Source of the DNA: Planctopirus ephydatiae
Lineage (GTDB): Bacteria > Planctomycetota > Planctomycetia > Planctomycetales > Planctomycetaceae
Direction: 5' to 3'
DNA length: 64,000 nucleotides
Assembly (NCBI RefSeq): GCF_007752345.1
Contig: NZ_CP036299.1
Span: 4,436,001-4,500,000, forward strand
Part shown: positions 1 through 64,000 of the stretch, piece after piece
Layout of the letters: every line of letters begins with the position of its first letter
Position numbering within the stretch: position 1 is the stretch's first letter
Position numbers and translations under genes: made by a program
Notes under the pieces: model-generated
Told to the model about the DNA's origin: nothing
Database searches by the model: none
What the model saw: the letters and a program-made list of their open reading frames with translations, nothing else

Positions 1-170
1 TGTTGGTCATTTTCAGACTTATTGCCAAGACTTATATAAACTCGCCATGGAGCTTGTGGTTGCCATCTGCTTTCTGCAAAACAACTGCTTGTTGAACGTT
101 TGCTAGAACATACTTGCCTGAAGCAGCAGCGAGCATGGGACAAGGCAATATTCCTCCAGGCAAATCCCCT

Positions 171-1502
171 CTAGGCGATATCTCCCAGGGCTTCATCGGC
201 TGCATCGAGAGTCTGCTTCAAGTGATCTTCCGTTAAAGCGGCAGACACAAAGTGGGCCTCGAACTGGCTGCAGGCGAGATAGATTCCTCGCTCGAGCATC
301 CCATGAAAGAACCGGGCAAAGCGTTTTGTATCGCTCCGTTTCGCCACCTCATAACCGGTCACAACATCGGGATTAAAGAACAGTGTGATCATACTTCCCA
401 CATGCGGGCACGTATGAGGCAGCCCATGCTTTGTGGCGAGTTCACTCAGGCCTTGAGCCAGGCGCGAGGTGTAGTTTGCCAGAGTTGCATAAGGCCGTTC
501 ATCACGCAGCACACTGAGTGTGGCAATCCCGCTGGCCATCGCCACGGGGTTGCCGGAAAGCGTTCCCGCCTGATAGACCGGCCCGACTGGCGAAACCTTC
601 CTCATGATATCGGCTCGCCCGCCATAGGCCCCGACAGGCATTCCGCCACCAATAATCTTTCCGAGAGTCGTCATATCGGGCGTGATCCCGAACAACTCCT
701 GGGCACCACCATACGCCAGACGAAAACCGGTCATGACTTCATCGAAAATCAACACTGTTCCATGCTGAGAACACAACTCACGCAGCAGCTTCAGAAACTC
801 GGGCGAAGGGACAACCAGACCCATATTCCCGACCACAGGTTCGAGAATCACCGCAGCAAACTGATTCGGCTGCTGACGAAATGCATTTGCCAATCCCTCG
901 CAATCGTTGTACTCCAGAACGGTCGTATGTTCTGTCACGTTTGCAGGAATTCCCGGGCTCGATGGGACACCATGGGTCAAGGCTCCACTTCCTGCCGAAA
1001 CCAGCAGGCTGTCGACATGGCCATGATAACAACCTGCAAACTTGATCAATCGATCCCGACCGGTGAATCCCCGCGCGACACGGATGGCCGACATCGTGGC
1101 TTCAGTCCCCGAGTTCGTCATCCGCACCATCTCGATCGACGGGACGGCCTCAATGACCATTTGTGCCAGTTCATTCTCGGCTTCACAAGGGGCACCAAAG
1201 CTCGTACCTCTATCGACAGCCGCATGAATGGCGGCAGTTACCATGGGATGGCGATGCCCTAAAATGTGCGGGCCCCACGAACCGATGTAATCGAGGTATC
1301 GATTCCCATCAATGTCATACAGGTAAGGTCCTTCCCCACGATCCATAACGACGGGTGTGCCACCGACACCACCAAAAGCACGAGCGGGGCTGTTGACACC
1401 GCCGGGAATCAGCTTTTGAGCCGCTGCAAAGACGTCCTCACTGCGAGAGTGATTCAAACGAACTCTATTCTCAATCGATCGAGGTGAATGAGCGACAGAC
1501 AT
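171..1502 (-). CDS. hemL: Glutamate-1-semialdehyde 2,1-aminomutase
   Basis: PLP enzyme that converts glutamate-1-semialdehyde to 5-aminolevulinate in the C5 route to tetrapyrroles. The N-terminal PGGVNSPARAF segment, the DEVMTGFR motif with the PLP-ring Asp near residue 254, and TLGKIIGGG with the Schiff-base Lys near 282 are diagnostic of this family and separate it from the related argD-type aminotransferase in this window. From the ATG at 1502 the protein is about 443 residues, a normal family length. The frame is open further upstream to 1562, but that extension (rich in Cys and Leu) does not look like hemL, so the start that gives MSVAHSPRS is preferred; no strong Shine-Dalgarno decides it. 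It stands alone, with no other haem gene nearby. The family assignment is firm; the start is less so. Confidence 0.95.
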   Translation of the reverse strand: MSVAHSPRSIENRVRLNHSRSEDVFAAAQKLIPGGVNSPARAFGGVGGTPVVMDRGEGPYLYDIDGNRYLDYIGSWGPHILGHRHPMVTAAIHAAVDRGTSFGAPCEAENELAQMVIEAVPSIEMVRMTNSGTEATMSAIRVARGFTGRDRLIKFAGCYHGHVDSLLVSAGSGALTHGVPSSPGIPANVTEHTTVLEYNDCEGLANAFRQQPNQFAAVILEPVVGNMGLVVPSPEFLKLLRELCSQHGTVLIFDEVMTGFRLAYGGAQELFGITPDMTTLGKIIGGGMPVGAYGGRADIMRKVSPVGPVYQAGTLSGNPVAMASGIATLSVLRDERPYATLANYTSRLAQGLSELATKHGLPHTCPHVGSMITLFFNPDVVTGYEVAKRSDTKRFARFFHGMLERGIYLACSQFEAHFVSAALTEDHLKQTLDAADEALGDIA

Positions 1503-1620
1503 GCAGCATCCCAGCAGAAAATCAGCCATCAACAAATGCCTGCAACCGCAAAATGGCTGCACTCAGCATGAGAAGTTTAGGCAACCACGTGTACTTCGCA
1601 AATGAGACCGATATTCGGGC

Positions 1621-3525
1621 TTACTTCGATTCAGCCTCGGCATCCTCATCGAGTTCCGCCGCCAGCAGTCCTTTCTCGATCCCGATGGCCATGAGCCGGA
1701 TCCATGCCTGCTCGGCCTGATAACTCAAGACCAGACCATTTTCGAGTGGCCTCAGCGACGCTTTGAGCGCGCCGACGGATGGATCAACCGGCGGCAGATC
1801 CGCAGGCAACACCGGCTTAAGCATCGTCTCGGCCAGATCCTTCAAGTTCGTACTGGTGATGTAGAAAGGGATCTTCCGTCGGCTGGCCAATGGGTCGGCA
1901 GGGGCCTGAATTTTCTCGATGATCTCGGCCAAACGCGATTTTGTCAGTTCGAGTGATAGCGTGGAATAGCAGATCAAATCATCGCTGATCCACAAATACA
2001 CCTTCTGCTGAATGAGAGTGGCTTCTGGAGTTTTAGCTCCATCGCCTGCGGGCTTTTCTTCAAGTTCGACTTTTGGAAAACCAGGGATCTCTTCAAGTGC
2101 CTTGGCAGGATCCTGATAGGGCATCAGGTAATCCAACTGATGGATGGGCAGCCCCTGAAAGCTGCCCACCCCTAACGAAACTTTCTGCACCAACTGGGAG
2201 TCATTGACTCGGATCTCTTCCAGTTTGGGTAAGAGGACGGTCATGTCTGCACTGAGATTTTTTCTCGGAGCGAAGGCGGTGACGGCCAACCCGTTGAAGA
2301 CAGTTTTCTCGGGAGCTGTCTGCCCATCCGAGGCAGTGGCCGTTGTTGGCTGCGTCTCTGAAAAATTCTCCAATGACTTTCCACTGAACACGGTTCGCGT
2401 CAGATCCTGCAGCGGCTTCAACGCCTTGACCAGATCTCGCTGCGCTTCCACCTCTTTCACTTGAGCCCGCACCGCCTCTTCCATCATCTTGGCGATAATT
2501 CCACCCATTGGAGAGAGTGTCTTCCCTGCTCGAAAGCCTGTGTAGGCAAATGAATTCAGTTCGGCGGGCTTGTTCGTTTCCAGCAGTTTGATCAGTCGGC
2601 CATCCTGCACCCGCCAGCTATCAATCATGCGGGAAGCACCACTTTCAGCAGTCACATGCCAAGGAATCGAAACTTCCATCAGTTCAAGCTCAGGATCGAT
2701 CTTCATCCCCAGTGTGATATCCGTCCCGTCAGCACACAGCTTTTCAAAGGCACCGGCATAACTGTTTAGAAATGTTCTCAAAGCCGACTTGAAGAGTTTT
2801 TCGACCTCAGGTGATGGCCAGTTGCTGGATTCTGAAGACTGCTTTGCCAACTCTTCGGCAGCCTGGGCCATCCCTGCTCGAATTCCGACTCCAATCAGAT
2901 TGCGAATTCCGGGGGGAACTTCAGAGAGCCGCACCGATGCCGAGAAATCAAACTGTTTGGCGTCTTCCTTAGCCGAGTCGTCGAAGCGTGCAAAGGTTCG
3001 AAATGGTTTCTCGAGTACCTTGGCGTTACAGAGGAGCAACGAATCGCCCACTTCAATGGCATGTGTGATTCCGGGAATCACTTCGGGGATTTCCCACACG
3101 CCCGCCTGACCGGGAACCTTAACAGGGGGAGTGGCCTCAGGATTGTCCTTGCCGAGTCCTTGCAGAAAAACCACGGGATCGGTCACGGGAAACGACAAGA
3201 CAAACCACGGCTCGTCCTGAATGGTCTCTCCCAGGAACACCATCAGACCCAGGGGCCGGTTGCGATCCGCACCATCGGGTTCATTCCATTCATCCAGCCA
3301 TTTGCGATATTTCTTTTCCAGAGCAGCACGATCCTGGAAGAAGCTCGCGATGTATTGGGAGGCCTTTTCCACTCGATCGATACTGGCCACCTGCACCACG
3401 CAGAATGGCTTTTTGATCGCAGGTGCTCCCCCTTCGCCCGGCTTTCCAGCCTCCTGGCCCTGGCTCGTGTTCACGGTGTAAAGGCAAACCCCAACACTCA
3501 CCACAACCAGCAGAAGCACTCGCAT
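1621..3525 (-). CDS. Secreted protein of unknown function, about 634 residues
   Basis: I do not recognise a characterised family. From the ATG at 3525 the protein begins with a clear signal peptide (MRVLLLVVVSVGVCLYTVNTSQGQ), so it is probably exported. The frame is open for 31 more codons upstream, but starting there would bury the signal sequence. The rest is soluble-looking alpha/beta sequence with phrases such as PLGLMVFLG and PWFVLSFPV, followed by a long helical middle and an acidic tail (AELDEDAEAESK). There is no catalytic motif, heme motif or membrane anchor. The layout resembles the large DUF3352-like secreted proteins common in planctomycetes, but that is a resemblance only. It lies 119 bp upstream of hemL on the same strand, and no functional link is evident. 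Confidence 0.75.
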   Translation of the reverse strand: MRVLLLVVVSVGVCLYTVNTSQGQEAGKPGEGGAPAIKKPFCVVQVASIDRVEKASQYIASFFQDRAALEKKYRKWLDEWNEPDGADRNRPLGLMVFLGETIQDEPWFVLSFPVTDPVVFLQGLGKDNPEATPPVKVPGQAGVWEIPEVIPGITHAIEVGDSLLLCNAKVLEKPFRTFARFDDSAKEDAKQFDFSASVRLSEVPPGIRNLIGVGIRAGMAQAAEELAKQSSESSNWPSPEVEKLFKSALRTFLNSYAGAFEKLCADGTDITLGMKIDPELELMEVSIPWHVTAESGASRMIDSWRVQDGRLIKLLETNKPAELNSFAYTGFRAGKTLSPMGGIIAKMMEEAVRAQVKEVEAQRDLVKALKPLQDLTRTVFSGKSLENFSETQPTTATASDGQTAPEKTVFNGLAVTAFAPRKNLSADMTVLLPKLEEIRVNDSQLVQKVSLGVGSFQGLPIHQLDYLMPYQDPAKALEEIPGFPKVELEEKPAGDGAKTPEATLIQQKVYLWISDDLICYSTLSLELTKSRLAEIIEKIQAPADPLASRRKIPFYITSTNLKDLAETMLKPVLPADLPPVDPSVGALKASLRPLENGLVLSYQAEQAWIRLMAIGIEKGLLAAELDEDAEAESK

Positions 3526-4350
3526 GAAAGCGGAATTAACGACCAAGAGCTTTCGATTCCCACAACAGATCTCCCATCGGGCTGCAGAAAAACTGAAGAA
3601 CTCACTCGATACAAACATGACAATTTTCCGTACGCAGGCCAGAGAAAGTGATCAACGCGAAAACGAGTCCTTGCCAAGTACCACTCACCTGAAAACGCAG
3701 GTCGCATCTTGAACAGAGTACCTCTTGGCCGGAGGATCCTTGATTAGTATTGACCATGCAAAGCCACGGATCAATGCGAAAGCCATCTTCGGGATAAAAA
3801 CATCGAACAGTTCTCAACAAAACCTTTCTCTCCGATACAACAGTCTTTGACACTTCCGTAACTTCCAGGCCTCAGGCTGTACCTCTCATAAACCCAGCCA
3901 ACTCGCCATTGAAATCATGCTAAACCACGACAGTGTCACAACTCCAGGACCAACTCCCTCGACCACTCTTGGGCACCTGCCCCTGACCGAGCACCAATTC
4001 CCGCACAGGTCTCAGCAGTGATCGCTCACCGGTCAGTATGCTCTCGCACCCTGCTGACGACAGACTCCTCAACCTCCACAGTCCCCCCATGGCCCCGCAT
4101 CCTGGCATGCGCATCCTCCAATCGCATCAGTGGAACAGAATGTGCAACTCCTGATTTACGTCGTTACCAGACGATTGAAAATTTAACAAAAGATCGTCTT
4201 AGCGCAAGAAAACATGAATCTGCTATCTAACAAGCGATCAATATAACTGTTGAAGTTGAATAAAGCTCATCACTATCACGATGCACATCTACGACGAATG
4301 ACTAATGATTCGCTGTTATCAATTGACCACCCACAAGTCAGGAAACAAGA
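3526..4350. other. Intergenic region, about 820 bp, no gene seen
   Basis: This gap separates a minus-strand secreted-protein gene from the plus-strand BON-lipoprotein gene, so it should hold two divergent promoters. The short open frames in it on both strands lack family resemblance and ribosome-binding sites. The last ~200 bp are distinctly AT-richer than the rest, as expected for the promoter of the 4351 gene. I could not assign a confident -35/-10 pair. Confidence 0.5.
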
Positions 4351-4788
4351 ATGCGAATTCTCTCTTTAAGTCTCCTCTGCTGCATCGCCAGTGCCTGCGG
4401 CTATATGGACCCCGGGACTGCCAGTCAGCCCACCACTCCGACCACTTCTCACAAAGTCTCGATTCCTGATCCATCCCCAACCAACACAGGGATCAATGCA
4501 CGCGATCGCACTGACGTAACGATGACACCGTTTGACCAGAATGAAAATCCCAAGGATATCGCTACCACCGCAGATATCCGTAAACGTATTGTTGGCAGCA
4601 CCATGTCGGTCAGTGCTGGCAACACTAAAATCATGACTAGAAATGGCAAAGTGACGCTTCGAGGACCTGTTGCCACTTCAGCTGAAAAGTCCCAGATCGA
4701 CGTTATCGCTAAAGAGGTTGCTGGTACCGATAATGTTGATAACCAACTCGAGGTTTCCAGTAATCCATCCACATCTCCTGAGAATTAA
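4351..4788 (+). CDS. BON-domain lipoprotein
   Basis: A 145-residue protein with a short N-terminal hydrophobic stretch ending in a lipobox-like CCIASAC, so it is probably a lipid-anchored envelope protein. After a Pro/Thr-rich linker, the C-terminal ~65 residues form one BON domain (IRKRIVG..., ITRNGKVTLRGPV, then VDNQLEV), the phospholipid-binding fold found in OsmY and in outer-membrane stress proteins. OsmY normally has two BON domains; this has one. AGGAAA at 4340-4345, five bases before the ATG, supports the start. It leads a three-gene plus-strand group with the YflT-like gene and the small membrane protein; the common theme appears to be envelope or osmotic stress (inference). Confidence 0.82.
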   Translation: MRILSLSLLCCIASACGYMDPGTASQPTTPTTSHKVSIPDPSPTNTGINARDRTDVTMTPFDQNENPKDIATTADIRKRIVGSTMSVSAGNTKIMTRNGKVTLRGPVATSAEKSQIDVIAKEVAGTDNVDNQLEVSSNPSTSPEN

Positions 4789-4914
4789 CGATTCCATAGA
4801 ATCTTAAAACATCAAGTCAACGGCATGAAGTTCCATGAAAATCAAGTTTATAGATTTTCCATATCAAGAATCACTCTCGTTCAGTTTCCCCACCACTTGC
4901 AAGAAAGCTCTCAA

Positions 4915-5451
4915 ATGTCAAGTTCTGTGATCTGTACTGCTAACATTCGCCAAACTGAATCAATTATTCGCAACCTGAAAGACGCAGGGTTTCAAGGAAA
5001 CGACATCTCTGTTCTGATGGCCGACCAGGCCCAGACGCGAGATTTCGCTTATGAAAAGAATACAAAGGCACCCGAAGGTGCGACTGCCGGTGCCGGCACC
5101 GGTCTTGTCATTGGAGGCACACTGGGATGGCTGGCAGGAATTGGCTTGCTAGCAATTCCCGGGCTCGGCCCATTCATTGCTGCGGGCCCTATCATGGCAG
5201 CACTTAGCGGTGCTGCTGTGGGCGGTACGCTCGGCGGACTGACCGGTGCTCTGATTGGAATGGGCCTGCCAGAAATTGAAGCGAAACTTTACGAATCGAA
5301 AGTGAAGGCGGGGAACTCACTGATTTCCGTCCAGTCGGAAGATTGTAACGAGTGTGAGCGAGCGAGAATCATCTTTGAACGCGCAGGGGCTAAAGATATT
5401 TCGAACGTTGGTGAATTGTCCGCGCAGCCAGTCATTCTTAATGACGCGTAA
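4915..5451 (+). CDS. YflT-like general stress protein with glycine-zipper hydrophobic core
   Basis: From the ATG at 4915 this is a 178-residue protein. The first ~50 residues (VICTANIRQTESIIRNLKDAGF, then DISVLM) match the alpha/beta domain of general stress protein 17M/YflT. The middle, roughly residues 60-125, is a Gly/Ala/Leu-rich hydrophobic region with repeated GxxxG patterns (GGTLGWLAG, GGTLGGLTG) that could insert in membrane as a hairpin. The C-terminal part (KVKAGNSLISVQ and a short ending ISNVGEL) returns to a soluble alpha/beta pattern. The frame is open 30 codons upstream to 4825, but conserved sequence begins at MSSSVICTAN. It sits 126 bp after the BON gene. Proteins of this architecture are common beside BON-domain proteins in planctomycetes and myxobacteria; the exact role is unknown. 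Confidence 0.75.
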   Translation: MSSSVICTANIRQTESIIRNLKDAGFQGNDISVLMADQAQTRDFAYEKNTKAPEGATAGAGTGLVIGGTLGWLAGIGLLAIPGLGPFIAAGPIMAALSGAAVGGTLGGLTGALIGMGLPEIEAKLYESKVKAGNSLISVQSEDCNECERARIIFERAGAKDISNVGELSAQPVILNDA

Positions 5452-5646
5452 CATCGAAGATCCAGACATCGATGTCGTCGCGCGAAAGTGTCGCAACCAA
5501 CAAGTTTTTGATTGGCGAGATTCTCCCGGGACCCGGCGTTGTTGAACAAATGTAACAGTGCATTCCTGAATTCACCGGCTGATCAATACGAGTCTTCAGT
5601 GTCTTTTCTGTCTTTCCTGAATCGTACTTTTTTTGAAGGAATTCTC

Positions 5647-5931
5647 ATGGTTCCGGCAACAGATCGATTATCGCAAGTGGGTACCCGATCTGAAGCTCAG
5701 ATCCATTCGGAGGGGTGTCTTGCCCGCGTGATCGAGCAACAGACCGCCAAACTTCCCTCCGACCTCTGGCTCTGGGCTTCACTAGGTTCTATGGGAGCCT
5801 CACTTTATTTTCAGTACCAGGGACGTCGTAACGAAGCCCTGTTCGTCGGCCAATGGGCAGCTCCTCTGCTGCTTGTGGGCGTCTATAACAAGCTGGTAAA
5901 GATTGCCGGCTCTGATCGCATCCAGAGATGA
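5647..5931 (+). CDS. Small membrane protein, unknown function
   Basis: A 94-residue protein. The start at 5647 is favoured by GAAGGAA at 5635-5641, six bases upstream; the open frame reaches back to 5512 without a ribosome site. The N-terminal half is polar. The second half holds two hydrophobic segments (DLWLWASLGSMGASLYF and APLLLVGVYNKLV) separated by a short basic loop, QYQGRRNE, which suggests a two-pass membrane hairpin. I do not recognise the family. Position after the BON and YflT-like genes suggests a shared envelope-stress role, which is inference. Confidence 0.65.
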   Translation: MVPATDRLSQVGTRSEAQIHSEGCLARVIEQQTAKLPSDLWLWASLGSMGASLYFQYQGRRNEALFVGQWAAPLLLVGVYNKLVKIAGSDRIQR

Positions 5932-6105
5932 TCTGCTCCTGCAGGTTCAACGGTAGCAAAGAGATTTCCATCCCGCGACAACCATTCGGGCAACGACTTG
6001 AGTCAACTCCCGTCAGGATCGATTTATCGACTGGCGAGAGGCAGGGGAGATATGCAATGATGCAACAGATCATTCCGGTCTCCTCCGCATTTTGAGCCGT
6101 CCGTC

Positions 6106-7659
6106 ATGACTGATTCCGCCGATCTTTCCACCTTCGATCTCTCAAATCGCAAGCTCGGCGATTTTCAGCTCATTCGCAGGCTGGGTCGTGGTGGGATGGC
6201 TGAGGTTTATCTGGCGGAACAACTTTCGCTCAAGCGATCGGTCGCAGTCAAAGTCTTGCGTCCTGAGTTCATACAGGATCAGACTTACCTCAAACGCTTT
6301 CAACAAGAAGCCAAGGCTGCAGCGGGACTGAACCACGCCAACATTGTTCAGGTGTACACAATTGGCGAAGCGGATGGCGTGCAGTTCATTGCCCAGGAGT
6401 ATGTTCAGGGCCGCAACCTCAAAGAATATCTGGTGCGTAAGGGGGCGCTCGATGTGAATGCCGCCATGCAGATCATGCGGCAAGTCGCTTCAGCGCTTCA
6501 AGTGGCCGGTGCTGCGGGAATTATTCATCGCGATATTAAACCCGAGAACATTCTGCTCACGCGTAAGGGCGAAGCCAAAGTCGCCGACTTTGGCCTGGCT
6601 CAACTCACTCGCCCAGGCGAAAAGGTCGAACTCACACAAGTGGGAGTGACCATGGGCACTCCACTCTATATGAGCCCCGAGCAGGTCAATGGCAAGCCGC
6701 TCGATGTTCGCAGCGACATCTATTCGTTTGGTGTCCTGTGTTTCCACATGCTCTGTGGTCGCCCGCCTTTTCAAGGTGAAACGGCCCTGTCAATTGCCGT
6801 GCAGCATTTGAATGTGGCCCCACCACCGATCAGCGATTTAAGACCTGATCTTCCCAAGCCACTTGTGCAACTCATCGAACGGATGATGGCCAAAAAGCGG
6901 GAAGACCGCCCTGCCGATGCCGGTGTCATCCTGACGGATCTCAAACAGATCAGCCGCCTCGTCAACCAGCGCGACGAAACGCCGGAAGTTCGACCACTCA
7001 GGCAGCCCACCAAAACACCTTCTATGCATCGCACCCAGCGGCAAAAGCTCATCAGACATGCTCTATTCACGCTGCTGGCCATGCTGCTGGTCGGTTCGGC
7101 TTCAGCCGGAGTCGGCTGGCTCATGCGCACTCCCGACCCATTTCTCGAACCTGCCAAAAACACCGATCAAGTTCCCCAGCAGGAAACAGCACAGGCCCAA
7201 TATTACTACGCTCTGACTCGCGGTTACGACGAAGCGGCCTGGAAAAGTGTGATCACTTACTTCCCCGATGCGGGGCTGGAGAATCGCCGGGCCAAAGAGC
7301 AACTGGCAATTATCTATCTGAAATCGGATCGACTTCCTCAGGCTGAAGAAATCTGCCAGCAATTCCTGCGCGATGGTGAACAAGACCCGACCTTAAGGGC
7401 CCATGGTTTAGCGGGATTAGCTGTGATCGAAAGTTTGCGTGGCAATGCTGCTGCCTCACAAAACTACATCCAGCAGTATCAGGCCTTGCGTAAGGAAATT
7501 TCTCCTGAACTGGGTCGTTTGCTACAGGAAACAATCAATCGGCAAGGCCGTGCCAATCGCAGTTCAACCAGCATGAACATCGACAACTGGTATTTGTCTC
7601 CTGGCTTAAATGAACCCCAGGAACGCGCCCCCGGGCGAGATTTTCGCAGGCAATCTTAA
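6106..7659 (+). CDS. Transmembrane Hanks-type Ser/Thr protein kinase
   Basis: A 517-residue receptor-like kinase. The catalytic domain spans about residues 20-285, with the glycine loop LGRGGMAEVY, ATP-anchoring Lys49 in VAVKVL, catalytic HRDIKPEN (Asp143), DFG at 161-163, and an activation segment ending in GTPLYMSPEQ, so it appears fully active. A basic juxtamembrane stretch (QRQKLIRH) precedes a single membrane span at about 318-338. The C-terminal ~180 residues lie outside the cytoplasm and look like TPR helices (AIIYLKSDRLPQAEEICQQFL), a likely protein-binding sensor region. The stop at 7657-7659 is followed after three bases by the start of the ATP-grasp-like gene, so the two are almost certainly co-transcribed. 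Confidence 0.93.
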   Translation: MTDSADLSTFDLSNRKLGDFQLIRRLGRGGMAEVYLAEQLSLKRSVAVKVLRPEFIQDQTYLKRFQQEAKAAAGLNHANIVQVYTIGEADGVQFIAQEYVQGRNLKEYLVRKGALDVNAAMQIMRQVASALQVAGAAGIIHRDIKPENILLTRKGEAKVADFGLAQLTRPGEKVELTQVGVTMGTPLYMSPEQVNGKPLDVRSDIYSFGVLCFHMLCGRPPFQGETALSIAVQHLNVAPPPISDLRPDLPKPLVQLIERMMAKKREDRPADAGVILTDLKQISRLVNQRDETPEVRPLRQPTKTPSMHRTQRQKLIRHALFTLLAMLLVGSASAGVGWLMRTPDPFLEPAKNTDQVPQQETAQAQYYYALTRGYDEAAWKSVITYFPDAGLENRRAKEQLAIIYLKSDRLPQAEEICQQFLRDGEQDPTLRAHGLAGLAVIESLRGNAAASQNYIQQYQALRKEISPELGRLLQETINRQGRANRSSTSMNIDNWYLSPGLNEPQERAPGRDFRRQS

Positions 7660-7662
7660 TCC

Positions 7663-8634
7663 ATGCCCAGGCTCTTTTTTGGCAACTTCACTTTCGAGCA
7701 CGAACTGGCTGATCCTCATTTCCAGCCCTCGAAGACTCTGATTGAGCAATCGGCCCAATGGGGCGCAATCTGGATGAAACAGGCCACAGCCGACGATCTC
7801 TTCTGGCTCCCTTCAACCGCGCCGATTCCACCCGCCGGGCCAACAAAGGTAAAATTCATCTCGACGATCGATGAGTTACTGACCTACCTGCATAAAGCCA
7901 ATTTGCGCTACCAGTTTGCTCCATGGGGTTGGTCTCCTCATGCCCTTGCACACTTCAAGATGCTCCCCACTTGCTACGTTGATGCCGCACCACCGCCGCT
8001 CGATGCCGTCCGATACGGCAACTCACGCCGCTTTGCCTTCGAGATGGAGCAGCAGTTTGGCAGCTTATTAATCGATGGCCAAATACATTTTCATACGCTC
8101 ACCACCTGCATCTCAACGTCAGCAGAACTCGAAGACTGGAACAACCGTATGAGTGGATCAGCCCACTCCTGGGTGATTAAAGCCGAGTTTGGCATGTCGG
8201 GTCGCGAACGTATTCTCGGGCAGCAGGATTTGCGATGTGAGCAGACTGCCTGGTGCCTGAAGCGTCTCGCCATGGGCCAGTACCTCTTTGCAGAACCCTG
8301 GCTCAAACGCATGGAAGAAGTCGGCATCCAATGGCACATTGAAGCCAAAGATCAGATCAGGCTGGCTGGAGTCACACGGCTCGAATGCTCACCCACCGGC
8401 CAGTATCAATCCAGCAGCCCGCTCGTCGATCCCGACTCCATCGCCCAGTGGCAGCCAGCCATCGATCATCAGTTTCCAGTCGTCCAGAAGCTGGCGAACC
8501 TGGGCTACACAGGCCCTCTGGGAATCGATGCCATGCGGTATCTTCCGATAGACTTTCAAAACGCCGACACCGCACTCCGCCCATTTCAAGACATCAACGC
8601 CCGCTGGACGATGGGCCGCCTGGCTTTAGGTTGA
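7663..8634 (+). CDS. ATP-grasp-fold protein, unknown substrate
   Basis: A 323-residue protein whose second half carries features of the ATP-grasp fold: WVIKAEFGMSGRERIL near residue 170 (nucleotide-binding Lys and small-residue loop), LFAEPWLKR near 210 (the acidic hinge), and GIDAMRY followed by FQDINARWTMGRLAL near the C-terminus (metal-binding Glu/Asp-x-Asn-x-Arg pattern). The N-terminal half (residues 1-150) would be the preATP-grasp region; it has APWGWSPHALAHF but no family I can name. ATP-grasp enzymes join a carboxylate to an amine or thiol through an acyl-phosphate; the substrate here is unknown. It follows the Ser/Thr kinase by three bases, so the two are probably translationally linked. 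The fold assignment rests on motif spacing only. Confidence 0.7.
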   Translation: MPRLFFGNFTFEHELADPHFQPSKTLIEQSAQWGAIWMKQATADDLFWLPSTAPIPPAGPTKVKFISTIDELLTYLHKANLRYQFAPWGWSPHALAHFKMLPTCYVDAAPPPLDAVRYGNSRRFAFEMEQQFGSLLIDGQIHFHTLTTCISTSAELEDWNNRMSGSAHSWVIKAEFGMSGRERILGQQDLRCEQTAWCLKRLAMGQYLFAEPWLKRMEEVGIQWHIEAKDQIRLAGVTRLECSPTGQYQSSSPLVDPDSIAQWQPAIDHQFPVVQKLANLGYTGPLGIDAMRYLPIDFQNADTALRPFQDINARWTMGRLALG

Positions 8635-8975
8635 AAACTCTCGATAGGTTCTGCAGTCATTGACATTCCAGATCGGGTTAATGAACGGGATCAAAGCTGG
8701 AACTCAAGAGAACTCCAGGCTCTAACCTCACTCTGTGGGCGATGTAAAATCCCGGGGTTCATCGCCGATCAGGAATTATGATGGCGGGCTCTGGATGGTT
8801 CGGATCTCTTCGATCTATTGAGAGAATAAGCCGCTCTGGACAGATTTTTGTAGAAAAATTAGAACCCACCCGCCTGATCAGTGGAGGGTTCTTGCCGATC
8901 ATTGGGTCGCAGTGAAAATCCACCGTTGGTCAATAGCGTTTCATTTTCCTGGTTCGCTCTGGAAGGGAGTCCACC
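8635..8975. other. Intergenic region, about 340 bp, no gene seen
   Basis: The gap between the ATP-grasp-like gene and the SPOR-like secreted gene, both on the plus strand. I see no RNA gene and no clear terminator hairpin. The only assignable signal is the ribosome-binding site GGAAGGGAG at 8961-8969. Confidence 0.4.
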
Positions 8976-10013
8976 GTGCGAACACTGCTGAACTCGGTGT
9001 TGCTGTTGTCTGTGATTGCGTCCATGGCTCTGGAAACCTGGGCGATTGATGCGGTGCGGGGGAAGTCGTACCCGCTGGGTAAAGAACATGGCCCCTGGAT
9101 GATAATGGTGGCCAGTTTCAAGAAACCGCCGGAAGATCGTCGGACAGATGAAGGATTGACAGCCCGTCAGGCGGCTGACGAACTGGTTTATGAACTGCGC
9201 AAGGTGGGAATTCCTGCATACATCCATCTGCAGGAAGGTCGTGTGGAAAAATTACAGACAGTTGATCGACTGGGTCGTGAAGATGGCCGGGTCTACGCCG
9301 CTCAGCGGGGAATGATTTCGGTATTGGCGGGCAATTACGAATCGATTGAGTCGCCCGTGGCTCAAAAGACATTGTTGTATGTCAAAAAGTTTCGTCCCAA
9401 GTTTCTGGATGATCCCAAGAGTGGTGCAATTTACCGCGAAACTCCGGGGCAGAAGGGACCACTGGCAGGGGCATTTCTCACGATCAATCCCTTGATTGAT
9501 CCTGCGAGTATCCAGCAGAAGCGCGATATGTTGCTGACCCGCCTGAACACTGGCTTGCAGTATGGTCTGGTGGATGCCAAGGGGAAGTATTCTCTCAAGA
9601 TTGCCAGTTTTGGCGGTCGGCAGATGAGTGCGATTGGTGATGAAGCTTTGGCCAAGGGAGCCAGCAAATTTGACCGTAGTCTGGCGGGTAATGACGGGAT
9701 GAATCTGAATCTCGCTGGTGAAGATGCCGAGCAATTGACGCGGGCTTTGCGACAAAAAGGGATTGATGCCTATTGCTACCATGGTCGATTTGAATCGATT
9801 GTGACCGTGGGGGCTTTCCAATCCAATGAGGATCCACGAATCCAGGAATTTGCCAAAGTCTTTGGAGCCCGCATGAAGCTCAACCCTGCGACCGGGATAG
9901 AGAACTTCACCTCGGAGACATTGATCCTGCCGGGACCCAAGCCGACAGATCCTCCCGTCAAGGTCTTCATTTTTGAAGCCAATCCCACAGTTATGGAGAT
10001 TCCACAAGTCTGA
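8976..10013 (+). CDS. Secreted protein with two SPOR-like repeats
   Basis: A 345-residue protein that starts with GTG, supported by the strong ribosome site GGAAGGGAG ending six bases upstream. Residues 1-23 form a signal peptide (LLNSVLLLSVIASMALETWA). The mature protein is built from two related halves. Each has a beta strand (PWMIMVASF near 45, YSLKIASFGG near 207), a helix of the type AADELVYELRKVGIPAY or DAEQLTRALRQKGIDAY, and a further strand (ISVLAGNYES or IVTVGAFQSN). This strand-helix-strand order and the VGIPAY/KGIDAY turn resemble SPOR domains, which bind denuded peptidoglycan. Planctomycetes have an atypical, thin peptidoglycan wall, so a wall-binding role is plausible but unproven. 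A strong terminator follows at 10077-10118. Confidence 0.72.
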   Translation: MRTLLNSVLLLSVIASMALETWAIDAVRGKSYPLGKEHGPWMIMVASFKKPPEDRRTDEGLTARQAADELVYELRKVGIPAYIHLQEGRVEKLQTVDRLGREDGRVYAAQRGMISVLAGNYESIESPVAQKTLLYVKKFRPKFLDDPKSGAIYRETPGQKGPLAGAFLTINPLIDPASIQQKRDMLLTRLNTGLQYGLVDAKGKYSLKIASFGGRQMSAIGDEALAKGASKFDRSLAGNDGMNLNLAGEDAEQLTRALRQKGIDAYCYHGRFESIVTVGAFQSNEDPRIQEFAKVFGARMKLNPATGIENFTSETLILPGPKPTDPPVKVFIFEANPTVMEIPQV

Positions 10014-10076
10014 TTTCGCTGGCTGACAGATTGTGCCTGACAGGCCTGATGTCTCGTTGGCAATGTCACAAAAACG

Positions 10077-10118
10077 AGATCCTCCACTCAGTGCGAGTTG
10101 GAGGATCTTTCATTTTTT
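10077..10118 (+). terminator. Rho-independent terminator after the SPOR-like gene
   Basis: AGATCCTCCA at 10077-10086 pairs perfectly with TGGAGGATCT at 10099-10108, and the inner bases can extend the stem. It is followed by TTCATTTTTT. It lies 64 bp after the stop of the 8976 gene and before the end of the convergent histidine kinase gene. Confidence 0.85.
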
Positions 10119-10182
10119 GAACAGTTTTGAATGGCCAGAAGTACCTGGTGTTGATTGGAGAGACGTCGCCAGCAGACTTCCA

Positions 10183-11607
10183 TCAGACGGCTAAAGGAAG
10201 TCTGACTTCAACACTTGTCCCTACACCCAGTTCGCTCTTGATGGCGATTTCACCCCGGTGCTGTTTGACAATCGAATCGCAGATACTCAGGCCGAGACCC
10301 ATACCCCGGGATTCGAGTCTTTGGCGTGATCTGTCGACCTGAAAAAATCGATCAAACACATTTCTGAGATCCTCGGTTGAGATCCCGACACCTTGATCCT
10401 TGACTTCAAGTTGCAGCATGTGCTTTTCGGGGATCGTCGTAATGATGAGTCGGATTTCACTTTCAGGCCGTGAGAATTTAATCGCGTTATCCAGCAGATT
10501 GGTAACGACCTGACGCAATTCACTTTCCACACCGATGACTCTGCAAGAGTTGGGGTGATCAGACTGAGACTGCTCGCTGCCGAGAATCAATGAAAGGCGG
10601 ATCTGACGTTCTTCAGCGACGGCTGTAAACATCTCGACGGCTCTGGAAACGATGAGTTTCAAGTCCACGGGCTGGCGTTCGATATCTGTGCCGCGAACAT
10701 CGGACTCGGCGAGTTGCATCAACTGACGCACCAGCGTGGCCAGATGCTGGCATTCTTCGAGCAAGGTTTCGAGAGTTTCCTGATACTCGGCCGATTCGCG
10801 GGGCTTGGACAGTGCGACATCGATCTGGCTGATCATGGCTGTTAACGGAGAGCGCAGTTCATGAGCGGCATTCGCGAGGAACGAATTGTTGCGATTGATC
10901 TGCGAAGCGATTTCATCGAGGAAGGCATTAATCTTGATGGCTAAAATGTCGAGTTCGTCCCCTGTTCCTTTGATTTTGAGTCGATCCTGCAACTGACGTG
11001 GTCTCAGGATATCGGCTGAAGCCAGAATGCGCTGAAAGGGTGTGACAGCGCGAGTGGCCAGAATAAAGCCGCCCAGTGGAGCGAGAATACAAAGGGAAAA
11101 AGCAATCGGCAGGAGGACTCGAGTCATGCGGGCGACATCTGTGGTAATGAACCTTGTATTGAGCCCGACACGGACAAACGTGACCACCTCGGTGTTGACC
11201 TGCTTCTCCACAGCGCGAATGTCACCACTGGCCCAGATTGTGGCGTCTCCCATTTTGCCAACGATGCTGTCAATGGGGGTGGATGGAGCATTGGCACTGG
11301 CAAAGATGGTTTGTCGATTGGCATCGAGCCAGCGGATGTGCCAGCCCACTTCTTTACTACTCTCAGCTTTGCGTTCCATTTCGCCGCGGATGGCGTCCTG
11401 ATCGGGCCAGTATTCGCGCACGGCCAGTTCGAGTGCGCTGGCTTCATCGAGAAGAATACGGTTGGTTTCGTCCACCAGTGAGAATCGAAGCCCTTCGCGG
11501 ACACTGATCAATGCCGCCAGGACAGCGAGAATCACGACGAGGGTATTCCAGACAGTCAGTCGGAATCGGAGCGAAGCCAGTCTGCGGCTAAGATGCTGGA
11601 AGGGCAT
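10183..11607 (-). CDS. Sensor histidine kinase
   Basis: A 474-residue membrane kinase. A membrane span at about 18-36 and a second at about 164-184 flank a ~125-residue extracytoplasmic sensor; a HAMP linker follows (RAVTPFQRILASADIL). The dimerisation domain has phospho-His249 in NAAHELRSPL. The ATPase domain has the N box (NLLDNAIKF), G1 (DQGVGIS), F box (FDRFFQVD) and G2 (GMGLGLS), so the kinase appears intact. The start at 11607 lies inside the response-regulator gene (20-base overlap with its end at 11588), and GAGG just upstream of the ATG fits translational coupling. The frame remains open to 11691, but that stretch is the regulator gene read in another frame. Its stimulus is not shown by the sequence; the two-span layout resembles metal- and envelope-responsive kinases. 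Confidence 0.93.
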   Translation of the reverse strand: MPFQHLSRRLASLRFRLTVWNTLVVILAVLAALISVREGLRFSLVDETNRILLDEASALELAVREYWPDQDAIRGEMERKAESSKEVGWHIRWLDANRQTIFASANAPSTPIDSIVGKMGDATIWASGDIRAVEKQVNTEVVTFVRVGLNTRFITTDVARMTRVLLPIAFSLCILAPLGGFILATRAVTPFQRILASADILRPRQLQDRLKIKGTGDELDILAIKINAFLDEIASQINRNNSFLANAAHELRSPLTAMISQIDVALSKPRESAEYQETLETLLEECQHLATLVRQLMQLAESDVRGTDIERQPVDLKLIVSRAVEMFTAVAEERQIRLSLILGSEQSQSDHPNSCRVIGVESELRQVVTNLLDNAIKFSRPESEIRLIITTIPEKHMLQLEVKDQGVGISTEDLRNVFDRFFQVDRSRQRLESRGMGLGLSICDSIVKQHRGEIAIKSELGVGTSVEVRLPLAV

Positions 11608-12265
11608 AACCTCGTCCCCGCACAGTTTTGATGATCGATTGATCGCGGTCTTCATCCAGTTTGCCGCGGAGCCGGTTGATATGCACTTCAATGACGTTGG
11701 TGGTGCCGTCCCAGTTGAAGCCCCAGACGTGTTCGCACAGCATTTTTCTGGTTACAACCTGGCCCGCATAGCGCATGAGAAGTTCGAGCAGACTGAATTC
11801 GATGGGAGTGAGGTCGATTTCTTTTTCTGTATCGTTCGAGGTGACCCGGCGAGTGGTGAGATCCAGAGTCAGCCCAGCCGCTTCGAGAATCATGGAAGGC
11901 TTGTTGCCAGTCCGTCTCTGGACAGCTTCGAGGCGAGCCATGAGCTCAGCGAAGTCGAACGGTTTGACGAGATAGTCATCGGCCCCGAGTTTGAGACCTT
12001 TGACTCGATCATCGACAGAACCGAGTGCTGTCAACAGGATGATCGGGGCCTGAACTCCAGCCGCTCGCAGTTTTTGCAGGACATCCCAACCACTCTCTCC
12101 GGGAAGCAGCAGATCGAGAACAATCGCATCGGCCTGGCGGGAGAGTGCTGTTTCGTAACCGGAGATCCCGTTCTGCTCCCAGACGCAATGATGCCCGGCT
12201 TCGGAGAATCCTTGCTGAAGTGAGCGGCCGATCGCGGGGTCGTCTTCAATCACGAGAACATTCAT
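11588..12265 (-). CDS. OmpR/PhoB-family response regulator
   Basis: A 225-residue regulator. The receiver domain (residues 1-115) has the acidic pair ED8-D9 region in VIEDDP, phospho-acceptor Asp51 in VLDLLLPGESGW, Thr79 in LLTALG and Lys101 in YLVKPF. The winged-helix DNA-binding domain (about 125-222) has LTPIEFSLLELLMRYAGQVVTR and the recognition-region sequence TNVIEVHINRLRGKLD. AGGAG eight bases before the ATG supports the start. It is the first gene of a two-gene unit with the histidine kinase, and is divergent from the sulfite/nitrite reductase gene across a ~530 bp spacer, so that reductase is one conceivable target (inference). Confidence 0.95.
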   Translation of the reverse strand: MNVLVIEDDPAIGRSLQQGFSEAGHHCVWEQNGISGYETALSRQADAIVLDLLLPGESGWDVLQKLRAAGVQAPIILLTALGSVDDRVKGLKLGADDYLVKPFDFAELMARLEAVQRRTGNKPSMILEAAGLTLDLTTRRVTSNDTEKEIDLTPIEFSLLELLMRYAGQVVTRKMLCEHVWGFNWDGTTNVIEVHINRLRGKLDEDRDQSIIKTVRGRGYALPAS

Positions 12266-12799
12266 TGAGGATTCTCCTGGAGGTCAACGACGGCAAAGTG
12301 ATTCGCAAAGTGACAATTGGTTCGAGCACTGAGAATTTTCAGAGTGCGAGCAGGGATTCAGGGCGATCGGATTACCATTTGTTGGAAATCAGGGGTTCAG
12401 AAAAGCTGATCTGGAAATGTTTGCCATTGGTAACTATTTAAAAGTTTACAGCATGAGGGGGCTTCTGGTCGTTCGTGAACTGCTGAAAATCCCGCAAGCT
12501 GAGTGGTTTGCCGTTGGGATGGGGGTTTGAAAGTTGGTTGAGCTTCTCACGCCGACTTTGGAACAATCGAACAGGTGCCTTCCCAGCGGTCGACCTACTC
12601 AGACAGGTCGGATTGAGGTATGATTCCCATGTCATCCGCATGAGAATTCAGCAGGTATTCCCTGAGTGTTGTGCCTGACTGGCAGGTATTGCCTGCATGT
12701 TTGAACGCGGGGCGTGTTCGCCAAGTGTAAGACTGCGTGGACATGCCCAGCCCACCGAGAGAGTCCATTCCGAGTTTGTGAGTCAGCAGGAAGGCCGTG
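12266..12799. other. Divergent intergenic region, about 530 bp
   Basis: This spacer lies between the response regulator (minus) and the sulfite/nitrite reductase (plus) and must hold both promoters. A short inverted repeat, GCAGG-TATTG-CCTGC, occurs near 12683-12697. I see no siroheme-pathway riboswitch and no gene. Confidence 0.4.
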
Positions 12800-14515
12800 A
12801 TGTCTGAGCAGGTCGAACGCAGCAAAAATGAGATCATCAAGGAAAACAGCCGGCAATTGCGTGGTTCCATCCTGACAGATCTGCAGAGTGAGTCACCGGA
12901 ATTCAGCGAAGACAGCCAGCAACTGCTGAAGTTTCATGGCATGTATCAGCAGGATGACCGCGATGTCCGGAAGGCAAAAAATTCTGATGGAACACCGAAG
13001 GGCAAGACGCATATCGTCATGATTCGCGCTCGGATTCCGGGCGGCAACATGACGGCAGAGCAGTTTCTGGGCATTCTCGACTTGAGCGAGCAGTATGGCA
13101 ACGGTGCCATGCGTTTGACGACCCGGCAAGGGATCCAACTTCATTACATCCCCAAGGGAAACACAAAAGAAGTCGTTAAAGGGATTAACGACACGATGCT
13201 CACCACGCTCGCCGCGTGCGGCGACGTCAATCGCAACGTGATGGCGTGCCCGGCTCCATTTAAAGATCAGCCACATGCTGCCATTCAGAAACTGGCCTAT
13301 GAGATGGCCGAGCATTTTCGTCCAAAGACCACAGCCTACCATGAACTGTGGCTGACTGATGGCGAGGGGAACAACCACAACGCGACCGAGGAGTTTGTGC
13401 CTGTGGAAGAACCGATCTACGGTACGCACTATCTCCCTCGCAAATTCAAGATGGCCATTGCGTTGCCCGACGATAACTGCATTGATGTTTATGCCAACGA
13501 TCTGGGCTTGATTGCCGATGTGCAAGAAGGCCAGATCGTGGGTTACAACATGCTCGTCGGTGGTGGTATGGGGCGGACTCCTGCTGCCGAAAAGACCTTC
13601 CCTGCAGTCGGCAAGAAGCTCTGCTACGTGACTCCCGAACAGGTCATTCCTGTGGCTGAAGCCGTGGTGAAAGTTCAGCGTGATTTTGGAAATCGTTCTG
13701 ATCGAAAAGTGGCCCGCCTCAAGTACCTGATTCATAACTGGGGTCTGGATGCCTTCCGGGCCAAAGTGGAAGAGTACTATGGCCAGCCTTTGACTCCGCC
13801 AAATTCCGTGGATGTCAAAGGTGTCGAAGACCATGTGGGCTGGTTCGAACAGGGCGATGGCAAGCTGTTTGTAGGAATCAACATTGAATGCGGGCGTGTG
13901 CGGGATACCAGTGAAGTTCAGGTCAAGACCGGCCTGCGGGCCATTATCGAAAAGTACCGCATGCCAGTGCGGGCGACTGCTCTGCAGGGATTGATCCTGT
14001 GCGATATTGATCCTGCCGATCGTGCAGATATCACGGCAATGCTCAAGCAGTATGGCCTGAAGTCCGCTGAAGAATTGACCATTCTGCGTCGCTTCGCAAT
14101 TGCCTGCCCTGCGCTGCCGACTTGTGGTTTATCGCTGACGGAATCAGAACGAGTGCTTCCGGGTGTGATTGATCAACTCGATATTGAGATGGCCAGGTTG
14201 GGTTTGCAGTCGGAAAAGATCTCGGTCCATATGACGGGTTGCAACAATGGTTGTGCCCGGCCCTATACGCCAGATATTGGTTTTGTCGGTCGATCGCTGG
14301 GTAAGTACACCATGTTTGTCGGCGGAAATCCCGAAGGATCGCGACTGGCCTTCATGTACGAAGATTATGTCCCACTGGAAAAACTGGTGCCGACACTGGT
14401 ACCACTGCTGACAGGTTACAAGGCCGATCGCATGCCCGGAGAAGGTTTTGGCGATTACTGCGTGCGTCTCGGGATTGAAGGCTTGAAGGAGTTGGCCACT
14501 CAAGTGGCTGTCTAA
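12800..14515 (+). CDS. Siroheme- and 4Fe-4S-dependent sulfite (or nitrite) reductase
   Basis: A 571-residue member of the CysI/NirA family, which carries out six-electron reduction of sulfite to sulfide or nitrite to ammonia. Two repeated ferredoxin-like and siroheme domains are visible: the first includes RLTTRQGIQLHYI and NVMACPAP, the second RATALQGLIL. The cluster-binding cysteines are present as C-x5-C (CPALPTC) and C-x3-C (TGCNNGCARPY), spaced as in E. coli CysI. The ATG at 12800 is preferred over the overlapping GTG at 12797 because AGGAAGG at 12788-12794 is well placed. There is no flavoprotein cysJ next to it, so the electron donor is probably ferredoxin (inference). Sequence alone does not settle sulfite versus nitrite; the CPALPTC motif favours sulfite reductase. 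Confidence 0.9.
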   Translation: MSEQVERSKNEIIKENSRQLRGSILTDLQSESPEFSEDSQQLLKFHGMYQQDDRDVRKAKNSDGTPKGKTHIVMIRARIPGGNMTAEQFLGILDLSEQYGNGAMRLTTRQGIQLHYIPKGNTKEVVKGINDTMLTTLAACGDVNRNVMACPAPFKDQPHAAIQKLAYEMAEHFRPKTTAYHELWLTDGEGNNHNATEEFVPVEEPIYGTHYLPRKFKMAIALPDDNCIDVYANDLGLIADVQEGQIVGYNMLVGGGMGRTPAAEKTFPAVGKKLCYVTPEQVIPVAEAVVKVQRDFGNRSDRKVARLKYLIHNWGLDAFRAKVEEYYGQPLTPPNSVDVKGVEDHVGWFEQGDGKLFVGINIECGRVRDTSEVQVKTGLRAIIEKYRMPVRATALQGLILCDIDPADRADITAMLKQYGLKSAEELTILRRFAIACPALPTCGLSLTESERVLPGVIDQLDIEMARLGLQSEKISVHMTGCNNGCARPYTPDIGFVGRSLGKYTMFVGGNPEGSRLAFMYEDYVPLEKLVPTLVPLLTGYKADRMPGEGFGDYCVRLGIEGLKELATQVAV

Positions 14516-14887
14516 GTCCGCCAGAAATATCAACGGATCAGCGTTACTGCGAAACCAATCATACGATCCCAGAGATAAAAGGCGTGTTGAGGGTCTGTAA
14601 GGCATGCTTCCTCGGAGCCGCAAGCATGGCACGACCATCGTTTTAAATCGTGGAGTTGGCACATCTCAGGGCGTTAAGGTCAAGCCAGCCTTGCCTGCTT
14701 AACAGTTATCTGGTTCGTTTGATGCCACTGGCCCCGTGAAGAAATGTTTTTCAATTCTGTATCGCAGGGGGTGACTGTTGCTGGCAGATAGCAGTTGATA
14801 GAACTGTGAGATGTGAGTTGTTGCCAGATCTTATCAGGAGAGAGTGTTGAATCTCCTGTCGTAATTGCTCGCGAATGGCGGGTTCCT
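14516..14887. other. Intergenic region, about 370 bp, with one dispersed repeat
   Basis: The gap between the sulfite/nitrite reductase and the HlyD-type gene. The only recognisable element is a copy of the 32-nt dispersed hairpin repeat at 14601-14632. Confidence 0.45.
14601..14632 (-). repeat. Dispersed 32-nt hairpin repeat, copy A
   Basis: The minus strand reads GTGCCATGCTTGCGGCTCCG then AGGAAGCATGCC, two differences from the best copy at 33431. The arms CATGCTT and AAGCATG pair around a GC-rich loop. It lies downstream of the sulfite/nitrite reductase gene. It belongs to a four-copy family in this window. Confidence 0.8.
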
Positions 14888-16945
14888 ATGACGCTTAGAA
14901 TAACCGATCGATCACAGATCGAAGATTTGGTGGATCGACTGGCTCAAGCGGTGCATGAGGCTGACCAGCCGGGTCAGGTCACACAGGAGTTGCTGGCCAG
15001 TCTTTCGCCGCTCACTGGAGCTATGGCATCGCGCTTATGGATCTGGGTAGGAGGTGTTCCCACTGTCAGTCAGGATGGGGCTCCTGAGAACACCACGGCT
15101 TCATCGCAGCGACCGACAGTCAGGGGCAGTGCCATGGCGGTCGCCATTCACTCGGGTGCGATCCTCGCCCGATATGCTGATCCTGCCGCGCATGAGTTGC
15201 GTGAGGTCGCCAATCTGGCCTATTCAGTGAAGCCTCAACTTCTGGAGCCTTTGCCTCAAGGAGATCAAAGTAAGACAGTTGCTGCCGAGAGTGTACTTCG
15301 CTGGATGATCCCCGTGCGAAAGTCCAGTCGTACGCTGGCAGTGCTCGAGTTTTTGCAGCCCGGGAAAGCCGTTGATCCCTTGCCACTGGCCAGTGTGGTA
15401 GCGGAACTGCTGGCCGATCTGTTGCTGGATCAGGAAGTCCGCCAGTTGCGATTGACTGTCGAACGCCGCCAGAAAGAGCAGGCATTTTTTGCACGTCTGG
15501 CAACGACTTCTGGAGGGCAAGAAGCCGCTCAGTTGATTGCTCAGGAGGTTCGCGGGCTGGTGGGCTGTGACCGAGTAGCCGTTTTGCAGTTTGCAGGGAA
15601 GCAAGCACGTTTGCTGGCGGTCTCGGGAGTTGCTGATTTTGATCGGAGATCGCCAGAAGTCCGCCAATTGGAAGCGATGGTTCAAGCGGAGAGTCAAGTC
15701 CGTGAGGAGGAGCGTGATCCCCGCATTCAGTTGATCACAGACTTGGCAAGCGGAGTGCCAATTGCGGTTGTCGTCCTGGAGAAGTTTGAATCTGAAGTCG
15801 ATCGGCGCAAGGAAGCATCGCTGCAGCCGGTTTCCACATCGAGTACGAAGCCCGCAGGAATCAATTCCGAGTTACTCACTACGCGGGAAGCCAATGAGCT
15901 GGCTGAGATTCTCAGAAACTGGCAAGGTCTCGAAGCGGTCGTTTCGTCCATCCTGAGGCAGCAATTACTGGTGGAGACGATTCCCCTCGCGTCGTTCTGG
16001 TTGAGAGCAAGTCGGGAGTTCAAGACGCTGTCGCTCCGTCGGCAGGCTCGGCGTGTCGTGTTGTTTGTCCTGTTCGGTGGAATGGTGGCGAGCCTGTTTC
16101 TGATACCGGGCGAACTGCAGATGACCGGGCAGGGCGCTGTCTGGCCGCACCAGCGCAAGCATGTTTTTGCACCCCACGCAGGACGTGTAGAACAAATTCA
16201 TGTGAATCAGGGGAGCATCGTCAAAACAGGCGATCTCCTGGTGACCTTGTATAACCCGGAAATGGAGTTGGAATCGACACGATTACAGGGTGAGATTTTA
16301 ACGCTGGAAAAACAGATCGAGGCCACACGATCTGCCCGGGTACAACTCTCTTCCGGGAATAGCGATCAGGCGGCAAAGGCTGCAGAACTTTCTGCCCAGG
16401 AATTGGGGTTTGAGCAGCAACTGCAGTCCCGCAGAGAGGAGTTATCACTCGTTAGACAAGCCATGAGTGAACTGCAGATTCGATCGCCGATGGATGGCGA
16501 AGTCATGACCTGGGATCCTCAGCAGACACTGGCTGGGCGACCGGTGGAACGCGGTCAGATCTTACTGGATCTGGGAGATACGCAAGGTGAGTGGGTGGTG
16601 GATGTCCGTGTGACAGATCAATCGATGGGCCACATTCTGAGTGCATATGTGCAGACTCCGGGACAAGGAAATCGACCACAGGAAAAACTCCCTGCTGAGT
16701 TTGTCCTGACAACCCGGCCTGAAGAGACTCACACTGCCCATGTGGAGTCGATCAGTGAAAGTGTAGAGCGTGATGAAATGGGGCAGCTCTACCTGCGACT
16801 GGTGTTGGGTTTTGACCGGCAGAATGTTGCAGGTCTTCGCCCGGGAGCGACGGCAGTGCCCAGAATTCACTGTGGCAGAGCACCTCTAGGTTACGTCTGG
16901 CTGCATGATTTGATCGACAGGATCCGTCTGTGGTGGCAATTTTGA
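14888..16945 (+). CDS. HlyD-type membrane-fusion/adaptor protein with long cytoplasmic N-terminus
   Basis: A 685-residue protein. Residues ~1-370 are cytoplasmic; the middle part (about 170-300, with FFARLATTSGGQEAAQLIAQEVRG and CDRVAVLQF) looks like a GAF-type sensory fold. One membrane span lies near 385-402. After it comes an adaptor domain: biotinyl/lipoyl-like half (KHVFAPHAGRVEQIHVNQGSIV, then GDLLVTLYNPEME), a coiled-coil hairpin (~residues 455-540, heptad-rich), the second lipoyl half (IRSPMDGEVMTW) and a beta-barrel ending with RPGATAVPRI. Such adaptors usually bridge an inner-membrane exporter to the outer membrane, and in planctomycetes are often encoded beside an M50-type peptidase; no such partner is next to this one. 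The GTG at 14813 is an alternative start, but the ATG at 14888 is preferred. Confidence 0.8.
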   Translation: MTLRITDRSQIEDLVDRLAQAVHEADQPGQVTQELLASLSPLTGAMASRLWIWVGGVPTVSQDGAPENTTASSQRPTVRGSAMAVAIHSGAILARYADPAAHELREVANLAYSVKPQLLEPLPQGDQSKTVAAESVLRWMIPVRKSSRTLAVLEFLQPGKAVDPLPLASVVAELLADLLLDQEVRQLRLTVERRQKEQAFFARLATTSGGQEAAQLIAQEVRGLVGCDRVAVLQFAGKQARLLAVSGVADFDRRSPEVRQLEAMVQAESQVREEERDPRIQLITDLASGVPIAVVVLEKFESEVDRRKEASLQPVSTSSTKPAGINSELLTTREANELAEILRNWQGLEAVVSSILRQQLLVETIPLASFWLRASREFKTLSLRRQARRVVLFVLFGGMVASLFLIPGELQMTGQGAVWPHQRKHVFAPHAGRVEQIHVNQGSIVKTGDLLVTLYNPEMELESTRLQGEILTLEKQIEATRSARVQLSSGNSDQAAKAAELSAQELGFEQQLQSRREELSLVRQAMSELQIRSPMDGEVMTWDPQQTLAGRPVERGQILLDLGDTQGEWVVDVRVTDQSMGHILSAYVQTPGQGNRPQEKLPAEFVLTTRPEETHTAHVESISESVERDEMGQLYLRLVLGFDRQNVAGLRPGATAVPRIHCGRAPLGYVWLHDLIDRIRLWWQF

Positions 16946-17057
16946 GGCTGGGGAAGAAGTTTCTCCAGATCTTATAGTTTGAAACATCGCTAAGTATGAA
17001 TCAATAGTATAGCGAATGGCTTCGATTCAACAATTTCTTTGCACAACCTGAAACAGG

Positions 17058-17077
17058 TGTGACAACAAGCTGTCACA
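17058..17077. promoter_or_regulatory. Inverted repeat of operator type
   Basis: TGTGACA at 17058-17064 and TGTCACA at 17071-17077 are perfect inverted arms separated by six bases. The arms resemble CRP/FNR-family half-sites, but the distance between TGTGA and TCACA is ten rather than six bases, so it is not a standard site. No gene start is close by, which lowers the likelihood of a true operator. Confidence 0.3.
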
Positions 17078-17650
17078 ACCCTAGCCGATAACTGCCCCTG
17101 TTCGATGCGATGTGGCGGTGGTTATGGCCATGCGAAGGACGGCAGAGATGGGTCGGCCAGAGCAAGCCTGCGGCCTGACCACCGCCACACTCTTCTAGAG
17201 CGGCGCCATGCTCTGCTGGGACGACACACAGACCACATGCATCGATCTACTCAGCTAGGAATTCAATGGCATATCGATGCGCTGTCCAGCATGCCGGCTC
17301 AGAACTGTTGACCACTCTCAACGCCATCCTCTGATGGCCGCAAACCTTAGTAACCACGACCCTTTATCGCTTGAAATTTGAGAGATTCGCTCTGCCATGA
17401 AGGTGTAGGCAAAAGTTCCCGAATCAACACGCACGGTGTGGCTTCCTGTCGTCCTAAAGAGCTTGACGAAAAGGTGACAACCAATTGGACACAAAGTTGG
17501 CAGGGCCATTGCCAGATGGGATGACACGAAGTTTTGTGTAATCGTCAGCAGTTTTGAGCAATCTTGCTTTTCAGAGGCTCATGGGACCGTTGATTTCCAG
17601 AGAGAGAATTCGCATTTCGCCGTCACCTGGGGGGCTTTGGAAAGACCGTC

Positions 17651-17690
17651 GATAAAAGCTGAGGCCCGGCAGATCGTGCTGCCGGGCCTC
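17651..17690 (-). terminator. Rho-independent terminator of the STAS gene
   Basis: GAGGCCCGGCAG at 17661-17672 and CTGCCGGGCCTC at 17679-17690 form a perfect 12-bp stem with a six-base loop. Read on the minus strand, the stem is followed by AGCTTTTATC, so it serves the STAS gene that ends at 17739. Confidence 0.85.
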
Positions 17691-17738
17691 TGTTAGAACT
17701 CCACCCGATAAAATCGGGGGACGATATGCACGACTGAA

Positions 17739-18119
17739 TCAGGCGACCAGGCTTTTCAGTGCCTGATCCTCGGTCGAAACCAGCGGAATCAATCGATTGA
17801 AGTGAGAAATCTCCAGCACTTCGCGTGCAATCGGAGAGGCACCGTACAGCACCATTTTGGCCCCTTGTCGCCCTGCTTCCTCATGGATATGCCGGAGCAC
17901 TTCCAACAGGCAGGAACCAAAGTAAGGTGCCGATGAAAGATCGACAACCACAGCATCCGGAACATGTTCTTTCAATGAGGCGACCACTGTATCGACCTCA
18001 TCCAGAATCCGTTCGTCCGACAGACTGCTCACTGATTTTTTCAAATGCAGTCGCAGCACTGTCCCCTGTTTTCGCATTTCAAAATAACTGGCCGGAACAA
18101 CCGGGGCCGGTGTGAACAT
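17739..18119 (-). CDS. STAS-domain protein (anti-sigma-factor-antagonist type)
   Basis: A 126-residue single STAS domain of the SpoIIAA/RsbV kind. The start at 18119 is fixed by GGGAGGG just upstream on the minus strand; longer readings add a non-conserved leader. The core VVVDLSSAPYFGSCLLEVLRHI aligns with the SpoIIAA segment that contains the phosphorylated serine; here that position reads Gly68-Ser69-Cys70, and Cys70 falls at the phospho-Ser position. The next gene upstream on the same strand encodes a receiver fused to an RsbW-like ATPase, the expected kind of partner kinase. A strong terminator ends the gene. The role in partner switching is inferred from domain and context. Confidence 0.85.
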   Translation of the reverse strand: MFTPAPVVPASYFEMRKQGTVLRLHLKKSVSSLSDERILDEVDTVVASLKEHVPDAVVVDLSSAPYFGSCLLEVLRHIHEEAGRQGAKMVLYGASPIAREVLEISHFNRLIPLVSTEDQALKSLVA

Positions 18120-18493
18120 GAGGCCCTCCCACAAAAAAATTCCGCTGACATAAACTCGGAGGACACCCTCCGTCAAAAAAAGGTTCGCCCGATGGACTAC
18201 TCTCAATTCACTTTGGAGCACTGTCACTTGGTTGGTGAATACCTGGCTGGTGAATCGGTTTCAAACTGACTTTGATTGAGATCTGCATTTTAAAGGCCAA
18301 CCATGAACACCAGATGAACAGATTTCCAAAAATACAATCTGATATCCCCTGCTAATTATCTTCTGTTCAACTTGTGATTCGATTCACCAGGCCTGACGAC
18401 AACTTTCAGCGCCCCTCCCGAGACCCGCTACGCCAGTGACAACCCTAGAACCGTCTCCCATCGATCTGTCGGGCATTCAGACGTCAATTGACC
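18120..18493. other. Intergenic region, about 370 bp, no gene seen
   Basis: The spacer between the receiver-HATPase gene (upstream on minus) and the STAS gene. It is long enough for the STAS gene to have its own promoter. No hairpin or RNA gene was recognised. Confidence 0.4.
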
Positions 18494-19396
18494 TCACGAG
18501 TTCCCCAAATGTTCGCGACGGTATTTTTTTAGAACCACCTGATTCCCTTGTTTGCTGTATTCAACCTCATCCATAAACATCTGAATCAGTAGTAACCCTC
18601 GGCCACATGGCTTCTCAAGATTATCGGGAACTGTCGGATCCGGAATCGTTCCCGGGTCGAAACCTGGCCCCTCATCACGAATCACAAAACAGGCCGCTGC
18701 GGGCGAAAACTCCGCAGCTACATGAATCCGCCTCTCCTGATAGGGAGAGATACCCATCCTGGAGCGAGCCAACTCATAGAACTGACGGTGATCGATCTCA
18801 CGCAAACTCGAACTCACCTCGAGATTCCCGTGATAACACGCGTTCGTCATCGCTTCCTGTAAGGCAACTCCGACACGGATTCGATCTGCTGGTTCACAAA
18901 TTCCACTTCGAGCTGTCTCTTCCTGAAGGTATTGCACCAGAGAGGCAATCAGTTCCGGATCATTCTCGATGCAAAATTCAATTTTGTGATGAACAATCCT
19001 CTGTGACAGACGCTCACGCGTCGTATCGTCCCGCACGGCATCGAGCACACCCTGAATCGCATCCGTCAAGTCCTGTGCCAGCCGACACTTCGGCACATAG
19101 CTCGAAGCCCCCAGCTTCAGCGCCGTCACGGCAATCTCATCTGTCCCCACTCCCGTCATGATCACCACGGGCAAACGCGGACAGTCTCGCCTGAGTGTGG
19201 TGACCAGTTCTAATCCACTGATATCCGGCATCGCCAGATCTGTCAGAACCACATTCACAGGATTGAGCGCAATCATCTGCAAAGCTTCAGAACCGCTCGA
19301 AGCTTCACTCACAATCCACTGTGTGTTCGCCTTTAACAGACCGCAGACCAGGCGTCGATCAGTCGAAGAATCATCGACCACGAGAATACCCGTCAT
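18494..19396 (-). CDS. Response regulator fused to RsbW-like ATPase domain
   Basis: A 300-residue fusion. The N-terminal receiver (about 1-120) has DD8-D9 in VVDDS, phospho-acceptor Asp53 in VLTDLAMPDISGLEL, the Thr in VIMTGVG and Lys in SYVPKCR. A helical linker (QRIVHHKIEFCIEND) leads to a C-terminal HATPase_c_2 domain with EAMTNACYHGNLE (N box), RDEGPGFDP (G1) and GRGLLLIQMFMD (G2), the pattern of anti-sigma-factor kinases rather than of histidine kinases. No phospho-His domain is present. Such a fusion would let a phosphorelay control a serine kinase that acts on a STAS partner; the STAS gene follows on the same strand. That link is inference from domains and position. Confidence 0.88.
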   Translation of the reverse strand: MTGILVVDDSSTDRRLVCGLLKANTQWIVSEASSGSEALQMIALNPVNVVLTDLAMPDISGLELVTTLRRDCPRLPVVIMTGVGTDEIAVTALKLGASSYVPKCRLAQDLTDAIQGVLDAVRDDTTRERLSQRIVHHKIEFCIENDPELIASLVQYLQEETARSGICEPADRIRVGVALQEAMTNACYHGNLEVSSSLREIDHRQFYELARSRMGISPYQERRIHVAAEFSPAAACFVIRDEGPGFDPGTIPDPTVPDNLEKPCGRGLLLIQMFMDEVEYSKQGNQVVLKKYRREHLGNS

Positions 19397-19656
19397 ACCC
19401 GATTCCCCGCTTGATACCGAAAATTCTCAAGTTGAATTCGCATAGCCATCGACGCCCCAGTTGTCATTCACAACCTAAGAATTGCCAGTGATCTGCCCAG
19501 TCGACCTTGATTCCACCTTCTCAGACTCAACGCAAATTTCAATACTCTCGCTCTCTGGTCATTATGACATATATCTACCAACTCAGCTCCCATGAAACAC
19601 CCATAGAGTTTTCCCAGGCTACGGATGAAAGAAATCACCTCAACACCTGAAGTGTT

Positions 19657-22600
19657 TCACATCCCCTTGCCAAAGCCTGAAGCAGTGTCTGCACAAACCT
19701 GTGGCAATTCTTTGGCAATTCTCGCGACGACATGATCGGCTGATTGCCGATACCTGACCACCACCTCCGGCTCGGGCAATCGACCTTCTCGCTTCACGTC
19801 TATTTCCATCTGCTCATATTGCTCACTCAGTTTGTTCGCGCCAAAGGTTCGAAATGCACTTTTCAATGTATGACTGAGTCTTTGAAACAGCTTTGCATCC
19901 TGAGTGATAATCGCGTCATCCAGTTTATTCAGCAGCCAGGGTGTCTCCTCAAGAAAAGCCTGACCCACATCTGCCAATAGTGTCCGATCTCCATTTGTCG
20001 CACGCAAAGCCAACTGCCAGTCGACATCATCCTCCGACTTCACCAACGACTCGGCTTCACCATCAATGGTCTGGAGCGCACCTGCTGTATTCATTGGATC
20101 TTTAATGACTGGCTGGCAACCCGTCTGAGGTTCCACAGTATTTACCTGCTGATCCAGACGAGCCTCTTCGGCACAAACATCATCGTTTCTTGCCGCAGCA
20201 CCCTCACTGGTCATCTGGTAGAGCGGCTTCCAGCGTGGAGCATGATCGTTACAGACCTGCTCAATCATCTGAAATAACTGACGAGCCCGAATCGGCTTCA
20301 TCAAATAATCATCCATCCCGGCCTTCAGGCATTGTTCACGATCTCCCTGCAGGGCATGCGCTGTCATCGCCACGATCGGGATATGCTCTCCCGTCCGCCT
20401 TTCAATCTCGCGAATGGCCATGGTGGCTTCATTCCCATCGAGTTCGGGCATCTGCACGTCCATCAGAATCAGGTCGAACGATTCACTGCGATAGCGCTCA
20501 ATCGCCTCGATGCCGTTGCTGGCCACCACCACCCGGTGCCCCCATCGCTCCAGTAAACCCAGCGCCAACTTCTGATTGGCCAGGCTGTCTTCTGCCAGCA
20601 GAATTCTCCGCGAATTGGCGGATCTTTCCGGCACAGCCATAGCCGAAGCCATAGGCACAGCACGAGGTGCCTGCCCCATGATTCCCACAATCGAGTTATA
20701 CAGCTCGGATTGTTTCACAGGTTTGATGAGATAACCAGCAATCCCCAGTTGCTGACACCGTGAAAGATCTTCCAGCCGATCCCCCGATGTCAGCATAAGG
20801 ATTTCAACCGGAGGCATGTTTTCCAGACTGCGAATCGATGCCGACAGACTGAACCCGTCTTCTCCCGGCATCTGCGCATCGGTAATGATCAATCGAATGG
20901 GTTCGCCTTGATCAATCGCATGCTGCAACTCTCGACGGGCTTCGATCGCCCCTGCGGCAATGCGTGGACGCATCCCCCACAACAACGTCAATTCTTCCAG
21001 AATCTTCCGATTCGTCTGGTTGTCGTCCACAATCAGCACCCGCATACCATGCAGTTGAGGCTCCTGGGCAAGTGGCTGCACACTTCCCTCTGCTTCCACC
21101 CCCAGATTGAGCGTAAAGTTAAAGGTACTTCCTTGACCCACTTCGCTTTCAACCCAGATCTTCCCCTGCATCAGTTCCACCAGCCGGGCCGATATCGCCA
21201 ATCCCAGCCCTGTCCCGCCATATCGTCTGGTGGTCGAAGAATCGGCCTGCTCAAACGCTTCAAAAATGGACTCAAATTTATCTTTGGCAATCCCGATCCC
21301 GGTATCCTGCACCTTGAAATGTAATGTCACCTGCTCTGCAGTTCGACTCTCGACAGAAACATCGAGAACCACTTCGCCCCGTTCGGTAAATTTGAGTGCA
21401 TTGCCCAGCAGATTGATGATCACCTGGCGTACCCGGACGGCATCTCCTCGAACCTCATCGGGAACATCTGGTGAGACATGAAACGCCAGTTCGAGCTTCT
21501 TGCGATGAGCGCGGTTCGAGAGCGATTTCATCGTGTCGCCCAGCGAATCGCGTAATCGGAAAGGTTGCTCATCGACATGCAATCGACCGGCTTCAATCTT
21601 CGAAAAGTCAAGAATGTCGTTGATGATCCCCAATAGCGATTCACCCGATTCCAGCACCATCCGCAGGTAATCCCGCTGTGCCACCTTCAGATCGGTATCC
21701 ATTACCAGTTCTGTCATGCCGATAATGGCATTCAAAGGAGTGCGAATCTCATGGCTCATATTGGCGAGAAAATCACTTTTCGCCCGGTTCGCGGCTTCAG
21801 CCGCATCTTTAGCTTCCCGCAAGGCCTGCTCGGCCAGCTTCATCGGAGTAATATCGCGAGAGACTCCGTAGGTTCCGATCACGTCCCCCGATGGTGAAAT
21901 CAACGGCAATTTGGTGGTCGACATCCACCGGATATGACCATCACTCCAGACCACCCGTTCTTCCTTGCCAATCAATGGCAGACGGGTCTGCATCACATAT
22001 TCTTCGTCTTTACGAGCAATCGCTGCGTGCTCTGCTGAGAAGAAATCGGTGTCTGATTTTCCAATCGCCAGGCTCGGATCGGACAATCCGCTCGCGGCGG
22101 CTTTCGCCTGATTGATGCGCAGATATCTGCCCCGCACATCCTTGAAGTAAATATTGTCCGGAATACTTTTCATGAGGTTATTGAGCAGATCCCGCTCCTG
22201 GTCTAGAGCGATCTCTGTTCGTTTGCGATCGGTCACATCCGAGAAGATCCCCTGGATCCCAACGCAATTCCCTCGACCATCATAGACCGGATTCTTCATC
22301 ACATGCGTGTAATGCACCTCTCCCGAAGGTGTCACAAATTCTTCGATCGTTTCAAACTGTGCTCTCGTTTCAGTGACGTACCGATCATCAGCCCGGTACT
22401 TATCGGCCAGATCTTTCGGAAAAAAGTCATAATCCGTCTTACCCACCACTTCATTCGGCGGAGATCCCAGAATCTCACACAGCTTACGATTGGCAAAAGT
22501 CACTCGCCCATGCAGATCTTTGCGGAACATCGCGTATGGCAATGTCTCCACTAAAGACCGATAAAACGATTCCGACTCCACCAGCTTCTGCTCGGCATAC

Positions 22601-23064
22601 TGACGCTTGAGCACTTCCGAAATGTGCCGCTTATGTGTCAGATTCAGATCATCACAGACCGACCTGAGTGCCACGATCAGTCGATCCTGGTGCGATAACT
22701 GGGGCACCACATCATCACTGCGCGGCCTCGTCAATCGCTGGATGCCTTGCAGTACATCCTGCAGTGGCCGTTCGTACGAATAGATCAGATCAGCCGCTCC
22801 ATCGACCGCTTTAAGAATCAATCCCAATTCGCCTGCCTTGATCAGCAACAGCACTGGCACAGGAGGCGTACACTGAGATTTGATGAGCGGGAGAAACTCA
22901 ATGGCTTCACAACCGAGAACCACCAGAGCCGGGCGGATCTGTATTGCCGCCGGCAAATCCTGATCGATATCGAGCGTCTCAATCTCGTAGCCGGCATCGA
23001 CCAGCGTCTGACGAAGACCTTCACGAAAGGAAGGTCGTGGTTCAACAATCAGGATGCGGGGCAT
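19657..23064 (-). CDS. Hybrid sensor histidine kinase with PAS, REC and Hpt domains
   Basis: A 1135-residue soluble multidomain kinase. In order: a degenerate receiver-like domain (1-120), a coiled linker, two PAS domains (about 165-290 and 295-415, each ending with a typical IFSDVTDRK or VSRDITPMK connector), HisKA with phospho-His in NMSHEIRTPLNAIIG, HATPase (FKVQDTGIGI, RYGGTGLGLAIS), receiver 1 (VLIVDDNQTNRK, IITDAQMPGEDG), receiver 2 (ILLAEDSLANQK, LILMDVQMPELDG), and a C-terminal Hpt domain with FQRLSHTLKSAFRTFG. There is no membrane span. The Hpt output could phosphorylate a separate receiver such as that of the REC-ATPase fusion encoded next on the same strand. The first receiver-like domain lacks the phospho-Asp (VVLGCEA in its place). 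Confidence 0.93.
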   Translation of the reverse strand: MPRILIVEPRPSFREGLRQTLVDAGYEIETLDIDQDLPAAIQIRPALVVLGCEAIEFLPLIKSQCTPPVPVLLLIKAGELGLILKAVDGAADLIYSYERPLQDVLQGIQRLTRPRSDDVVPQLSHQDRLIVALRSVCDDLNLTHKRHISEVLKRQYAEQKLVESESFYRSLVETLPYAMFRKDLHGRVTFANRKLCEILGSPPNEVVGKTDYDFFPKDLADKYRADDRYVTETRAQFETIEEFVTPSGEVHYTHVMKNPVYDGRGNCVGIQGIFSDVTDRKRTEIALDQERDLLNNLMKSIPDNIYFKDVRGRYLRINQAKAAASGLSDPSLAIGKSDTDFFSAEHAAIARKDEEYVMQTRLPLIGKEERVVWSDGHIRWMSTTKLPLISPSGDVIGTYGVSRDITPMKLAEQALREAKDAAEAANRAKSDFLANMSHEIRTPLNAIIGMTELVMDTDLKVAQRDYLRMVLESGESLLGIINDILDFSKIEAGRLHVDEQPFRLRDSLGDTMKSLSNRAHRKKLELAFHVSPDVPDEVRGDAVRVRQVIINLLGNALKFTERGEVVLDVSVESRTAEQVTLHFKVQDTGIGIAKDKFESIFEAFEQADSSTTRRYGGTGLGLAISARLVELMQGKIWVESEVGQGSTFNFTLNLGVEAEGSVQPLAQEPQLHGMRVLIVDDNQTNRKILEELTLLWGMRPRIAAGAIEARRELQHAIDQGEPIRLIITDAQMPGEDGFSLSASIRSLENMPPVEILMLTSGDRLEDLSRCQQLGIAGYLIKPVKQSELYNSIVGIMGQAPRAVPMASAMAVPERSANSRRILLAEDSLANQKLALGLLERWGHRVVVASNGIEAIERYRSESFDLILMDVQMPELDGNEATMAIREIERRTGEHIPIVAMTAHALQGDREQCLKAGMDDYLMKPIRARQLFQMIEQVCNDHAPRWKPLYQMTSEGAAARNDDVCAEEARLDQQVNTVEPQTGCQPVIKDPMNTAGALQTIDGEAESLVKSEDDVDWQLALRATNGDRTLLADVGQAFLEETPWLLNKLDDAIITQDAKLFQRLSHTLKSAFRTFGANKLSEQYEQMEIDVKREGRLPEPEVVVRYRQSADHVVARIAKELPQVCADTASGFGKGM

Positions 23065-23365
23065 GATAAAGCCTGATCAAGTGTCGCATCATCAAAATGA
23101 TACGCGTTGCCCTTTGAAATGCCGCCTTGTCTGCCATCCTGTAGGCCATGCCTTCCACTTCGTGCGAGCAGGCTGTGGTGACTTTCAAAGCGTCGCTTCA
23201 AATTGTGTTTCGTAGGGGGTCAATCATTGGGGAGCTCAACCTCAATATTAAGAAATATCCACATTCAAAAGATAGGTCTTTAATGCTGCTTTCCAGAATT
23301 GCCGCCACTCGGTTCCAGTCACCCGCTACCGCCAGAACCTCGCTCCACCTCCCGATCGTTGTGGT
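23065..23365. other. Intergenic region, about 300 bp
   Basis: The spacer upstream of the hybrid kinase and downstream of the aminotransferase gene, both on minus. CTGTAGGCCATGCC at 23139-23152 weakly resembles the palindromic repeats at 51615 and 56345. Nothing else was recognised. Confidence 0.35.
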
Positions 23366-24619
23366 TTAATCACTTTGCAACTGATCGGCATGTTCTTTGA
23401 GCTTCAGCAGAATCGCTACGACTTCACGCGTCGTCTGCTCACTGCCGGAAAGGGCCGTATGATGCAGTTGCAGCACATTTCTCCCTGCGGCACTGGCATG
23501 CACCAGATCGCCTGCACAACGATATCGCTTCGATGAATGGGTTTCATGCAGTGCAGAGTACCCTTCAGCCAGTGGTAATCCTTCAGCCTGCGCAGCTGCC
23601 ACCAACCGTCCCCTGCTCAAGCCCCCCCAGAATTCGGGCTCATACCACAATCCCAGTTTGTACAACGAAACCAATGACCGTTCATTGTGCCGATCACTAG
23701 TGACATGCCTTTGACCGCGCAACTCATCCCAGGCCATTTCGATGGTCATTGCCTGTTGCCCGCGATACCGATCGTGAGCGGCCAGAAACTTCCATTGCGG
23801 CCTGACAACCAGCGCCTGCAACTCTGAAAGCGGATAAGCCTCATTCCCGCGTTGAGTGTAAAGCCTGAGCCTTGCTTCCTGCCGCTCAGTCGAAAGCAGC
23901 AGTGCCCCGCCGCGACCCGCACTGATCGGCTTACTCCCACCGAAACTGAACGCCACAATCTCTCCCACAGGCTGCTCACCGACAAAATTTTCAAGAGCAG
24001 ACTCGCCATTGATTTCGGCACCCAATAGCTCTCGGAGTGCATAGCGTGCTGGTGACTGGCAGGCATCTTCAATCAGCACCACTTCACGAGCCTGGCACCA
24101 ATCTCGTAATCGTAACCAATCCGGCGTCTGCCCATGCAGATGGCTGGCAATCAATGCTGTCACTCGTGGCGAATCAGCGGCATCTAACCCCAGTGGATCG
24201 ATCGTCCAGCATTCTGGTACCACATCGACCAGCACTGGGAACGCACCCACAGCCAGGACATTCTTGAAATTCGCCTCGAAGTCATAAGCTGCCAGCAGAA
24301 CTTCATCACCCGGCCCCACGCCCGCCGCTCGCAAGGCCAGTTCTATGGCCACGGTACCGCTGGATGTCAGTATGGGTCTGCGACCGGGAAATCTCTGAGC
24401 CAGATCCTCACGCAAACCCGCATGCTCGCCCCCTTCATAGACTGCCCATTGATCGCCTTGCAACGAGCGGGCCATTTCATCAGCAATCTCATTTCGCGGC
24501 ATTAAACGAGCAGGAGCCCCACGAGGCCAGAACGGATTTCCACCGAGAATCGCAGGCACTTGTGTAATCTGCGATTCGAACTGCTGCCGTATTTCACTAA
24601 GCAACTTCGATTGATTCAT
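23366..24619 (-). CDS. DegT/DnrJ/EryC1/StrS-family PLP aminotransferase
   Basis: A 417-residue fold-type I PLP protein of the sugar-aminotransferase group. Visible are the cofactor-binding region TSSGTVAIELALRAAGVGPGDEVL, Asp185 in VLIEDACQSP (contact to the PLP ring nitrogen), and Lys230 in AFSFGGSKPISAGRGGALL, the Schiff-base lysine in the standard S-F-x-x-x-K-x-x-x-x-G-x-G-G setting. The ATG at 24619 is preferred over a TTG at 24625. Family members usually make amino-sugars for surface polymers or antibiotics, but no sugar-nucleotide gene is next to it, so the substrate is open. The gene is divergent from the dciA-like gene with a ~115 bp spacer. Confidence 0.87.
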   Translation of the reverse strand: MNQSKLLSEIRQQFESQITQVPAILGGNPFWPRGAPARLMPRNEIADEMARSLQGDQWAVYEGGEHAGLREDLAQRFPGRRPILTSSGTVAIELALRAAGVGPGDEVLLAAYDFEANFKNVLAVGAFPVLVDVVPECWTIDPLGLDAADSPRVTALIASHLHGQTPDWLRLRDWCQAREVVLIEDACQSPARYALRELLGAEINGESALENFVGEQPVGEIVAFSFGGSKPISAGRGGALLLSTERQEARLRLYTQRGNEAYPLSELQALVVRPQWKFLAAHDRYRGQQAMTIEMAWDELRGQRHVTSDRHNERSLVSLYKLGLWYEPEFWGGLSRGRLVAAAQAEGLPLAEGYSALHETHSSKRYRCAGDLVHASAAGRNVLQLHHTALSGSEQTTREVVAILLKLKEHADQLQSD

Positions 24620-24733
24620 ACCCAAGAAGTTCGCACACTCTTGACTAGCTTTCCAGCTCTGGCTGAAGATCTCTCGCAGTTGAACGAGTCAGTCACTTCT
24701 TCCAGCCGCACCCGATTGTCGAGCAGAAATCCC

Positions 24734-25036
24734 ATGACCGACGATCCTCCACCAAGACAACTGGGCGATGTCCTCGCACAACTGATGCAATTGCGCGGAT
24801 ATTCACAAATCCAGGAAGATGATCGGCTCCGTTCTGCCTGGAAACAAGTGGTTCCCACAGCCTATTCGACTCTCACCAGACCCGCCAAGATCTCACGTGG
24901 TGTCCTGCAGGTTTACGTCTCTCACCCGGCAGCTCTCAGTGAACTTTCAGCCTTTCACCAGAAACCCATCGTCGAAAATCTGCAGAAAATACTCCCAGAG
25001 CTCAAACTCAAAGACATCAAATTCCGTCTGGGATAA
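24734..25036 (+). CDS. DUF721/DciA-family protein
   Basis: A 100-residue protein of the DUF721 family, whose best known member DciA helps to load the replicative helicase. The family pattern is visible: an N-terminal helix (QLGDVLAQLMQLRGY), SAWKQVVPTAYSTLTRPAKISRGVLQVYVSHPAALSEL (a curved KH-like sheet), and a C-terminal helix plus strand (IVENLQKILPELKLKDIKFRLG). The ATG at 24734 matches the domain start; the frame is open further up to 24560, which overlaps the divergent aminotransferase gene. In many bacteria the gene lies near dnaA or recF; here it does not. Confidence 0.82.
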   Translation: MTDDPPPRQLGDVLAQLMQLRGYSQIQEDDRLRSAWKQVVPTAYSTLTRPAKISRGVLQVYVSHPAALSELSAFHQKPIVENLQKILPELKLKDIKFRLG

Positions 25037-25167
25037 CACGATTTCGTGCCCGGAGTGATTCGTTTTGCTCGGCGAGCAAACTGCGAATTCCGCTGGTCGC
25101 ATCCGCTCCAAAGCAGTTCCCCTTTACGCTTTGGATGAAATCTTTTGTAATGCCCCTTTGATTTCCA

Positions 25168-27288
25168 GTGTTCAGGGATTCGAACCAAGGATCAATTTTC
25201 GTGCGGGAATGGAGTCGCCTCGCGAGGTACGTCAGGCCCTATTGGAAGCTGCTGGCATTTGCCATCAGCTTCGGAGGCGTTGTTGCGCTTCTCTGGGGTG
25301 GCGCGCTCCTGCTGACATATCCCGTCATCAAAGTTTTCCTCGAAGGCGAACATCTCGGCTCTTACATCCAGAACGAGATTGAAACCTCTTCCAGAAAGCT
25401 CGACGAATCACGAAACGAGCTCCATCAACTTCTCATTCGCCATGGAATGGCTCTCGAACCAGAGGTCGGCCCTGCTGCGATCTCCTTACAAGCCTCTCAT
25501 CCATCGACAGTAAAAACTTTGCCTCTCAGCGCCACACGCGAGCAGGCCAGACTCCAGAAAGAGATCGATACCTGGGCGCGCAGGCTCTACCTCATGACGT
25601 GGCTTAACCAGCGCGTTGTCCCCTGGCTGCCGGATGATCCCTTCCGACTGCTCCTGGGACTCATGGGAATTCTTGTGGCAGCAACATTCCTCAAAGGAGC
25701 TGCAACGGTCATACAGGATCTCTATGTCGGTAAAGTGGCCGAACTGACTGTCATGGATCTGAGAAAAGACCTCTATCGCCATCTGTTGAAATCAGATCCT
25801 CTCGAAGTCGCTGCCACTGGGACTCCCCGGTACATGGCAACGTTCATGAATGACGCTCAGCAATTGACACAAGGGCTGATGCTCGCTGGCGGCGAAGTCA
25901 TTCGCGAACCTCTTAAGGCCATGACCTGCCTGAGTGCCGCACTGATGATCAACTTTCGCCTCACGTTCGTCCTGCTGCTGTTCGTACCAATTGCCGGCAC
26001 GATGTTCTACCTGCTCAGCCGCAGGCTCAAACGAGCGATGCATCGCACACTCGATGCCATGTCCCGCATTTATCAGCAACTGGAAGAAACCTTTTCGCTC
26101 TCTCGAATCGTGATTGCCTTTGGAACACAGCGCGATCACCGGGCCCGCTTTCGACGCGAGAATCGCGCGTATTTCCGCAAAGCGCTACAAATCGTCAGGA
26201 TCGATGCACTCAGCAGCCCTGTCGCTGAAAACCTCGGAATGATGGCGGTGATGGCCGTTCTCATTCCGGCAGGTTATCTCGTGCTTGAAGGCCAGACATT
26301 CATTGGCCCGATCCAGTTCACTGAAACCCCCATGAACTTCACCGATCTTTCCGTGCTCTACACACTCATGGCGGGAACTCTTGACCCTATCCGCAAGTTC
26401 TCGCGATACGTCACGCGTATCCGCCAGACGGGAACGGCCGCCGAACGGATTTTCAAAGCCCTCGATCAGCAACCCTCGATCATACCACCTGCGAATCCAG
26501 TCCCTCTTCCGAGGCATGCCGAAGCAATTCGATTTGAGGGCATTACATTTACTTATCCGCAGGCCGAAGGTGAGAACCGCCGACCGGTGCTCATCAATCT
26601 CGATCTGACGATCCATGCCGGAGAGGCTGTCGCGATTGTCGGCACCAATGGCTCTGGAAAATCGACACTGGTCAATCTGTTGCCTCGCTTCGCTGACCCT
26701 CAAAAAGGCCGTATCCTGATTGATGGCATCGATCTCCGCGATGTCAAACCTCGCGATTTGAGAGATCAGATCGCCATTATGTCTCAGGAAACCATGCTCT
26801 TCGATGATTCGATTGCCGGGAATATTCGCAGCGGTGCCTCCACAGAACAGGAGTCTCCCTCGCGTGAAGCGATTGAATCAGCGGCCGCCCGAAGTTCCGT
26901 TCTCGAATTCGCCAACAAACTTCCCAATGGCCTGGAAACAGGCCTCGGTTCTGGCGGCCGGGAGCTCTCTGGCGGTCAGCGTCAGCGGATCGCATTGGCC
27001 AGAGCCATGCTTCGCGACCCTTCCATCCTGATTCTCGACGAGCCGACATCTGCGATTGATGCTCACAGCGAACAGGCCATTCAGAAAGCTCTGGCTGAAT
27101 TCACGAAAGGCCGCACCACCTTACTGATTACGCATGCGATGTCGCCTTCGTTACTCAGCTTCATCAGCCGGATTGTGGTGCTCGATCAAGGCCGCTTGAT
27201 TGCCGATGGCCAGCATCACGAATTGCTCGCTACCTGCCCCATTTACCAGCGACTCTTCCACAGCGAGCCACTGCAAGCCGCTGCTTAA
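25168..27288 (+). CDS. ABC exporter (fused membrane and ATPase domains)
   Basis: A ~700-residue half-transporter of the MsbA/LmrA type. The membrane domain (about residues 25-425) has six predicted spans, the first at YWKLLAFAISFGGVVALLWG. A ~100-residue soluble insertion follows span 1 (QNEIETSSRKLDESRNELH and onwards), longer than in MsbA. The ATPase domain (about 455-700) is complete: Walker A VGTNGSGKST, Q loop IMSQET, signature LSGGQRQRIALARA, Walker B ILILDEPTSAID and switch His in LLITHAM. Start is uncertain: GTG at 25168, or GTG at 25201 preceded by AAGGA at 25187-25191. It probably flips a lipid or lipid-linked cargo as a homodimer; the cargo is unknown. Confidence 0.93.
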   Translation: MFRDSNQGSIFVREWSRLARYVRPYWKLLAFAISFGGVVALLWGGALLLTYPVIKVFLEGEHLGSYIQNEIETSSRKLDESRNELHQLLIRHGMALEPEVGPAAISLQASHPSTVKTLPLSATREQARLQKEIDTWARRLYLMTWLNQRVVPWLPDDPFRLLLGLMGILVAATFLKGAATVIQDLYVGKVAELTVMDLRKDLYRHLLKSDPLEVAATGTPRYMATFMNDAQQLTQGLMLAGGEVIREPLKAMTCLSAALMINFRLTFVLLLFVPIAGTMFYLLSRRLKRAMHRTLDAMSRIYQQLEETFSLSRIVIAFGTQRDHRARFRRENRAYFRKALQIVRIDALSSPVAENLGMMAVMAVLIPAGYLVLEGQTFIGPIQFTETPMNFTDLSVLYTLMAGTLDPIRKFSRYVTRIRQTGTAAERIFKALDQQPSIIPPANPVPLPRHAEAIRFEGITFTYPQAEGENRRPVLINLDLTIHAGEAVAIVGTNGSGKSTLVNLLPRFADPQKGRILIDGIDLRDVKPRDLRDQIAIMSQETMLFDDSIAGNIRSGASTEQESPSREAIESAAARSSVLEFANKLPNGLETGLGSGGRELSGGQRQRIALARAMLRDPSILILDEPTSAIDAHSEQAIQKALAEFTKGRTTLLITHAMSPSLLSFISRIVVLDQGRLIADGQHHELLATCPIYQRLFHSEPLQAAA

Positions 27289-27300
27289 GATCTGGTTTTA

Positions 27301-27366
27301 GGTATTTGGTGTTTGGTTTTGGGTTTTTGAGTGACCCAGTGTTTCTGGTATCGAATACCAAATGCC
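27301..27366. repeat. Nested inverted repeats between convergent genes
   Basis: GGTATTTGGT at 27301-27310 can pair with ACCAAATGCC at 27357-27366 (one G-T pair), and TGGTAT-CGA-ATACCA at 27346-27360 is a perfect small hairpin inside it. Lying between the convergent ABC and argF ends, this could act as a two-way terminator, though no long T-run is evident. Confidence 0.4.
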
Positions 27367-27387
27367 AGACACCCAATGCCAAACGTA

Positions 27388-28308
27388 TTACGCATTGACT
27401 TCCAGCACCCACAAAATCAACGCCTTCGCCAGATGCATGCGATTTTCAGCCTGTTGAAAGACGATGCTCTGTGGCCCGTCAATGATCTCATCGGTCACTT
27501 CTTTCCCCCGCTTGGCTGGCAGGCAGTGCATAAACCGGGCTGAAGCAGGAGCCAGCTTCAGCAGATTCTCATTGACCTGGAATGGCTGGAAAACTTGCTG
27601 CCGGGCTTCCGCCTCCGCTTCCTGTCCCATACTGGTCCAGACATCGGTGTAAATCACCGCCGCATCTTTGAGAGCTTCGGCAAAGTTCGATGTCTCCGTA
27701 ATGTGAATCTTGGGCAAGTAAGATTTCACGCGGTCGAGGAAATCTGCTCCCAAGCGGTATTCTTCCGGAGCACACAGCACAAACTCGACACCCAGCATCG
27801 AACAGCACGTCGCCAGTGATGTCGCCACGTTATTACCATCACCGACAAATACAAACTTCTTTCCCGCGATCGAGCCGAAGACTTCCTGCATGGTAAATAG
27901 ATCTGTCAGTGCCTGGCATGGATGTCGATCATCCGACAACCCATTGATCACCGGCACCCCCGCATACTGGACGAAGTCGTCAATCAGTTGCTGGGAAAAT
28001 GTTCTGAGCGCGATCACATCGCTGTAGCCACCAATGACACGGGCGACATCCTGCACAGCTTCCCGTCCACCAATCCCGGCATCTTTGGCAGAGAGAAAGA
28101 TACTGCTCCCACCCAGTTGCATCATGGCAGCATCAAAACTCAACCGGGTCCGCAACGAAGGTTTTTCGAAGATCTGGGTCAGCACACGCCCAGGCATCAA
28201 CTGCGGACGAATCCCCTTCGCCACACCAGTTTTCATTCGCTTCGCCAGCGCAAAAATCTCTTCAATATCTGTGGTGGAAAGATCCACCAGCGCGTTCAAA
28301 TGTCGCAT
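27388..28308 (-). CDS. argF: Ornithine carbamoyltransferase
   Basis: A 306-residue enzyme that joins carbamoyl phosphate to ornithine to give citrulline. The carbamoyl-phosphate loop is FEKPSLRTR (residues 48-55; Leu replaces the more common Thr, a variant seen in several phyla). HPCQALTDL and HCLPAKRGKEVTDEI supply the other carbamoyl-phosphate and ornithine residues. Length and motif order are normal. It is the last of three arginine genes on the minus strand (argB, argD, argF), with a 331 bp gap after argD, so it may have its own promoter. The ABC exporter gene converges on it. Confidence 0.95.
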   Translation of the reverse strand: MRHLNALVDLSTTDIEEIFALAKRMKTGVAKGIRPQLMPGRVLTQIFEKPSLRTRLSFDAAMMQLGGSSIFLSAKDAGIGGREAVQDVARVIGGYSDVIALRTFSQQLIDDFVQYAGVPVINGLSDDRHPCQALTDLFTMQEVFGSIAGKKFVFVGDGNNVATSLATCCSMLGVEFVLCAPEEYRLGADFLDRVKSYLPKIHITETSNFAEALKDAAVIYTDVWTSMGQEAEAEARQQVFQPFQVNENLLKLAPASARFMHCLPAKRGKEVTDEIIDGPQSIVFQQAENRMHLAKALILWVLEVNA

Positions 28309-28639
28309 ATCCCAAACCTATTCACTCGCGGCCCGCTCCATTCGAGAAGACCCTGTCATCGCTGTTGTCCCTGGCTTCAATAATAATCAAACCCAGGAAA
28401 TTTCTTTCACGCCAAGAGCCGTTACCCAGAAGCGTGAACCTCTTAAAAACAAGATTGAACGCGAAGGCTCAAAGCTCCCCCGCGTTCAATCGAAATAGTC
28501 GAATTTTTCACTGCGAATTCGATTTCCATCCATTCAATCCCTCGTGCGGAACATCCACAACGGTGATTGAACGGTGATCATCGCTGAACACTGCTTTTCT
28601 TAACAGTGCTTACCTGCAAAACCTGAGAATTCCTGAACC
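28309..28639. other. Spacer between argD and argF, about 330 bp
   Basis: An unusually long gap for genes of one pathway on one strand. I see no open frame with a start and family resemblance, and no arginine-repressor box that I can call by eye. Confidence 0.35.
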
Positions 28640-29851
28640 TTACGACACCTGCTGAGCCATCACTCGCAAGACTTCCAGCAACGCGTCACATCCTTCATCG
28701 ACCTGTTCAGGAGTGATGTTGAGCGGAGGCAGCAATCGAATCACGGTATCGTGCGTCGCGTTGATCAAAACGCCACGTTCCATACACTTTGCCACGGCAG
28801 GAATTGCCGAAATCTTCAATTCCATGCCGATCATCATGCCTCGAATGCGGATCTCCTGCACAATCGGCAATTCTTCCGCAATCTGCGCAAATCTCTCACG
28901 GAACTTTTCGCCCATTTCCTTCGCGTTGTCCAGCAACCCTTCCTCTTCAATCGTCCGAAACGTGGCGATTCCTGCCGCCATCGCCAAAGGGTTTCCTCCA
29001 AATGTACTTCCGTGCATCCCTGGTTTCAGACAGGCTGCCACTTCGTCGCGGCAGATCACAGCCCCCGCCGCCACACCCGCTGCGAGACCTTTCGCCAGAG
29101 ACATGATATCGGGTTCAACACCTGAGTGCTGATAGCCGAACCACTCGCCAGTTCGCCCGGATCCCGATTGAACTTCGTCGAAGATCAGCAGAATCCCTTC
29201 GGCATCGCACAGGGCTCGCAAACCCTGCAGGAACTCGGTCGACGCAATATTTACGCCCCCTTCGCCTTGAACCGGCTCCAGCATAATCGCAGCAGTTTCC
29301 TGATCGATCAACTGCTTCACCGCATCCAGGTTGTTGTACGGTGCGTAGCGGAAACCGGGGAGTAACGGATGAAATCCCTCGTGGTATTTCGGCTGGGCGG
29401 TCGCCGTCAAGGCCCCAAATGTGCGGCCGTGGAATCCATTCTCAAACGAGATAATCCGATACCTGCCAGCCCCTGCTTTGGCCGCCCGCGCGATCTTGAT
29501 GGCAGCTTCATTCGCTTCGGCACCGCTGTTACAGAAAAACGCTTTACCGAAGCTGCGAGTGCACAGCATCTCGGCAAACTCGCCTTGAGCCTCGGTGTAC
29601 CACGAGTTCGGCACATGAATCAGTTTTTCGGCTTGCTCCTGCAAGGCACGCACCACCGCAGGAGGCGAATGCCCCAGAACATTGCAGCCCCAACCGGGGA
29701 ACAGATCGAGATAGCGGCGCCCCTCAGCATCCCAGACGTACGAGCCTTCCCCCTGCACAATGCAGACCGGATAGCGGCGATAGTTCGACACGACATATTT
29801 GTCGAACTTGGATATTGTTTCCTGACTCGACTGGGTGGCCATTGCGTGCAT
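28640..29851 (-). CDS. argD: Acetylornithine aminotransferase
   Basis: A 403-residue fold-type I PLP enzyme that transfers an amino group from glutamate in arginine synthesis. Features: [15 protein letters not shown] (cofactor phosphate binding), [33 protein letters not shown] with PLP-ring Asp225, and Schiff-base Lys254 in SLAKGLAAG. The last motif usually reads AKGLGGGxPIGA; here it is [13 protein letters not shown], a mild deviation. The related ornithine or GABA transaminases cannot be excluded by sequence alone, but position between argB and argF makes argD the best call. An alternative in-frame ATG lies three codons in, at 29842. Confidence 0.9.
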
Positions 29852-30125
29852 TGGCTCGTCTCTTCAATCATCACGCCGGCTTCCCGGCGAAAACCCAATT
29901 GGCCCCAAAATCACTTTGGCAACACCCTGGTGGGGAGTTCTTCACATTTACCAAAAGTGAGCGATCGACAAGCTCAGGGCCCAAGCCTGCCGTATTTTCT
30001 CGCATATGAACAGCAAAGAATTGTATCAGATCCGATGCAGGCAATGAAATATGCTCTGCACTTCGTCATTCGAATCCCATGCATTCGAATCCCGGTACTC
30101 CACCTGACTCGATTTTTCAGAGAGT

Positions 30126-31040
30126 TTACGGGACGATCTCGGTTCCAATCCCCCGATTCGAATAAATTTCCAGAAGCACTGAATGGGGAATTCTCGCATC
30201 GATGATGTGTACCTTCTTCACTCCCGCAGCCAGAGCTTCCAAAGCCGCCTCGACCTTGGGAACCATTCCTGCATCGATCGTACCGTCGGCAATCAGTTCC
30301 CGGCAGCGTGCTGCCGTCAGGTGAGATTGCAACGTCGAAGGATCCTTTCGATCGAGGAAGATCCCCGGCACATCACTTAAAAACATCAGTTTATCAGCCT
30401 GAATCAAACGGGCTACAGCCGCTGCCGCCGTATCGGCATTTACATTCAGTCGATCGCCCTGTTCATCCAGTGCCACCGAAGGAAGGACAGGAATCCGTCC
30501 CCCGCGGCACGCTGTCAGCAGGACATCGCGGTCAATATCTATCACTTCACCCACGCGCCCCAGGTCAATCGGTTCTCCACCAGGGTTCGGTAGAAAAAGT
30601 TGCTTTCCTTTGAGCACATTCACCGTGAGATAACTGAATCCAACGGCATCACCACCTTGCCGCTCGATCTCTTCAACCAGCGAGCCACAAATTTCGCCTG
30701 CCAAAGTTTTTGTGACGATCTCCAGCGTCTGCTCATCCGTGTAACGACGGCCCTGCACCCAGCGAGGTGTAATTCCAGCTGTCGACATGGCAGCGTTAAT
30801 CGCCTTTCCGCCACCGTGGATCAGAATCGGGCGTGCCCCCACGGTCTCCATAAAAATCACATCGGTGAGAAACTGACGAATGGCGGCTGTTTCCTCGAGA
30901 GCACTTCCTCCCAGTTTGATGACAACATGTCGATCACGAAACTGGCGAATCCAGCCGAGCGCTTCCAACAGCACATCTGCTTTACGGATCGCGGTCTGCA
31001 TGGGTGTTTCCGTTTGTTCAACCAAAGCATCACCACTCAT
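30126..31040 (-). CDS. argB: Acetylglutamate kinase
   Basis: Phosphorylates N-acetylglutamate, the second step of arginine synthesis and normally the point of arginine feedback. Amino-acid-kinase fold with [11 protein letters not shown] (Lys42, nucleotide), [10 protein letters not shown] (acetylglutamate loop), [29 protein letters not shown] and a C-terminal [20 protein letters not shown] segment with the catalytic-region Lys. The start is set at the ATG 31040 (304 residues); the frame is open to 31139 and another ATG lies at 31001. An N-terminal helix before the kinase core ([16 protein letters not shown]) resembles that of arginine-sensitive hexameric kinases, so feedback control is likely (inference). 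It leads the argB-argD-argF group. Confidence 0.94.
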
Positions 31041-31517
31041 TTGACCAGCAGTCACTGAAGCCAATCCTGTTGCATTCAATCGAGGAGTCCTCTGCCAAAA
31101 TTTCAGGCAAACATCAGCATACAAATGTGACAAACGCACCCGCGAGAATCTTACGAGAGTTTACACAGACACCATTCAACATGCGAAGTTCATCGAAATC
31201 TTCGCCTCCAGACGCCAAGATGGCCTGGCTTCGAATGCATCGCCAGGACGTTATTGCCACAGGGTTCATCAGAAGGAAATCAATTCAAGAAATCATACAT
31301 ACGCAACTTTGCCCAAAGAGATCACCAGAACTTCTTGTTTTTTGCACACAGTCAGTCGATGGCCCTCACCGAGAGGTCATTGCATGAGAGAATGAATCAC
31401 CAACGTTTGAATCTGGGTTGCCAGATACTTGCGGGGACTCGACGATACATGGACTGATTCTGCCGAAAAGCCTCGTATCTCCGCTTATAAATAATCTCGC
31501 ACAAAAGGTGAGCTCAA
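31041..31517. other. Divergent intergenic region, about 480 bp
   Basis: The spacer between argB (minus) and ispE (plus). It must contain both promoters. No gene or hairpin of note was recognised. The ispE ribosome site AAGGTGAG lies near its end, at 31505-31512. Confidence 0.4.
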
Positions 31518-32444
31518 TTGCATTTACAACAATCTGAAAACCGTCTGATTGTTCAGGCACCCGCCAAGCTCAACCTCTCTCTGCGGATTCTCGCGCGTCG
31601 TCCTGATGGTTTTCACGAGATCGAGACGGTCATGGTTTCCATCCAGCATTACGACACGCTCTCCTTCGCCCCCTCTTCCCAAGTTGACATTTCCTTTCGA
31701 TTCGAGGACTTGACGTACCATTCATTAGCAGCAGCAACACACTCTTCGACAGTTGAAACGGCTGTTGTCCCTCAGGATCACACCAATCTGGTTGTTCGTG
31801 CGGCACTCCTGCTGAAGGAATATGCAAACGTTAACTACGGAGCCGAGATCCTCCTGCAGAAAAGAATTCCGGCTGCCGCCGGTCTGGCGGGTGGTTCCAG
31901 TGATGCAGCTGCAACCCTGGCAGCCCTCAATCAGTTATGGAATCTTCGGTTAAATTTACAGGAACTTTCTCAGCTCGCGTCACGGTTAGGAAGTGACATT
32001 CCCTTCTTCCTTTGCGGCAAACCGATAGCAGTCTGCCGCGGACGTGGTGAGATCATTGAGCCTGTCGAGCTTCAGGAAAAGCTGTGGTTTGTTGTGGCAA
32101 AACCACAAGCCGGACTCTCGACAGCACTCGTCTATCGACATTGCCAACCCACCCAGGATTCGCCCTCAATTGCTCCCCTGCTCAGCAACCTGGCGAATGG
32201 AGATCAAATCAGCGCGGCACATGCTTTGCATAATGGACTTCAAGCAGCAGCAGTCGAGCTCTGCCCTGCAATTCGTCAGCTCGAGTCCACTTTTGCAAAC
32301 CTTGATGTGATTGCCCATCAAATGAGCGGAAGCGGGACTGCTTACTTCGGTTGGTGCAGAAGCGAAACGGCAGCTCAAACTGCAGCCCAGCAACTCACTC
32401 ACCTGGGACTGGCACAGGTCTTCGTGGCTTGCTCCGGATTATAA
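31518..32444 (+). CDS. ispE: 4-diphosphocytidyl-2-C-methyl-D-erythritol kinase
   Basis: A 308-residue GHMP kinase of the MEP isoprenoid route. The N-terminal VQAPAKLNLSLRILARRPDGFHEIETVM is the family signature, KRIPAAAGLAGGSSDAAA is the ATP-binding glycine loop, and LGSDIPFFLCG contains the catalytic Asp. The start is a TTG at 31518, supported by AAGGTGAG five bases upstream and by the family start only ten residues further on. Length is normal. It stands alone between divergent argB and the downstream SpoVG gene. Confidence 0.94.
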   Translation: MHLQQSENRLIVQAPAKLNLSLRILARRPDGFHEIETVMVSIQHYDTLSFAPSSQVDISFRFEDLTYHSLAAATHSSTVETAVVPQDHTNLVVRAALLLKEYANVNYGAEILLQKRIPAAAGLAGGSSDAAATLAALNQLWNLRLNLQELSQLASRLGSDIPFFLCGKPIAVCRGRGEIIEPVELQEKLWFVVAKPQAGLSTALVYRHCQPTQDSPSIAPLLSNLANGDQISAAHALHNGLQAAAVELCPAIRQLESTFANLDVIAHQMSGSGTAYFGWCRSETAAQTAAQQLTHLGLAQVFVACSGL

Positions 32445-32788
32445 CGTGGATTGGCAATCAAACGACGAGATTCGTCTCACTCCCATCTCTCGCTAAATAT
32501 CGTGTTTGTGGTGGTGCTGAGTGACATGCTTGCGGCTCTGTGCAAGTTTGCCTTCTACATATTACCTCGCGATATTTGCGATCAATCGTCCATCGAAGTT
32601 CTGACGGCCTTTCAATGCGTAACGATCTGCACTCTCGTCAACCGTTGAATGGCCATCGTTTTTGTCTCATTTCAACCTGTTTTGTGCTGAGAGTTGGCAC
32701 AGATTTTTCAGTGCTGATTCAACAATCGTGATGTTCTGTCATTTCATTCTACCGGTGTTCGTCATTCCGAATGATGAGGAGTACGGCC
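32445..32788. other. Intergenic region, about 340 bp, with one dispersed repeat
   Basis: The gap between ispE and the SpoVG-type gene. It contains the most divergent copy of the 32-nt hairpin repeat (32521-32552) and, at its end, the ribosome site GAGGAG at 32776-32781. Confidence 0.45.
32521..32552 (+). repeat. Dispersed 32-nt hairpin repeat, copy B
   Basis: Reads GTGACATGCTTGCGGCTCTG then TGCAAGTTTGCC. Four differences from copy C at 33431; three of them weaken the hairpin, so this copy may be decaying. It lies downstream of ispE. Confidence 0.7.
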
Positions 32789-33379
32789 ATGGAAATTACC
32801 GAGATTCGCATCAAGCTCATGGATGATCCCAGCGAGCGGTTGCAGGCCTTTTGTTCGATCACGCTTGATGGATGTTTTGTCATTCGTGATCTGAAAATCA
32901 TTCAAGGGACACGCGGCTCTTTTGTCGCCATGCCCAGCCGCAAACTCATGGATCGCTGCCCCAGATGCTCATGTAAAAATCATTTAAGAGCACGATTCTG
33001 CAACGATTGCGGTTGTGAACTTCACGAAGAACGTGCCGGTAAAGCTGATGATGGCCGCGCCAAGCTCTATGCCGATATCGCCCATCCCATCAACTCTGAA
33101 TGCCGCGAACGCATTCAAGCGAACGTGATTGTGGCCTACTCGCTGGAGTTGGAGAAAGCCAAACTCCCCGGCTACGTCTGCACTTACGACGACTTTGGCG
33201 AAGAAAACTACGCTACCAGTGTCGAAGAAATTACCTACACTCCGATGGTTCCCCACTCGGCAACCACATCAACTGCAACAGCCACCTCTTCAACAGCCAC
33301 CACCAGTCGACCACGTCATACTTTCGTTAATCGAGTTGCTCAACTTGAAGAAGAGGGCTTTGGCTCCGGTCTGGTCTGA
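32789..33379 (+). CDS. SpoVG-family protein with inserted zinc ribbon
   Basis: A 196-residue protein. Residues 1-50 ([20 protein letters not shown]..., [18 protein letters not shown] and SFVAMPS) match the N-terminal half of SpoVG, a small DNA/RNA-binding regulator. Residues ~95-130 ([22 protein letters not shown]) match its C-terminal half, which is normally only about ten residues further on. Between them lies an insert of about 45 residues with C57-x2-C60, C71-x2-C74 and extra Cys62 and Cys76, a zinc-ribbon pattern. After the SpoVG part comes a Thr/Ser/Ala-rich linker and a short charged tail. GAGGAG seven bases before the ATG at 32789 fixes the start. Nucleic-acid binding is known for SpoVG; the function of the insert is unknown. 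It is not a sporulation gene here. Confidence 0.85.
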
Positions 33380-33430
33380 TCTGATGACAACCAACCTGAT
33401 ACGGATTTCAGAATTAAACTTTGATTTGTG

Positions 33431-33462
33431 TGCCATGCTTGCGGCTCTGAGCAAGCATGCCT
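33431..33462 (+). repeat. Dispersed 32-nt hairpin repeat, copy C (best match)
   Basis: Reads GTGCCATGCTTGCGGCTCTG then AGCAAGCATGCC. The arms GCCATGCTTGC and GCAAGCATGCC fold into a stem of about ten pairs with one mismatch. It is 52 bp after the SpoVG-type gene. Confidence 0.85.
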
Positions 33463-33571
33463 AACTGAATTTCGACTCACCGTTGATTTCTGGAATACAC
33501 ATTTTTGACCTAAGGATGAGCCGGTCATCCCCACCATTATGGCGGACTACTCGATCAAACCCCCAAAACGC

Positions 33572-33608
33572 AAAACACCCGGCTGCATGACGCAGTCGGG
33601 TGTTTTTT
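33572..33608. terminator. Bidirectional rho-independent terminator
   Basis: AACACCCG-GCTGC pairs with GCAG-TCGGGTGTT around an ATGAC loop, followed by TTTTTT on plus and preceded by AAAA on the other side. It lies between convergent genes ending at 33379 and 33693, so it can serve both. Confidence 0.88.
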
Positions 33609-33692
33609 AATTTCCATGGCTGTTTGGGATCTGCAAAGAACCTCAGCCAAGACTTGTTCAATCAACCAGCAATTTCTCGAAAAAGAGCTTCC

Positions 33693-35570
33693 TTACTTCA
33701 CCACAAAGTTAATGCTGCTGCTGGTGACTCGACCCGAAAGCTCATCATGGACCGTCAACTTCAGTGAGTGCGGGCCCAGTGGCATCTTCTCGGGAATCGT
33801 GAACTGGTAATTGTGGAAGTAATCTCGCCGTTCATTGCGGCACAAATCTTCTGTTGGTGGGAACTCGATCTGATGCCGGATTTCACCAGCGGGGCTGATG
33901 ATGTCAATCTTGGAACGAAGGAGTGTTCGATACTGGCCTTCCGGTGTCAGTTCACTCTGGAAGTTCTCCGCCTCAGCATAAACCAGCACTTCCTGTCCTG
34001 GGCGGAACTCGTCCCGTGGGAACTTCTCGTAGTTTCCAAAGTACCAGATCTGTTTGCAGAAACAGACATTCCGCAGCTCCAGTCGAGCCATCTGCTTGAG
34101 CTTGGAAACACCCGCCTGGAATTGAGCCACAGCCTGACTGGCGCGATCGGCCGTCTGCGGAATCTGCTTGCTGTCAAAGTAATTCGATAACCCCCAGAGC
34201 ATCTGCTGCCAGAACTCCTGCTCTGAGGCAGGAATACCGGGAATAGCTGCCATTGCCCGCTCTGGCCGATCAGCCATCAGATACAACAGCCGCAGATAAA
34301 CGTGCTGACGTAAGTAATAGTCGCGGCTCTCGGGCGATTCCCCTCGCGTTAACAGGTTGACGGAAGCTTCCGTCTGGCTAATGAGTTGATCGAGAGAATC
34401 ACCCCCGGCAGAACTGAATCCCGCTTGTGAACCACTAACACTGGAACTTCCCGTCGCTGAGACTCTGGTCACAGGTGACTGAACCACACCAAACTTTCCG
34501 GCTGGCCCTAATGTCGCATTAGCAGCCAGTGCGGAAGTATTCCGGGAAGCGGTCTGATTCGTGACAGATTCCTGATAACTTTGTGGCTGAATCGGCCCAG
34601 AGGCTCCCGCGGTCTGTTCGGAAGAGTTTTGATCCACACGATAGAAAGCACTTTGCACTCGTTCTTTGGTTCCCGCTGCCACTTCATGGCGAGCCTGCTC
34701 AACTCCCGTACCGGAAGCCTGTCGGTGAGCCTCCAGATCACGATGCTGGGCCAGCTGAATCGCTGAACGTGGCGAGCGCTGCAGATCATCGGGCCCACTT
34801 CCCGTCCCGGCTCCATTTTCCATTTCACTATTGGCCCAGGGCGAGGCATTCCCCATGCCACTGTTCGCAGCCTGAGGTTTTTGAGTATTGGTCGAATGCC
34901 CCCATGCGGGCGCAGATCCCTGAGCAGAGGCTACAGCGTCGGCCCAGGGCTGATTTCCCGGTGGATTCGCTTCGGCTTGCCGGGCGGTGAGCTGCAAAGA
35001 CATTCGGCGAGCCTGCAGAATCTGAGGCACAACGGCCGGATCGACCTTCTTGAGCTGGTCGTACCAATAAGCCCGTTCTTCTGCATTCGCACCAGCTAAT
35101 TCCTGATCGATCAGCCTTAAAGTCGCAGGAGACATTCCTCCCGCTCCCGTTGCCGAAGAACTGTCTGCATCGACATTTTTCGCCACAGAATGCTGGGCAG
35201 ATGGCGCAGGTTCGACTGGCATCTCCGGCGCTGTCGAAGTTGGCACCTTCTGGCTGCGAGAGGCCTGAAACGGCGATTCAGAAGTATCAGTTTTGGGTTC
35301 AAGAGGCCCATCGGCTTTGGCCAGGAGCTTCTCAGGATCGATGATCTTGACTGGGCTCAATGACTTTTTCTCGGCTGAATCTGTCTTCGCTGAAGCCACA
35401 CTCTTTTCATTCGACGGCTGCTTTTCTGGCTTATTCCAAACCAGGCGCGGCCCACCCGTGGTGTTGCAACCCACAGGCAAAACCAGACATCCGAAACACA
35501 CCAGCCAGGCAGCACCCCACACCCTCTGGCGTGGGTTCAAGGCATCCTGGTTTGAAGGTTTCTGGAACAT
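33693..35570 (-). CDS. Large lipoprotein of unknown function
   Basis: A ~625-residue protein. From the ATG at 35570 it has a signal sequence with the lipobox CLVLPVGC, so it is probably lipid-anchored. Residues ~40-330 are low-complexity, rich in Ser, Ala, Gln, Pro and Asn, with little predicted structure. A helical part follows (LDQLISQTEASVNLLTRGESPESRDYYLRQHVYLRLLYLMADRPERA). The last ~120 residues form a beta-rich domain (RNVCFCKQIWYFGNYEKF, VLVYAEAENF, PLGPHSLKLTVHDELSGRV) like an immunoglobulin-type sandwich. This last part looks the most conserved. Function is unknown; an envelope scaffold is only a guess. The upstream HtrA-like and cytochrome-like genes are on the same strand. Confidence 0.75.
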   Translation of the reverse strand: MFQKPSNQDALNPRQRVWGAAWLVCFGCLVLPVGCNTTGGPRLVWNKPEKQPSNEKSVASAKTDSAEKKSLSPVKIIDPEKLLAKADGPLEPKTDTSESPFQASRSQKVPTSTAPEMPVEPAPSAQHSVAKNVDADSSSATGAGGMSPATLRLIDQELAGANAEERAYWYDQLKKVDPAVVPQILQARRMSLQLTARQAEANPPGNQPWADAVASAQGSAPAWGHSTNTQKPQAANSGMGNASPWANSEMENGAGTGSGPDDLQRSPRSAIQLAQHRDLEAHRQASGTGVEQARHEVAAGTKERVQSAFYRVDQNSSEQTAGASGPIQPQSYQESVTNQTASRNTSALAANATLGPAGKFGVVQSPVTRVSATGSSSVSGSQAGFSSAGGDSLDQLISQTEASVNLLTRGESPESRDYYLRQHVYLRLLYLMADRPERAMAAIPGIPASEQEFWQQMLWGLSNYFDSKQIPQTADRASQAVAQFQAGVSKLKQMARLELRNVCFCKQIWYFGNYEKFPRDEFRPGQEVLVYAEAENFQSELTPEGQYRTLLRSKIDIISPAGEIRHQIEFPPTEDLCRNERRDYFHNYQFTIPEKMPLGPHSLKLTVHDELSGRVTSSSINFVVK

Positions 35571-36031
35571 TTCAAATCCGTTTGTTTTCAGGCGGGAAAT
35601 CCTGTTTTCGAAATCGCTGCAAAAACGATCTCTCAAGCCGACGTAAATGCATCAAACGCACTTCATCACTTGAGTGAAAAGGTTCTTTATCTGTTGGGAG
35701 GCGTTAGAAACAGCTGGCTGATGCCCGGGATGTCCAACAGCAGATTTCACGATTGCTGAGCGACTTTGGCACCAGACCGTACAAGGCGGGAAGGTCAATG
35801 AGTTGAAAGCAAGGCCACGCGAATAAATCGCAAAGAAACAAATTAACGAGATGTGAAGTGAAGTGATTGATGGCGAGAAGGGACAGACTTCGTAATGGTC
35901 GACTGCCAGAAATGGATCATCCGGGCAATCGACCATGAGAAGATGTAATTCAGGAAGATGTAATTCAGTCTGAAAAGATCAGCAACCCCAAAAAATTGGT
36001 CACGAAAAAACTGCTCTAAGAATGCGTGAAT
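35571..36031. other. Intergenic region, about 460 bp, with a 15-bp tandem duplication
   Basis: The spacer between the HtrA-like gene (ends at 36032) and the large lipoprotein gene. GAAGATGTAATTCAG is present twice in direct tandem at 35939-35953 and 35954-35968. No gene was recognised. Confidence 0.45.
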
Positions 36032-37060
36032 TTAAGGGGTTTCCGCAGCTTTCTCGGGAGGTGGGCCTGCCACCCGCCGGCGCGGAGGATCCAGAAATCG
36101 ATATCCCGTATTCGGATTGTTCGCGTCGTAGGCATAAGCCTCATGATGATCCAGAAACAGCTTCAAATAAGCGGCAGGAATGGCAAATCCGAGCCCTTCA
36201 GCAAACAACAGCTTCATATTGGTCACACCGACCACTTCACCCCGGCTATTAAAAAGTGGCCCACCACTATTGCCAGGATTAATATCTGCTGTCGTCTGAA
36301 TATAGACCAGGCCTTTGACATTGCGGTTACGCGTACTCACAATCCCCTGCGAAACAGAGCGTTCCAGCCCGAGGGGATTTCCAATGGCAAACACTTCATC
36401 TCCTTCACGCTCATCATCAGCTTCAGTGAGATAGACCGGCTTAAACTTCAAATCGTCCTGCTTAGGGATCTCCAACAGGGCCAGATCAAAAAACGGGTTG
36501 AGGGCCACAATCCGCACGTTATCGATCCGACGCCTCGCAAATTCCCCACCAGCTGCCTGATGAAAAATCGTGACCGCAATACGCGTCTCTTTTTCGATGA
36601 CATGGCAGTTCGTCACACAAAAGCCACGGTCATTAATGATAAAGCCCGAACCCAATCCTCCCGGCGTCTGAACCAGCACGACACCTTCGCCATATTTTTG
36701 GGACAGATCCTTAATGCTCGCACGGGGCAATTCGGCGGTCTGATACAGCTTTTTCGTCTGCCCAGGAAGCGGCGTATTGACCGAAGCCGCTCCTTCTGCC
36801 TTGATCACTTCCCGCCGGCGGATCTGATTCAGCGGAATCTTGACGATATCAACGCCAATATCCAAATAGAGCGCTCCATCCTGTTCTTTCAGAACATCCC
36901 CTTCGAGCTTCTGTCCCGTCCGCAGTTCAATCACCTCACCGGCGCTGACCAGTGGCAATGAACTCGACACGAAGACAACCGCCAGACTCATTACCCAGAA
37001 GGCTCGCCTCAGCCGCAGGATTTGTGGGCGATTCGCAATCAAAGTCCGCATGTTCTTCAT
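36032..37060 (-). CDS. HtrA-like trypsin-fold serine protease without PDZ domain
   Basis: A 342-residue exported protease. A signal sequence covers about residues 18-40 ([21 protein letters not shown]). Next comes a ~50-residue beta-rich region ([19 protein letters not shown]..., [14 protein letters not shown]) typical of planctomycete envelope proteins. The chymotrypsin-like domain follows: His153 in VTNCHVIE, Asp192 in FFDLALLEI and Ser265 in [10 protein letters not shown] complete the catalytic triad. Unlike DegP/DegS it ends soon after the protease domain, with no PDZ domain, so its control must differ. The ATG at 37060 is preferred; a GTG at 37099 is possible. It lies ~95 bp after the cytochrome c'-like gene on the same strand. 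Confidence 0.88.
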
Positions 37061-37155
37061 GTCTTCAGCCTGATTCGTCTGATGAAATATGACGCTCACT
37101 GCTCACTCCAACCACGCAGCCGCCGGAATCCCATTAATGGAATTACGTCGCCAGA

Positions 37156-38319
37156 TCACGAATCCGCAAAACGATAATCATTATGGCAATCCGAACAGGT
37201 CTTGTTCACCTTGTCGAGGGCCTGCTGGAACTTACCAAAATCCATTTCCTTGGCAGCACTCGCTGCATCTCTGGAGGCATTAATCATATTCTGGGCATGC
37301 TTTTTATAGTCATCTTCTTCGCCTGAATCGTAAGTCGAGTCCGCAGCCACAACCGACAGTGCCAGCAAAACGATGGTTTCATGCTGCACCGTCTCCTGCT
37401 CGGATTTGAGTTTACCCTCAGTTGTAATGTTGCTTTTGAGCCAGTCAAACGCCTTCTGCATGCGCACCATGACTCCCGCGCGGCTGGCCGATTCGGCAAA
37501 AGTCTTCTTCTCTTCTGCGTTCCCTACGTCGGGCGGAACACTTCCCGAAAGGACAGATGTCAGTTTTTCAAACACAGCCGTTGTTTTGTCAAAACCTTCT
37601 TTACCCAGTGCCTTGGAAGATTCCCGCAACTGCCCGCCCAGTTCACGGACAAACTTGGCGTTGGCCTTCCATGACAGATCATCGGGGTGCCGCTCGACAA
37701 TCGCCCCCAGTGCTGCAATCACGGCCCCATCTGCCTGAATATCCTTATAATTCCCCGAATAGGTGCCAGCCGACTGCAATTGTTGTGTCAGTCGGTTCCG
37801 GATGCGTTTCATTTCATCCTGAAGCTCATCCGAACTGATGGTCTGCTTCCAATCGACACTGCCCCCAGCAGCGGCCGTTGGCGATTCGGCGGCGGGTGCT
37901 GCTGGAGTGACCGCAGGGGCTGCCGTGTTATTCGCCATCGCCGGAGCAGGATTCGCTGCACCAATGCTCTGGCTATTCGCTGCGATTGCCAGCGGATCAT
38001 CAAACCAGACGTCATAAGGAATATCGCCCAGCCATTTTCTGGCTGATGCTGTCTTTCCTCCACCCTCTTCGAGCTTAGGCTCGCCGGCAGGAGTGGCTGC
38101 CGGGGTCGCAACTTGTCCAGCAGGCTGAGCAGGAACCTGACTCGCTTCTTGTGGAGCCGGTGCTTTCGAACCACAGCCGGTGAAAGCTGCCAGCACGGTG
38201 CTGGCAATTATAACCCCGGAGGTGAACGAGGCGTAACTCTTCAGACTGAGGGAAAAATCCGACGGACTTGATGACTGCTGCATGGATGCGACACTCTTTT
38301 GTAGATCGAAAGACGGCAT
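37156..38319 (-). CDS. Cytochrome c'-like lipoprotein
   Basis: A 387-residue protein. A hydrophobic segment ending LAAFTGC near residue 49 suggests a lipoprotein; an internal ATG at 38283 would give a more standard signal length. A Pro/Ala/Gln-rich linker (about 50-165, including repeated AP and PAA units) leads to a helical region. The C-terminus has KTCSDCHNDYRF, with heme attachment at Cys375, Cys378 and His379 only nine residues from the end, as in class II (c'-type) cytochromes. The preceding helices (QNMINASRDAASAAKEMDFGKFQQALDKVN) fit a four-helix bundle. Likely a periplasmic or outer-surface c-type cytochrome; the partner is unknown. Confidence 0.75.
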   Translation of the reverse strand: MPSFDLQKSVASMQQSSSPSDFSLSLKSYASFTSGVIIASTVLAAFTGCGSKAPAPQEASQVPAQPAGQVATPAATPAGEPKLEEGGGKTASARKWLGDIPYDVWFDDPLAIAANSQSIGAANPAPAMANNTAAPAVTPAAPAAESPTAAAGGSVDWKQTISSDELQDEMKRIRNRLTQQLQSAGTYSGNYKDIQADGAVIAALGAIVERHPDDLSWKANAKFVRELGGQLRESSKALGKEGFDKTTAVFEKLTSVLSGSVPPDVGNAEEKKTFAESASRAGVMVRMQKAFDWLKSNITTEGKLKSEQETVQHETIVLLALSVVAADSTYDSGEEDDYKKHAQNMINASRDAASAAKEMDFGKFQQALDKVNKTCSDCHNDYRFADS

Positions 38320-38535
38320 GGTAACACGGCGATCAGCGACGATTTCCTTTTCGATTCCTTGAGTATGACCCGTCGTCCCTCACGCAGCAAGAACAGACAC
38401 GAACGTTCGCTCGATACAGTCCATTCCTTCCCGCGAAATGCACCATGATCTCCGGATCACCAAGCCATCTTCATGGCCGGCTCATCGTGCGCAGCTACGA
38501 CGTCAAAACACCGCGTGATCTCCCAGCCTGACGAC

Positions 38536-39708
38536 TCACCGCCTAAAAACATTCCATAATCCGCCCACTGCTGGTTGTGGCTCTTCCTCAGAAAAAATCT
38601 GATCCAGAAGTTCAATGACGATGTCATCAGCACTCTTTGAATCAGCCTCAGCAGTGTAACGCAACAGCAATCGATGACGCAGAACCGCTGGTGCCAGTGC
38701 CCTGAGATCTTCCACACCAACGACGGGTTGCCCATGGATTGCAGCCCGGGCCTTGGCAGCCATCACCAGTGCTTGACCGGCTCTTGGCCCGGCTCCCCAT
38801 TGCACATACTTTCTTATCTGCTCCGTTGCACTCGCATCCTGAGGCCGGGTCGCCCGACATAAACGCATGGCGTATTCCAGCACATAATCGGCCACGGGAA
38901 TCCGCCGCACCAGTCCCTGAAACTCGCTCCATTCGCTGGCAGAAATCACCTGGGAAACCTGGCGAGGTTCTGCCCGATTGGTCTGCCTCAGAATTTCAAA
39001 CTCTTCTTCAGCATCCGGGTAATCGACACGAATCTGCAGCAGAAATCGATCGAGCTGTGCTTCGGGAAGTGGATACGTGCCTTCCTGTTCAATCGGGTTT
39101 TGTGTCGCCAGCACAAAAAAGGGATTGGGGAGTACGTGCCGCTGGCCACCTGTTGTGACCTGTCGCTCCTGCATTGCCTCCAGAAGTGCAGCCTGGGTCT
39201 TTGGTGGAGTGCGATTGATCTCATCGGCCAGTAGAACATTGACGAAGACCGGCCCGGGTCGAAATTGAAACAGCCTCTGGCCAGTTTGCCTGTCTTCCTG
39301 CAACACCTCTGTCCCGGTGATATCCGCTGGCATCAAATCCGGTGTGAACTGAATTCTTCCAAAGGTCAGATCCAGCGTCTGGGCCAAAGAACGCACCATG
39401 AGCGTCTTCGCCAGCCCGGGAACGCCCACCAGAAGGGCATGGCCCGAAGAGAGCATCGCCACAAACAGTTCTTCAAGGACCTCGTTCTGCCCGACAATCA
39501 CCTGATTCAATTCATGGCGGATGCGCTGCCACGCCTGTGACAATCGACGCAGGCACTCGATATCTGACTCTGAGCCATCTGACTCTGAGCCTCGCTCTTC
39601 GTTCAACGATTCCCGTTTAGGCTCAGACGCATTTTCCTCTGGATCGAATTTCTTAGGGACACCCCGGCTCAAACTCTCGTCAAACAACCGCGAGTCGTCT
39701 TCAGGCAT
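38536..39708 (-). CDS. MoxR-family AAA+ ATPase
   Basis: A 390-residue protein. After a ~55-residue acidic N-terminal tail that includes the tandem unit [10 protein letters not shown], the AAA+ core runs from about 60 to 385: Walker A GVPGLAKT (95-102), Walker [23 protein letters not shown], sensor 1 [13 protein letters not shown] and arginine-containing [14 protein letters not shown], then a helical lid. MoxR proteins act as chaperones that insert metals or assemble complexes and are normally encoded beside a DUF58 protein and VWA proteins. No such partner is adjacent here, which is unusual. The gene is divergent from the cyanophycinase-like gene across about 240 bp. Confidence 0.92.
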
Positions 39709-39947
39709 CAGCCGATCCTCTCACACATTAATCACAGTGACGGCGGACGGTCTGACGACATTCAGCAATACGCTGACCGGTCGTCTGTGACCGACAATCC
39801 GCCGATTCCCAAATACTGACTCAGCGGCCCTCACGAATACCTTGGCAATCAGCTTCTCACATCACTCAGAAGTTTTGCTGCCAGACTGACATGACCGCCC
39901 CCTGCGATGCAAGCCGTCAACCATCAATTCCCAACGGATAGAGACTT

Positions 39948-42110
39948 GTGATCCCTGCAGGTTGGGGCACCTCCATTGGCCGGCCAAAAACTCCCTATTG
40001 CCCTGCCAGCCTGAGAGATCTATCGTTTTTGGCACACGGGATGCCTTCCCTCAGCATCGCAACAAAGGAATCAGCTAAGGATGGAGAAGCCAAATTGCCT
40101 GAATTGACCTCTAGCGATGTCGCCAATTTACAGAGTTTCCCCTCGGGAGCTGAGGGGAACCAAAGAGCACAACTTCAGAAGCATAAACACCTTACACCCT
40201 CTTTCCCTCTGTTTCTGGCAAGTCTCGTTTTTGTAGGATCGCTTCTGGCCTCGGGATTGTGCATTGACGCAGCCCCTCCTCTTCACATCGATCTCGCCAC
40301 CGAGGTCGAGCCACCCGTTTCGGCAACGTTGCCACTTCCTGCAGCACCACTCGAAATGGCCACGTGGGCACCAGAACCGATTGAAGGCTCTCTGGTGATC
40401 GCCGGTGGTGGTGTGCTCCCTCCTGCCATTTTCGAAAAGTTTATGGAACTGGCGGGTGATTCAGCGGCGCGGCTGGTCATCATTCCCACTGCGAGCATTT
40501 ACGCGGGAACTCCCGAAATCGAACCCAAAGTCGACCCCTGGCGGCACCGAAATGCTGCCAGTGTCCACGTCCTGCATACCCGCTCGCGTGAAGAAGCCAA
40601 CACCGATGAGTTCTCCCGAATTCTGGATCAGGCCACGGGTGTCTGGTTCATGGGTGGCAATCAGAACTGGATTACCAGCGTCTACGCCGAAACCCGTACG
40701 GAAGAACGCCTGAGTGCTTTGCTTCAGCGGGGCGGTGTCATCGGTGGTACATCCGCCGGTGCGGCCATCATGTCACAAGTCATGATTACTGGCGGGAAAT
40801 ACTACCCCCAACTGGGTGAAGGGCTCGGCTTCCTCCAAGGTGTGGTCGTCGATCAGCACTTCCTGAAGAGACAACGTGAGACGCGTCTGAAGTCGGCCCT
40901 CACACTTCGCCCCGGCCATGTTGGCGTAGGTATTGACGAAGGGACAGCCCTCGTTGTTCAAGGCCGCCGGTTTGATGTCGTGGGTGAATCTGAGGTCGTC
41001 GTTTATCTCCCGGAAAATTCCCGAAAACCACTCAAAGAAACCCGCATTTCGCATGGACGCTCGACAGATTTTGTAACCTTGTGCCGTGCAGCTATTGAGC
41101 GCGCTGCTGAAGATGATAAGCAGACATTGGAAGTACGCCAGCCGTCGATTGCCAGAACACAGGTTCCCCAGGGGACATTGGTCATTGTCGGTGGCGGAGC
41201 AACTCCAGCGGCTGCCATCGAGCGATTCATCGAAGCCGCCGGTGGCCCGGAAGCCCCGATGGTGGTCGTGAGTAATGCCCTGGGTGACGAAGCCCCGCCT
41301 GCCTCACAAGTCGTCAACTGGTTAACAAAGGCCGGTGCCCGTAATGTGAGCCAGTTGCACACGTCCTCCCGAGCCGAAGCTCACGATCCCGAGAAGGCCA
41401 AACTACTCGAATCAGCCAGAGGAATCTGGTTTACAGGCGGTCGCCAATGGCGGCTGGTTGACCGTTATCTCGACACGCCTATGCTGAGTCACTTCCAGAA
41501 TGTGCTCAAACGAGGAGGCGTCATTGGCGGTACTTCGGCAGGTGCCTCGATTCAAGGGAGCTATCTCGTACGGGGTAATCCGGAAGGAAATCGAGAGATC
41601 AGTGCCGAAGGTTATGAACGTGGCTTTGGTTTTCTCCCTGGCGTAGCGATCGATCAACATTTTTCCGAGCGACAGCGACTGGCCGATCTTGTCAGTCTCA
41701 AGACCCGCTACCCGGAACTGGTGGCCATGGGGATTGATGAATCGACAGCAGTGATCGTTAAAGGGACACAACTCGAAGTCATCGGGAAGCAGACAGTAAC
41801 GATTCTCGACCGAACTGAGTTCGACCGGACTGGGCCTCATGATCCATCCGGCAGCGAACGGAAACTTGAACCCGCTGTCGTCCGCTCAGGGGAAGCCTAT
41901 GATTTCGTCAGCCAGAAACGAATCGCTATCGCAGACAAGTCCGCTCAGATCGATTCTCCTGCCGTCACGATCAATTCGAGCTCGATCAATGTGACAGAGA
42001 ACAAATCATCCGAGGCTGTCGATCTTGAGAAAGATTTGGCCTTGCCAGCCACCGGCGACTCGCCTCCAGCACTCAAGCGACCCGCGATGCGCACATCAGC
42101 AGGCCAATAA
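39948..42110 (+). CDS. Tandem cyanophycinase-like (peptidase S51) secreted protein
   Basis: A 720-residue protein with two consecutive peptidase-S51 domains. Domain 1 (about residues 145-360) has GSLVIAGGGVLPP, VWFMGGNQN and RGGVIGGTSAGAAIMS with the nucleophile Ser; domain 2 (about 400-630) has GTLVIVGGGATP, IWFTGGRQ and RGGVIGGTSAGASIQ. Both carry a VDQHF or IDQHF motif with a His. S51 enzymes are serine hydrolases; cyanophycinase cleaves the Asp-Arg polymer cyanophycin to dipeptides. A hydrophobic span near residue 90 (FLASLVFVGSLLASGLC) suggests export. The start is uncertain: GTG at 39948 or ATG at 40041 (which gives a shorter leader). A Ser/Asn-rich tail follows. No cyanophycin synthetase is in the window. 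Confidence 0.85.
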   Translation: MIPAGWGTSIGRPKTPYCPASLRDLSFLAHGMPSLSIATKESAKDGEAKLPELTSSDVANLQSFPSGAEGNQRAQLQKHKHLTPSFPLFLASLVFVGSLLASGLCIDAAPPLHIDLATEVEPPVSATLPLPAAPLEMATWAPEPIEGSLVIAGGGVLPPAIFEKFMELAGDSAARLVIIPTASIYAGTPEIEPKVDPWRHRNAASVHVLHTRSREEANTDEFSRILDQATGVWFMGGNQNWITSVYAETRTEERLSALLQRGGVIGGTSAGAAIMSQVMITGGKYYPQLGEGLGFLQGVVVDQHFLKRQRETRLKSALTLRPGHVGVGIDEGTALVVQGRRFDVVGESEVVVYLPENSRKPLKETRISHGRSTDFVTLCRAAIERAAEDDKQTLEVRQPSIARTQVPQGTLVIVGGGATPAAAIERFIEAAGGPEAPMVVVSNALGDEAPPASQVVNWLTKAGARNVSQLHTSSRAEAHDPEKAKLLESARGIWFTGGRQWRLVDRYLDTPMLSHFQNVLKRGGVIGGTSAGASIQGSYLVRGNPEGNREISAEGYERGFGFLPGVAIDQHFSERQRLADLVSLKTRYPELVAMGIDESTAVIVKGTQLEVIGKQTVTILDRTEFDRTGPHDPSGSERKLEPAVVRSGEAYDFVSQKRIAIADKSAQIDSPAVTINSSSINVTENKSSEAVDLEKDLALPATGDSPPALKRPAMRTSAGQ

Positions 42111-42144
42111 AGATTTTGGCAGAGTGGCAGGCATTCGATTTTCA

Positions 42145-42176
42145 AGCATGCTTGCTCAAAGCCGCAAGCATGGCAC
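42145..42176 (-). repeat. Dispersed 32-nt hairpin repeat, copy D
   Basis: On the minus strand it reads GTGCCATGCTTGCGGCTTTG then AGCAAGCATGCT, two differences from copy C. It occupies most of the 96 bp between the convergent cyanophycinase-like and hydrolase-like genes. Confidence 0.85.
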
Positions 42177-42206
42177 ACGAAACGTCGTTGAAACCTGCAA
42201 TCTGAA

Positions 42207-44570
42207 TCAGAACTCCAGCACGACGTCGGCCAGCCGGGTTCGATCACCCGATTGACGCAATTCTTCGAGCAGTGACCGCACATCGGGCACGAGAAAGTCC
42301 CGGAACTTGCGGCTGTTATTGATCGTGATGTTTACTCGCTCATCGATCTGAAAAGTCTCAGCGGCCAGTCGCACCACATGCCTTTTGCCGGGCGAGGTAA
42401 TGTACACGCTGTTCCCGGGCGTAATGCGGAACTTCACGATCTGTGGCGAAGGGAGGGTGGTTCCCGCAGGTTGAGGAATGATCAGCGTGCGAGGGAGATC
42501 CAGAACACTCAGGCCAAAGCAGCGGGAATCGGTCTTACGAAGTGAGAGCCACTCGATCTCCGCCGGGGCGGCACTGCGCGTATGCAGTTCCATCCACTCG
42601 AACATGCGTGACATTTCATCGGAGTACATTTCAAGGCCCCGGCCGTGAATCTGTACCAGCATGAGGTCATGCCGAAATCCCTCTTTGAACATGAATTCCA
42701 GCACATTGGCATTAATGCTCAACAAATCGCGGTCGAGCTCACCAGCCACCACGTACCAACTGGTGAAGCGGGCATTCCCTTTGCTGTATTTGCAGTATGT
42801 ATCCGCCCTGCCGCAAATGGGGATCACACCGGCAAACTCATCCGCATGCGACATTCCCATATCGAAGGCAGCATCCCCTCCCATCGCATGCCCGGCCAGA
42901 TACACACGATCCGCATCGACGGAAAAACGCCCGCGTGCGTCGGCGAGAGCGGCCAGCACCTTCAAATGGGCCACTCCTTCCCCATTGTATTTTGTCGCAC
43001 CATCCGGCACATATTCCGGGGCTATCACAATAAACCCTCTGCGACGGGCATTTCCGGGACGATCAGCAGTTCCCGCCCACCAGGTCGCAATGGCGGCTGT
43101 TGAACGATCTTCCGGCCTTAAGGCGACAATCATCGGATAGCGATGAGCCGGGTCATACTCGGGTGGTAATATCGCCTGGTAATGAAAGATGGCTTCTCCA
43201 TTGTCGCTACGGAGAGTGATCTTGAGCATGTCATTGGCCAGTGGTTCCAGCACCTCGCCATCTGCCGAGATAACCTGACCAGGTTCCAGACCTGCCGAAT
43301 CCCGAAACGGTGGCAATTGAGGGATCATCTGGCGGATCGATTTCCAGCCCACTCCTTCGAGGGCTGTAAGCTGCCGGAGTGTATTCTCGCGGGTTTCTGA
43401 TGATTCGGCTTTGAGGTACTGCAGTACGAGTTGCTGGGCATCCCACAAAACCATCGTCTTGGCCAGATCGGTTGTAGCGCCCACCGATCCAAACACCCAT
43501 CCCGAAAAGGCCAGTGCGAGCTTTTCTTCTGCGGAAAGAGTGGAATCTTTGTCGGACCGCAAAAAGGCTTCCAGCCTCGGCAACGTCTCAAACGACAGAC
43601 CATGGCTCACTTCCGACCTGAGGATGGCCACCCGCTCGCGCAGCTCTCGATTCGCGATTTGTGCCTGATACTCACCCAACAGCAGGCGGGCCAGTTCGAT
43701 CTGCTGGCGAGCCAGATCATACTGCTTAATGAAGGCCTCGATATCCCGCATCACCACCGGGCCCAGTTGCTCGGCAGGGGCCAGCCTGGCCACACTTTCA
43801 GCCAGTTGATGCTGGCCTTGCTTCTTTCGCTCCTGCAGTTGTTTGACGAATTGTCGCCCTCGCAATTGAATCAGTTCGACCCGCATGCGATCGACCTGAT
43901 CTTTCAATTCGGGAAACTCCAGCGCGACTGATTCCAGCTCTTTTTGAGCTTCAGCATAGAGTTCGCCCTGCAGATAAAACCGGACAATGGCCAGTCGATC
44001 CTTGGGTCGAGTCGGGTCAATTGCCTTCCTCAGGATGTCACTCAGGATTTCTGTCGGCAAACTACTGGTCGCCACACCCGATTCCCATTGATGGGTGAGT
44101 GCATCAATGAGTGCGTATTTCGGGGTCAATCGACTGATTCCCTGAATCACATTCTCCGGCCCTTTTTGTGTGAGAATTTCCAGACGCCGCCGGCCAAACT
44201 CGTCAAAGGATGTCACATTTCGAAAGCCACCCAATTGAGCCAGCACCTGCTGCTTGCCGGTTTTATGGTGCTTGAGCTCAAAGACTTCCCAGGGGAATAG
44301 ATCAGGCTGCCCGACGGTCTTTTCAGCGTCAGGGATCTGTCGAGTCGGCACAAAAATTTTCTGCCAACCCGCATCCACCATAATGATGGGATAGATCGGA
44401 ATCGGCCCCGGCGTTTTCGCCTGCAGTTGCGCAAGACCCTGAATCGGCGTCGCCTTACCGCTGATGATCATGCCATTCTTCAGACGAATCTCAGCCCCCT
44501 CGGCAGAGATCGACAAATCAGAAACGATTGCCAGAAACATCACGAGAGCCATCACCGCCATGAGTCTCAT
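42207..44570 (-). CDS. Secreted alpha/beta-hydrolase-like protein lacking the Ser nucleophile
   Basis: A 787-residue protein from the ATG at 44570, which exposes a signal peptide (LMAVMALVMFLAIVSDLSISA); the frame stays open to 44657 via a TTG. After a small beta-rich domain (AEIRLKNGMIISGKATPI) comes a long helical region (about 150-430). The C-terminal part has an esterase-like layout: YPMIVALRPEDRS, RGFIVIAPEYVPDG, DADRVYLAGHAMGGDAAFDMG and VQIHGRGLEMYSDEM. At the nucleophile elbow, G-H-A-M-G-G, Ala562 stands where Ser is expected, so the protein may not be catalytic. It lies about 140 bp after the PQQ-propeller gene on the same strand, and both are exported, so they may act together. Confidence 0.78.
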   Translation of the reverse strand: MRLMAVMALVMFLAIVSDLSISAEGAEIRLKNGMIISGKATPIQGLAQLQAKTPGPIPIYPIIMVDAGWQKIFVPTRQIPDAEKTVGQPDLFPWEVFELKHHKTGKQQVLAQLGGFRNVTSFDEFGRRRLEILTQKGPENVIQGISRLTPKYALIDALTHQWESGVATSSLPTEILSDILRKAIDPTRPKDRLAIVRFYLQGELYAEAQKELESVALEFPELKDQVDRMRVELIQLRGRQFVKQLQERKKQGQHQLAESVARLAPAEQLGPVVMRDIEAFIKQYDLARQQIELARLLLGEYQAQIANRELRERVAILRSEVSHGLSFETLPRLEAFLRSDKDSTLSAEEKLALAFSGWVFGSVGATTDLAKTMVLWDAQQLVLQYLKAESSETRENTLRQLTALEGVGWKSIRQMIPQLPPFRDSAGLEPGQVISADGEVLEPLANDMLKITLRSDNGEAIFHYQAILPPEYDPAHRYPMIVALRPEDRSTAAIATWWAGTADRPGNARRRGFIVIAPEYVPDGATKYNGEGVAHLKVLAALADARGRFSVDADRVYLAGHAMGGDAAFDMGMSHADEFAGVIPICGRADTYCKYSKGNARFTSWYVVAGELDRDLLSINANVLEFMFKEGFRHDLMLVQIHGRGLEMYSDEMSRMFEWMELHTRSAAPAEIEWLSLRKTDSRCFGLSVLDLPRTLIIPQPAGTTLPSPQIVKFRITPGNSVYITSPGKRHVVRLAAETFQIDERVNITINNSRKFRDFLVPDVRSLLEELRQSGDRTRLADVVLEF

Positions 44571-44709
44571 CAGTTGATTCAAAGATGAGAACCACACCTT
44601 CAGCTCTTCCTGTTGGCTTCGAGTTCGCAAGATCTTCAACCACCACACTTCAGTCAACCAGTTTCATCAGCAGTATGTGTCAGCGAAAAATCGACATCTG
44701 GAAAGGGGC

Positions 44710-47700
44710 TTATCGACCTCGCCCTGACGAGGGCGTGGCCGATCCTTTCCCAGGCACTGTTTGTCCTGGCACTATTTGTCCAGGCACAAGTTCTCCCGGG
44801 ATAATCTCAGGAAGTTTTCTCTCGCCCGGCTGTTTGCCATGTTCTATCGGCGCAAAATCCATTTCGAGCATCCATGCGAACAGATGCACCACCAGACGGC
44901 GATCGTCAGGTCGCTGCTGAATCACATAACCACCCGTGGTTTGAGGTTCGACAGTCCCATACACCAGCTGACCCGTCCGATGATCCACCACACTGACACG
45001 CAATTCACTCTTGAGAAAAACCCGCCCATCCACTGTCCGGGGCGGTTGTGTCACCCGTGCCCAGAAGACACTGATTGGCAACTCTCCCAATTGATGGGGA
45101 TCAATGGCTGTCTGCGGCACCGAAACCATCCACTCGACTCCCCCGGTGTTCGCATCAATCCCATAAAACATTCCGTCCACCGGGATGGCTGTCAGTTCGG
45201 CCCCTATAACGCGCAAGCCATCCGAAGGATCCACTTCCTGACTGGCCACCACCAGATACTGATCGGATTTACGCCTGACAATCAGTGGCCCGCTGGATAA
45301 TCCTTCATCAATTTTCGAGGTAATGATCTGTTTTTTCGACACGCGCTCGATCACCCGTAGTTGACCACCCACATCAAGCGTCGCAATCTGCGGATATCGA
45401 TTCTCGGGAGCATCCGGCCCATGCCGAAGATCCAGATCGCTCCGGCTCGCCGGTTCGACGATCGCCACACTGGTTGTCATCGGCAAGGTCTCTGTCCAGT
45501 TCAACTCGGGCTGCAGCCAGTTGTGATAACTCAGCAGCAGGTTTGCCTCCGTCCTCACCAGGCTGACGACTTCACTCCCTCTCTGCCATAGTCGATCTGT
45601 GGCGATCGGCCCAGCCACTTCCGTCAGGAGATCGCCACTCCGGAGGCCATACACCGATGTATTGCCTGTCGGATGTTCATACAACGTCACCGCCTTCTCA
45701 TCGATCGTCACCTCGACCATGCGGGGCAGATTCTGGCGGCTCCAGACGATTTCTCCCGTGGTAATACTTGCCGCAAATAACCTCGTCCCAATCTGGTAAA
45801 TCACGAGATCACCCGCCACGCCATGCAACTGGCCCGACGACATGCCCATCTGATCCACCACTAAAGGAAACCGCCGTCCATTGGGATACTTCATGATCTG
45901 CGACGTCATCGCTCGACTGGCCGTGGCAGTGGAACCGTTCGGAAGCAGTTTTCGTTGCCACAGGATGCGTGGCCCGGCGGGATCAGAAAGCGGATCAACA
46001 ACGGTAAAGTGTCCTCCCAAAGGAAAGACCAGCAGGCTGCCCGATGAAAACACCTGATGCCAACGCATATTCCCGCCGAACTGCAGATGATTCATCGCCG
46101 TCCCATCTCGTTCCAGATACGACGTAGGAACCTGCCAGCGGAAATTCCCCAGTGGATCCACCGCCACAATGTGCAGCACACTGGCATCCATTTCAAAATT
46201 CCAGTCGTCAGTCAGCAGCGAGCGACCACCCATCTGCTCAATCGGCATGCGACGAATCAATCCCGGCGGTGCAGGCTTTCTCCGCGTGTCGGTAATCACT
46301 CCGTTCCAGTAGGGAATCTCACTTTCAGCTCGCAAAAACCGACCATCTGCGTGCAAAGCCACCAGCGACTCTGCTCCCGAAAACTCCTCCCGGGAGCCTT
46401 CAATCTGTCCCAGAAGAGGAAAGAGCTTGACGGCCCAGTCAGCCTTCCCTTGCCGGGTGAGCAGTTCCATCCAACGGGCTGCCGCCAATCCGCGCAGTGG
46501 ATGTCCTTCGGTCATAACAATCGAACTCAGCCATTGCTCGGAAACGACGGGATCGTCCAGAAAAATGGGCGACTTGATGAGTTCACCCATGGCCTCAACC
46601 ATCTCGGGCGAAGTCATGCCAAACACTCGCGCCAGAATCAGCAAACGCTCAGCGCGATCTTCCAGCGGCAAACTTTCCGCCAGCTTGACATCTTCAGCCA
46701 CCTGACGATTCATCTGCTCAAGTCCCCGCTCGCGTGCTTTTCCCCGCAAACGAGAAAATGTCATGGCTAACCTGTCAGACAAAAAGTGATCGAGCCGACA
46801 CGACCAGTCACCATTCACAAGCATCGCCTCAGGCTCTTCTCGTCCCTGAGCTCGCCACAATCTCAAAATGGCAGCCAGTGCCGCTTCATGCTCATGGCGG
46901 GCTGCAAAACCATTTGACAGTCGATGGAGGTAAATCCCCTGTTGTCTAGCCGAAAGTTGATACTGATCCAGTCGATCACCCGCAGTACGATACTTTTCAA
47001 AATCGGATTGCAGGCCATCAAGAATCACATCAATGAGCAGTTGCCGATTGCGTGGGTCATCACTTTTCGCAGCTGCCGCCCGCAGATCTTCAAAACCGGC
47101 ATCTGTCGCCCCACGGAAGAGCAGCATCGCTCCTCGCAGTCCCAGACCCGCCGGCCTGGTCTCTTCCTGGGCGAGTAGTTCCTTGACTCGCTGTTCGACA
47201 CGATGCACCGACTGAAAGACCGTCACACCATCCATCCCCTGCATCACCAACCGGTCACCAGCCGCAACCAGATTTCCCATCGCGGATTGAGGTTCGATGG
47301 TCGCCCGTGCCAGATGCCTCCCAGTGACAGCATCAATTGCCACAATCTCCTGATCATCCTGCGGCACATAAAGCACTTCACCTGCCAGCACAGGTACGCC
47401 CACAGGAGTCGAAATCACGGTGGCAGAACCCCACAAAGCTTCACCATTTTCAAGTGATAATGCCTGCACTCCGGAACGACTGACCAGCACCAGGTGATCA
47501 CGCACCACGCCAGCGGCATACAACCCGTCTTCTCGCGGTCTTTTCCACAGGAGCTGACCGCTGGCCAGGTTCACACAGTGCAATTCGTTCGATTCGCGAG
47601 GTGTCAGAATTACTCGCTGGCCATGCACCAGAGGCAGGCTATCCAGCCAGCGGCTCGATTCTTCATCAGCATTCCCTCCCGGCGGCTGCCCCATCACCTG

Positions 47701-49656
47701 AGCCGCGAACAGACCTCGCTGATCAGCCTGCAAACTGGGTGTGGTCACTGCAAAGCTGTAAGTCCAGACGAGTTGCCGCCGCAAAGGATCGACGGCCACC
47801 ACCCGGCCCGCACCTGTCGGGCAGACCAGCAATCCCTGCAGAGCCGAAGGCGTCAAACCGGCAATACTGCGAATTGCTCCACCAGAAAGATCGGTTTCAG
47901 CCGTCACCAGTGGCTGGATCCAGCGAATCACGAACTCACCAGCACTTACTCGAGGCTCACGAGCAACTGCTGCATCCGCTGCGTCCGCTTCGATATCACG
48001 AACTTGTTCCAACACGACCAGCCGAATCTCACCCGCCGCCTCGTGAAGCGCATACAACGACCCTCCCAGAGGAAGTGGCGGCCCCAGAAAAAAACCATCC
48101 GCTAAAGGATCCTGATTTCCCTCAGCTTCTCGAAATTGAGCCTCCTCCCCCTGCGGAATGCGGCGACTCCCTCCCAGTTCGGCAATCAGCCGGCCCGTCG
48201 CCAGTTCATGCACACGCAACAGATTCGTCTTAGGCTCTGAGAACAGATTTCTGACAATCTGCCCATTCGCAAACGGGTTCGGTGGGATGGGCAACCCGAC
48301 GGTCGAATAAACATTTCGACCATCCGTCGACATCGAACCCCACGTCGCATCGCGGTACATCCGTTGCTGCAAAAATTTCGTGACCTGACCCATCAGCCCC
48401 AACTGCACTGCAGCGGCATCCTCACTACGCGGAGATTCCCCCAGACTCCGCAAGGCTGTCAGCAGCCCGGCATCCATATCGGCAGAGATCCACTTCAGAC
48501 TACCGGTGGAAATGTCAAAAGCAGCCAGTGCATCAGGCAAACGCACCACCAGATGATTCCCGGAAACGAGCGGCTGTGCGGCGGGTATTCTAAGTTTCTG
48601 CTCCTCTCGCAAACCATTATCAATCTGGTCGATCAACGATTGCCATTGAATCTCGGTCGACTTCATCATCGATGCCTGAGACCGTAGCGAGGTCGAAAGC
48701 TGATACGAAGTGGTCCACGCCGGTGCACCGGCCAAAGTCGCGGGCAATGAAAGCCCCGTTCGCGACGCGATCCCCCGCACCATGGGCCAGTCGGCTGGCA
48801 GAGTCCCCGCTTCACTCAGAATACGAGCCACTTTCGCCAGTTCGCCCGCACCCGCAGGGCTCATCGCCGAGATCACTTCGCGATAGCGCGATAGCCTGGG
48901 CTCCAACCGCTTGCCGCGCTCTCCTTTGGGTAAGAGTGCCAGCCAGCGGGAAGCTTCCCAGGGCCTTCCCAAATCAATCGCGCGCCCACTCAGCCATAAA
49001 GCCGCATCTTCACCAGCCGCAGTCCCTGCATATTCACGCGCCAGCTTCATCAAAGAGAGCACATCACTGGCCCGCAAGGCCTCATTCACCAACGGGCGGC
49101 CTGCGGAACCCAGCTGCAACTCCAGTTGCTTGCGGCCTTCTTCAGGCAACAACAAAAGACGCTGAATCGCCTCTTCATGCATCGATCGCAATCCCTCACG
49201 ATCCAGAAAATAATCCTCATCCTGCCGCAATATGTATCCCAGCCGACCGAGCGCCGGTACATAGTCTTCGGTCATCAGATTGATATCGGCTTCTTCGAGA
49301 GCGTTCGCCAATTCGCGCCGCGGTGGAATCGTTTGTGATCCCAGTGCAGGATCAATCCCATTCATGGGCGTTGGATTGAATTGCGGAGCCAGGATTACCC
49401 GACCATTCACCGGAAGAGGGCCATTGACAGGGCCCGGATTCGGCACGACTCGATTCGGCGGCACAACCTGAGCCATCACAGGGCGATCAATCGCATTTCC
49501 CGCAAAACCACTCACCCACCAAAGACCGGCCGCCAGCATCACGGCAGAAATCAAAGTGCGTACCCACTTCGGCAGTGTCCACCTGGGCTGCGCCCCCGGG
49601 TCATTGCGGGGCAATCTGGCCAGTGCGTGCTGCTCTCGCTTCATTTGTCGAACCAT
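44710..49656 (-). CDS. Giant PQQ-type beta-propeller protein, membrane-anchored or secreted
   Basis: About 1650 residues. A hydrophobic segment near the N-terminus (LISAVMLAAGLWWVSGFAGNA) acts as signal or anchor. A Pro/Asn-rich stretch with PNPGPVNGPLPVNG follows, then helical repeats (about 110-310). Two blocks of PQQ-like blades are visible, for example LVVRLPDALAAFDISTGSLKW, HCVNLASGQLLWKRP and LVLVSRSGVQALSLENGEALWGS (first block), then a helical TPR-like middle, then a second block (YQIGTRLFAASITTGEIVWSR, GIDANTGGVEWMVSVP). No Trp-docking motif signature for a real PQQ dehydrogenase was noted, so a binding or scaffold role is more likely. The C-terminal tail repeats VPGQ-IVPGQ-TVPGK. 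GAGGG upstream of the ATG at 49656 supports that start; 49644 and 49725 are alternatives. Confidence 0.85.
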   Translation of the reverse strand: MVRQMKREQHALARLPRNDPGAQPRWTLPKWVRTLISAVMLAAGLWWVSGFAGNAIDRPVMAQVVPPNRVVPNPGPVNGPLPVNGRVILAPQFNPTPMNGIDPALGSQTIPPRRELANALEEADINLMTEDYVPALGRLGYILRQDEDYFLDREGLRSMHEEAIQRLLLLPEEGRKQLELQLGSAGRPLVNEALRASDVLSLMKLAREYAGTAAGEDAALWLSGRAIDLGRPWEASRWLALLPKGERGKRLEPRLSRYREVISAMSPAGAGELAKVARILSEAGTLPADWPMVRGIASRTGLSLPATLAGAPAWTTSYQLSTSLRSQASMMKSTEIQWQSLIDQIDNGLREEQKLRIPAAQPLVSGNHLVVRLPDALAAFDISTGSLKWISADMDAGLLTALRSLGESPRSEDAAAVQLGLMGQVTKFLQQRMYRDATWGSMSTDGRNVYSTVGLPIPPNPFANGQIVRNLFSEPKTNLLRVHELATGRLIAELGGSRRIPQGEEAQFREAEGNQDPLADGFFLGPPLPLGGSLYALHEAAGEIRLVVLEQVRDIEADAADAAVAREPRVSAGEFVIRWIQPLVTAETDLSGGAIRSIAGLTPSALQGLLVCPTGAGRVVAVDPLRRQLVWTYSFAVTTPSLQADQRGLFAAQVMGQPPGGNADEESSRWLDSLPLVHGQRVILTPRESNELHCVNLASGQLLWKRPREDGLYAAGVVRDHLVLVSRSGVQALSLENGEALWGSATVISTPVGVPVLAGEVLYVPQDDQEIVAIDAVTGRHLARATIEPQSAMGNLVAAGDRLVMQGMDGVTVFQSVHRVEQRVKELLAQEETRPAGLGLRGAMLLFRGATDAGFEDLRAAAAKSDDPRNRQLLIDVILDGLQSDFEKYRTAGDRLDQYQLSARQQGIYLHRLSNGFAARHEHEAALAAILRLWRAQGREEPEAMLVNGDWSCRLDHFLSDRLAMTFSRLRGKARERGLEQMNRQVAEDVKLAESLPLEDRAERLLILARVFGMTSPEMVEAMGELIKSPIFLDDPVVSEQWLSSIVMTEGHPLRGLAAARWMELLTRQGKADWAVKLFPLLGQIEGSREEFSGAESLVALHADGRFLRAESEIPYWNGVITDTRRKPAPPGLIRRMPIEQMGGRSLLTDDWNFEMDASVLHIVAVDPLGNFRWQVPTSYLERDGTAMNHLQFGGNMRWHQVFSSGSLLVFPLGGHFTVVDPLSDPAGPRILWQRKLLPNGSTATASRAMTSQIMKYPNGRRFPLVVDQMGMSSGQLHGVAGDLVIYQIGTRLFAASITTGEIVWSRQNLPRMVEVTIDEKAVTLYEHPTGNTSVYGLRSGDLLTEVAGPIATDRLWQRGSEVVSLVRTEANLLLSYHNWLQPELNWTETLPMTTSVAIVEPASRSDLDLRHGPDAPENRYPQIATLDVGGQLRVIERVSKKQIITSKIDEGLSSGPLIVRRKSDQYLVVASQEVDPSDGLRVIGAELTAIPVDGMFYGIDANTGGVEWMVSVPQTAIDPHQLGELPISVFWARVTQPPRTVDGRVFLKSELRVSVVDHRTGQLVYGTVEPQTTGGYVIQQRPDDRRLVVHLFAWMLEMDFAPIEHGKQPGERKLPEIIPGELVPGQIVPGQTVPGKGSATPSSGRGR

Positions 49657-49996
49657 CCTTAGCCCTCGCGAAACATTCAGCCTGCCAACCTGTTTCCACC
49701 CCGGACATCCCTGCCGCATATTCACTTGACCAACCCACCCATCGCTCGCTTCGGCAAGGAAGCACTAACAGCAGCCCCGCAAAATTGCAGCAACTAGCAT
49801 ACCAGATCGACTGAACGACGTCAGACTTTATGAAAGACTTCACGAATTGACCTCTCACATCATAACCGACTCGGCTCCCCGCAACAGACTTTGTTTTTTC
49901 TGACGGCTGCTCTTCCAAAATCCCGCGCAGGAAAAAACCTTGTTATACTCGTAAAAACTATTCGCCGTTCAGGAGACACACGCGTTCCCTCCTCGG

Positions 49997-50042
49997 CTCT
50001 TTTGTCTCAGATCGCCCTCCTTGCCTCTTTTGTCTCAGATCG
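49997..50042 (+). repeat. 18-bp direct repeat just upstream of rlmN
   Basis: CTCTTTTGTCTCAGATCG occurs at 49997-50014 and again at 50025-50042, an exact 18-bp direct repeat with a 28-bp period. The second copy ends eight bases before the rlmN ATG at 50051, so the repeat lies in the leader or promoter of that gene. Confidence 0.75.
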
Positions 50043-50050
50043 ATTGTGCC

Positions 50051-51100
50051 ATGCTGCCTCGGATCTACGAAAAATCGCCCGCCGAACTTGTCCAGTGGTG
50101 CCAGGAACAAGGCTTGCCCACCTACCGTGCTGGCCAGATTCAGCAGCAGATCTTCCCGAATCGAGCCACACAATTTGGCGAGATGACCAACCTTCCCGCC
50201 AAACTGCGCGAACAATTGGCGGCCGCTTTCACTCTCTTCCCCAGCGAAGTCGTCGCCCATCAGATCGCCAAAGACCGCACGGAGAAACTGCTTCTTCAGC
50301 TCCACGACGGCTCCCTCGTCGAGTGTGTCCTCATGCGCGAAGACGACCGCCGCACCATCTGCATCAGTACCCAGGTCGGTTGCGGCATGGGCTGCGTCTT
50401 CTGCGCCAGCGGCCTCCTGGGCCTCAAGCGTAACCTCACCACGGGCGAAATCCTCGAACAGGTCCTTCGCCTCGACCGCCTTCTCCCCGCTGATGAAAAG
50501 CTCACTAACGTCGTCGTCATGGGCATGGGTGAACCGCTCGCCAACCTCAAAAACCTTCTCCCGGCTCTCGATCGCCTCACCGCCGATGATGGCCTGGGCC
50601 TGGGTGCGCGGCGTATCACCGTCTCGACGGTCGGCCTGCCCGAAAAAATTCGCGAGCTGGCCCAGACAGGCCATCAGTTCAACCTCGCTGTCTCACTCCA
50701 CGCTCCCGAAGCCGAACTCCGCACCAAACTCGTCCCGGTCAATAGGAACATTGGCATTGAAGCTGTGCTGGAAGCGGCGGACGACTACTTCGCGGTCACT
50801 GGCCGCCGGGTGAGTTATGAATATGTCCTCCTGGGCGGGATCAACGATCTTCCCGAACACGCGAGGCAACTGGGCCATTTACTCAAATCGCGCATTGCCC
50901 ACGTCAACCTGATCCCCATGAACGGCGTGAAAGAACTCCCCTTCGCCGAACCCTCCGCTCCCCAAACGGGCGAGTTCGTCACCATCCTGGAATCCTTCGG
51001 CGTCCCCGTCACCGTCAGGAAACGAAAAGGCGCCGACATCGACGCCGCCTGCGGCCAACTGAGAATGAAACGAGAACAACAAAACCTCGTCGTGCTGTAA
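50051..51100 (+). CDS. rlmN: 23S rRNA (adenine2503-C2)-methyltransferase
   Basis: A 349-residue radical-SAM enzyme that methylates A2503 of 23S rRNA (and A37 of some tRNAs). The iron-sulfur ligands are in STQVGCGMGCVFCASG (Cys111, Cys115, Cys118), followed by VVVMGMGEPLANL and RRITVSTVGLPEKI. The mechanistic methyl-carrying cysteine is Cys334 in IDAACGQLRM near the C-terminus. The start is the ATG at 50051; a TTG at 50021 is possible but lies within the 18-bp direct repeat. Length and motifs are normal. It is divergent from the giant propeller gene. Confidence 0.95.
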   Translation: MLPRIYEKSPAELVQWCQEQGLPTYRAGQIQQQIFPNRATQFGEMTNLPAKLREQLAAAFTLFPSEVVAHQIAKDRTEKLLLQLHDGSLVECVLMREDDRRTICISTQVGCGMGCVFCASGLLGLKRNLTTGEILEQVLRLDRLLPADEKLTNVVVMGMGEPLANLKNLLPALDRLTADDGLGLGARRITVSTVGLPEKIRELAQTGHQFNLAVSLHAPEAELRTKLVPVNRNIGIEAVLEAADDYFAVTGRRVSYEYVLLGGINDLPEHARQLGHLLKSRIAHVNLIPMNGVKELPFAEPSAPQTGEFVTILESFGVPVTVRKRKGADIDAACGQLRMKREQQNLVVL

Positions 51101-51185
51101 GCACCTGATTAACTCCAGCAATTGGGCTCGGCAGGTTTCATGGCGGATGGTGAATGGTGACTTTCGGTGAGAAAGGGTAATCCAA

Positions 51186-51566
51186 ATGGGTGAGGCAATA
51201 CTGACCGCGAAACAGGTGCTCGAAGCGGACGAGGCGGTGCGGTACGGCATCTTCGGAGTGATTGGAGGGTCGGGATACTTCCCGCCGCGGGATTTCTTGA
51301 ATGAGTTCTTTTTGGTGGGCAGCGACCCTTGCGACCAGGATGGGCGGATGGGTCGCTGGCAACCATTTACTCTCTCCGACGATGAGTACCACGAAGTCAA
51401 AGCATGGTGGGCGGCCAGCCATCCCGGTGTGGTCGCTTCCGACCTTGGCGTCGACTGTTGGAGTGACTGGGTTCAAGTGATACTAAACCCGGAAGACTGG
51501 GGTTACCCCGACGGCCTACCACTCACGGATGAACCAGCCGATGCAGAAGATGGTTCGGTCTCGTAG
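51186..51566 (+). CDS. Small protein of unknown function, 126 residues
   Basis: I do not recognise a family. The frame is a clean ATG-to-stop frame with AAAGGG about ten bases upstream, and it follows rlmN by 85 bp on the same strand. The protein is acidic, rich in Trp, Gly and Asp (RWQPFTLSDDEYHEVKAWWAASHPG, CWSDWVQVILNPEDWG), soluble-looking, with no signal or membrane segment. The layout of a short, acidic, Trp-rich single domain is reminiscent of SMI1/SUFU-like immunity proteins, but this is weak and I see no toxin beside it. Confidence 0.6.
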   Translation: MGEAILTAKQVLEADEAVRYGIFGVIGGSGYFPPRDFLNEFFLVGSDPCDQDGRMGRWQPFTLSDDEYHEVKAWWAASHPGVVASDLGVDCWSDWVQVILNPEDWGYPDGLPLTDEPADAEDGSVS

Positions 51567-51614
51567 CTTCCACGAGATCTTTATTGAGTCACGGCCGTCA
51601 CAAAAACATCGTCC

Positions 51615-51638
51615 TGTAGGGCATGCTCCCGCCTGCCG
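51615..51638 (+). repeat. Palindromic repeat of the second family, copy 1 (imperfect)
   Basis: TGTAGGGCATGCTCCCGCCT followed by GCCG, related to the better palindrome at 56345-56368. Each copy has GTAGGGCA at the left and GCCTGCCG at the right. It lies between the 126-residue ORF and the lipoprotein gene. Confidence 0.5.
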
Positions 51639-51705
51639 TTTTTTCTCATACCCACTGAAGCTGTTCAGCCACCCCTGTGGCAATTCCCCTTCCCTGAGCA
51701 CATCG

Positions 51706-52146
51706 CTATTTTTTCACCGCCTTAGGAGCCGCTTTTACATCGAAGTCGAACTTGCGTGTGCCTTCCTGGGTGACTTCGGCGATGATTGTGGTAGCTGTGT
51801 TGTAGGTCGCGGGGATGGCTTCTTCGACGACATCGACCACGGGGCTATCGGGCGTGTCGTACGACTTCTTCTGGCCGATCACGCGGGGAGCATTGATCTC
51901 CACTCGCTTCGAACCATATGGACTGGAGAACGAATAAGCCCCGTCCTTGATTTTCCCTCCAACCACCGGGCCTTTCCCGTCAATGGGTGCGAACACAATC
52001 GAGCCGGTTTCCAACGGCACACCATTGAGCGTCACCTGGCCGGACACCGTCGCCATGGGCGGTGCATCGCTGGAACTGCAGCCGACACACAAGGCCGCCA
52101 GACAACCGGCCAGCCCGATCATTCGAGACATACGCTTGAGTACCAT
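51706..52146 (-). CDS. Small lipoprotein partner of a DUF1559 protein
   Basis: A ~146-residue lipoprotein from the ATG at 52146: signal sequence ending LAALCVGC, then a beta-sandwich domain of the carboxypeptidase-regulatory kind (VSGQVTLNGVPLETGSIVFAPIDGKGP, then YSFSSPYGSKRVEI). It is clearly homologous to the lipoprotein at 54787, including TLNGVPLETG versus TLDGQPLETG and the FAPIDGKG/FVPIDGKG motif. It follows the DUF1559 gene at 52280 by ~130 bp on the same strand. Pairs of this type are very frequent in planctomycetes; function is unknown. Confidence 0.85.
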   Translation of the reverse strand: MVLKRMSRMIGLAGCLAALCVGCSSSDAPPMATVSGQVTLNGVPLETGSIVFAPIDGKGPVVGGKIKDGAYSFSSPYGSKRVEINAPRVIGQKKSYDTPDSPVVDVVEEAIPATYNTATTIIAEVTQEGTRKFDFDVKAAPKAVKK

Positions 52147-52279
52147 CAGATACCGGCTCCGCATCTTTCGGGAGATTGCTGCGATATGAATTCTGCCAGG
52201 CAACTTTCAGGTCGGCGACTCAAACCACGTGGCGAACGATTCCAATGATCGATGCCAACCGACCAACTCGTGTTCTCGA

Positions 52280-53218
52280 TCAATCGAGACTGGCCACATC
52301 TTCACCAGCCATGGTTCCCATCGCTCGATACAAGTTGAGATCGATATTCTCACTGGTGAATCGCACACTGCCATCGGCAAGCAATTGATGGACACCTCCG
52401 GTATGCCGGCTCCGGGAACCCATGCTGACATTCCCCGTCGTACAGGGCAGCCGAGCCGCAGGATTATCCACGCACCATGGAGAAAACACGATATCAGATG
52501 CACTGCTATTGGGAGTTAAACGCGTCATGAACGCACCCCCTGTATCATCATTATGGATATCGCCTCGATGATCGGCATCGGTGGCATTGATCGGTCGCAA
52601 GACTTCCGACATGAGTAACGTCGATGAAGTCCCATCCACAAAGTCTTTCATCCGGCTGGAGCGTGGGGATTCCGTTTGAGCCCCCGCCCCGCCATTAAAT
52701 CCGAAAGGTGCCTTACCTGTGGCAATGGTATTGCTACCATTGGGCATCGAAAAATTACCAAAATTGACGACATAGTTCCCACGAGTCCGCCAGTAGGTAT
52801 CTCCCTGGAAAAGCTGTGCTCCAGGGTCACTGGGGCAGTAGTACAGCGGGATCGTTCTCGCCAACACACCCGATAAACTACTTTGCACAATATTGGGTGA
52901 CTCGAAAAACGCACGACTCATATCGTACTGTGCATAAAGCGGTGCCTGGTCGATGTAAGGCCATAAACTGACCACCCAGGTGTGTCGCCTATTGCTCGTC
53001 GCTGCGAAGGGGAGCCGGGTGTAAGTGTCGTGATAATTGTGCATCGCCAATCCCCACTGCTTGAGGGTATTGCGACACTGTGTGCGACGGGCCGCTTCCC
53101 GCGCCTGCTGCACCGCCGGCAATAACAGGGCAATCAGTATGGCAATAATGGCAATGACAACCAGCAATTCGATAAGTGTAAACCCTCGACGGGGTGACGA
53201 CATTGTTTCGCGGGACAT
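52280..53218 (-). CDS. DUF1559 pseudopilin-like secreted protein
   Basis: A 312-residue protein. The N-terminus has a type IV prepilin-like signal, [23 protein letters not shown], with cleavage expected after Gly before the Phe; then [32 protein letters not shown], the standard start of the DUF1559 family. The C-terminal H-x9-DG motif is present in [22 protein letters not shown] just upstream of the ATG at 53218 gives an excellent ribosome site and rules out the longer frame up to 53413. It is divergent from a second DUF1559 gene at 53721. Likely surface-exposed or secreted by a type II/IV-like route; role unknown. Confidence 0.93.
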
Positions 53219-53720
53219 AGAGCCCTCCTGAAATCGACTCATGCTTGGGAAAGAGAAGTGCAAAAATGAAGTGACTTGCTCAAGACCCGTCACGGAGAAA
53301 TTCCGCCAGAATGGGATTGAAAAGAAACCCCAATGGATCAGTTTCTTTCGGGAAATGTCCACTAACTGCCAGAATGGCAATGACTTGCGAAATGATTCAG
53401 CTTTTCTGATCAACCCAAATGCTGTTGATATGTTGACAGTTCAATATGCAGCCGACGCCCCGATTTTGCAAGTTGTAATTTCTCTTGGAAAGCCTTTTGT
53501 GACGAGGCGCAAAAGACTCAACTCAAAGACAATGAATCACAACATTTTATTTTTATGTGTTGATTTGACGACATTTTTGAGCAAATTTGAGTCGATTCAC
53601 TCTCTGGTATTGATTTTTCCCGATGTGTTCCGGAGTCTGGAGACACTTAAGCGCTGCTGTGGTGTTCACTACGCATTCCCTTCCGGTTCCTCTCTGAAGT
53701 CAAGCCACGAAAGGCCTCCC
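53219..53720. other. Divergent intergenic region, about 500 bp, AT-rich
   Basis: The spacer between the two head-to-head DUF1559 genes; the middle (53500-53620) is AT-richer than the surroundings. The plus frame is open through much of it, but the family start is at 53721. I could not fix a promoter. Confidence 0.4.
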
Positions 53721-54680
53721 ATGAAAACCAGGCAACAGGCCGGTTTTACGTTGATTGAGTTGCTGGTGGTTATTGCCATCATCGCAATTCTGATTGCGCT
53801 GCTGCTCCCCGCTGTGCAGCAGGCACGAGAAGCGGCCCGCAGAACCCAATGCCGGAATAATCTGAAGCAATTGGGGATCGCCATGCACAACTATCACGAC
53901 ACCCACAATACTTTCCCTTTCGGGAGTATGGCGCAGAGTTTGAATACGGCAGGAGCCGGCGGCCCAGGGGCTATGTCCTGGATGCCCATGATTCTTCCGT
54001 ACATGGATCAGGCACCACTTTACAACCAGCTCACTCCGTGGATGATCGCCAAGAATTCGGCCAACTGGCCGAGTGCCTTGATGAACACCATCATTCCCGG
54101 CCTGTCATGCCCTTCCGATCCCAACTCACCCAAAGAGACTTCGGTCCATGGTGTGGAAGCCACTCCGGGAGCTGATCCTCCCGACAATAACGACGGTTTC
54201 TGTGGTAACTATTTGGTCTGCTCCGGAAACGAACAAATCACAGCTGCCAATTCGACAGCACTCAGCGGGATGTTTTTCTATCGCTCTCGTATTCGAATGG
54301 CCCAGGTCGTCGATGGAACATCGAATACCGTCATGGTGAGTGAGATCAATCTGGTTCCCGAGCAGGCAGGAAATCGCGATTGGCGCGGCCGCTACTATCG
54401 CTCCGACCACCTGAGCTCGTTCTTCACGACAGAGCTGCCTCCCAATTCGACAAACCCCGACTTCCTGCGAACCTGCCAGGGTTTACCAGCCAGTCCCACC
54501 TATGCTCCTTGTACGGGTTCAACCGATCCTCAATACATCTATGCCCGCAGCCGGCATACGGGCGGAGTCCATGCGCTGATGGCAGATGGTTCTGGCAAAT
54601 TTGTGTCATCGAACATCGATACCAATGTCTGGCGTGCTGTCGGTACACGCGCTGGTGGCGAAACGGTTAGCGACTTCTAA
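53721..54680 (+). CDS. DUF1559 pseudopilin-like secreted protein
   Basis: A 319-residue protein: prepilin-like signal [21 protein letters not shown] preceded by a basic MKTRQQ, then [30 protein letters not shown], and the C-terminal H-x9-DG segment RHTGGVHALMADGSGKF. The N-terminal ~60 residues are nearly the same as in the divergent gene at 52280, while the middle differs, as is normal for these paralogues. The lipoprotein at 54787 follows after a terminator-like hairpin, giving a mirror image of the left-hand pair. Confidence 0.93.
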   Translation: MKTRQQAGFTLIELLVVIAIIAILIALLLPAVQQAREAARRTQCRNNLKQLGIAMHNYHDTHNTFPFGSMAQSLNTAGAGGPGAMSWMPMILPYMDQAPLYNQLTPWMIAKNSANWPSALMNTIIPGLSCPSDPNSPKETSVHGVEATPGADPPDNNDGFCGNYLVCSGNEQITAANSTALSGMFFYRSRIRMAQVVDGTSNTVMVSEINLVPEQAGNRDWRGRYYRSDHLSSFFTTELPPNSTNPDFLRTCQGLPASPTYAPCTGSTDPQYIYARSRHTGGVHALMADGSGKFVSSNIDTNVWRAVGTRAGGETVSDF

Positions 54681-54723
54681 TTGTCGTCAACCCTTGGCAA
54701 TTCTCGACCGGATATGCATGTGA

Positions 54724-54758
54724 GGCCCGTGGTCGTGGGATCACGGGCCACTCTTTTT
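54724..54758 (+). terminator. Rho-independent terminator after the second DUF1559 gene
   Basis: GGCCCGTG at 54724-54731 pairs with CACGGGCC at 54742-54749, followed by ACTCTTTTT. It stands between the DUF1559 gene and the lipoprotein start at 54787, so it may attenuate rather than end transcription. Confidence 0.8.
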
Positions 54759-54786
54759 GCTGGATCTCTTTTGTAAAGCGGATCTC

Positions 54787-55191
54787 ATGAAGCTGCCTCA
54801 CTGTTTCTCAACATCTATTCTGGCCGGGTGCCTGCTGCTGCTCTCGGGGTGCGGCGGAGTTTCCGATGCTCCTACACTGGTCGTTGTGAAGGGGAAAGTG
54901 ACTCTGGATGGCCAGCCTCTCGAAACTGGCAATGTGCTGTTTGTTCCCATCGATGGAAAAGGGCGAGCCGATGCCGGGCCTGTGGTGAAAGGCGAGTATG
55001 AGTTGAAATGTACGGCTGGTGAGAAGCGCGTCGAAATCACTTCACAAGTGGAAGCGGATAAACCCGCTGCCGACGGCCTTCCCGATTACAAGTCTCGGAT
55101 CCCCGCGAAGTACAACCGAGCCACCACGCTGACGGCGACCGTCAAAAGTTCAGCCGAAAACACCATCGACTTCGCTGTCACTTCCAAATAA
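54787..55191 (+). CDS. Small lipoprotein partner of a DUF1559 protein
   Basis: A 134-residue lipoprotein: signal sequence with lipobox LLLSGC, then a beta-sandwich with VKGKVTLDGQPLETGNVLFVPIDGKG, YELKCTAGEKRVEI and PAKYNRATTLTATV. It is the paralogue of the protein at 51706. The ATG at 54787 is preferred to the upstream start at 54757, which would lie inside the terminator hairpin region. Function unknown. Confidence 0.85.
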   Translation: MKLPHCFSTSILAGCLLLLSGCGGVSDAPTLVVVKGKVTLDGQPLETGNVLFVPIDGKGRADAGPVVKGEYELKCTAGEKRVEITSQVEADKPAADGLPDYKSRIPAKYNRATTLTATVKSSAENTIDFAVTSK

Positions 55192-55316
55192 GGAAGTTTT
55201 GTAAGACGAGGCTGGATCACACAGCCTAATGATCACCGCCTAAGGCCAGGTTGCTGCGGGTCATGCTGACGCATCGTCATGTGCACGCGCCTTTCACTTG
55301 TGGGCATTCGTAATAG

Positions 55317-55706
55317 TTATCTTACCCCACTGCAATAGACACTTACTGCGACAGACGTGCGAGTTCCAACTCGTGATATCAAGAAGGAACTCAAAACCAT
55401 GCCAAGTAACAAACATTGAGCAATTGCAATAACTAAGATGGTGATTCTTACATACCGCAAAGCATGAGACACCTCCAGAATCATTGCCAGCAGATAGAGC
55501 ATCGAGAGGATTACGATTGAAGGTATCGCCAGAATCACTTTGGTGATCACAAGCTTCAATGAGGCAAAAATAAAGCCGTTATCGCGTGATCCACTAACGA
55601 GACTGACAAGGACCGATCCGTCAAACAAAATCAATTGCATGATCGAAAAGATACAGACAGCCAGTTTCACACCACGAAGAATCTGCGCATAGAACTCTCT
55701 ATTCAT
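55317..55706 (-). CDS. Small multi-span membrane protein, unknown function
   Basis: A 129-residue protein with three predicted membrane spans: VKLAVCIFSIMQLILFDGSV, ITKVILAIPSIVILSMLYLL and ITILVIAIAQCLLLGMVLS. No known family was recognised. The ATG at 55706 has no clear ribosome site. It lies 57 bp downstream of yoeB on the same strand, so it may be read from the toxin-antitoxin transcript. Confidence 0.55.
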   Translation of the reverse strand: MNREFYAQILRGVKLAVCIFSIMQLILFDGSVLVSLVSGSRDNGFIFASLKLVITKVILAIPSIVILSMLYLLAMILEVSHALRYVRITILVIAIAQCLLLGMVLSSFLISRVGTRTSVAVSVYCSGVR

Positions 55707-55762
55707 GGTGATGACATTTCATAGAAGTCTTCTGACGTGCGGACACGATCATTCGCGCTGAC

Positions 55763-56017
55763 TCAATAATGATAGCGTAACTGAGCAATCAGCAAGGCGT
55801 TACCATCGATTCTGTAGACGATGCGGTGTTCATCGGTGATCCTCCGCGACCAGAATCCAGCCAGCGCATGCTTCAGAGGCTCTGGTTTACCAATTCCGGT
55901 AAATGGCTCACGCACAATTTCTTTCACCAGCTTGTTGATCCGTTCAACCATCCGCCGGTCATGTTGCTGCCAGTACAGATAATCTTCCCAGGCGGCTTCG
56001 GCGAAGATCAACTTCAT
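55763..56017 (-). CDS. yoeB: YoeB-family mRNA interferase toxin
   Basis: An 84-residue toxin that, in its E. coli relative, binds the ribosome and cleaves mRNA after translation starts. It matches E. coli YoeB over its full length (DYLYWQ near residue 12, GKPEPLKH at 43-50, GFWSRRITDEHRIVY, and RYHY at the C-terminus). The catalytic residues Glu46, Arg65 and His83 are all present, and the terminal Tyr84 too, so it appears active. The ATG overlaps the yefM stop by four bases (ATGA), giving coupled translation. Confidence 0.95.
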   Translation of the reverse strand: MKLIFAEAAWEDYLYWQQHDRRMVERINKLVKEIVREPFTGIGKPEPLKHALAGFWSRRITDEHRIVYRIDGNALLIAQLRYHY

Positions 56018-56265
56018 TCCACAAGCTTTCGCTCGACCCCATGACCGGCACCAAGTTGCTCCATGGCAGCGAGCAGGCGTTTGGCATTCGCCGGATTCCG
56101 CAACAGGTAAGCCGTCTCTTCCAGTGCTGTAAAATCTTCAAGCGAAAGCATGACGACCGACTGCTGCCCATTGCGGGTGATAATCAGCGGTTCGTGGTCT
56201 TCGCAAACACGATTCATCGTATTCGCCAGATTAGCACGCGCAGTCGAGTACGAAATGGCATCCAC
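56014..56265 (-). CDS. yefM: YefM-family antitoxin
   Basis: An 83-residue antitoxin and autoregulator. The sequence from the GTG at 56265, DAISYSTARANLANTMNRV and onwards, matches E. coli YefM through LEETAYLLRNPANAKRLL. AAGGAG seven bases upstream of the GTG fixes this start; the open frame up to 56373 runs through the operator. The N-terminal half is the DNA-binding Phd/YefM fold; the C-terminal tail wraps the toxin. Operator: see 56278-56298. Confidence 0.95.
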   Translation of the reverse strand: MDAISYSTARANLANTMNRVCEDHEPLIITRNGQQSVVMLSLEDFTALEETAYLLRNPANAKRLLAAMEQLGAGHGVERKLVE

Positions 56266-56277
56266 AGCGAGTCTCCT

Positions 56278-56298
56278 TGTACGCACTATTGTACAATA
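56278..56298. promoter_or_regulatory. yefM-yoeB operator with TGTACA core
   Basis: A perfect 12-bp palindrome, TATTGTACAATA, at 56287-56298 is followed toward the gene by a half-matching site, TGTACG, at 56278-56283, twelve bases centre to centre. The TGTACA core is the one I recall for the E. coli yefM operator, which has a long and a short palindrome. It lies 22 bp upstream of the GTG start. Confidence 0.8.
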
Positions 56299-56344
56299 AG
56301 AACGAGGAGCTCGTCCAGACCGCTTTCTTTCAGCTGGGCAGTCC

Positions 56345-56368
56345 GGTAGGGCAGGCTCCAGCCTGCCG
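56345..56368. repeat. Palindromic repeat of the second family, copy 2 (best match)
   Basis: GGCAGGCT at 56350-56357 and AGCCTGCC at 56360-56367 are perfect inverted arms with a two-base loop, preceded by GGTAG. Related to the copy at 51615 and perhaps to a degenerate one at 23139. Confidence 0.7.
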
Positions 56369-56406
56369 ATCACGCGATTCAGACAAAGTTTTTTTGACCG
56401 ACGTTA

Positions 56407-56432
56407 CCCAGACGTCAAAAGCGACGTCTGGG
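56407..56432. repeat. 10-bp perfect inverted repeat
   Basis: CCCAGACGTC at 56407-56416 and GACGTCTGGG at 56423-56432, loop AAAAGC. No T-run follows, so it is not a standard terminator. It lies 40 bp from the palindromic repeat at 56345. Confidence 0.75.
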
Positions 56433-56570
56433 CCACCCTGTCAATTGATCTCAGATGTAAGGTGTCACCAATTCTTACGCACTCACAACGACAAAAGGCC
56501 CCCATTTGGACAGTGCCCGGATAGTATGAGTTAATCCATTGCGTTCGGACAGGCGATTGAGGCGACATCT

Positions 56571-56831
56571 ATGCTGCTGACTTGGGCGATCAATCAAACA
56601 GTAATCTTGGATTCGGGTGGCGTGATGACCACGAGCAGAAATCATGAAATTGAATTCCCGTTGCTCAAGGCAATTCTGATTAAATTGATCCTCGTGACAC
56701 CCCAAGTGGTCTATGTGACATGCAAGTGGAAAGAACAATTGCTTAAAAGGGAAAACCTCAGTCCGGGGGTATGGCAAGTCTACTTCACCATAGTCTGGCA
56801 TGTGCTGACGACGTTCTGGGTCATTTCATGA
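56571..56831 (+). CDS. Doubtful small membrane protein
   Basis: An 86-residue frame with GAGGCG about nine bases upstream of the ATG. The second half has two hydrophobic stretches (AILIKLILVTPQVVYVT and WQVYFTIVWHVLTTFWVIS) on either side of KWKEQLLKRENLSP, which would fit a two-span protein. There is no family match, and an overlapping minus-strand frame of similar size exists, so this may be a chance frame. Confidence 0.35.
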   Translation: MLLTWAINQTVILDSGGVMTTSRNHEIEFPLLKAILIKLILVTPQVVYVTCKWKEQLLKRENLSPGVWQVYFTIVWHVLTTFWVIS

Positions 56832-56917
56832 TTCGGTGAGGTGTCATGATCGAATACCTGTGATCAGATGTATTCCACGGGCTACAACACTCCCAACCAT
56901 CAACCCACCACTCCCCA

Positions 56918-58363
56918 CTACCCCGTAATCTTCACATACGGGTGACCCTCGTTGAGCGTCGGGCGTTCGGGGCGGCCTTTGTAGGGGAAGACGAGGTCCA
57001 TGTGGCCCAGGCCCATCAGGTGGAGGATCGTTGCGTGGAGGTCGTGGACGTGCATCTTCTGCGAGACCGCGTGCAGGCCGACTTCATCAGTCTCGCCAAT
57101 CGTCTGCCCACCGGCAACGCCGCCCCCCGCCATCCACATGGTGAAGCCGGTCGGGTTGTGGTCGCGGCCGTTCCCCTGCTCGCTCATCGGCGTGCGGCCA
57201 AATTCGCCTCCCCAGATGACCAGCGTTTCATCCAGCAGCCCCCGGGCGGAAAGATCTTCCAAGAGACCCGCCACGGGCAGATCCATGGCTTCACATAGCG
57301 ACGTGTGATTTTTCTCGATCCCCGAGTGAGCATCCCATTTGCTGCCGGCCCCATGATAGAGCTGCACAAAGCGCGTTCCTCGCTCGACCAGCCGCCGGGC
57401 TAAGAGGCACAAGCGGCCATAAGAAGCGGTTTCCTTCCGGTCGAGGCCGTAAAGCTTTTGAGTCGCTTCGGTCTCTTCTCCCAGATCAATCGCCTGAGGG
57501 GCTTCGGCCTGCATGCGGAAGGCGAGTTCATAGCTTTCAATGCGGGCATCCAGTTCGGTCTGCTGGGGATGCCGACCGGCGAAATCGCGATTCATCTGAT
57601 TGAGAAAAGCGAGCTTCCCCTGCTGCTGGCTGGCGGTTTTTCCCGCAGGGGTCATCAGGTTGGGAATGGGATCCTGCCCCCCTTCAATTCGAATCCCCTG
57701 ATAGAGGGCCGGCATGAAACCAGCACTCCAGTTGCGCGGCCCGTTGACCACCTGCGAGACATTGTCCTGCATGACGACAAAGGCCGGTAGATCGGTGTTT
57801 TCTGTCCCCAGGCCGTACGTCACCCAACTACCGAGTGAAGGCCGCCCTCCGAGAATCGAGCCGGTGTTCATCTGGCACACGCCCGCCGAATGGTTGATCC
57901 CATCAGCCCAGCAGGAGCGAATGACGGCCAGCTTGTCGGCATGCCTGGCGGTATGCGGCAACCAGTCCGAGATCCACAGACCCGATTCTCCGTGCTGAGC
58001 CCATTTGCGTTGGGAAGCAAGAAGCGGAGCACTGGCTTCCCCCATGGCGGTGATAACTTTGCCGAAGCTATCAGGCAAAGGCTGGCCCGCCAGTTTGTTG
58101 ACCAATGGCTTCGGGTCGAACGTATCGAGATGACTGGGGCCGCCCTCCATAAAGAGGAAAATGCAGCTCTTCGCCTTCGGTGCAAAATGGGGCAATCGCG
58201 CAGCCAGTGGTGACTTAACCCCGCTCGATGGTGCACTCGCCGTCGAGGCGGCCATTCCCTTTGATGAGAGCATCGAGGCCAGTGCGAGGCTTCCAAAACC
58301 CATTCCGGCACTCGCGAGAAGATCGCGTCGGCTGACTGGCTGATCCTGACGATGGCAGAACAT
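56918..58363 (-). CDS. DUF1501 family protein
   Basis: A 481-residue protein. The N-terminus, SRRDLLASAGMGFGSLALASML, is a Tat-type export signal. The mature domain belongs to the sulfatase/alkaline-phosphatase-like DUF1501 family: IFLFMEGGPSHLDTFDPKP, AVIRSCWADGINHSAG, FVQLYHGAGSKWDAH and VIWGGEFGRTPMSEQGNGRDHNPTGFTMWMAGGGV. GAGGG before the ATG at 58363 supports the start. The gene begins 34 bp after the end of the PSD1 gene; this pairing recurs throughout planctomycetes and is thought to act on a polymer or sulfated substrate outside the cytoplasm, without a proven reaction. Confidence 0.93.
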   Translation of the reverse strand: MFCHRQDQPVSRRDLLASAGMGFGSLALASMLSSKGMAASTASAPSSGVKSPLAARLPHFAPKAKSCIFLFMEGGPSHLDTFDPKPLVNKLAGQPLPDSFGKVITAMGEASAPLLASQRKWAQHGESGLWISDWLPHTARHADKLAVIRSCWADGINHSAGVCQMNTGSILGGRPSLGSWVTYGLGTENTDLPAFVVMQDNVSQVVNGPRNWSAGFMPALYQGIRIEGGQDPIPNLMTPAGKTASQQQGKLAFLNQMNRDFAGRHPQQTELDARIESYELAFRMQAEAPQAIDLGEETEATQKLYGLDRKETASYGRLCLLARRLVERGTRFVQLYHGAGSKWDAHSGIEKNHTSLCEAMDLPVAGLLEDLSARGLLDETLVIWGGEFGRTPMSEQGNGRDHNPTGFTMWMAGGGVAGGQTIGETDEVGLHAVSQKMHVHDLHATILHLMGLGHMDLVFPYKGRPERPTLNEGHPYVKITG

Positions 58364-58396
58364 AACAACGCCCTCTAAGGGGATCGACAAAATTGA

Positions 58397-61300
58397 CTAT
58401 TGAACGTACATGAACTCGCTGGAGTTCAGCAGGATATGACAGAAATCAACGAGAACTTCGCGGATCGCTGTCTTTTGTGAACTCGATGCCCCCGCTTCGC
58501 CTTTGGTTGGTCGATCGGCCAGATGGCGATCATGGCCGGAGGCATCGACAAAGGGGCCGGGAGTGGGTTCAAACCGCCAGAAAGCCATGGTACTGGGCTG
58601 CAAAGTATCACTGGTGAAGAGTAGTCGCTCAGGTGTCAGGGCTTCAGCACTCATCCGGACATCATCGACCAGGCCATCAAACCGGGCTGATTCCGTGCGA
58701 TCGCGGCCACCGACCATGAGAGGCCGGTTGGTGCCACAGATCCCACCCACGAGTTGATGAGGCACTGTCGCAATCAGCAGTGGTTCATCGTCATTGGCCA
58801 GATCTTTCAGATAGAACGTGACCTGCCCCGGTTGCCCATTACGAGCGAGCTTGACGGCTGCGGCTGCATAGTAGGGCTGGTTGAGCTGAATGTGATGATC
58901 CGAGAACAGTGCCGCTTCAGCCGTCTTGCCATCGGCTGTCTTCCCGACCATCTGCATGACGAGCGTTTGAGGCTTGCGCCGGCTCCCTTTGCCAGTAATG
59001 CCAAAGTTCCAGCCAGCCTCAGCCATATCACCATTCCAGCAGGCGGCAATCGTGCGAACTGCCCCGGTCTCGTAGATCGAACGCACCACAAAAAACGACT
59101 CAATGGTGAAGTCGCTGGCTTCTGGTGATTTGATGACCGGGCCGATAAAGGGAAGCTGCTTGCTGGAAACGACAGCGGCGTGTCCATCGCGGAAGGGGAT
59201 TTTATCGTGCAAAAAGCGAGCTTCAGCCGAGGAAGCTTCAGCCAGATCAATCGTGTTTGCCTGATTGCCAAGAAACTCCAGGGCAGCGTCGATCTCGAAC
59301 GATTCGGGGTCTCGGCCCAAAGTCATCCGATAAAGATCAGTAATGATCTGGCGGTCATCCACCGCAGGCTTGGCTCCCTGAGCTTTCGTCACACGTTCGG
59401 CCAATCCCTTCGCCCGTTGTAAGGCCCACTGGCTGTTGAAAAGGAGCAGCGATTGCACGGGAGTGGTCGTCGAGTGCCGGGACGCACTGCTGGTGATCCA
59501 GAAGGGGGCATCAAACGCATCGAGCACTGGATTGCGGGTATTTCGCATCGTTCGCAGAAAAATCGAACGGACAGGAGCTTCAGCGGGTGCACCAGGGCCA
59601 CTGGTCGTTTTGAGCGAGAGTTCTCCCGAAACCAGATAGCTGCTATCCCGGAACTGTTCGGCATCGAGTCTGCGGACATCACCTCGCCAGTAAAGCGTGT
59701 TTTCAGGATCGATCTTCTGAAGTTCGGCCAACTGCAGATGTGACGAAGATCTCCGATAGGTTTCACTCAGCGCAATGGCTTTATGAAGTGGCTTCAGGCG
59801 CCAACCCCCCGCCACAAAACGTGAAGCAAGATCATCCAGCAACTCAGGATGTGTCGGTAAAGAACCCAGCCTGCCAAAGTCGCTGGCGTTGGCCGCCAGG
59901 CCACGGCCGAAATGCTGCTGCCAGATGCGGTTGACCATCACCCGGGCCGTCAATGGATGATCGGGGCGAGTGAGCCAGTTCGCGAGTGCTGATCGCCGTC
60001 CCGATGACTTACCTCGTGGCGTGTCCATCGGAAGTACCGTAGCTGGCGAGGAGTCGAGTATGGTCAGGAACCCGGGTTCAATGGGTTCTTTTCCCTTTTT
60101 CGGAATAGTGATCTCGGCACAATCGACACCCCATTCGGTCACACAGGTGGCCAAAGGAAGTGCTGGCGGCTTGATGGAATCGAACTTGGCCAGCTCTTTA
60201 CGCAAAGCCAGAATCCGCTCTTTATCGGCCCCTTTGAGACGACCATCCAATCGCTCCCATTCGTACTCCACTTGACGGAAGGCCAGTGCAGCCAGCTGCT
60301 TCTCGATGGGCGTTCGCTCGGCAACCGGCTTCGCGAGAATCGCCTGGATATCGGGCGGGAAGCGACCTTCGGCCTGCTTCTGGCCTTGATCTCGATACTT
60401 GGCCTCGAGTGCAGAAATCTCCTCGCGAATCGACTTGGTCGCTGCTTCCCAGGGGGCGAGCTTTTCCTGGTAAGCCGAGATCTCGGAATCCGTTGGAATC
60501 AGGTACTCTTCGTGTGGCTGAATCCCGGCAAAGAAACTCCGCAGTCGAAAGTAATCCTTCTGCAGAATCGGGTCGAATTTATGATCGTGGCAACGGGCAC
60601 ACTGCATGCCCAGACCGAGAAAGACATCGCCCGTGGTATCCGTGATGTCATCCAGAATGAGATTCCACTGGGTGCGGACGTCGCGGCTGTTGTATTCATA
60701 AATTCCGTGCCGGAGAAAACCAGTCGCCACGATCGCATCAGGTTCATGCGGGAAGAGTTCATCCCCCGCGAGTTGCTCCTGCACGAAGCGGTCGTAGGAC
60801 TTATCGTCAGCAAACGAGCGAATGACATAATCCCGGTACCGCCAGACATGTGGCCGAGCCGCATCGAGCCGATAACCATCGCTGTCAGCATAGCGGACAA
60901 GATCGAGCCAGAACCGGGCCTGCCGTTCGGCATAACGAGGAGTGGCCAGTAATCGATCCACCAGACGCTCGTAAGCATCCGGAGCCGAATCGGCCATGAA
61001 CTGCTCGACCTCTTCCCAGGTGGGTGGGAGGCCCGTGAGGTCGAATGTCACACGGCGAATCAGAGCCTGCCGGGAGGCTTCTTCTGCCGGCGCGAGAGGA
61101 AAGTTTTCCTGGGTCCGCTTTTGAGCAATCCGATCATCGATGACCTGACTGGTTGAATCGTGAATATGGCCAGCAAATTCTGGCGTGGGTTGTGCCCCTT
61201 CAAACAGAACGGGGAGTGGCTGAAAGGCCCACCACTGGCGATCTTCGGCGGTAATCACACCCGGGCGGCGACCACTGGCTTTGACCTTTTCTCCCGCAGG

Positions 61301-61786
61301 CCACGGAGCACCCATTTCGACCCAGCGGGTGAGTGCGGCAATCTGCTGGGCGGGAAGTTTGCCCGTGGGTGGCATTTCGTAACCATCGTAATTGATGGCT
61401 GAGATCAACACACTGTCGGCGGGTCGATGGGGAACGAGTGCGGCCCCGGATTCTCCACCAGTCAGCAGAAACTCCCGGCTGTCGAGCCTCAAATTTCCGC
61501 TTTGCTTGTCCGAAGAGTGGCATTTGTAGCAATGCTCGACGAGCACCGGGCGAACTTCCTTTTCGAAGAAGTTCAACTGCGCTTGCGTAAAAGCCACGGG
61601 GATGGGTTCAACAGGGACAGGTTGATCGGAGGCTAACGCACCGCAGCATGACAGCAGCAGGCACAGCATCAATGTGCCGAGGCATGGCGTCTTACACCAG
61701 ACAAGACATATTGTAAGCCAGGAGGCAGCCATCAGAAAATCGGGAACTCCCGAATTCGGCTCGATCCTGTGTGATCGATTCAACAT
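58397..61786 (-). CDS. PSCyt1-DUF1549-DUF1553 cytochrome-like protein with LamG insertion
   Basis: A 1129-residue exported protein. A signal segment (LGTLMLCLLLSCCGALA) precedes the PSCyt1 domain with heme motif CYKCH (Cys86, Cys89, His90) and NYDGYEMPPTGKL. The DUF1549 domain follows (about 230-430: RVTFDLTGLPPTWEEVEQF, FWLDLVRYADSDGYR) with a second heme-type motif in QCARCHDHKFDP. DUF1553 comes next (RPDHPLTARVMVNRIWQQHFGRGL, then LGSLPTHPELLDDLA). A LamG/concanavalin-like domain is inserted near the end (about 870-1085: FTIESFFVVRSI, ARFDGLVDDVRMSAEALTPE), before the usual C-terminal ILLNSSEFMYVQ. Many family members lack this insertion. It forms an operon with the DUF1501 gene. Confidence 0.93.
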   Translation of the reverse strand: MLNRSHRIEPNSGVPDFLMAASWLTICLVWCKTPCLGTLMLCLLLSCCGALASDQPVPVEPIPVAFTQAQLNFFEKEVRPVLVEHCYKCHSSDKQSGNLRLDSREFLLTGGESGAALVPHRPADSVLISAINYDGYEMPPTGKLPAQQIAALTRWVEMGAPWPAGEKVKASGRRPGVITAEDRQWWAFQPLPVLFEGAQPTPEFAGHIHDSTSQVIDDRIAQKRTQENFPLAPAEEASRQALIRRVTFDLTGLPPTWEEVEQFMADSAPDAYERLVDRLLATPRYAERQARFWLDLVRYADSDGYRLDAARPHVWRYRDYVIRSFADDKSYDRFVQEQLAGDELFPHEPDAIVATGFLRHGIYEYNSRDVRTQWNLILDDITDTTGDVFLGLGMQCARCHDHKFDPILQKDYFRLRSFFAGIQPHEEYLIPTDSEISAYQEKLAPWEAATKSIREEISALEAKYRDQGQKQAEGRFPPDIQAILAKPVAERTPIEKQLAALAFRQVEYEWERLDGRLKGADKERILALRKELAKFDSIKPPALPLATCVTEWGVDCAEITIPKKGKEPIEPGFLTILDSSPATVLPMDTPRGKSSGRRSALANWLTRPDHPLTARVMVNRIWQQHFGRGLAANASDFGRLGSLPTHPELLDDLASRFVAGGWRLKPLHKAIALSETYRRSSSHLQLAELQKIDPENTLYWRGDVRRLDAEQFRDSSYLVSGELSLKTTSGPGAPAEAPVRSIFLRTMRNTRNPVLDAFDAPFWITSSASRHSTTTPVQSLLLFNSQWALQRAKGLAERVTKAQGAKPAVDDRQIITDLYRMTLGRDPESFEIDAALEFLGNQANTIDLAEASSAEARFLHDKIPFRDGHAAVVSSKQLPFIGPVIKSPEASDFTIESFFVVRSIYETGAVRTIAACWNGDMAEAGWNFGITGKGSRRKPQTLVMQMVGKTADGKTAEAALFSDHHIQLNQPYYAAAAVKLARNGQPGQVTFYLKDLANDDEPLLIATVPHQLVGGICGTNRPLMVGGRDRTESARFDGLVDDVRMSAEALTPERLLFTSDTLQPSTMAFWRFEPTPGPFVDASGHDRHLADRPTKGEAGASSSQKTAIREVLVDFCHILLNSSEFMYVQ

Positions 61787-61964
61787 GGCAAAATCCCTCG
61801 CAAACCCCAGCCTGCCAATTCATCAACAAATTGCGATGCATCAGTAGAGATTACACCACCGCCGGGGTTGCCTCAATCTCCGCTCAGCGGTGAATTCTGG
61901 AATAGCGAACGAAACATCGACATGCGGCGAGAATTGCATGCAGCATTAAATTTTGCGTGCTTTA

Positions 61965-62510
61965 TCAAGCTGGTGATTTTGGCGTGGTTTCCAAAGAGAC
62001 CAATTGAGGAACACTAGCCAGTTGACAGCCAAAAGCCTGCGGGCAGGCATGGAGAAGGCATGCGGCTACGAAGACCAGGAGCCAGCCGACCGAATTCACA
62101 ATTTCTGAGGTTTTGTGAAGTGCATCAAAAGCATCGCATCGTGGTTGGCCGGGCGGTGTGATCAATTCCAGCAGTGGTCGATAGACCAGCAGGTAATCGC
62201 CGACGGCAAGAGTTCCCGCGAGGAGTAATAGACCGAAAATCACACAATCACGGCCCCATTTTCTGAAGCAGCACAAAACGCCTGCACAACTGATGGCACC
62301 AGCCAGACAGACCCACTGAAAGCCGTAAAAAACAGGGAAACGGCGACTGACGAGGAGATCTTTCACGGCATCAGAAAGCTCGGGAGTGGTGACTTCTCGA
62401 ACCCCGGCAGCAACAAAAAGTGCCGCTGCCCCGAGCCAGAAGGATGTCAGGAATCTCGCTGCCGAAGCTGTCTGCTCGATCCACCGCGGTTGACCTCCAC
62501 ACGCACTCAT
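61965..62510 (-). CDS. DUF4149-like membrane protein
   Basis: A 181-residue protein from the ATG at 62510, which has AAGGTG seven bases upstream. Four predicted membrane spans: FLTSFWLGAAALFVAAGV, FYGFQWVCLAGAISCAGVL, CVIFGLLLLAGTLAVGDYL and VGWLLVFVAACLL. The order FLTSFWLGAAAL ... FPVFYGFQ ... FDALHKTSEIVNSVGWLL resembles the DUF4149/TMEM205-like family. Cytoplasmic loops are basic. Function is unknown. It is divergent from the nucleotidyltransferase gene. Confidence 0.7.
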   Translation of the reverse strand: MSACGGQPRWIEQTASAARFLTSFWLGAAALFVAAGVREVTTPELSDAVKDLLVSRRFPVFYGFQWVCLAGAISCAGVLCCFRKWGRDCVIFGLLLLAGTLAVGDYLLVYRPLLELITPPGQPRCDAFDALHKTSEIVNSVGWLLVFVAACLLHACPQAFGCQLASVPQLVSLETTPKSPA

Positions 62511-62840
62511 GATTACGGCACCTTGGGCTCTATTCACCGTAGACAACCTGGCAGGTAACAAACATCGCGCTGCGATTTTTGGTGTACCATCGCGACAACA
62601 ATCAACATAATGAAATGAAGAGGGGTTCCACCAGAGAGCAAATTCAACGCTTGTGTTGCAGGTAACCCATATTTCGGAAATGAGTTACGGGGCCTGTGAT
62701 ACGCGGATGTTGCTGCAGCGACTGACTAATAACGACGTTATCATTAATTAATGGTGGGATTGTTGAACTATTTTGAACCAAGGGTGGACTTTTCGCTCAG
62801 GGGTGTTCCTATCGTGACCAGTGCCCAGAAAGCTTACATC
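62511..62840. other. Divergent intergenic region, about 330 bp, with palindromes
   Basis: The spacer between the DUF4149-like gene (minus) and the nucleotidyltransferase gene (plus). It contains two adjoining perfect palindromes at 62729-62741 and 62742-62753. Confidence 0.45.
62729..62753. promoter_or_regulatory. Two adjoining palindromes before the nucleotidyltransferase gene
   Basis: ATAACG-A-CGTTAT at 62729-62741 and CATTAATTAATG at 62742-62753 are each perfect and lie directly side by side, which suggests an operator. The second overlaps the most upstream ATG (62751); the preferred start lies 90 bases further on. Confidence 0.5.
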
Positions 62841-63386
62841 ATGCTTGGCAAGGAATCGCTGTGGCACGTAGCGACCCGTTGTCACGAACTATTCGATTCG
62901 GCTCAAATTCCCTATTCGATCGCTCGTGGTGTGGCTGTTTGCCTGCACGGATACCAAAGGAACACCACAGACATCGATCTCATTATTCACGCAAATGATT
63001 CTCAGCGAGTCAGAGAATCTTTAGTCCATGCTGGCTTTGAATGGGCGCCCGAGAAAGTCGAGTTTCGGAGCCCTGAAGGAGTTACCATACAATTTCTGAT
63101 TGCCGGTCACCTGGCAGGGAAACATGCGGAAGTTCGTATTCCCGAACCGACTGGCGAACTGAATGTCGAGCATAAGGAAGGTCTGAATGTTGTTCGCTTA
63201 TCACGATTGATTGAAATGAAGATTGCCTGCGGAACAGGAAATCTTCGCAGAACTCACAAAGATTTCGCCGACGTTGTGGAACTGATTGCCATTCGTCAAC
63301 TCGATCCATCTTTTGCTCGATATCTGCATCCATCGTTACGAAAAACGTTCAAAGAACTGGTTCGGGTGGCTAACGACAACCAGTGA
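62841..63386 (+). CDS. Nucleotidyltransferase-fold protein
   Basis: From the ATG at 62841 this is a 181-residue protein; an upstream ATG at 62751 would add 30 residues that look unconserved. It has the pol-beta nucleotidyltransferase-like core: an N-terminal helix (HVATRCHELFDSAQIPYSIA), GVAVCLHGYQRNTTDIDLII (the GG/G-S equivalents and the D-x-D metal site in the form DIDL), then a helix-strand segment (FEWAPEKVEFRSPEGVTIQFLI) and a C-terminal helical part (LIEMKIACGTGNLRRTHKDFADVVELI). This is the pattern of minimal or AbiEii-like transferases. No HEPN or AbiEi partner is next to it. Substrate unknown. Confidence 0.75.
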   Translation: MLGKESLWHVATRCHELFDSAQIPYSIARGVAVCLHGYQRNTTDIDLIIHANDSQRVRESLVHAGFEWAPEKVEFRSPEGVTIQFLIAGHLAGKHAEVRIPEPTGELNVEHKEGLNVVRLSRLIEMKIACGTGNLRRTHKDFADVVELIAIRQLDPSFARYLHPSLRKTFKELVRVANDNQ

Positions 63387-63450
63387 TTGATGGCCATAAC
63401 TTCGGTCGTTATCGGTGGGATCTGCTGTTGATGACCACCTGGTAACAGCA

Positions 63451-63482
63451 CAGGACTGGCCCCCATAAGGAAGCCAGTCCTG
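63451..63482. terminator. Hairpin after the nucleotidyltransferase gene
   Basis: CAGGACTGGC at 63451-63460 and GCCAGTCCTG at 63473-63482 form a perfect 10-bp stem with a twelve-base loop. It lies between convergent genes. There is no T-run, so termination by it would be of the weaker type. Confidence 0.6.
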
Positions 63483-63609
63483 ATAGAAATCGCTCGCAAA
63501 TCCGCTTTCCCCCGTGGTGCTTTCTCCTTAAAGCCATCATTTCTGGCTCACGTTATGCCAGCCACGTCCTGAGCGATTGCGGCGAATTAGCCATTGTTTC
63601 CTGTAAACT

Positions 63610-63984
63610 TCAGTTCGAGGCTAGGACTGTTTCACCGACCAGTGGCTCGCGATGGGAAGGCTTCGTGTAACCCAGGCTGCGAACGACTTCCAGCACTTCG
63701 CTCCACGTGGGAAACATGCGGCCGCTTTTGCGTTTGTAGTCGTCCATGGCCTTCATGAACTCGACTTCATCGCCTGAGTAATCTCGTTCGCAGGTGGTCG
63801 GATCAATCATCCGGCGACGCTCAACTTTGCGGCGAGGTGCTGCAGCAGCACGCCTTTCGCCACCGGCGAGTTTTTCTTCGACCTTCGAGCGACGTTCGCC
63901 AACCACACGGCGGTTGCGGTTCCGCTGTTCCGTCTTGGCAATCGCATCCAGTTTAGCGGCATCCAAAGTCGCAGATCGAGGCAT
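63610..63984 (-). CDS. Small basic protein, conserved in planctomycetes, unknown function
   Basis: A 124-residue protein. The N-terminal ~55 residues are Arg/Lys/Ala-rich ([29 protein letters not shown]), probably disordered and perhaps nucleic-acid-binding. The C-terminal part, [20 protein letters not shown] and [17 protein letters not shown], is a compact helical motif that I associate with short planctomycete proteins of unknown function. The reading is complete from ATG to TGA. Nothing upstream is visible because the window ends here. Confidence 0.75.
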
Positions 63985-64000
63985 TTGTAATTCCTGAATT

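Follow-up and report, generated by a model that had tools for sequence, protein, structure and literature searches.

The SpoVG protein encoded in a stretch of Planctopirus ephydatiae DNA (the window, 64,000 nucleotides in all) contains within its core a basic insert that sequence comparison and structure modelling support as a DZR-like Cys4 zinc ribbon. It lies exactly between the two regions described as determinants of nucleic-acid binding in SpoVG of other bacteria. To the reading that a structural Cys4 zinc ribbon adds a second nucleic-acid contact to planctomycete SpoVG we give roughly even credence. The ORF and the parts of its SpoVG core are as follows.

32789..33379, + strand: spoVG-family ORF, 196 aa (ORF list; Pfam PF04026, E 8.8e-27)
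32789..32938, + strand: N-terminal half of the SpoVG core, residues 1-50, to FVAMPS (Pfam, structure sequence, alignment)
33065..33160, + strand: second half of the SpoVG core and C-terminal helix, residues 93-124 (Pfam, alignment, AlphaFold)

An alternative in-frame ATG at 32771 would lengthen the ORF, which is read here from the ATG at 32789, by six residues. Both halves of the SpoVG fold are present, as the original prediction had claimed: a single PF04026 alignment covers residues 1-118 (model positions 1-81/82) with 93.5 bits against a Pfam cut-off of 29.6, and the sequence of the S. epidermidis SpoVG structure aligns in two pieces, to residues 1-55 and 94-118. Using the predicted model as query, the top ten Foldseek matches were all SpoVG structures (E 5.6e-6 to 7.7e-5), and in VIA-align the best chains from three SpoVG entries reached Z scores of 10.7-11.5. 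The cut-off of the NCBIfam equivalog for the septation regulator SpoVG, NF009749, was missed (85.8 vs 108 bits). A PF04026 search of the source genome returned the window ORF as the sole match, and the closest protein among the best 80 of 134 relatives was that of a MAG labelled 'Planctomyces sp.' (98% identity). On the basis of sequence and model we take the window protein to be the planctomycete form of SpoVG, a family of small nucleic-acid-binding regulators. With SpoVG of Bacillus, Staphylococcus, Listeria and Borrelia (PF04026; 2ia9, 2i9z, 2i9x) it has in common both halves of the fold, the basic doublet, DIAHPIN and the helix arginine; unlike the window protein, the solved structures have a 7-residue loop, no ribbon and no long tail.

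The extra residues are located between the FVAMPS-RK strand and the start of the DIAHPIN helix and include the motif C57-x2-C60-x10-C71-x2-C74, the four cysteine positions being those named beforehand and found again in the ORF translation. K52 and D96 are separated by 43 residues, compared to 7 in ordinary SpoVG, so that 36 are extra; the earlier estimate that about 10 residues had been replaced by about 45 was close. The insert can be divided into the following parts.

32945..33025, + strand: zinc-ribbon insert proper, residues 53-79 (alignments, AlphaFold, Foldseek, Pfam profiles)
32957..32968, + strand: first knuckle, codons of C57-C60 (sequence; invariant in a 51-row alignment)
32999..33013, + strand: second knuckle, codons of C71-C74 and G75 (sequence; invariant in a 51-row alignment)
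33026..33064, + strand: variable linker behind the ribbon, residues 80-92 (low column identity; drop of pLDDT past residue 80)

An insert at this place has been published as a phylum marker and is therefore not peculiar to the window protein. Gupta et al. 2012 (PMC3444138) report a SpoVG insert of 36 aa (legend: 32-36) that was shared by all Planctomycetes sequenced at the time and absent from every other organism; it is the same 32-36 aa insert, handled there solely as a signature indel. The words 'cysteine', 'zinc', 'ribbon' and 'metal' are absent from the available text of PMC3444138, the alignment figure set aside. Among the literature matches listed, we found neither a description of a zinc ribbon in SpoVG nor an account of the identity or role of the insert. 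As far as searched, the insert is thus already known, while its ribbon nature and placement appear undescribed.

To keep the estimate of cysteine conservation from being circular, loci were found with the PF04026 model, which is free of the insert. A similarity scan of genome contigs had given 134 relatives, of which the best 80 were taken; since one of its six patterns included two of the cysteines, this set (the source of alignment A1) leans to cysteine-bearing proteins, and the main counts therefore use the PF04026 loci. Of 393 genomes sampled from the phylum with a requested completeness of 90%, 262 gave a PF04026 match. Of the genomes shown as belonging to the same family or class, 95 had a match and four were listed without one; a further 111 genomes, unlisted and unmatched, come after rows sharing only the phylum and were for that reason taken to lie outside the class. 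Loci were read for the 30 best-scoring matches, for 25 genomes with a low score or several copies, and for hand-picked stretches chosen for spread. Together these represent 123 of the 262 genomes, comprising 121 with the ribbon, one (G186) in which it is split at contig ends, and one (G058) with an insert-less form only. Among the PF04026 matches listed, the spans were 342-381 bases for the 82-position model, about 100 above what an insert-less protein needs.

The four-cysteine motif was present in 127 of 140 ORFs at the PF04026-found loci (125 unique). The remaining 13 comprise two fragments of ribbon proteins cut off at contig edges (L134, L153) and 11 paralogues without the insert. Insert-bearing homologues without the cysteines were looked for and none was seen, all 127 ORFs keeping all four residues at the spacing C-x2-C-x10-C-x2-C; five of them hold an extra cysteine nearby. 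The motif was also found in the best 80 loci of the similarity scan, where the first knuckle of two Gemmata-type proteins (L072, L076) reads C-x-C, and in 8 of 13 viral-contig loci. That the insert might be a peculiarity of one protein or an artefact of the gene model was considered and rejected. In the 125 unique rows the cysteines are conserved throughout (125/125), but these rows were selected by the motif; N64 and G75, which played no part in the selection, are each conserved in 125/125 as well, so that the ribbon signature is not due to chance. K63 is kept in 121/125 and R67 in 99/125. Mean column identity over the 125 rows was 0.70 for the core, 0.66 for residues 53-79 and 0.45 for residues 80-90.

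The identity of the insert as a zinc ribbon, proposed in the original prediction, is supported by the invariant cysteines, the predicted fold and family profiles. Two CxxC(G) knuckles at fixed spacing are retained in the homologues, as expected for a Cys4 zinc ribbon. AlphaFold modelling with 51 sequences gave pLDDT values of 79, 87 and 94 for residues 51-60, 61-70 and 71-80, and of 70 and 55 for residues 81-90 and 91-100 (pTM 0.56); given this pTM and the drop after residue 80, the ribbon fold is predicted with confidence, but its orientation relative to the core is uncertain. Modelled alone with 71 sequences, the insert folded separately, with pLDDT 87-88 in both ribbon blocks. Foldseek matches of the insert alone were mainly one-zinc Cys4 ribbons (RadD, RanBP2-type fingers, NZF, ribosomal L40e-type) and included ZRANB2 with single-stranded RNA (3g9y); VIA-align again pointed to such domains, FUS with UGGUG (6g99) among them, and RBM5 was another structural match. 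These matches were weak (Foldseek E at least 0.13; VIA-align Z at most 3.2); high Foldseek E-values may be expected for about 27 residues, and VIA-align Z scores this low mean little alone. At E 0.1 or better, Pfam profiles recognized 71 (DZR), 61 (Zn_Ribbon_1) and 45 (RanBP) of 71 insert sequences, although the DZR score of the window protein was below the gathering score (20.4 vs 27.3 bits), the DZR model consisting of two ribbons and the insert of one.

The CxxC...N...CxxCG pattern is common to the insert and to the double zinc ribbon and Zn_Ribbon_1 families (PF12773, PF13240), but unlike the double ribbon of PF12773 it is here a single ribbon set inside another domain. The insert also resembles RanBP2-type fingers (ZRANB2, FUS, RBM5, Nup153, NZF) in predicted fold and in their spacing, C-x2-4-C-x3-N-x6-C-x2-C, which C57, C60, N64, C71 and C74 fit. 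The fingers named that have been solved are eukaryotic, and RNA-binding fingers of this type have a Trp two residues ahead of the first cysteine. The insert differs in having no Trp there: residue 55 is D, the commonest residue at that position (71/125). As members of this structural class also include binders of ubiquitin or Ran, similarity of fold does not by itself give the function.

The placement of the ribbon may relate it to nucleic-acid binding. According to PMC3688583, K50 and R51 of S. aureus SpoVG are each required for DNA binding, a swap of six residues where the C-terminal helix begins (S66-E71) alters the sequence preference, and this specificity segment is described for SpoVG of both S. 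aureus and Borrelia. RNA binding by the Listeria protein, with an apparent Kd of 273 nM for Rli31, is nearly ten times stronger than its DNA binding (PMC4959528). In the window protein, both the basic doublet and the specificity segment are found at the positions described in PMC3688583.

32939..32944, + strand: R51-K52 doublet, equivalent of S. aureus K50-R51 (PMC3688583; R51 in 122/125, K52 in 121/125)
33095..33112, + strand: S103-R108 (SECRER), equivalent of the helix specificity segment (PMC3688583; R106 in 124/125)

The ribbon lies exactly between the two, with C57 five residues past K52. Its stretch of 27 aa has a mean net charge of +3.3 and is positive in 125 of 127 proteins (negative in two), compared to a mean of -0.4 for the 50 residues ahead of it; counted by eye, the window's own ribbon (residues 53-79) carries only about +2. 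The specificity segment varies outside R106, with 93 forms among 127 proteins, and no single DNA target therefore need be phylum-wide. It includes a cysteine, C105, which recurs in 94 of the 127.

Beyond the core the protein extends into a tail, which contains the following features.

33245..33343, + strand: low-complexity Thr/Ser/Ala linker, residues 153-185 (composition of residues 151-185; low pLDDT)
33359..33376, + strand: conserved C-terminal motif FGSGLV (FGxG[ILV] near the C terminus of same-class proteins)

That this tail is not part of standard SpoVG, as had been noted from the sequence, holds; that it is of low complexity describes it incompletely, because it ends in a conserved FGxG[ILV]. 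Of 52 complete same-class proteins, 44 have the strict motif close to the C terminus, as do 9 of 71 others; for the looser FxxG[ILV] the counts are 45 of 52 and 22 of 71, respectively. None of the eight ribbon copies on viral contigs has the FGxG motif. Within the source genome, no other protein was found to share the tail: an 18-base DNA pattern matched 28 places, none tail-like by eye, vs 31 for the reversed control, the pattern allowing TGG besides stop codons and missing the C terminus of the window protein itself, which is one residue longer.

The distribution of the two forms of SpoVG was examined within and beyond the phylum. Eight planctomycete genomes contain 11 divergent, insert-less SpoVG-like paralogues (L136, L142-L151), and seven of the eight also have the ribbon form. 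The 'all Planctomycetes' of Gupta et al. therefore needs refining, as insert-less paralogues exist in the phylum. Outside it, no trusted case of the insert was found in a thin test covering plasmid, phage and viral collections and one Chloroflexi group. A MAG labelled Chloroflexi (L035) has a planctomycete-type SpoVG with the insert (66% identity); because this is the only genome of 101 in the group with any SpoVG match, the contig is probably mis-binned. The 12 matches in the plasmid collection (eleven Firmicutes, one Fusobacterium) span at most 6 bases beyond the covered query and are therefore without the insert. Of 13 matches in the phage collection, 11 cover about 60% of the query within 240-261 bases, too short a span to accommodate the insert, and the remaining two are too partial to tell. 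Of 13 SpoVG matches on viral contigs, 8 had the ribbon and 5 were without insert. The ribbon forms are on IMG/VR contigs of 22-164 kb (L225, L226, L229-L232) and 6-7 kb (L227, L228). On L225 the gene is near polynucleotide-kinase-like, endolysin-like and HNH-like genes; on L231 it lies among many small ORFs, three of them without a PHROG match. The terminase profile phrog_2 matched weakly (19.2 bits) in two of the eight ribbon-bearing records and not in the largest. These contigs are putative phages, perhaps of planctomycetes.

The gene upstream of the ribbon spoVG is conserved in cellular loci.

31518..32444, + strand: ispE-like GHMP kinase, upstream of the ribbon spoVG (Pfam; homologue on the same strand in cellular loci)

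Of the 81 ribbon loci with a length of 6 kb or more, 73 have an ispE-like homologue upstream in the same orientation, with 73/73 among the cellular and 0/8 among the viral loci, most of the cellular ones coming from the similarity scan (best 80 of 134), an uneven sample of the phylum. In Firmicutes the order is ispE-purR-yabJ-spoVG, the basis for comparison with Bacillus; of two plasmid-collection regions checked for it, one had other neighbours and one was unannotated. No recurring metal or redox gene beside the ribbon spoVG was seen among the 25 commonest neighbour clusters.

A second nucleic-acid contact is the plausible reading that position and charge of the ribbon favour. C57, C60, C71 and C74 would bind one structural zinc, and the ribbon is built into the loop between the strand end with the backbone-contacting doublet R51-K52 and the S103-R108 helix. 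It would stand beside the known binding face and touch RNA or DNA at a second site, the likeliest ligand being single-stranded RNA; this may raise affinity or supply a different recognition element, while the flexible tail with its FGxG end may recruit a partner. The protein would then regulate in the manner of SpoVG, post-transcriptionally or at the level of transcription, through a compound binding surface. The main rival is that the ribbon makes no nucleic-acid contact and instead docks a protein partner such as RNA polymerase, the ribosome, an RNase or another regulator, perhaps the same partner as the FGxG tail. Many of the structural matches bind protein (NZF-ubiquitin, RanBP2-Ran), and the conserved K63, N64 and G75 together with the conserved tail end would fit a fixed partner; however, the ribbon is mostly basic and placed between two nucleic-acid determinants, and N64 and G75 may merely serve the fold. 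We regard docking as possible but less than probable.

The ribbon might also be purely a structural brace, replacing the loop and stiffening the hairpin or an oligomer with no ligand of its own. Cys4 ribbons are, as general knowledge, often structural, and the linker behind this one is variable, but conservation is not confined to the cysteines and ordinary SpoVG needs no ribbon to fold, and we consider a mere brace unlikely. For the metal or redox sensing raised by the original prediction no supporting evidence was found. A redox or zinc-level sensor, in which the cysteines switch nucleic-acid binding, would have parallels in Cys4 zinc sites generally known as redox switches in other proteins, and could draw on the extra, common C105 in the specificity segment. 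Against it, the one conserved neighbour found is ispE-like and not a metal or redox gene, and the same motif occurs unchanged in records labelled anammox bacteria (L062, L091, L101), which suggests a structural role across metabolisms; a sensor thus appears very improbable.

Carrying the second nucleic-acid contact further, Planctomycetota SpoVG might be a two-site RNA-binding global regulator in which the ribbon reads a single-stranded motif by the SpoVG face and a partner in RNA processing or transcription is recruited through the FGxG tail, with phages carrying tail-less ribbon copies to use or subvert the system; this wider scheme we offer speculatively, as unlikely in its entirety. Widespread as SpoVG is, little is known of what it does beyond Borrelia and a few Firmicutes. 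An insertion throughout the planctomycete genomes read, between the binding determinants, amounts to a natural experiment on nucleic-acid recognition by SpoVG, and it marks a candidate post-transcriptional regulator in bacteria of unusual cell biology with at least one genetically tractable species. As to whether spoVG is essential in Planctopirus limnophila, the gene was not found in the main text of PMC10632474, nor in that of PMC6952346. New here are the DZR-like identity proposed for the ribbon, its place between binding determinants, the FGxG[ILV] tail, the ispE-like neighbour, the putative-phage copies and the insert-less paralogues.

The spoVG gene is followed by a terminator-like hairpin and flanked by two copies of a REP-like palindromic repeat, CATGCTTGCGGCTCTGNGCAAG, which extends to a hairpin.

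33572..33606, + strand: terminator-like hairpin downstream of spoVG (3 such sites in 32400-33700, mean of shuffles 1.0)
32525-32546 and 33434-33455, + strand: REP-like repeat copies flanking spoVG
14607-14628 and 42151-42172, - strand: further REP-like repeat copies in the window

At up to 2 mismatches the repeat has 141 copies in the genome, compared to 0 for a reversed control, and the copy at 33424-33470 has a predicted fold of -16.8 kcal/mol (z -2.7).
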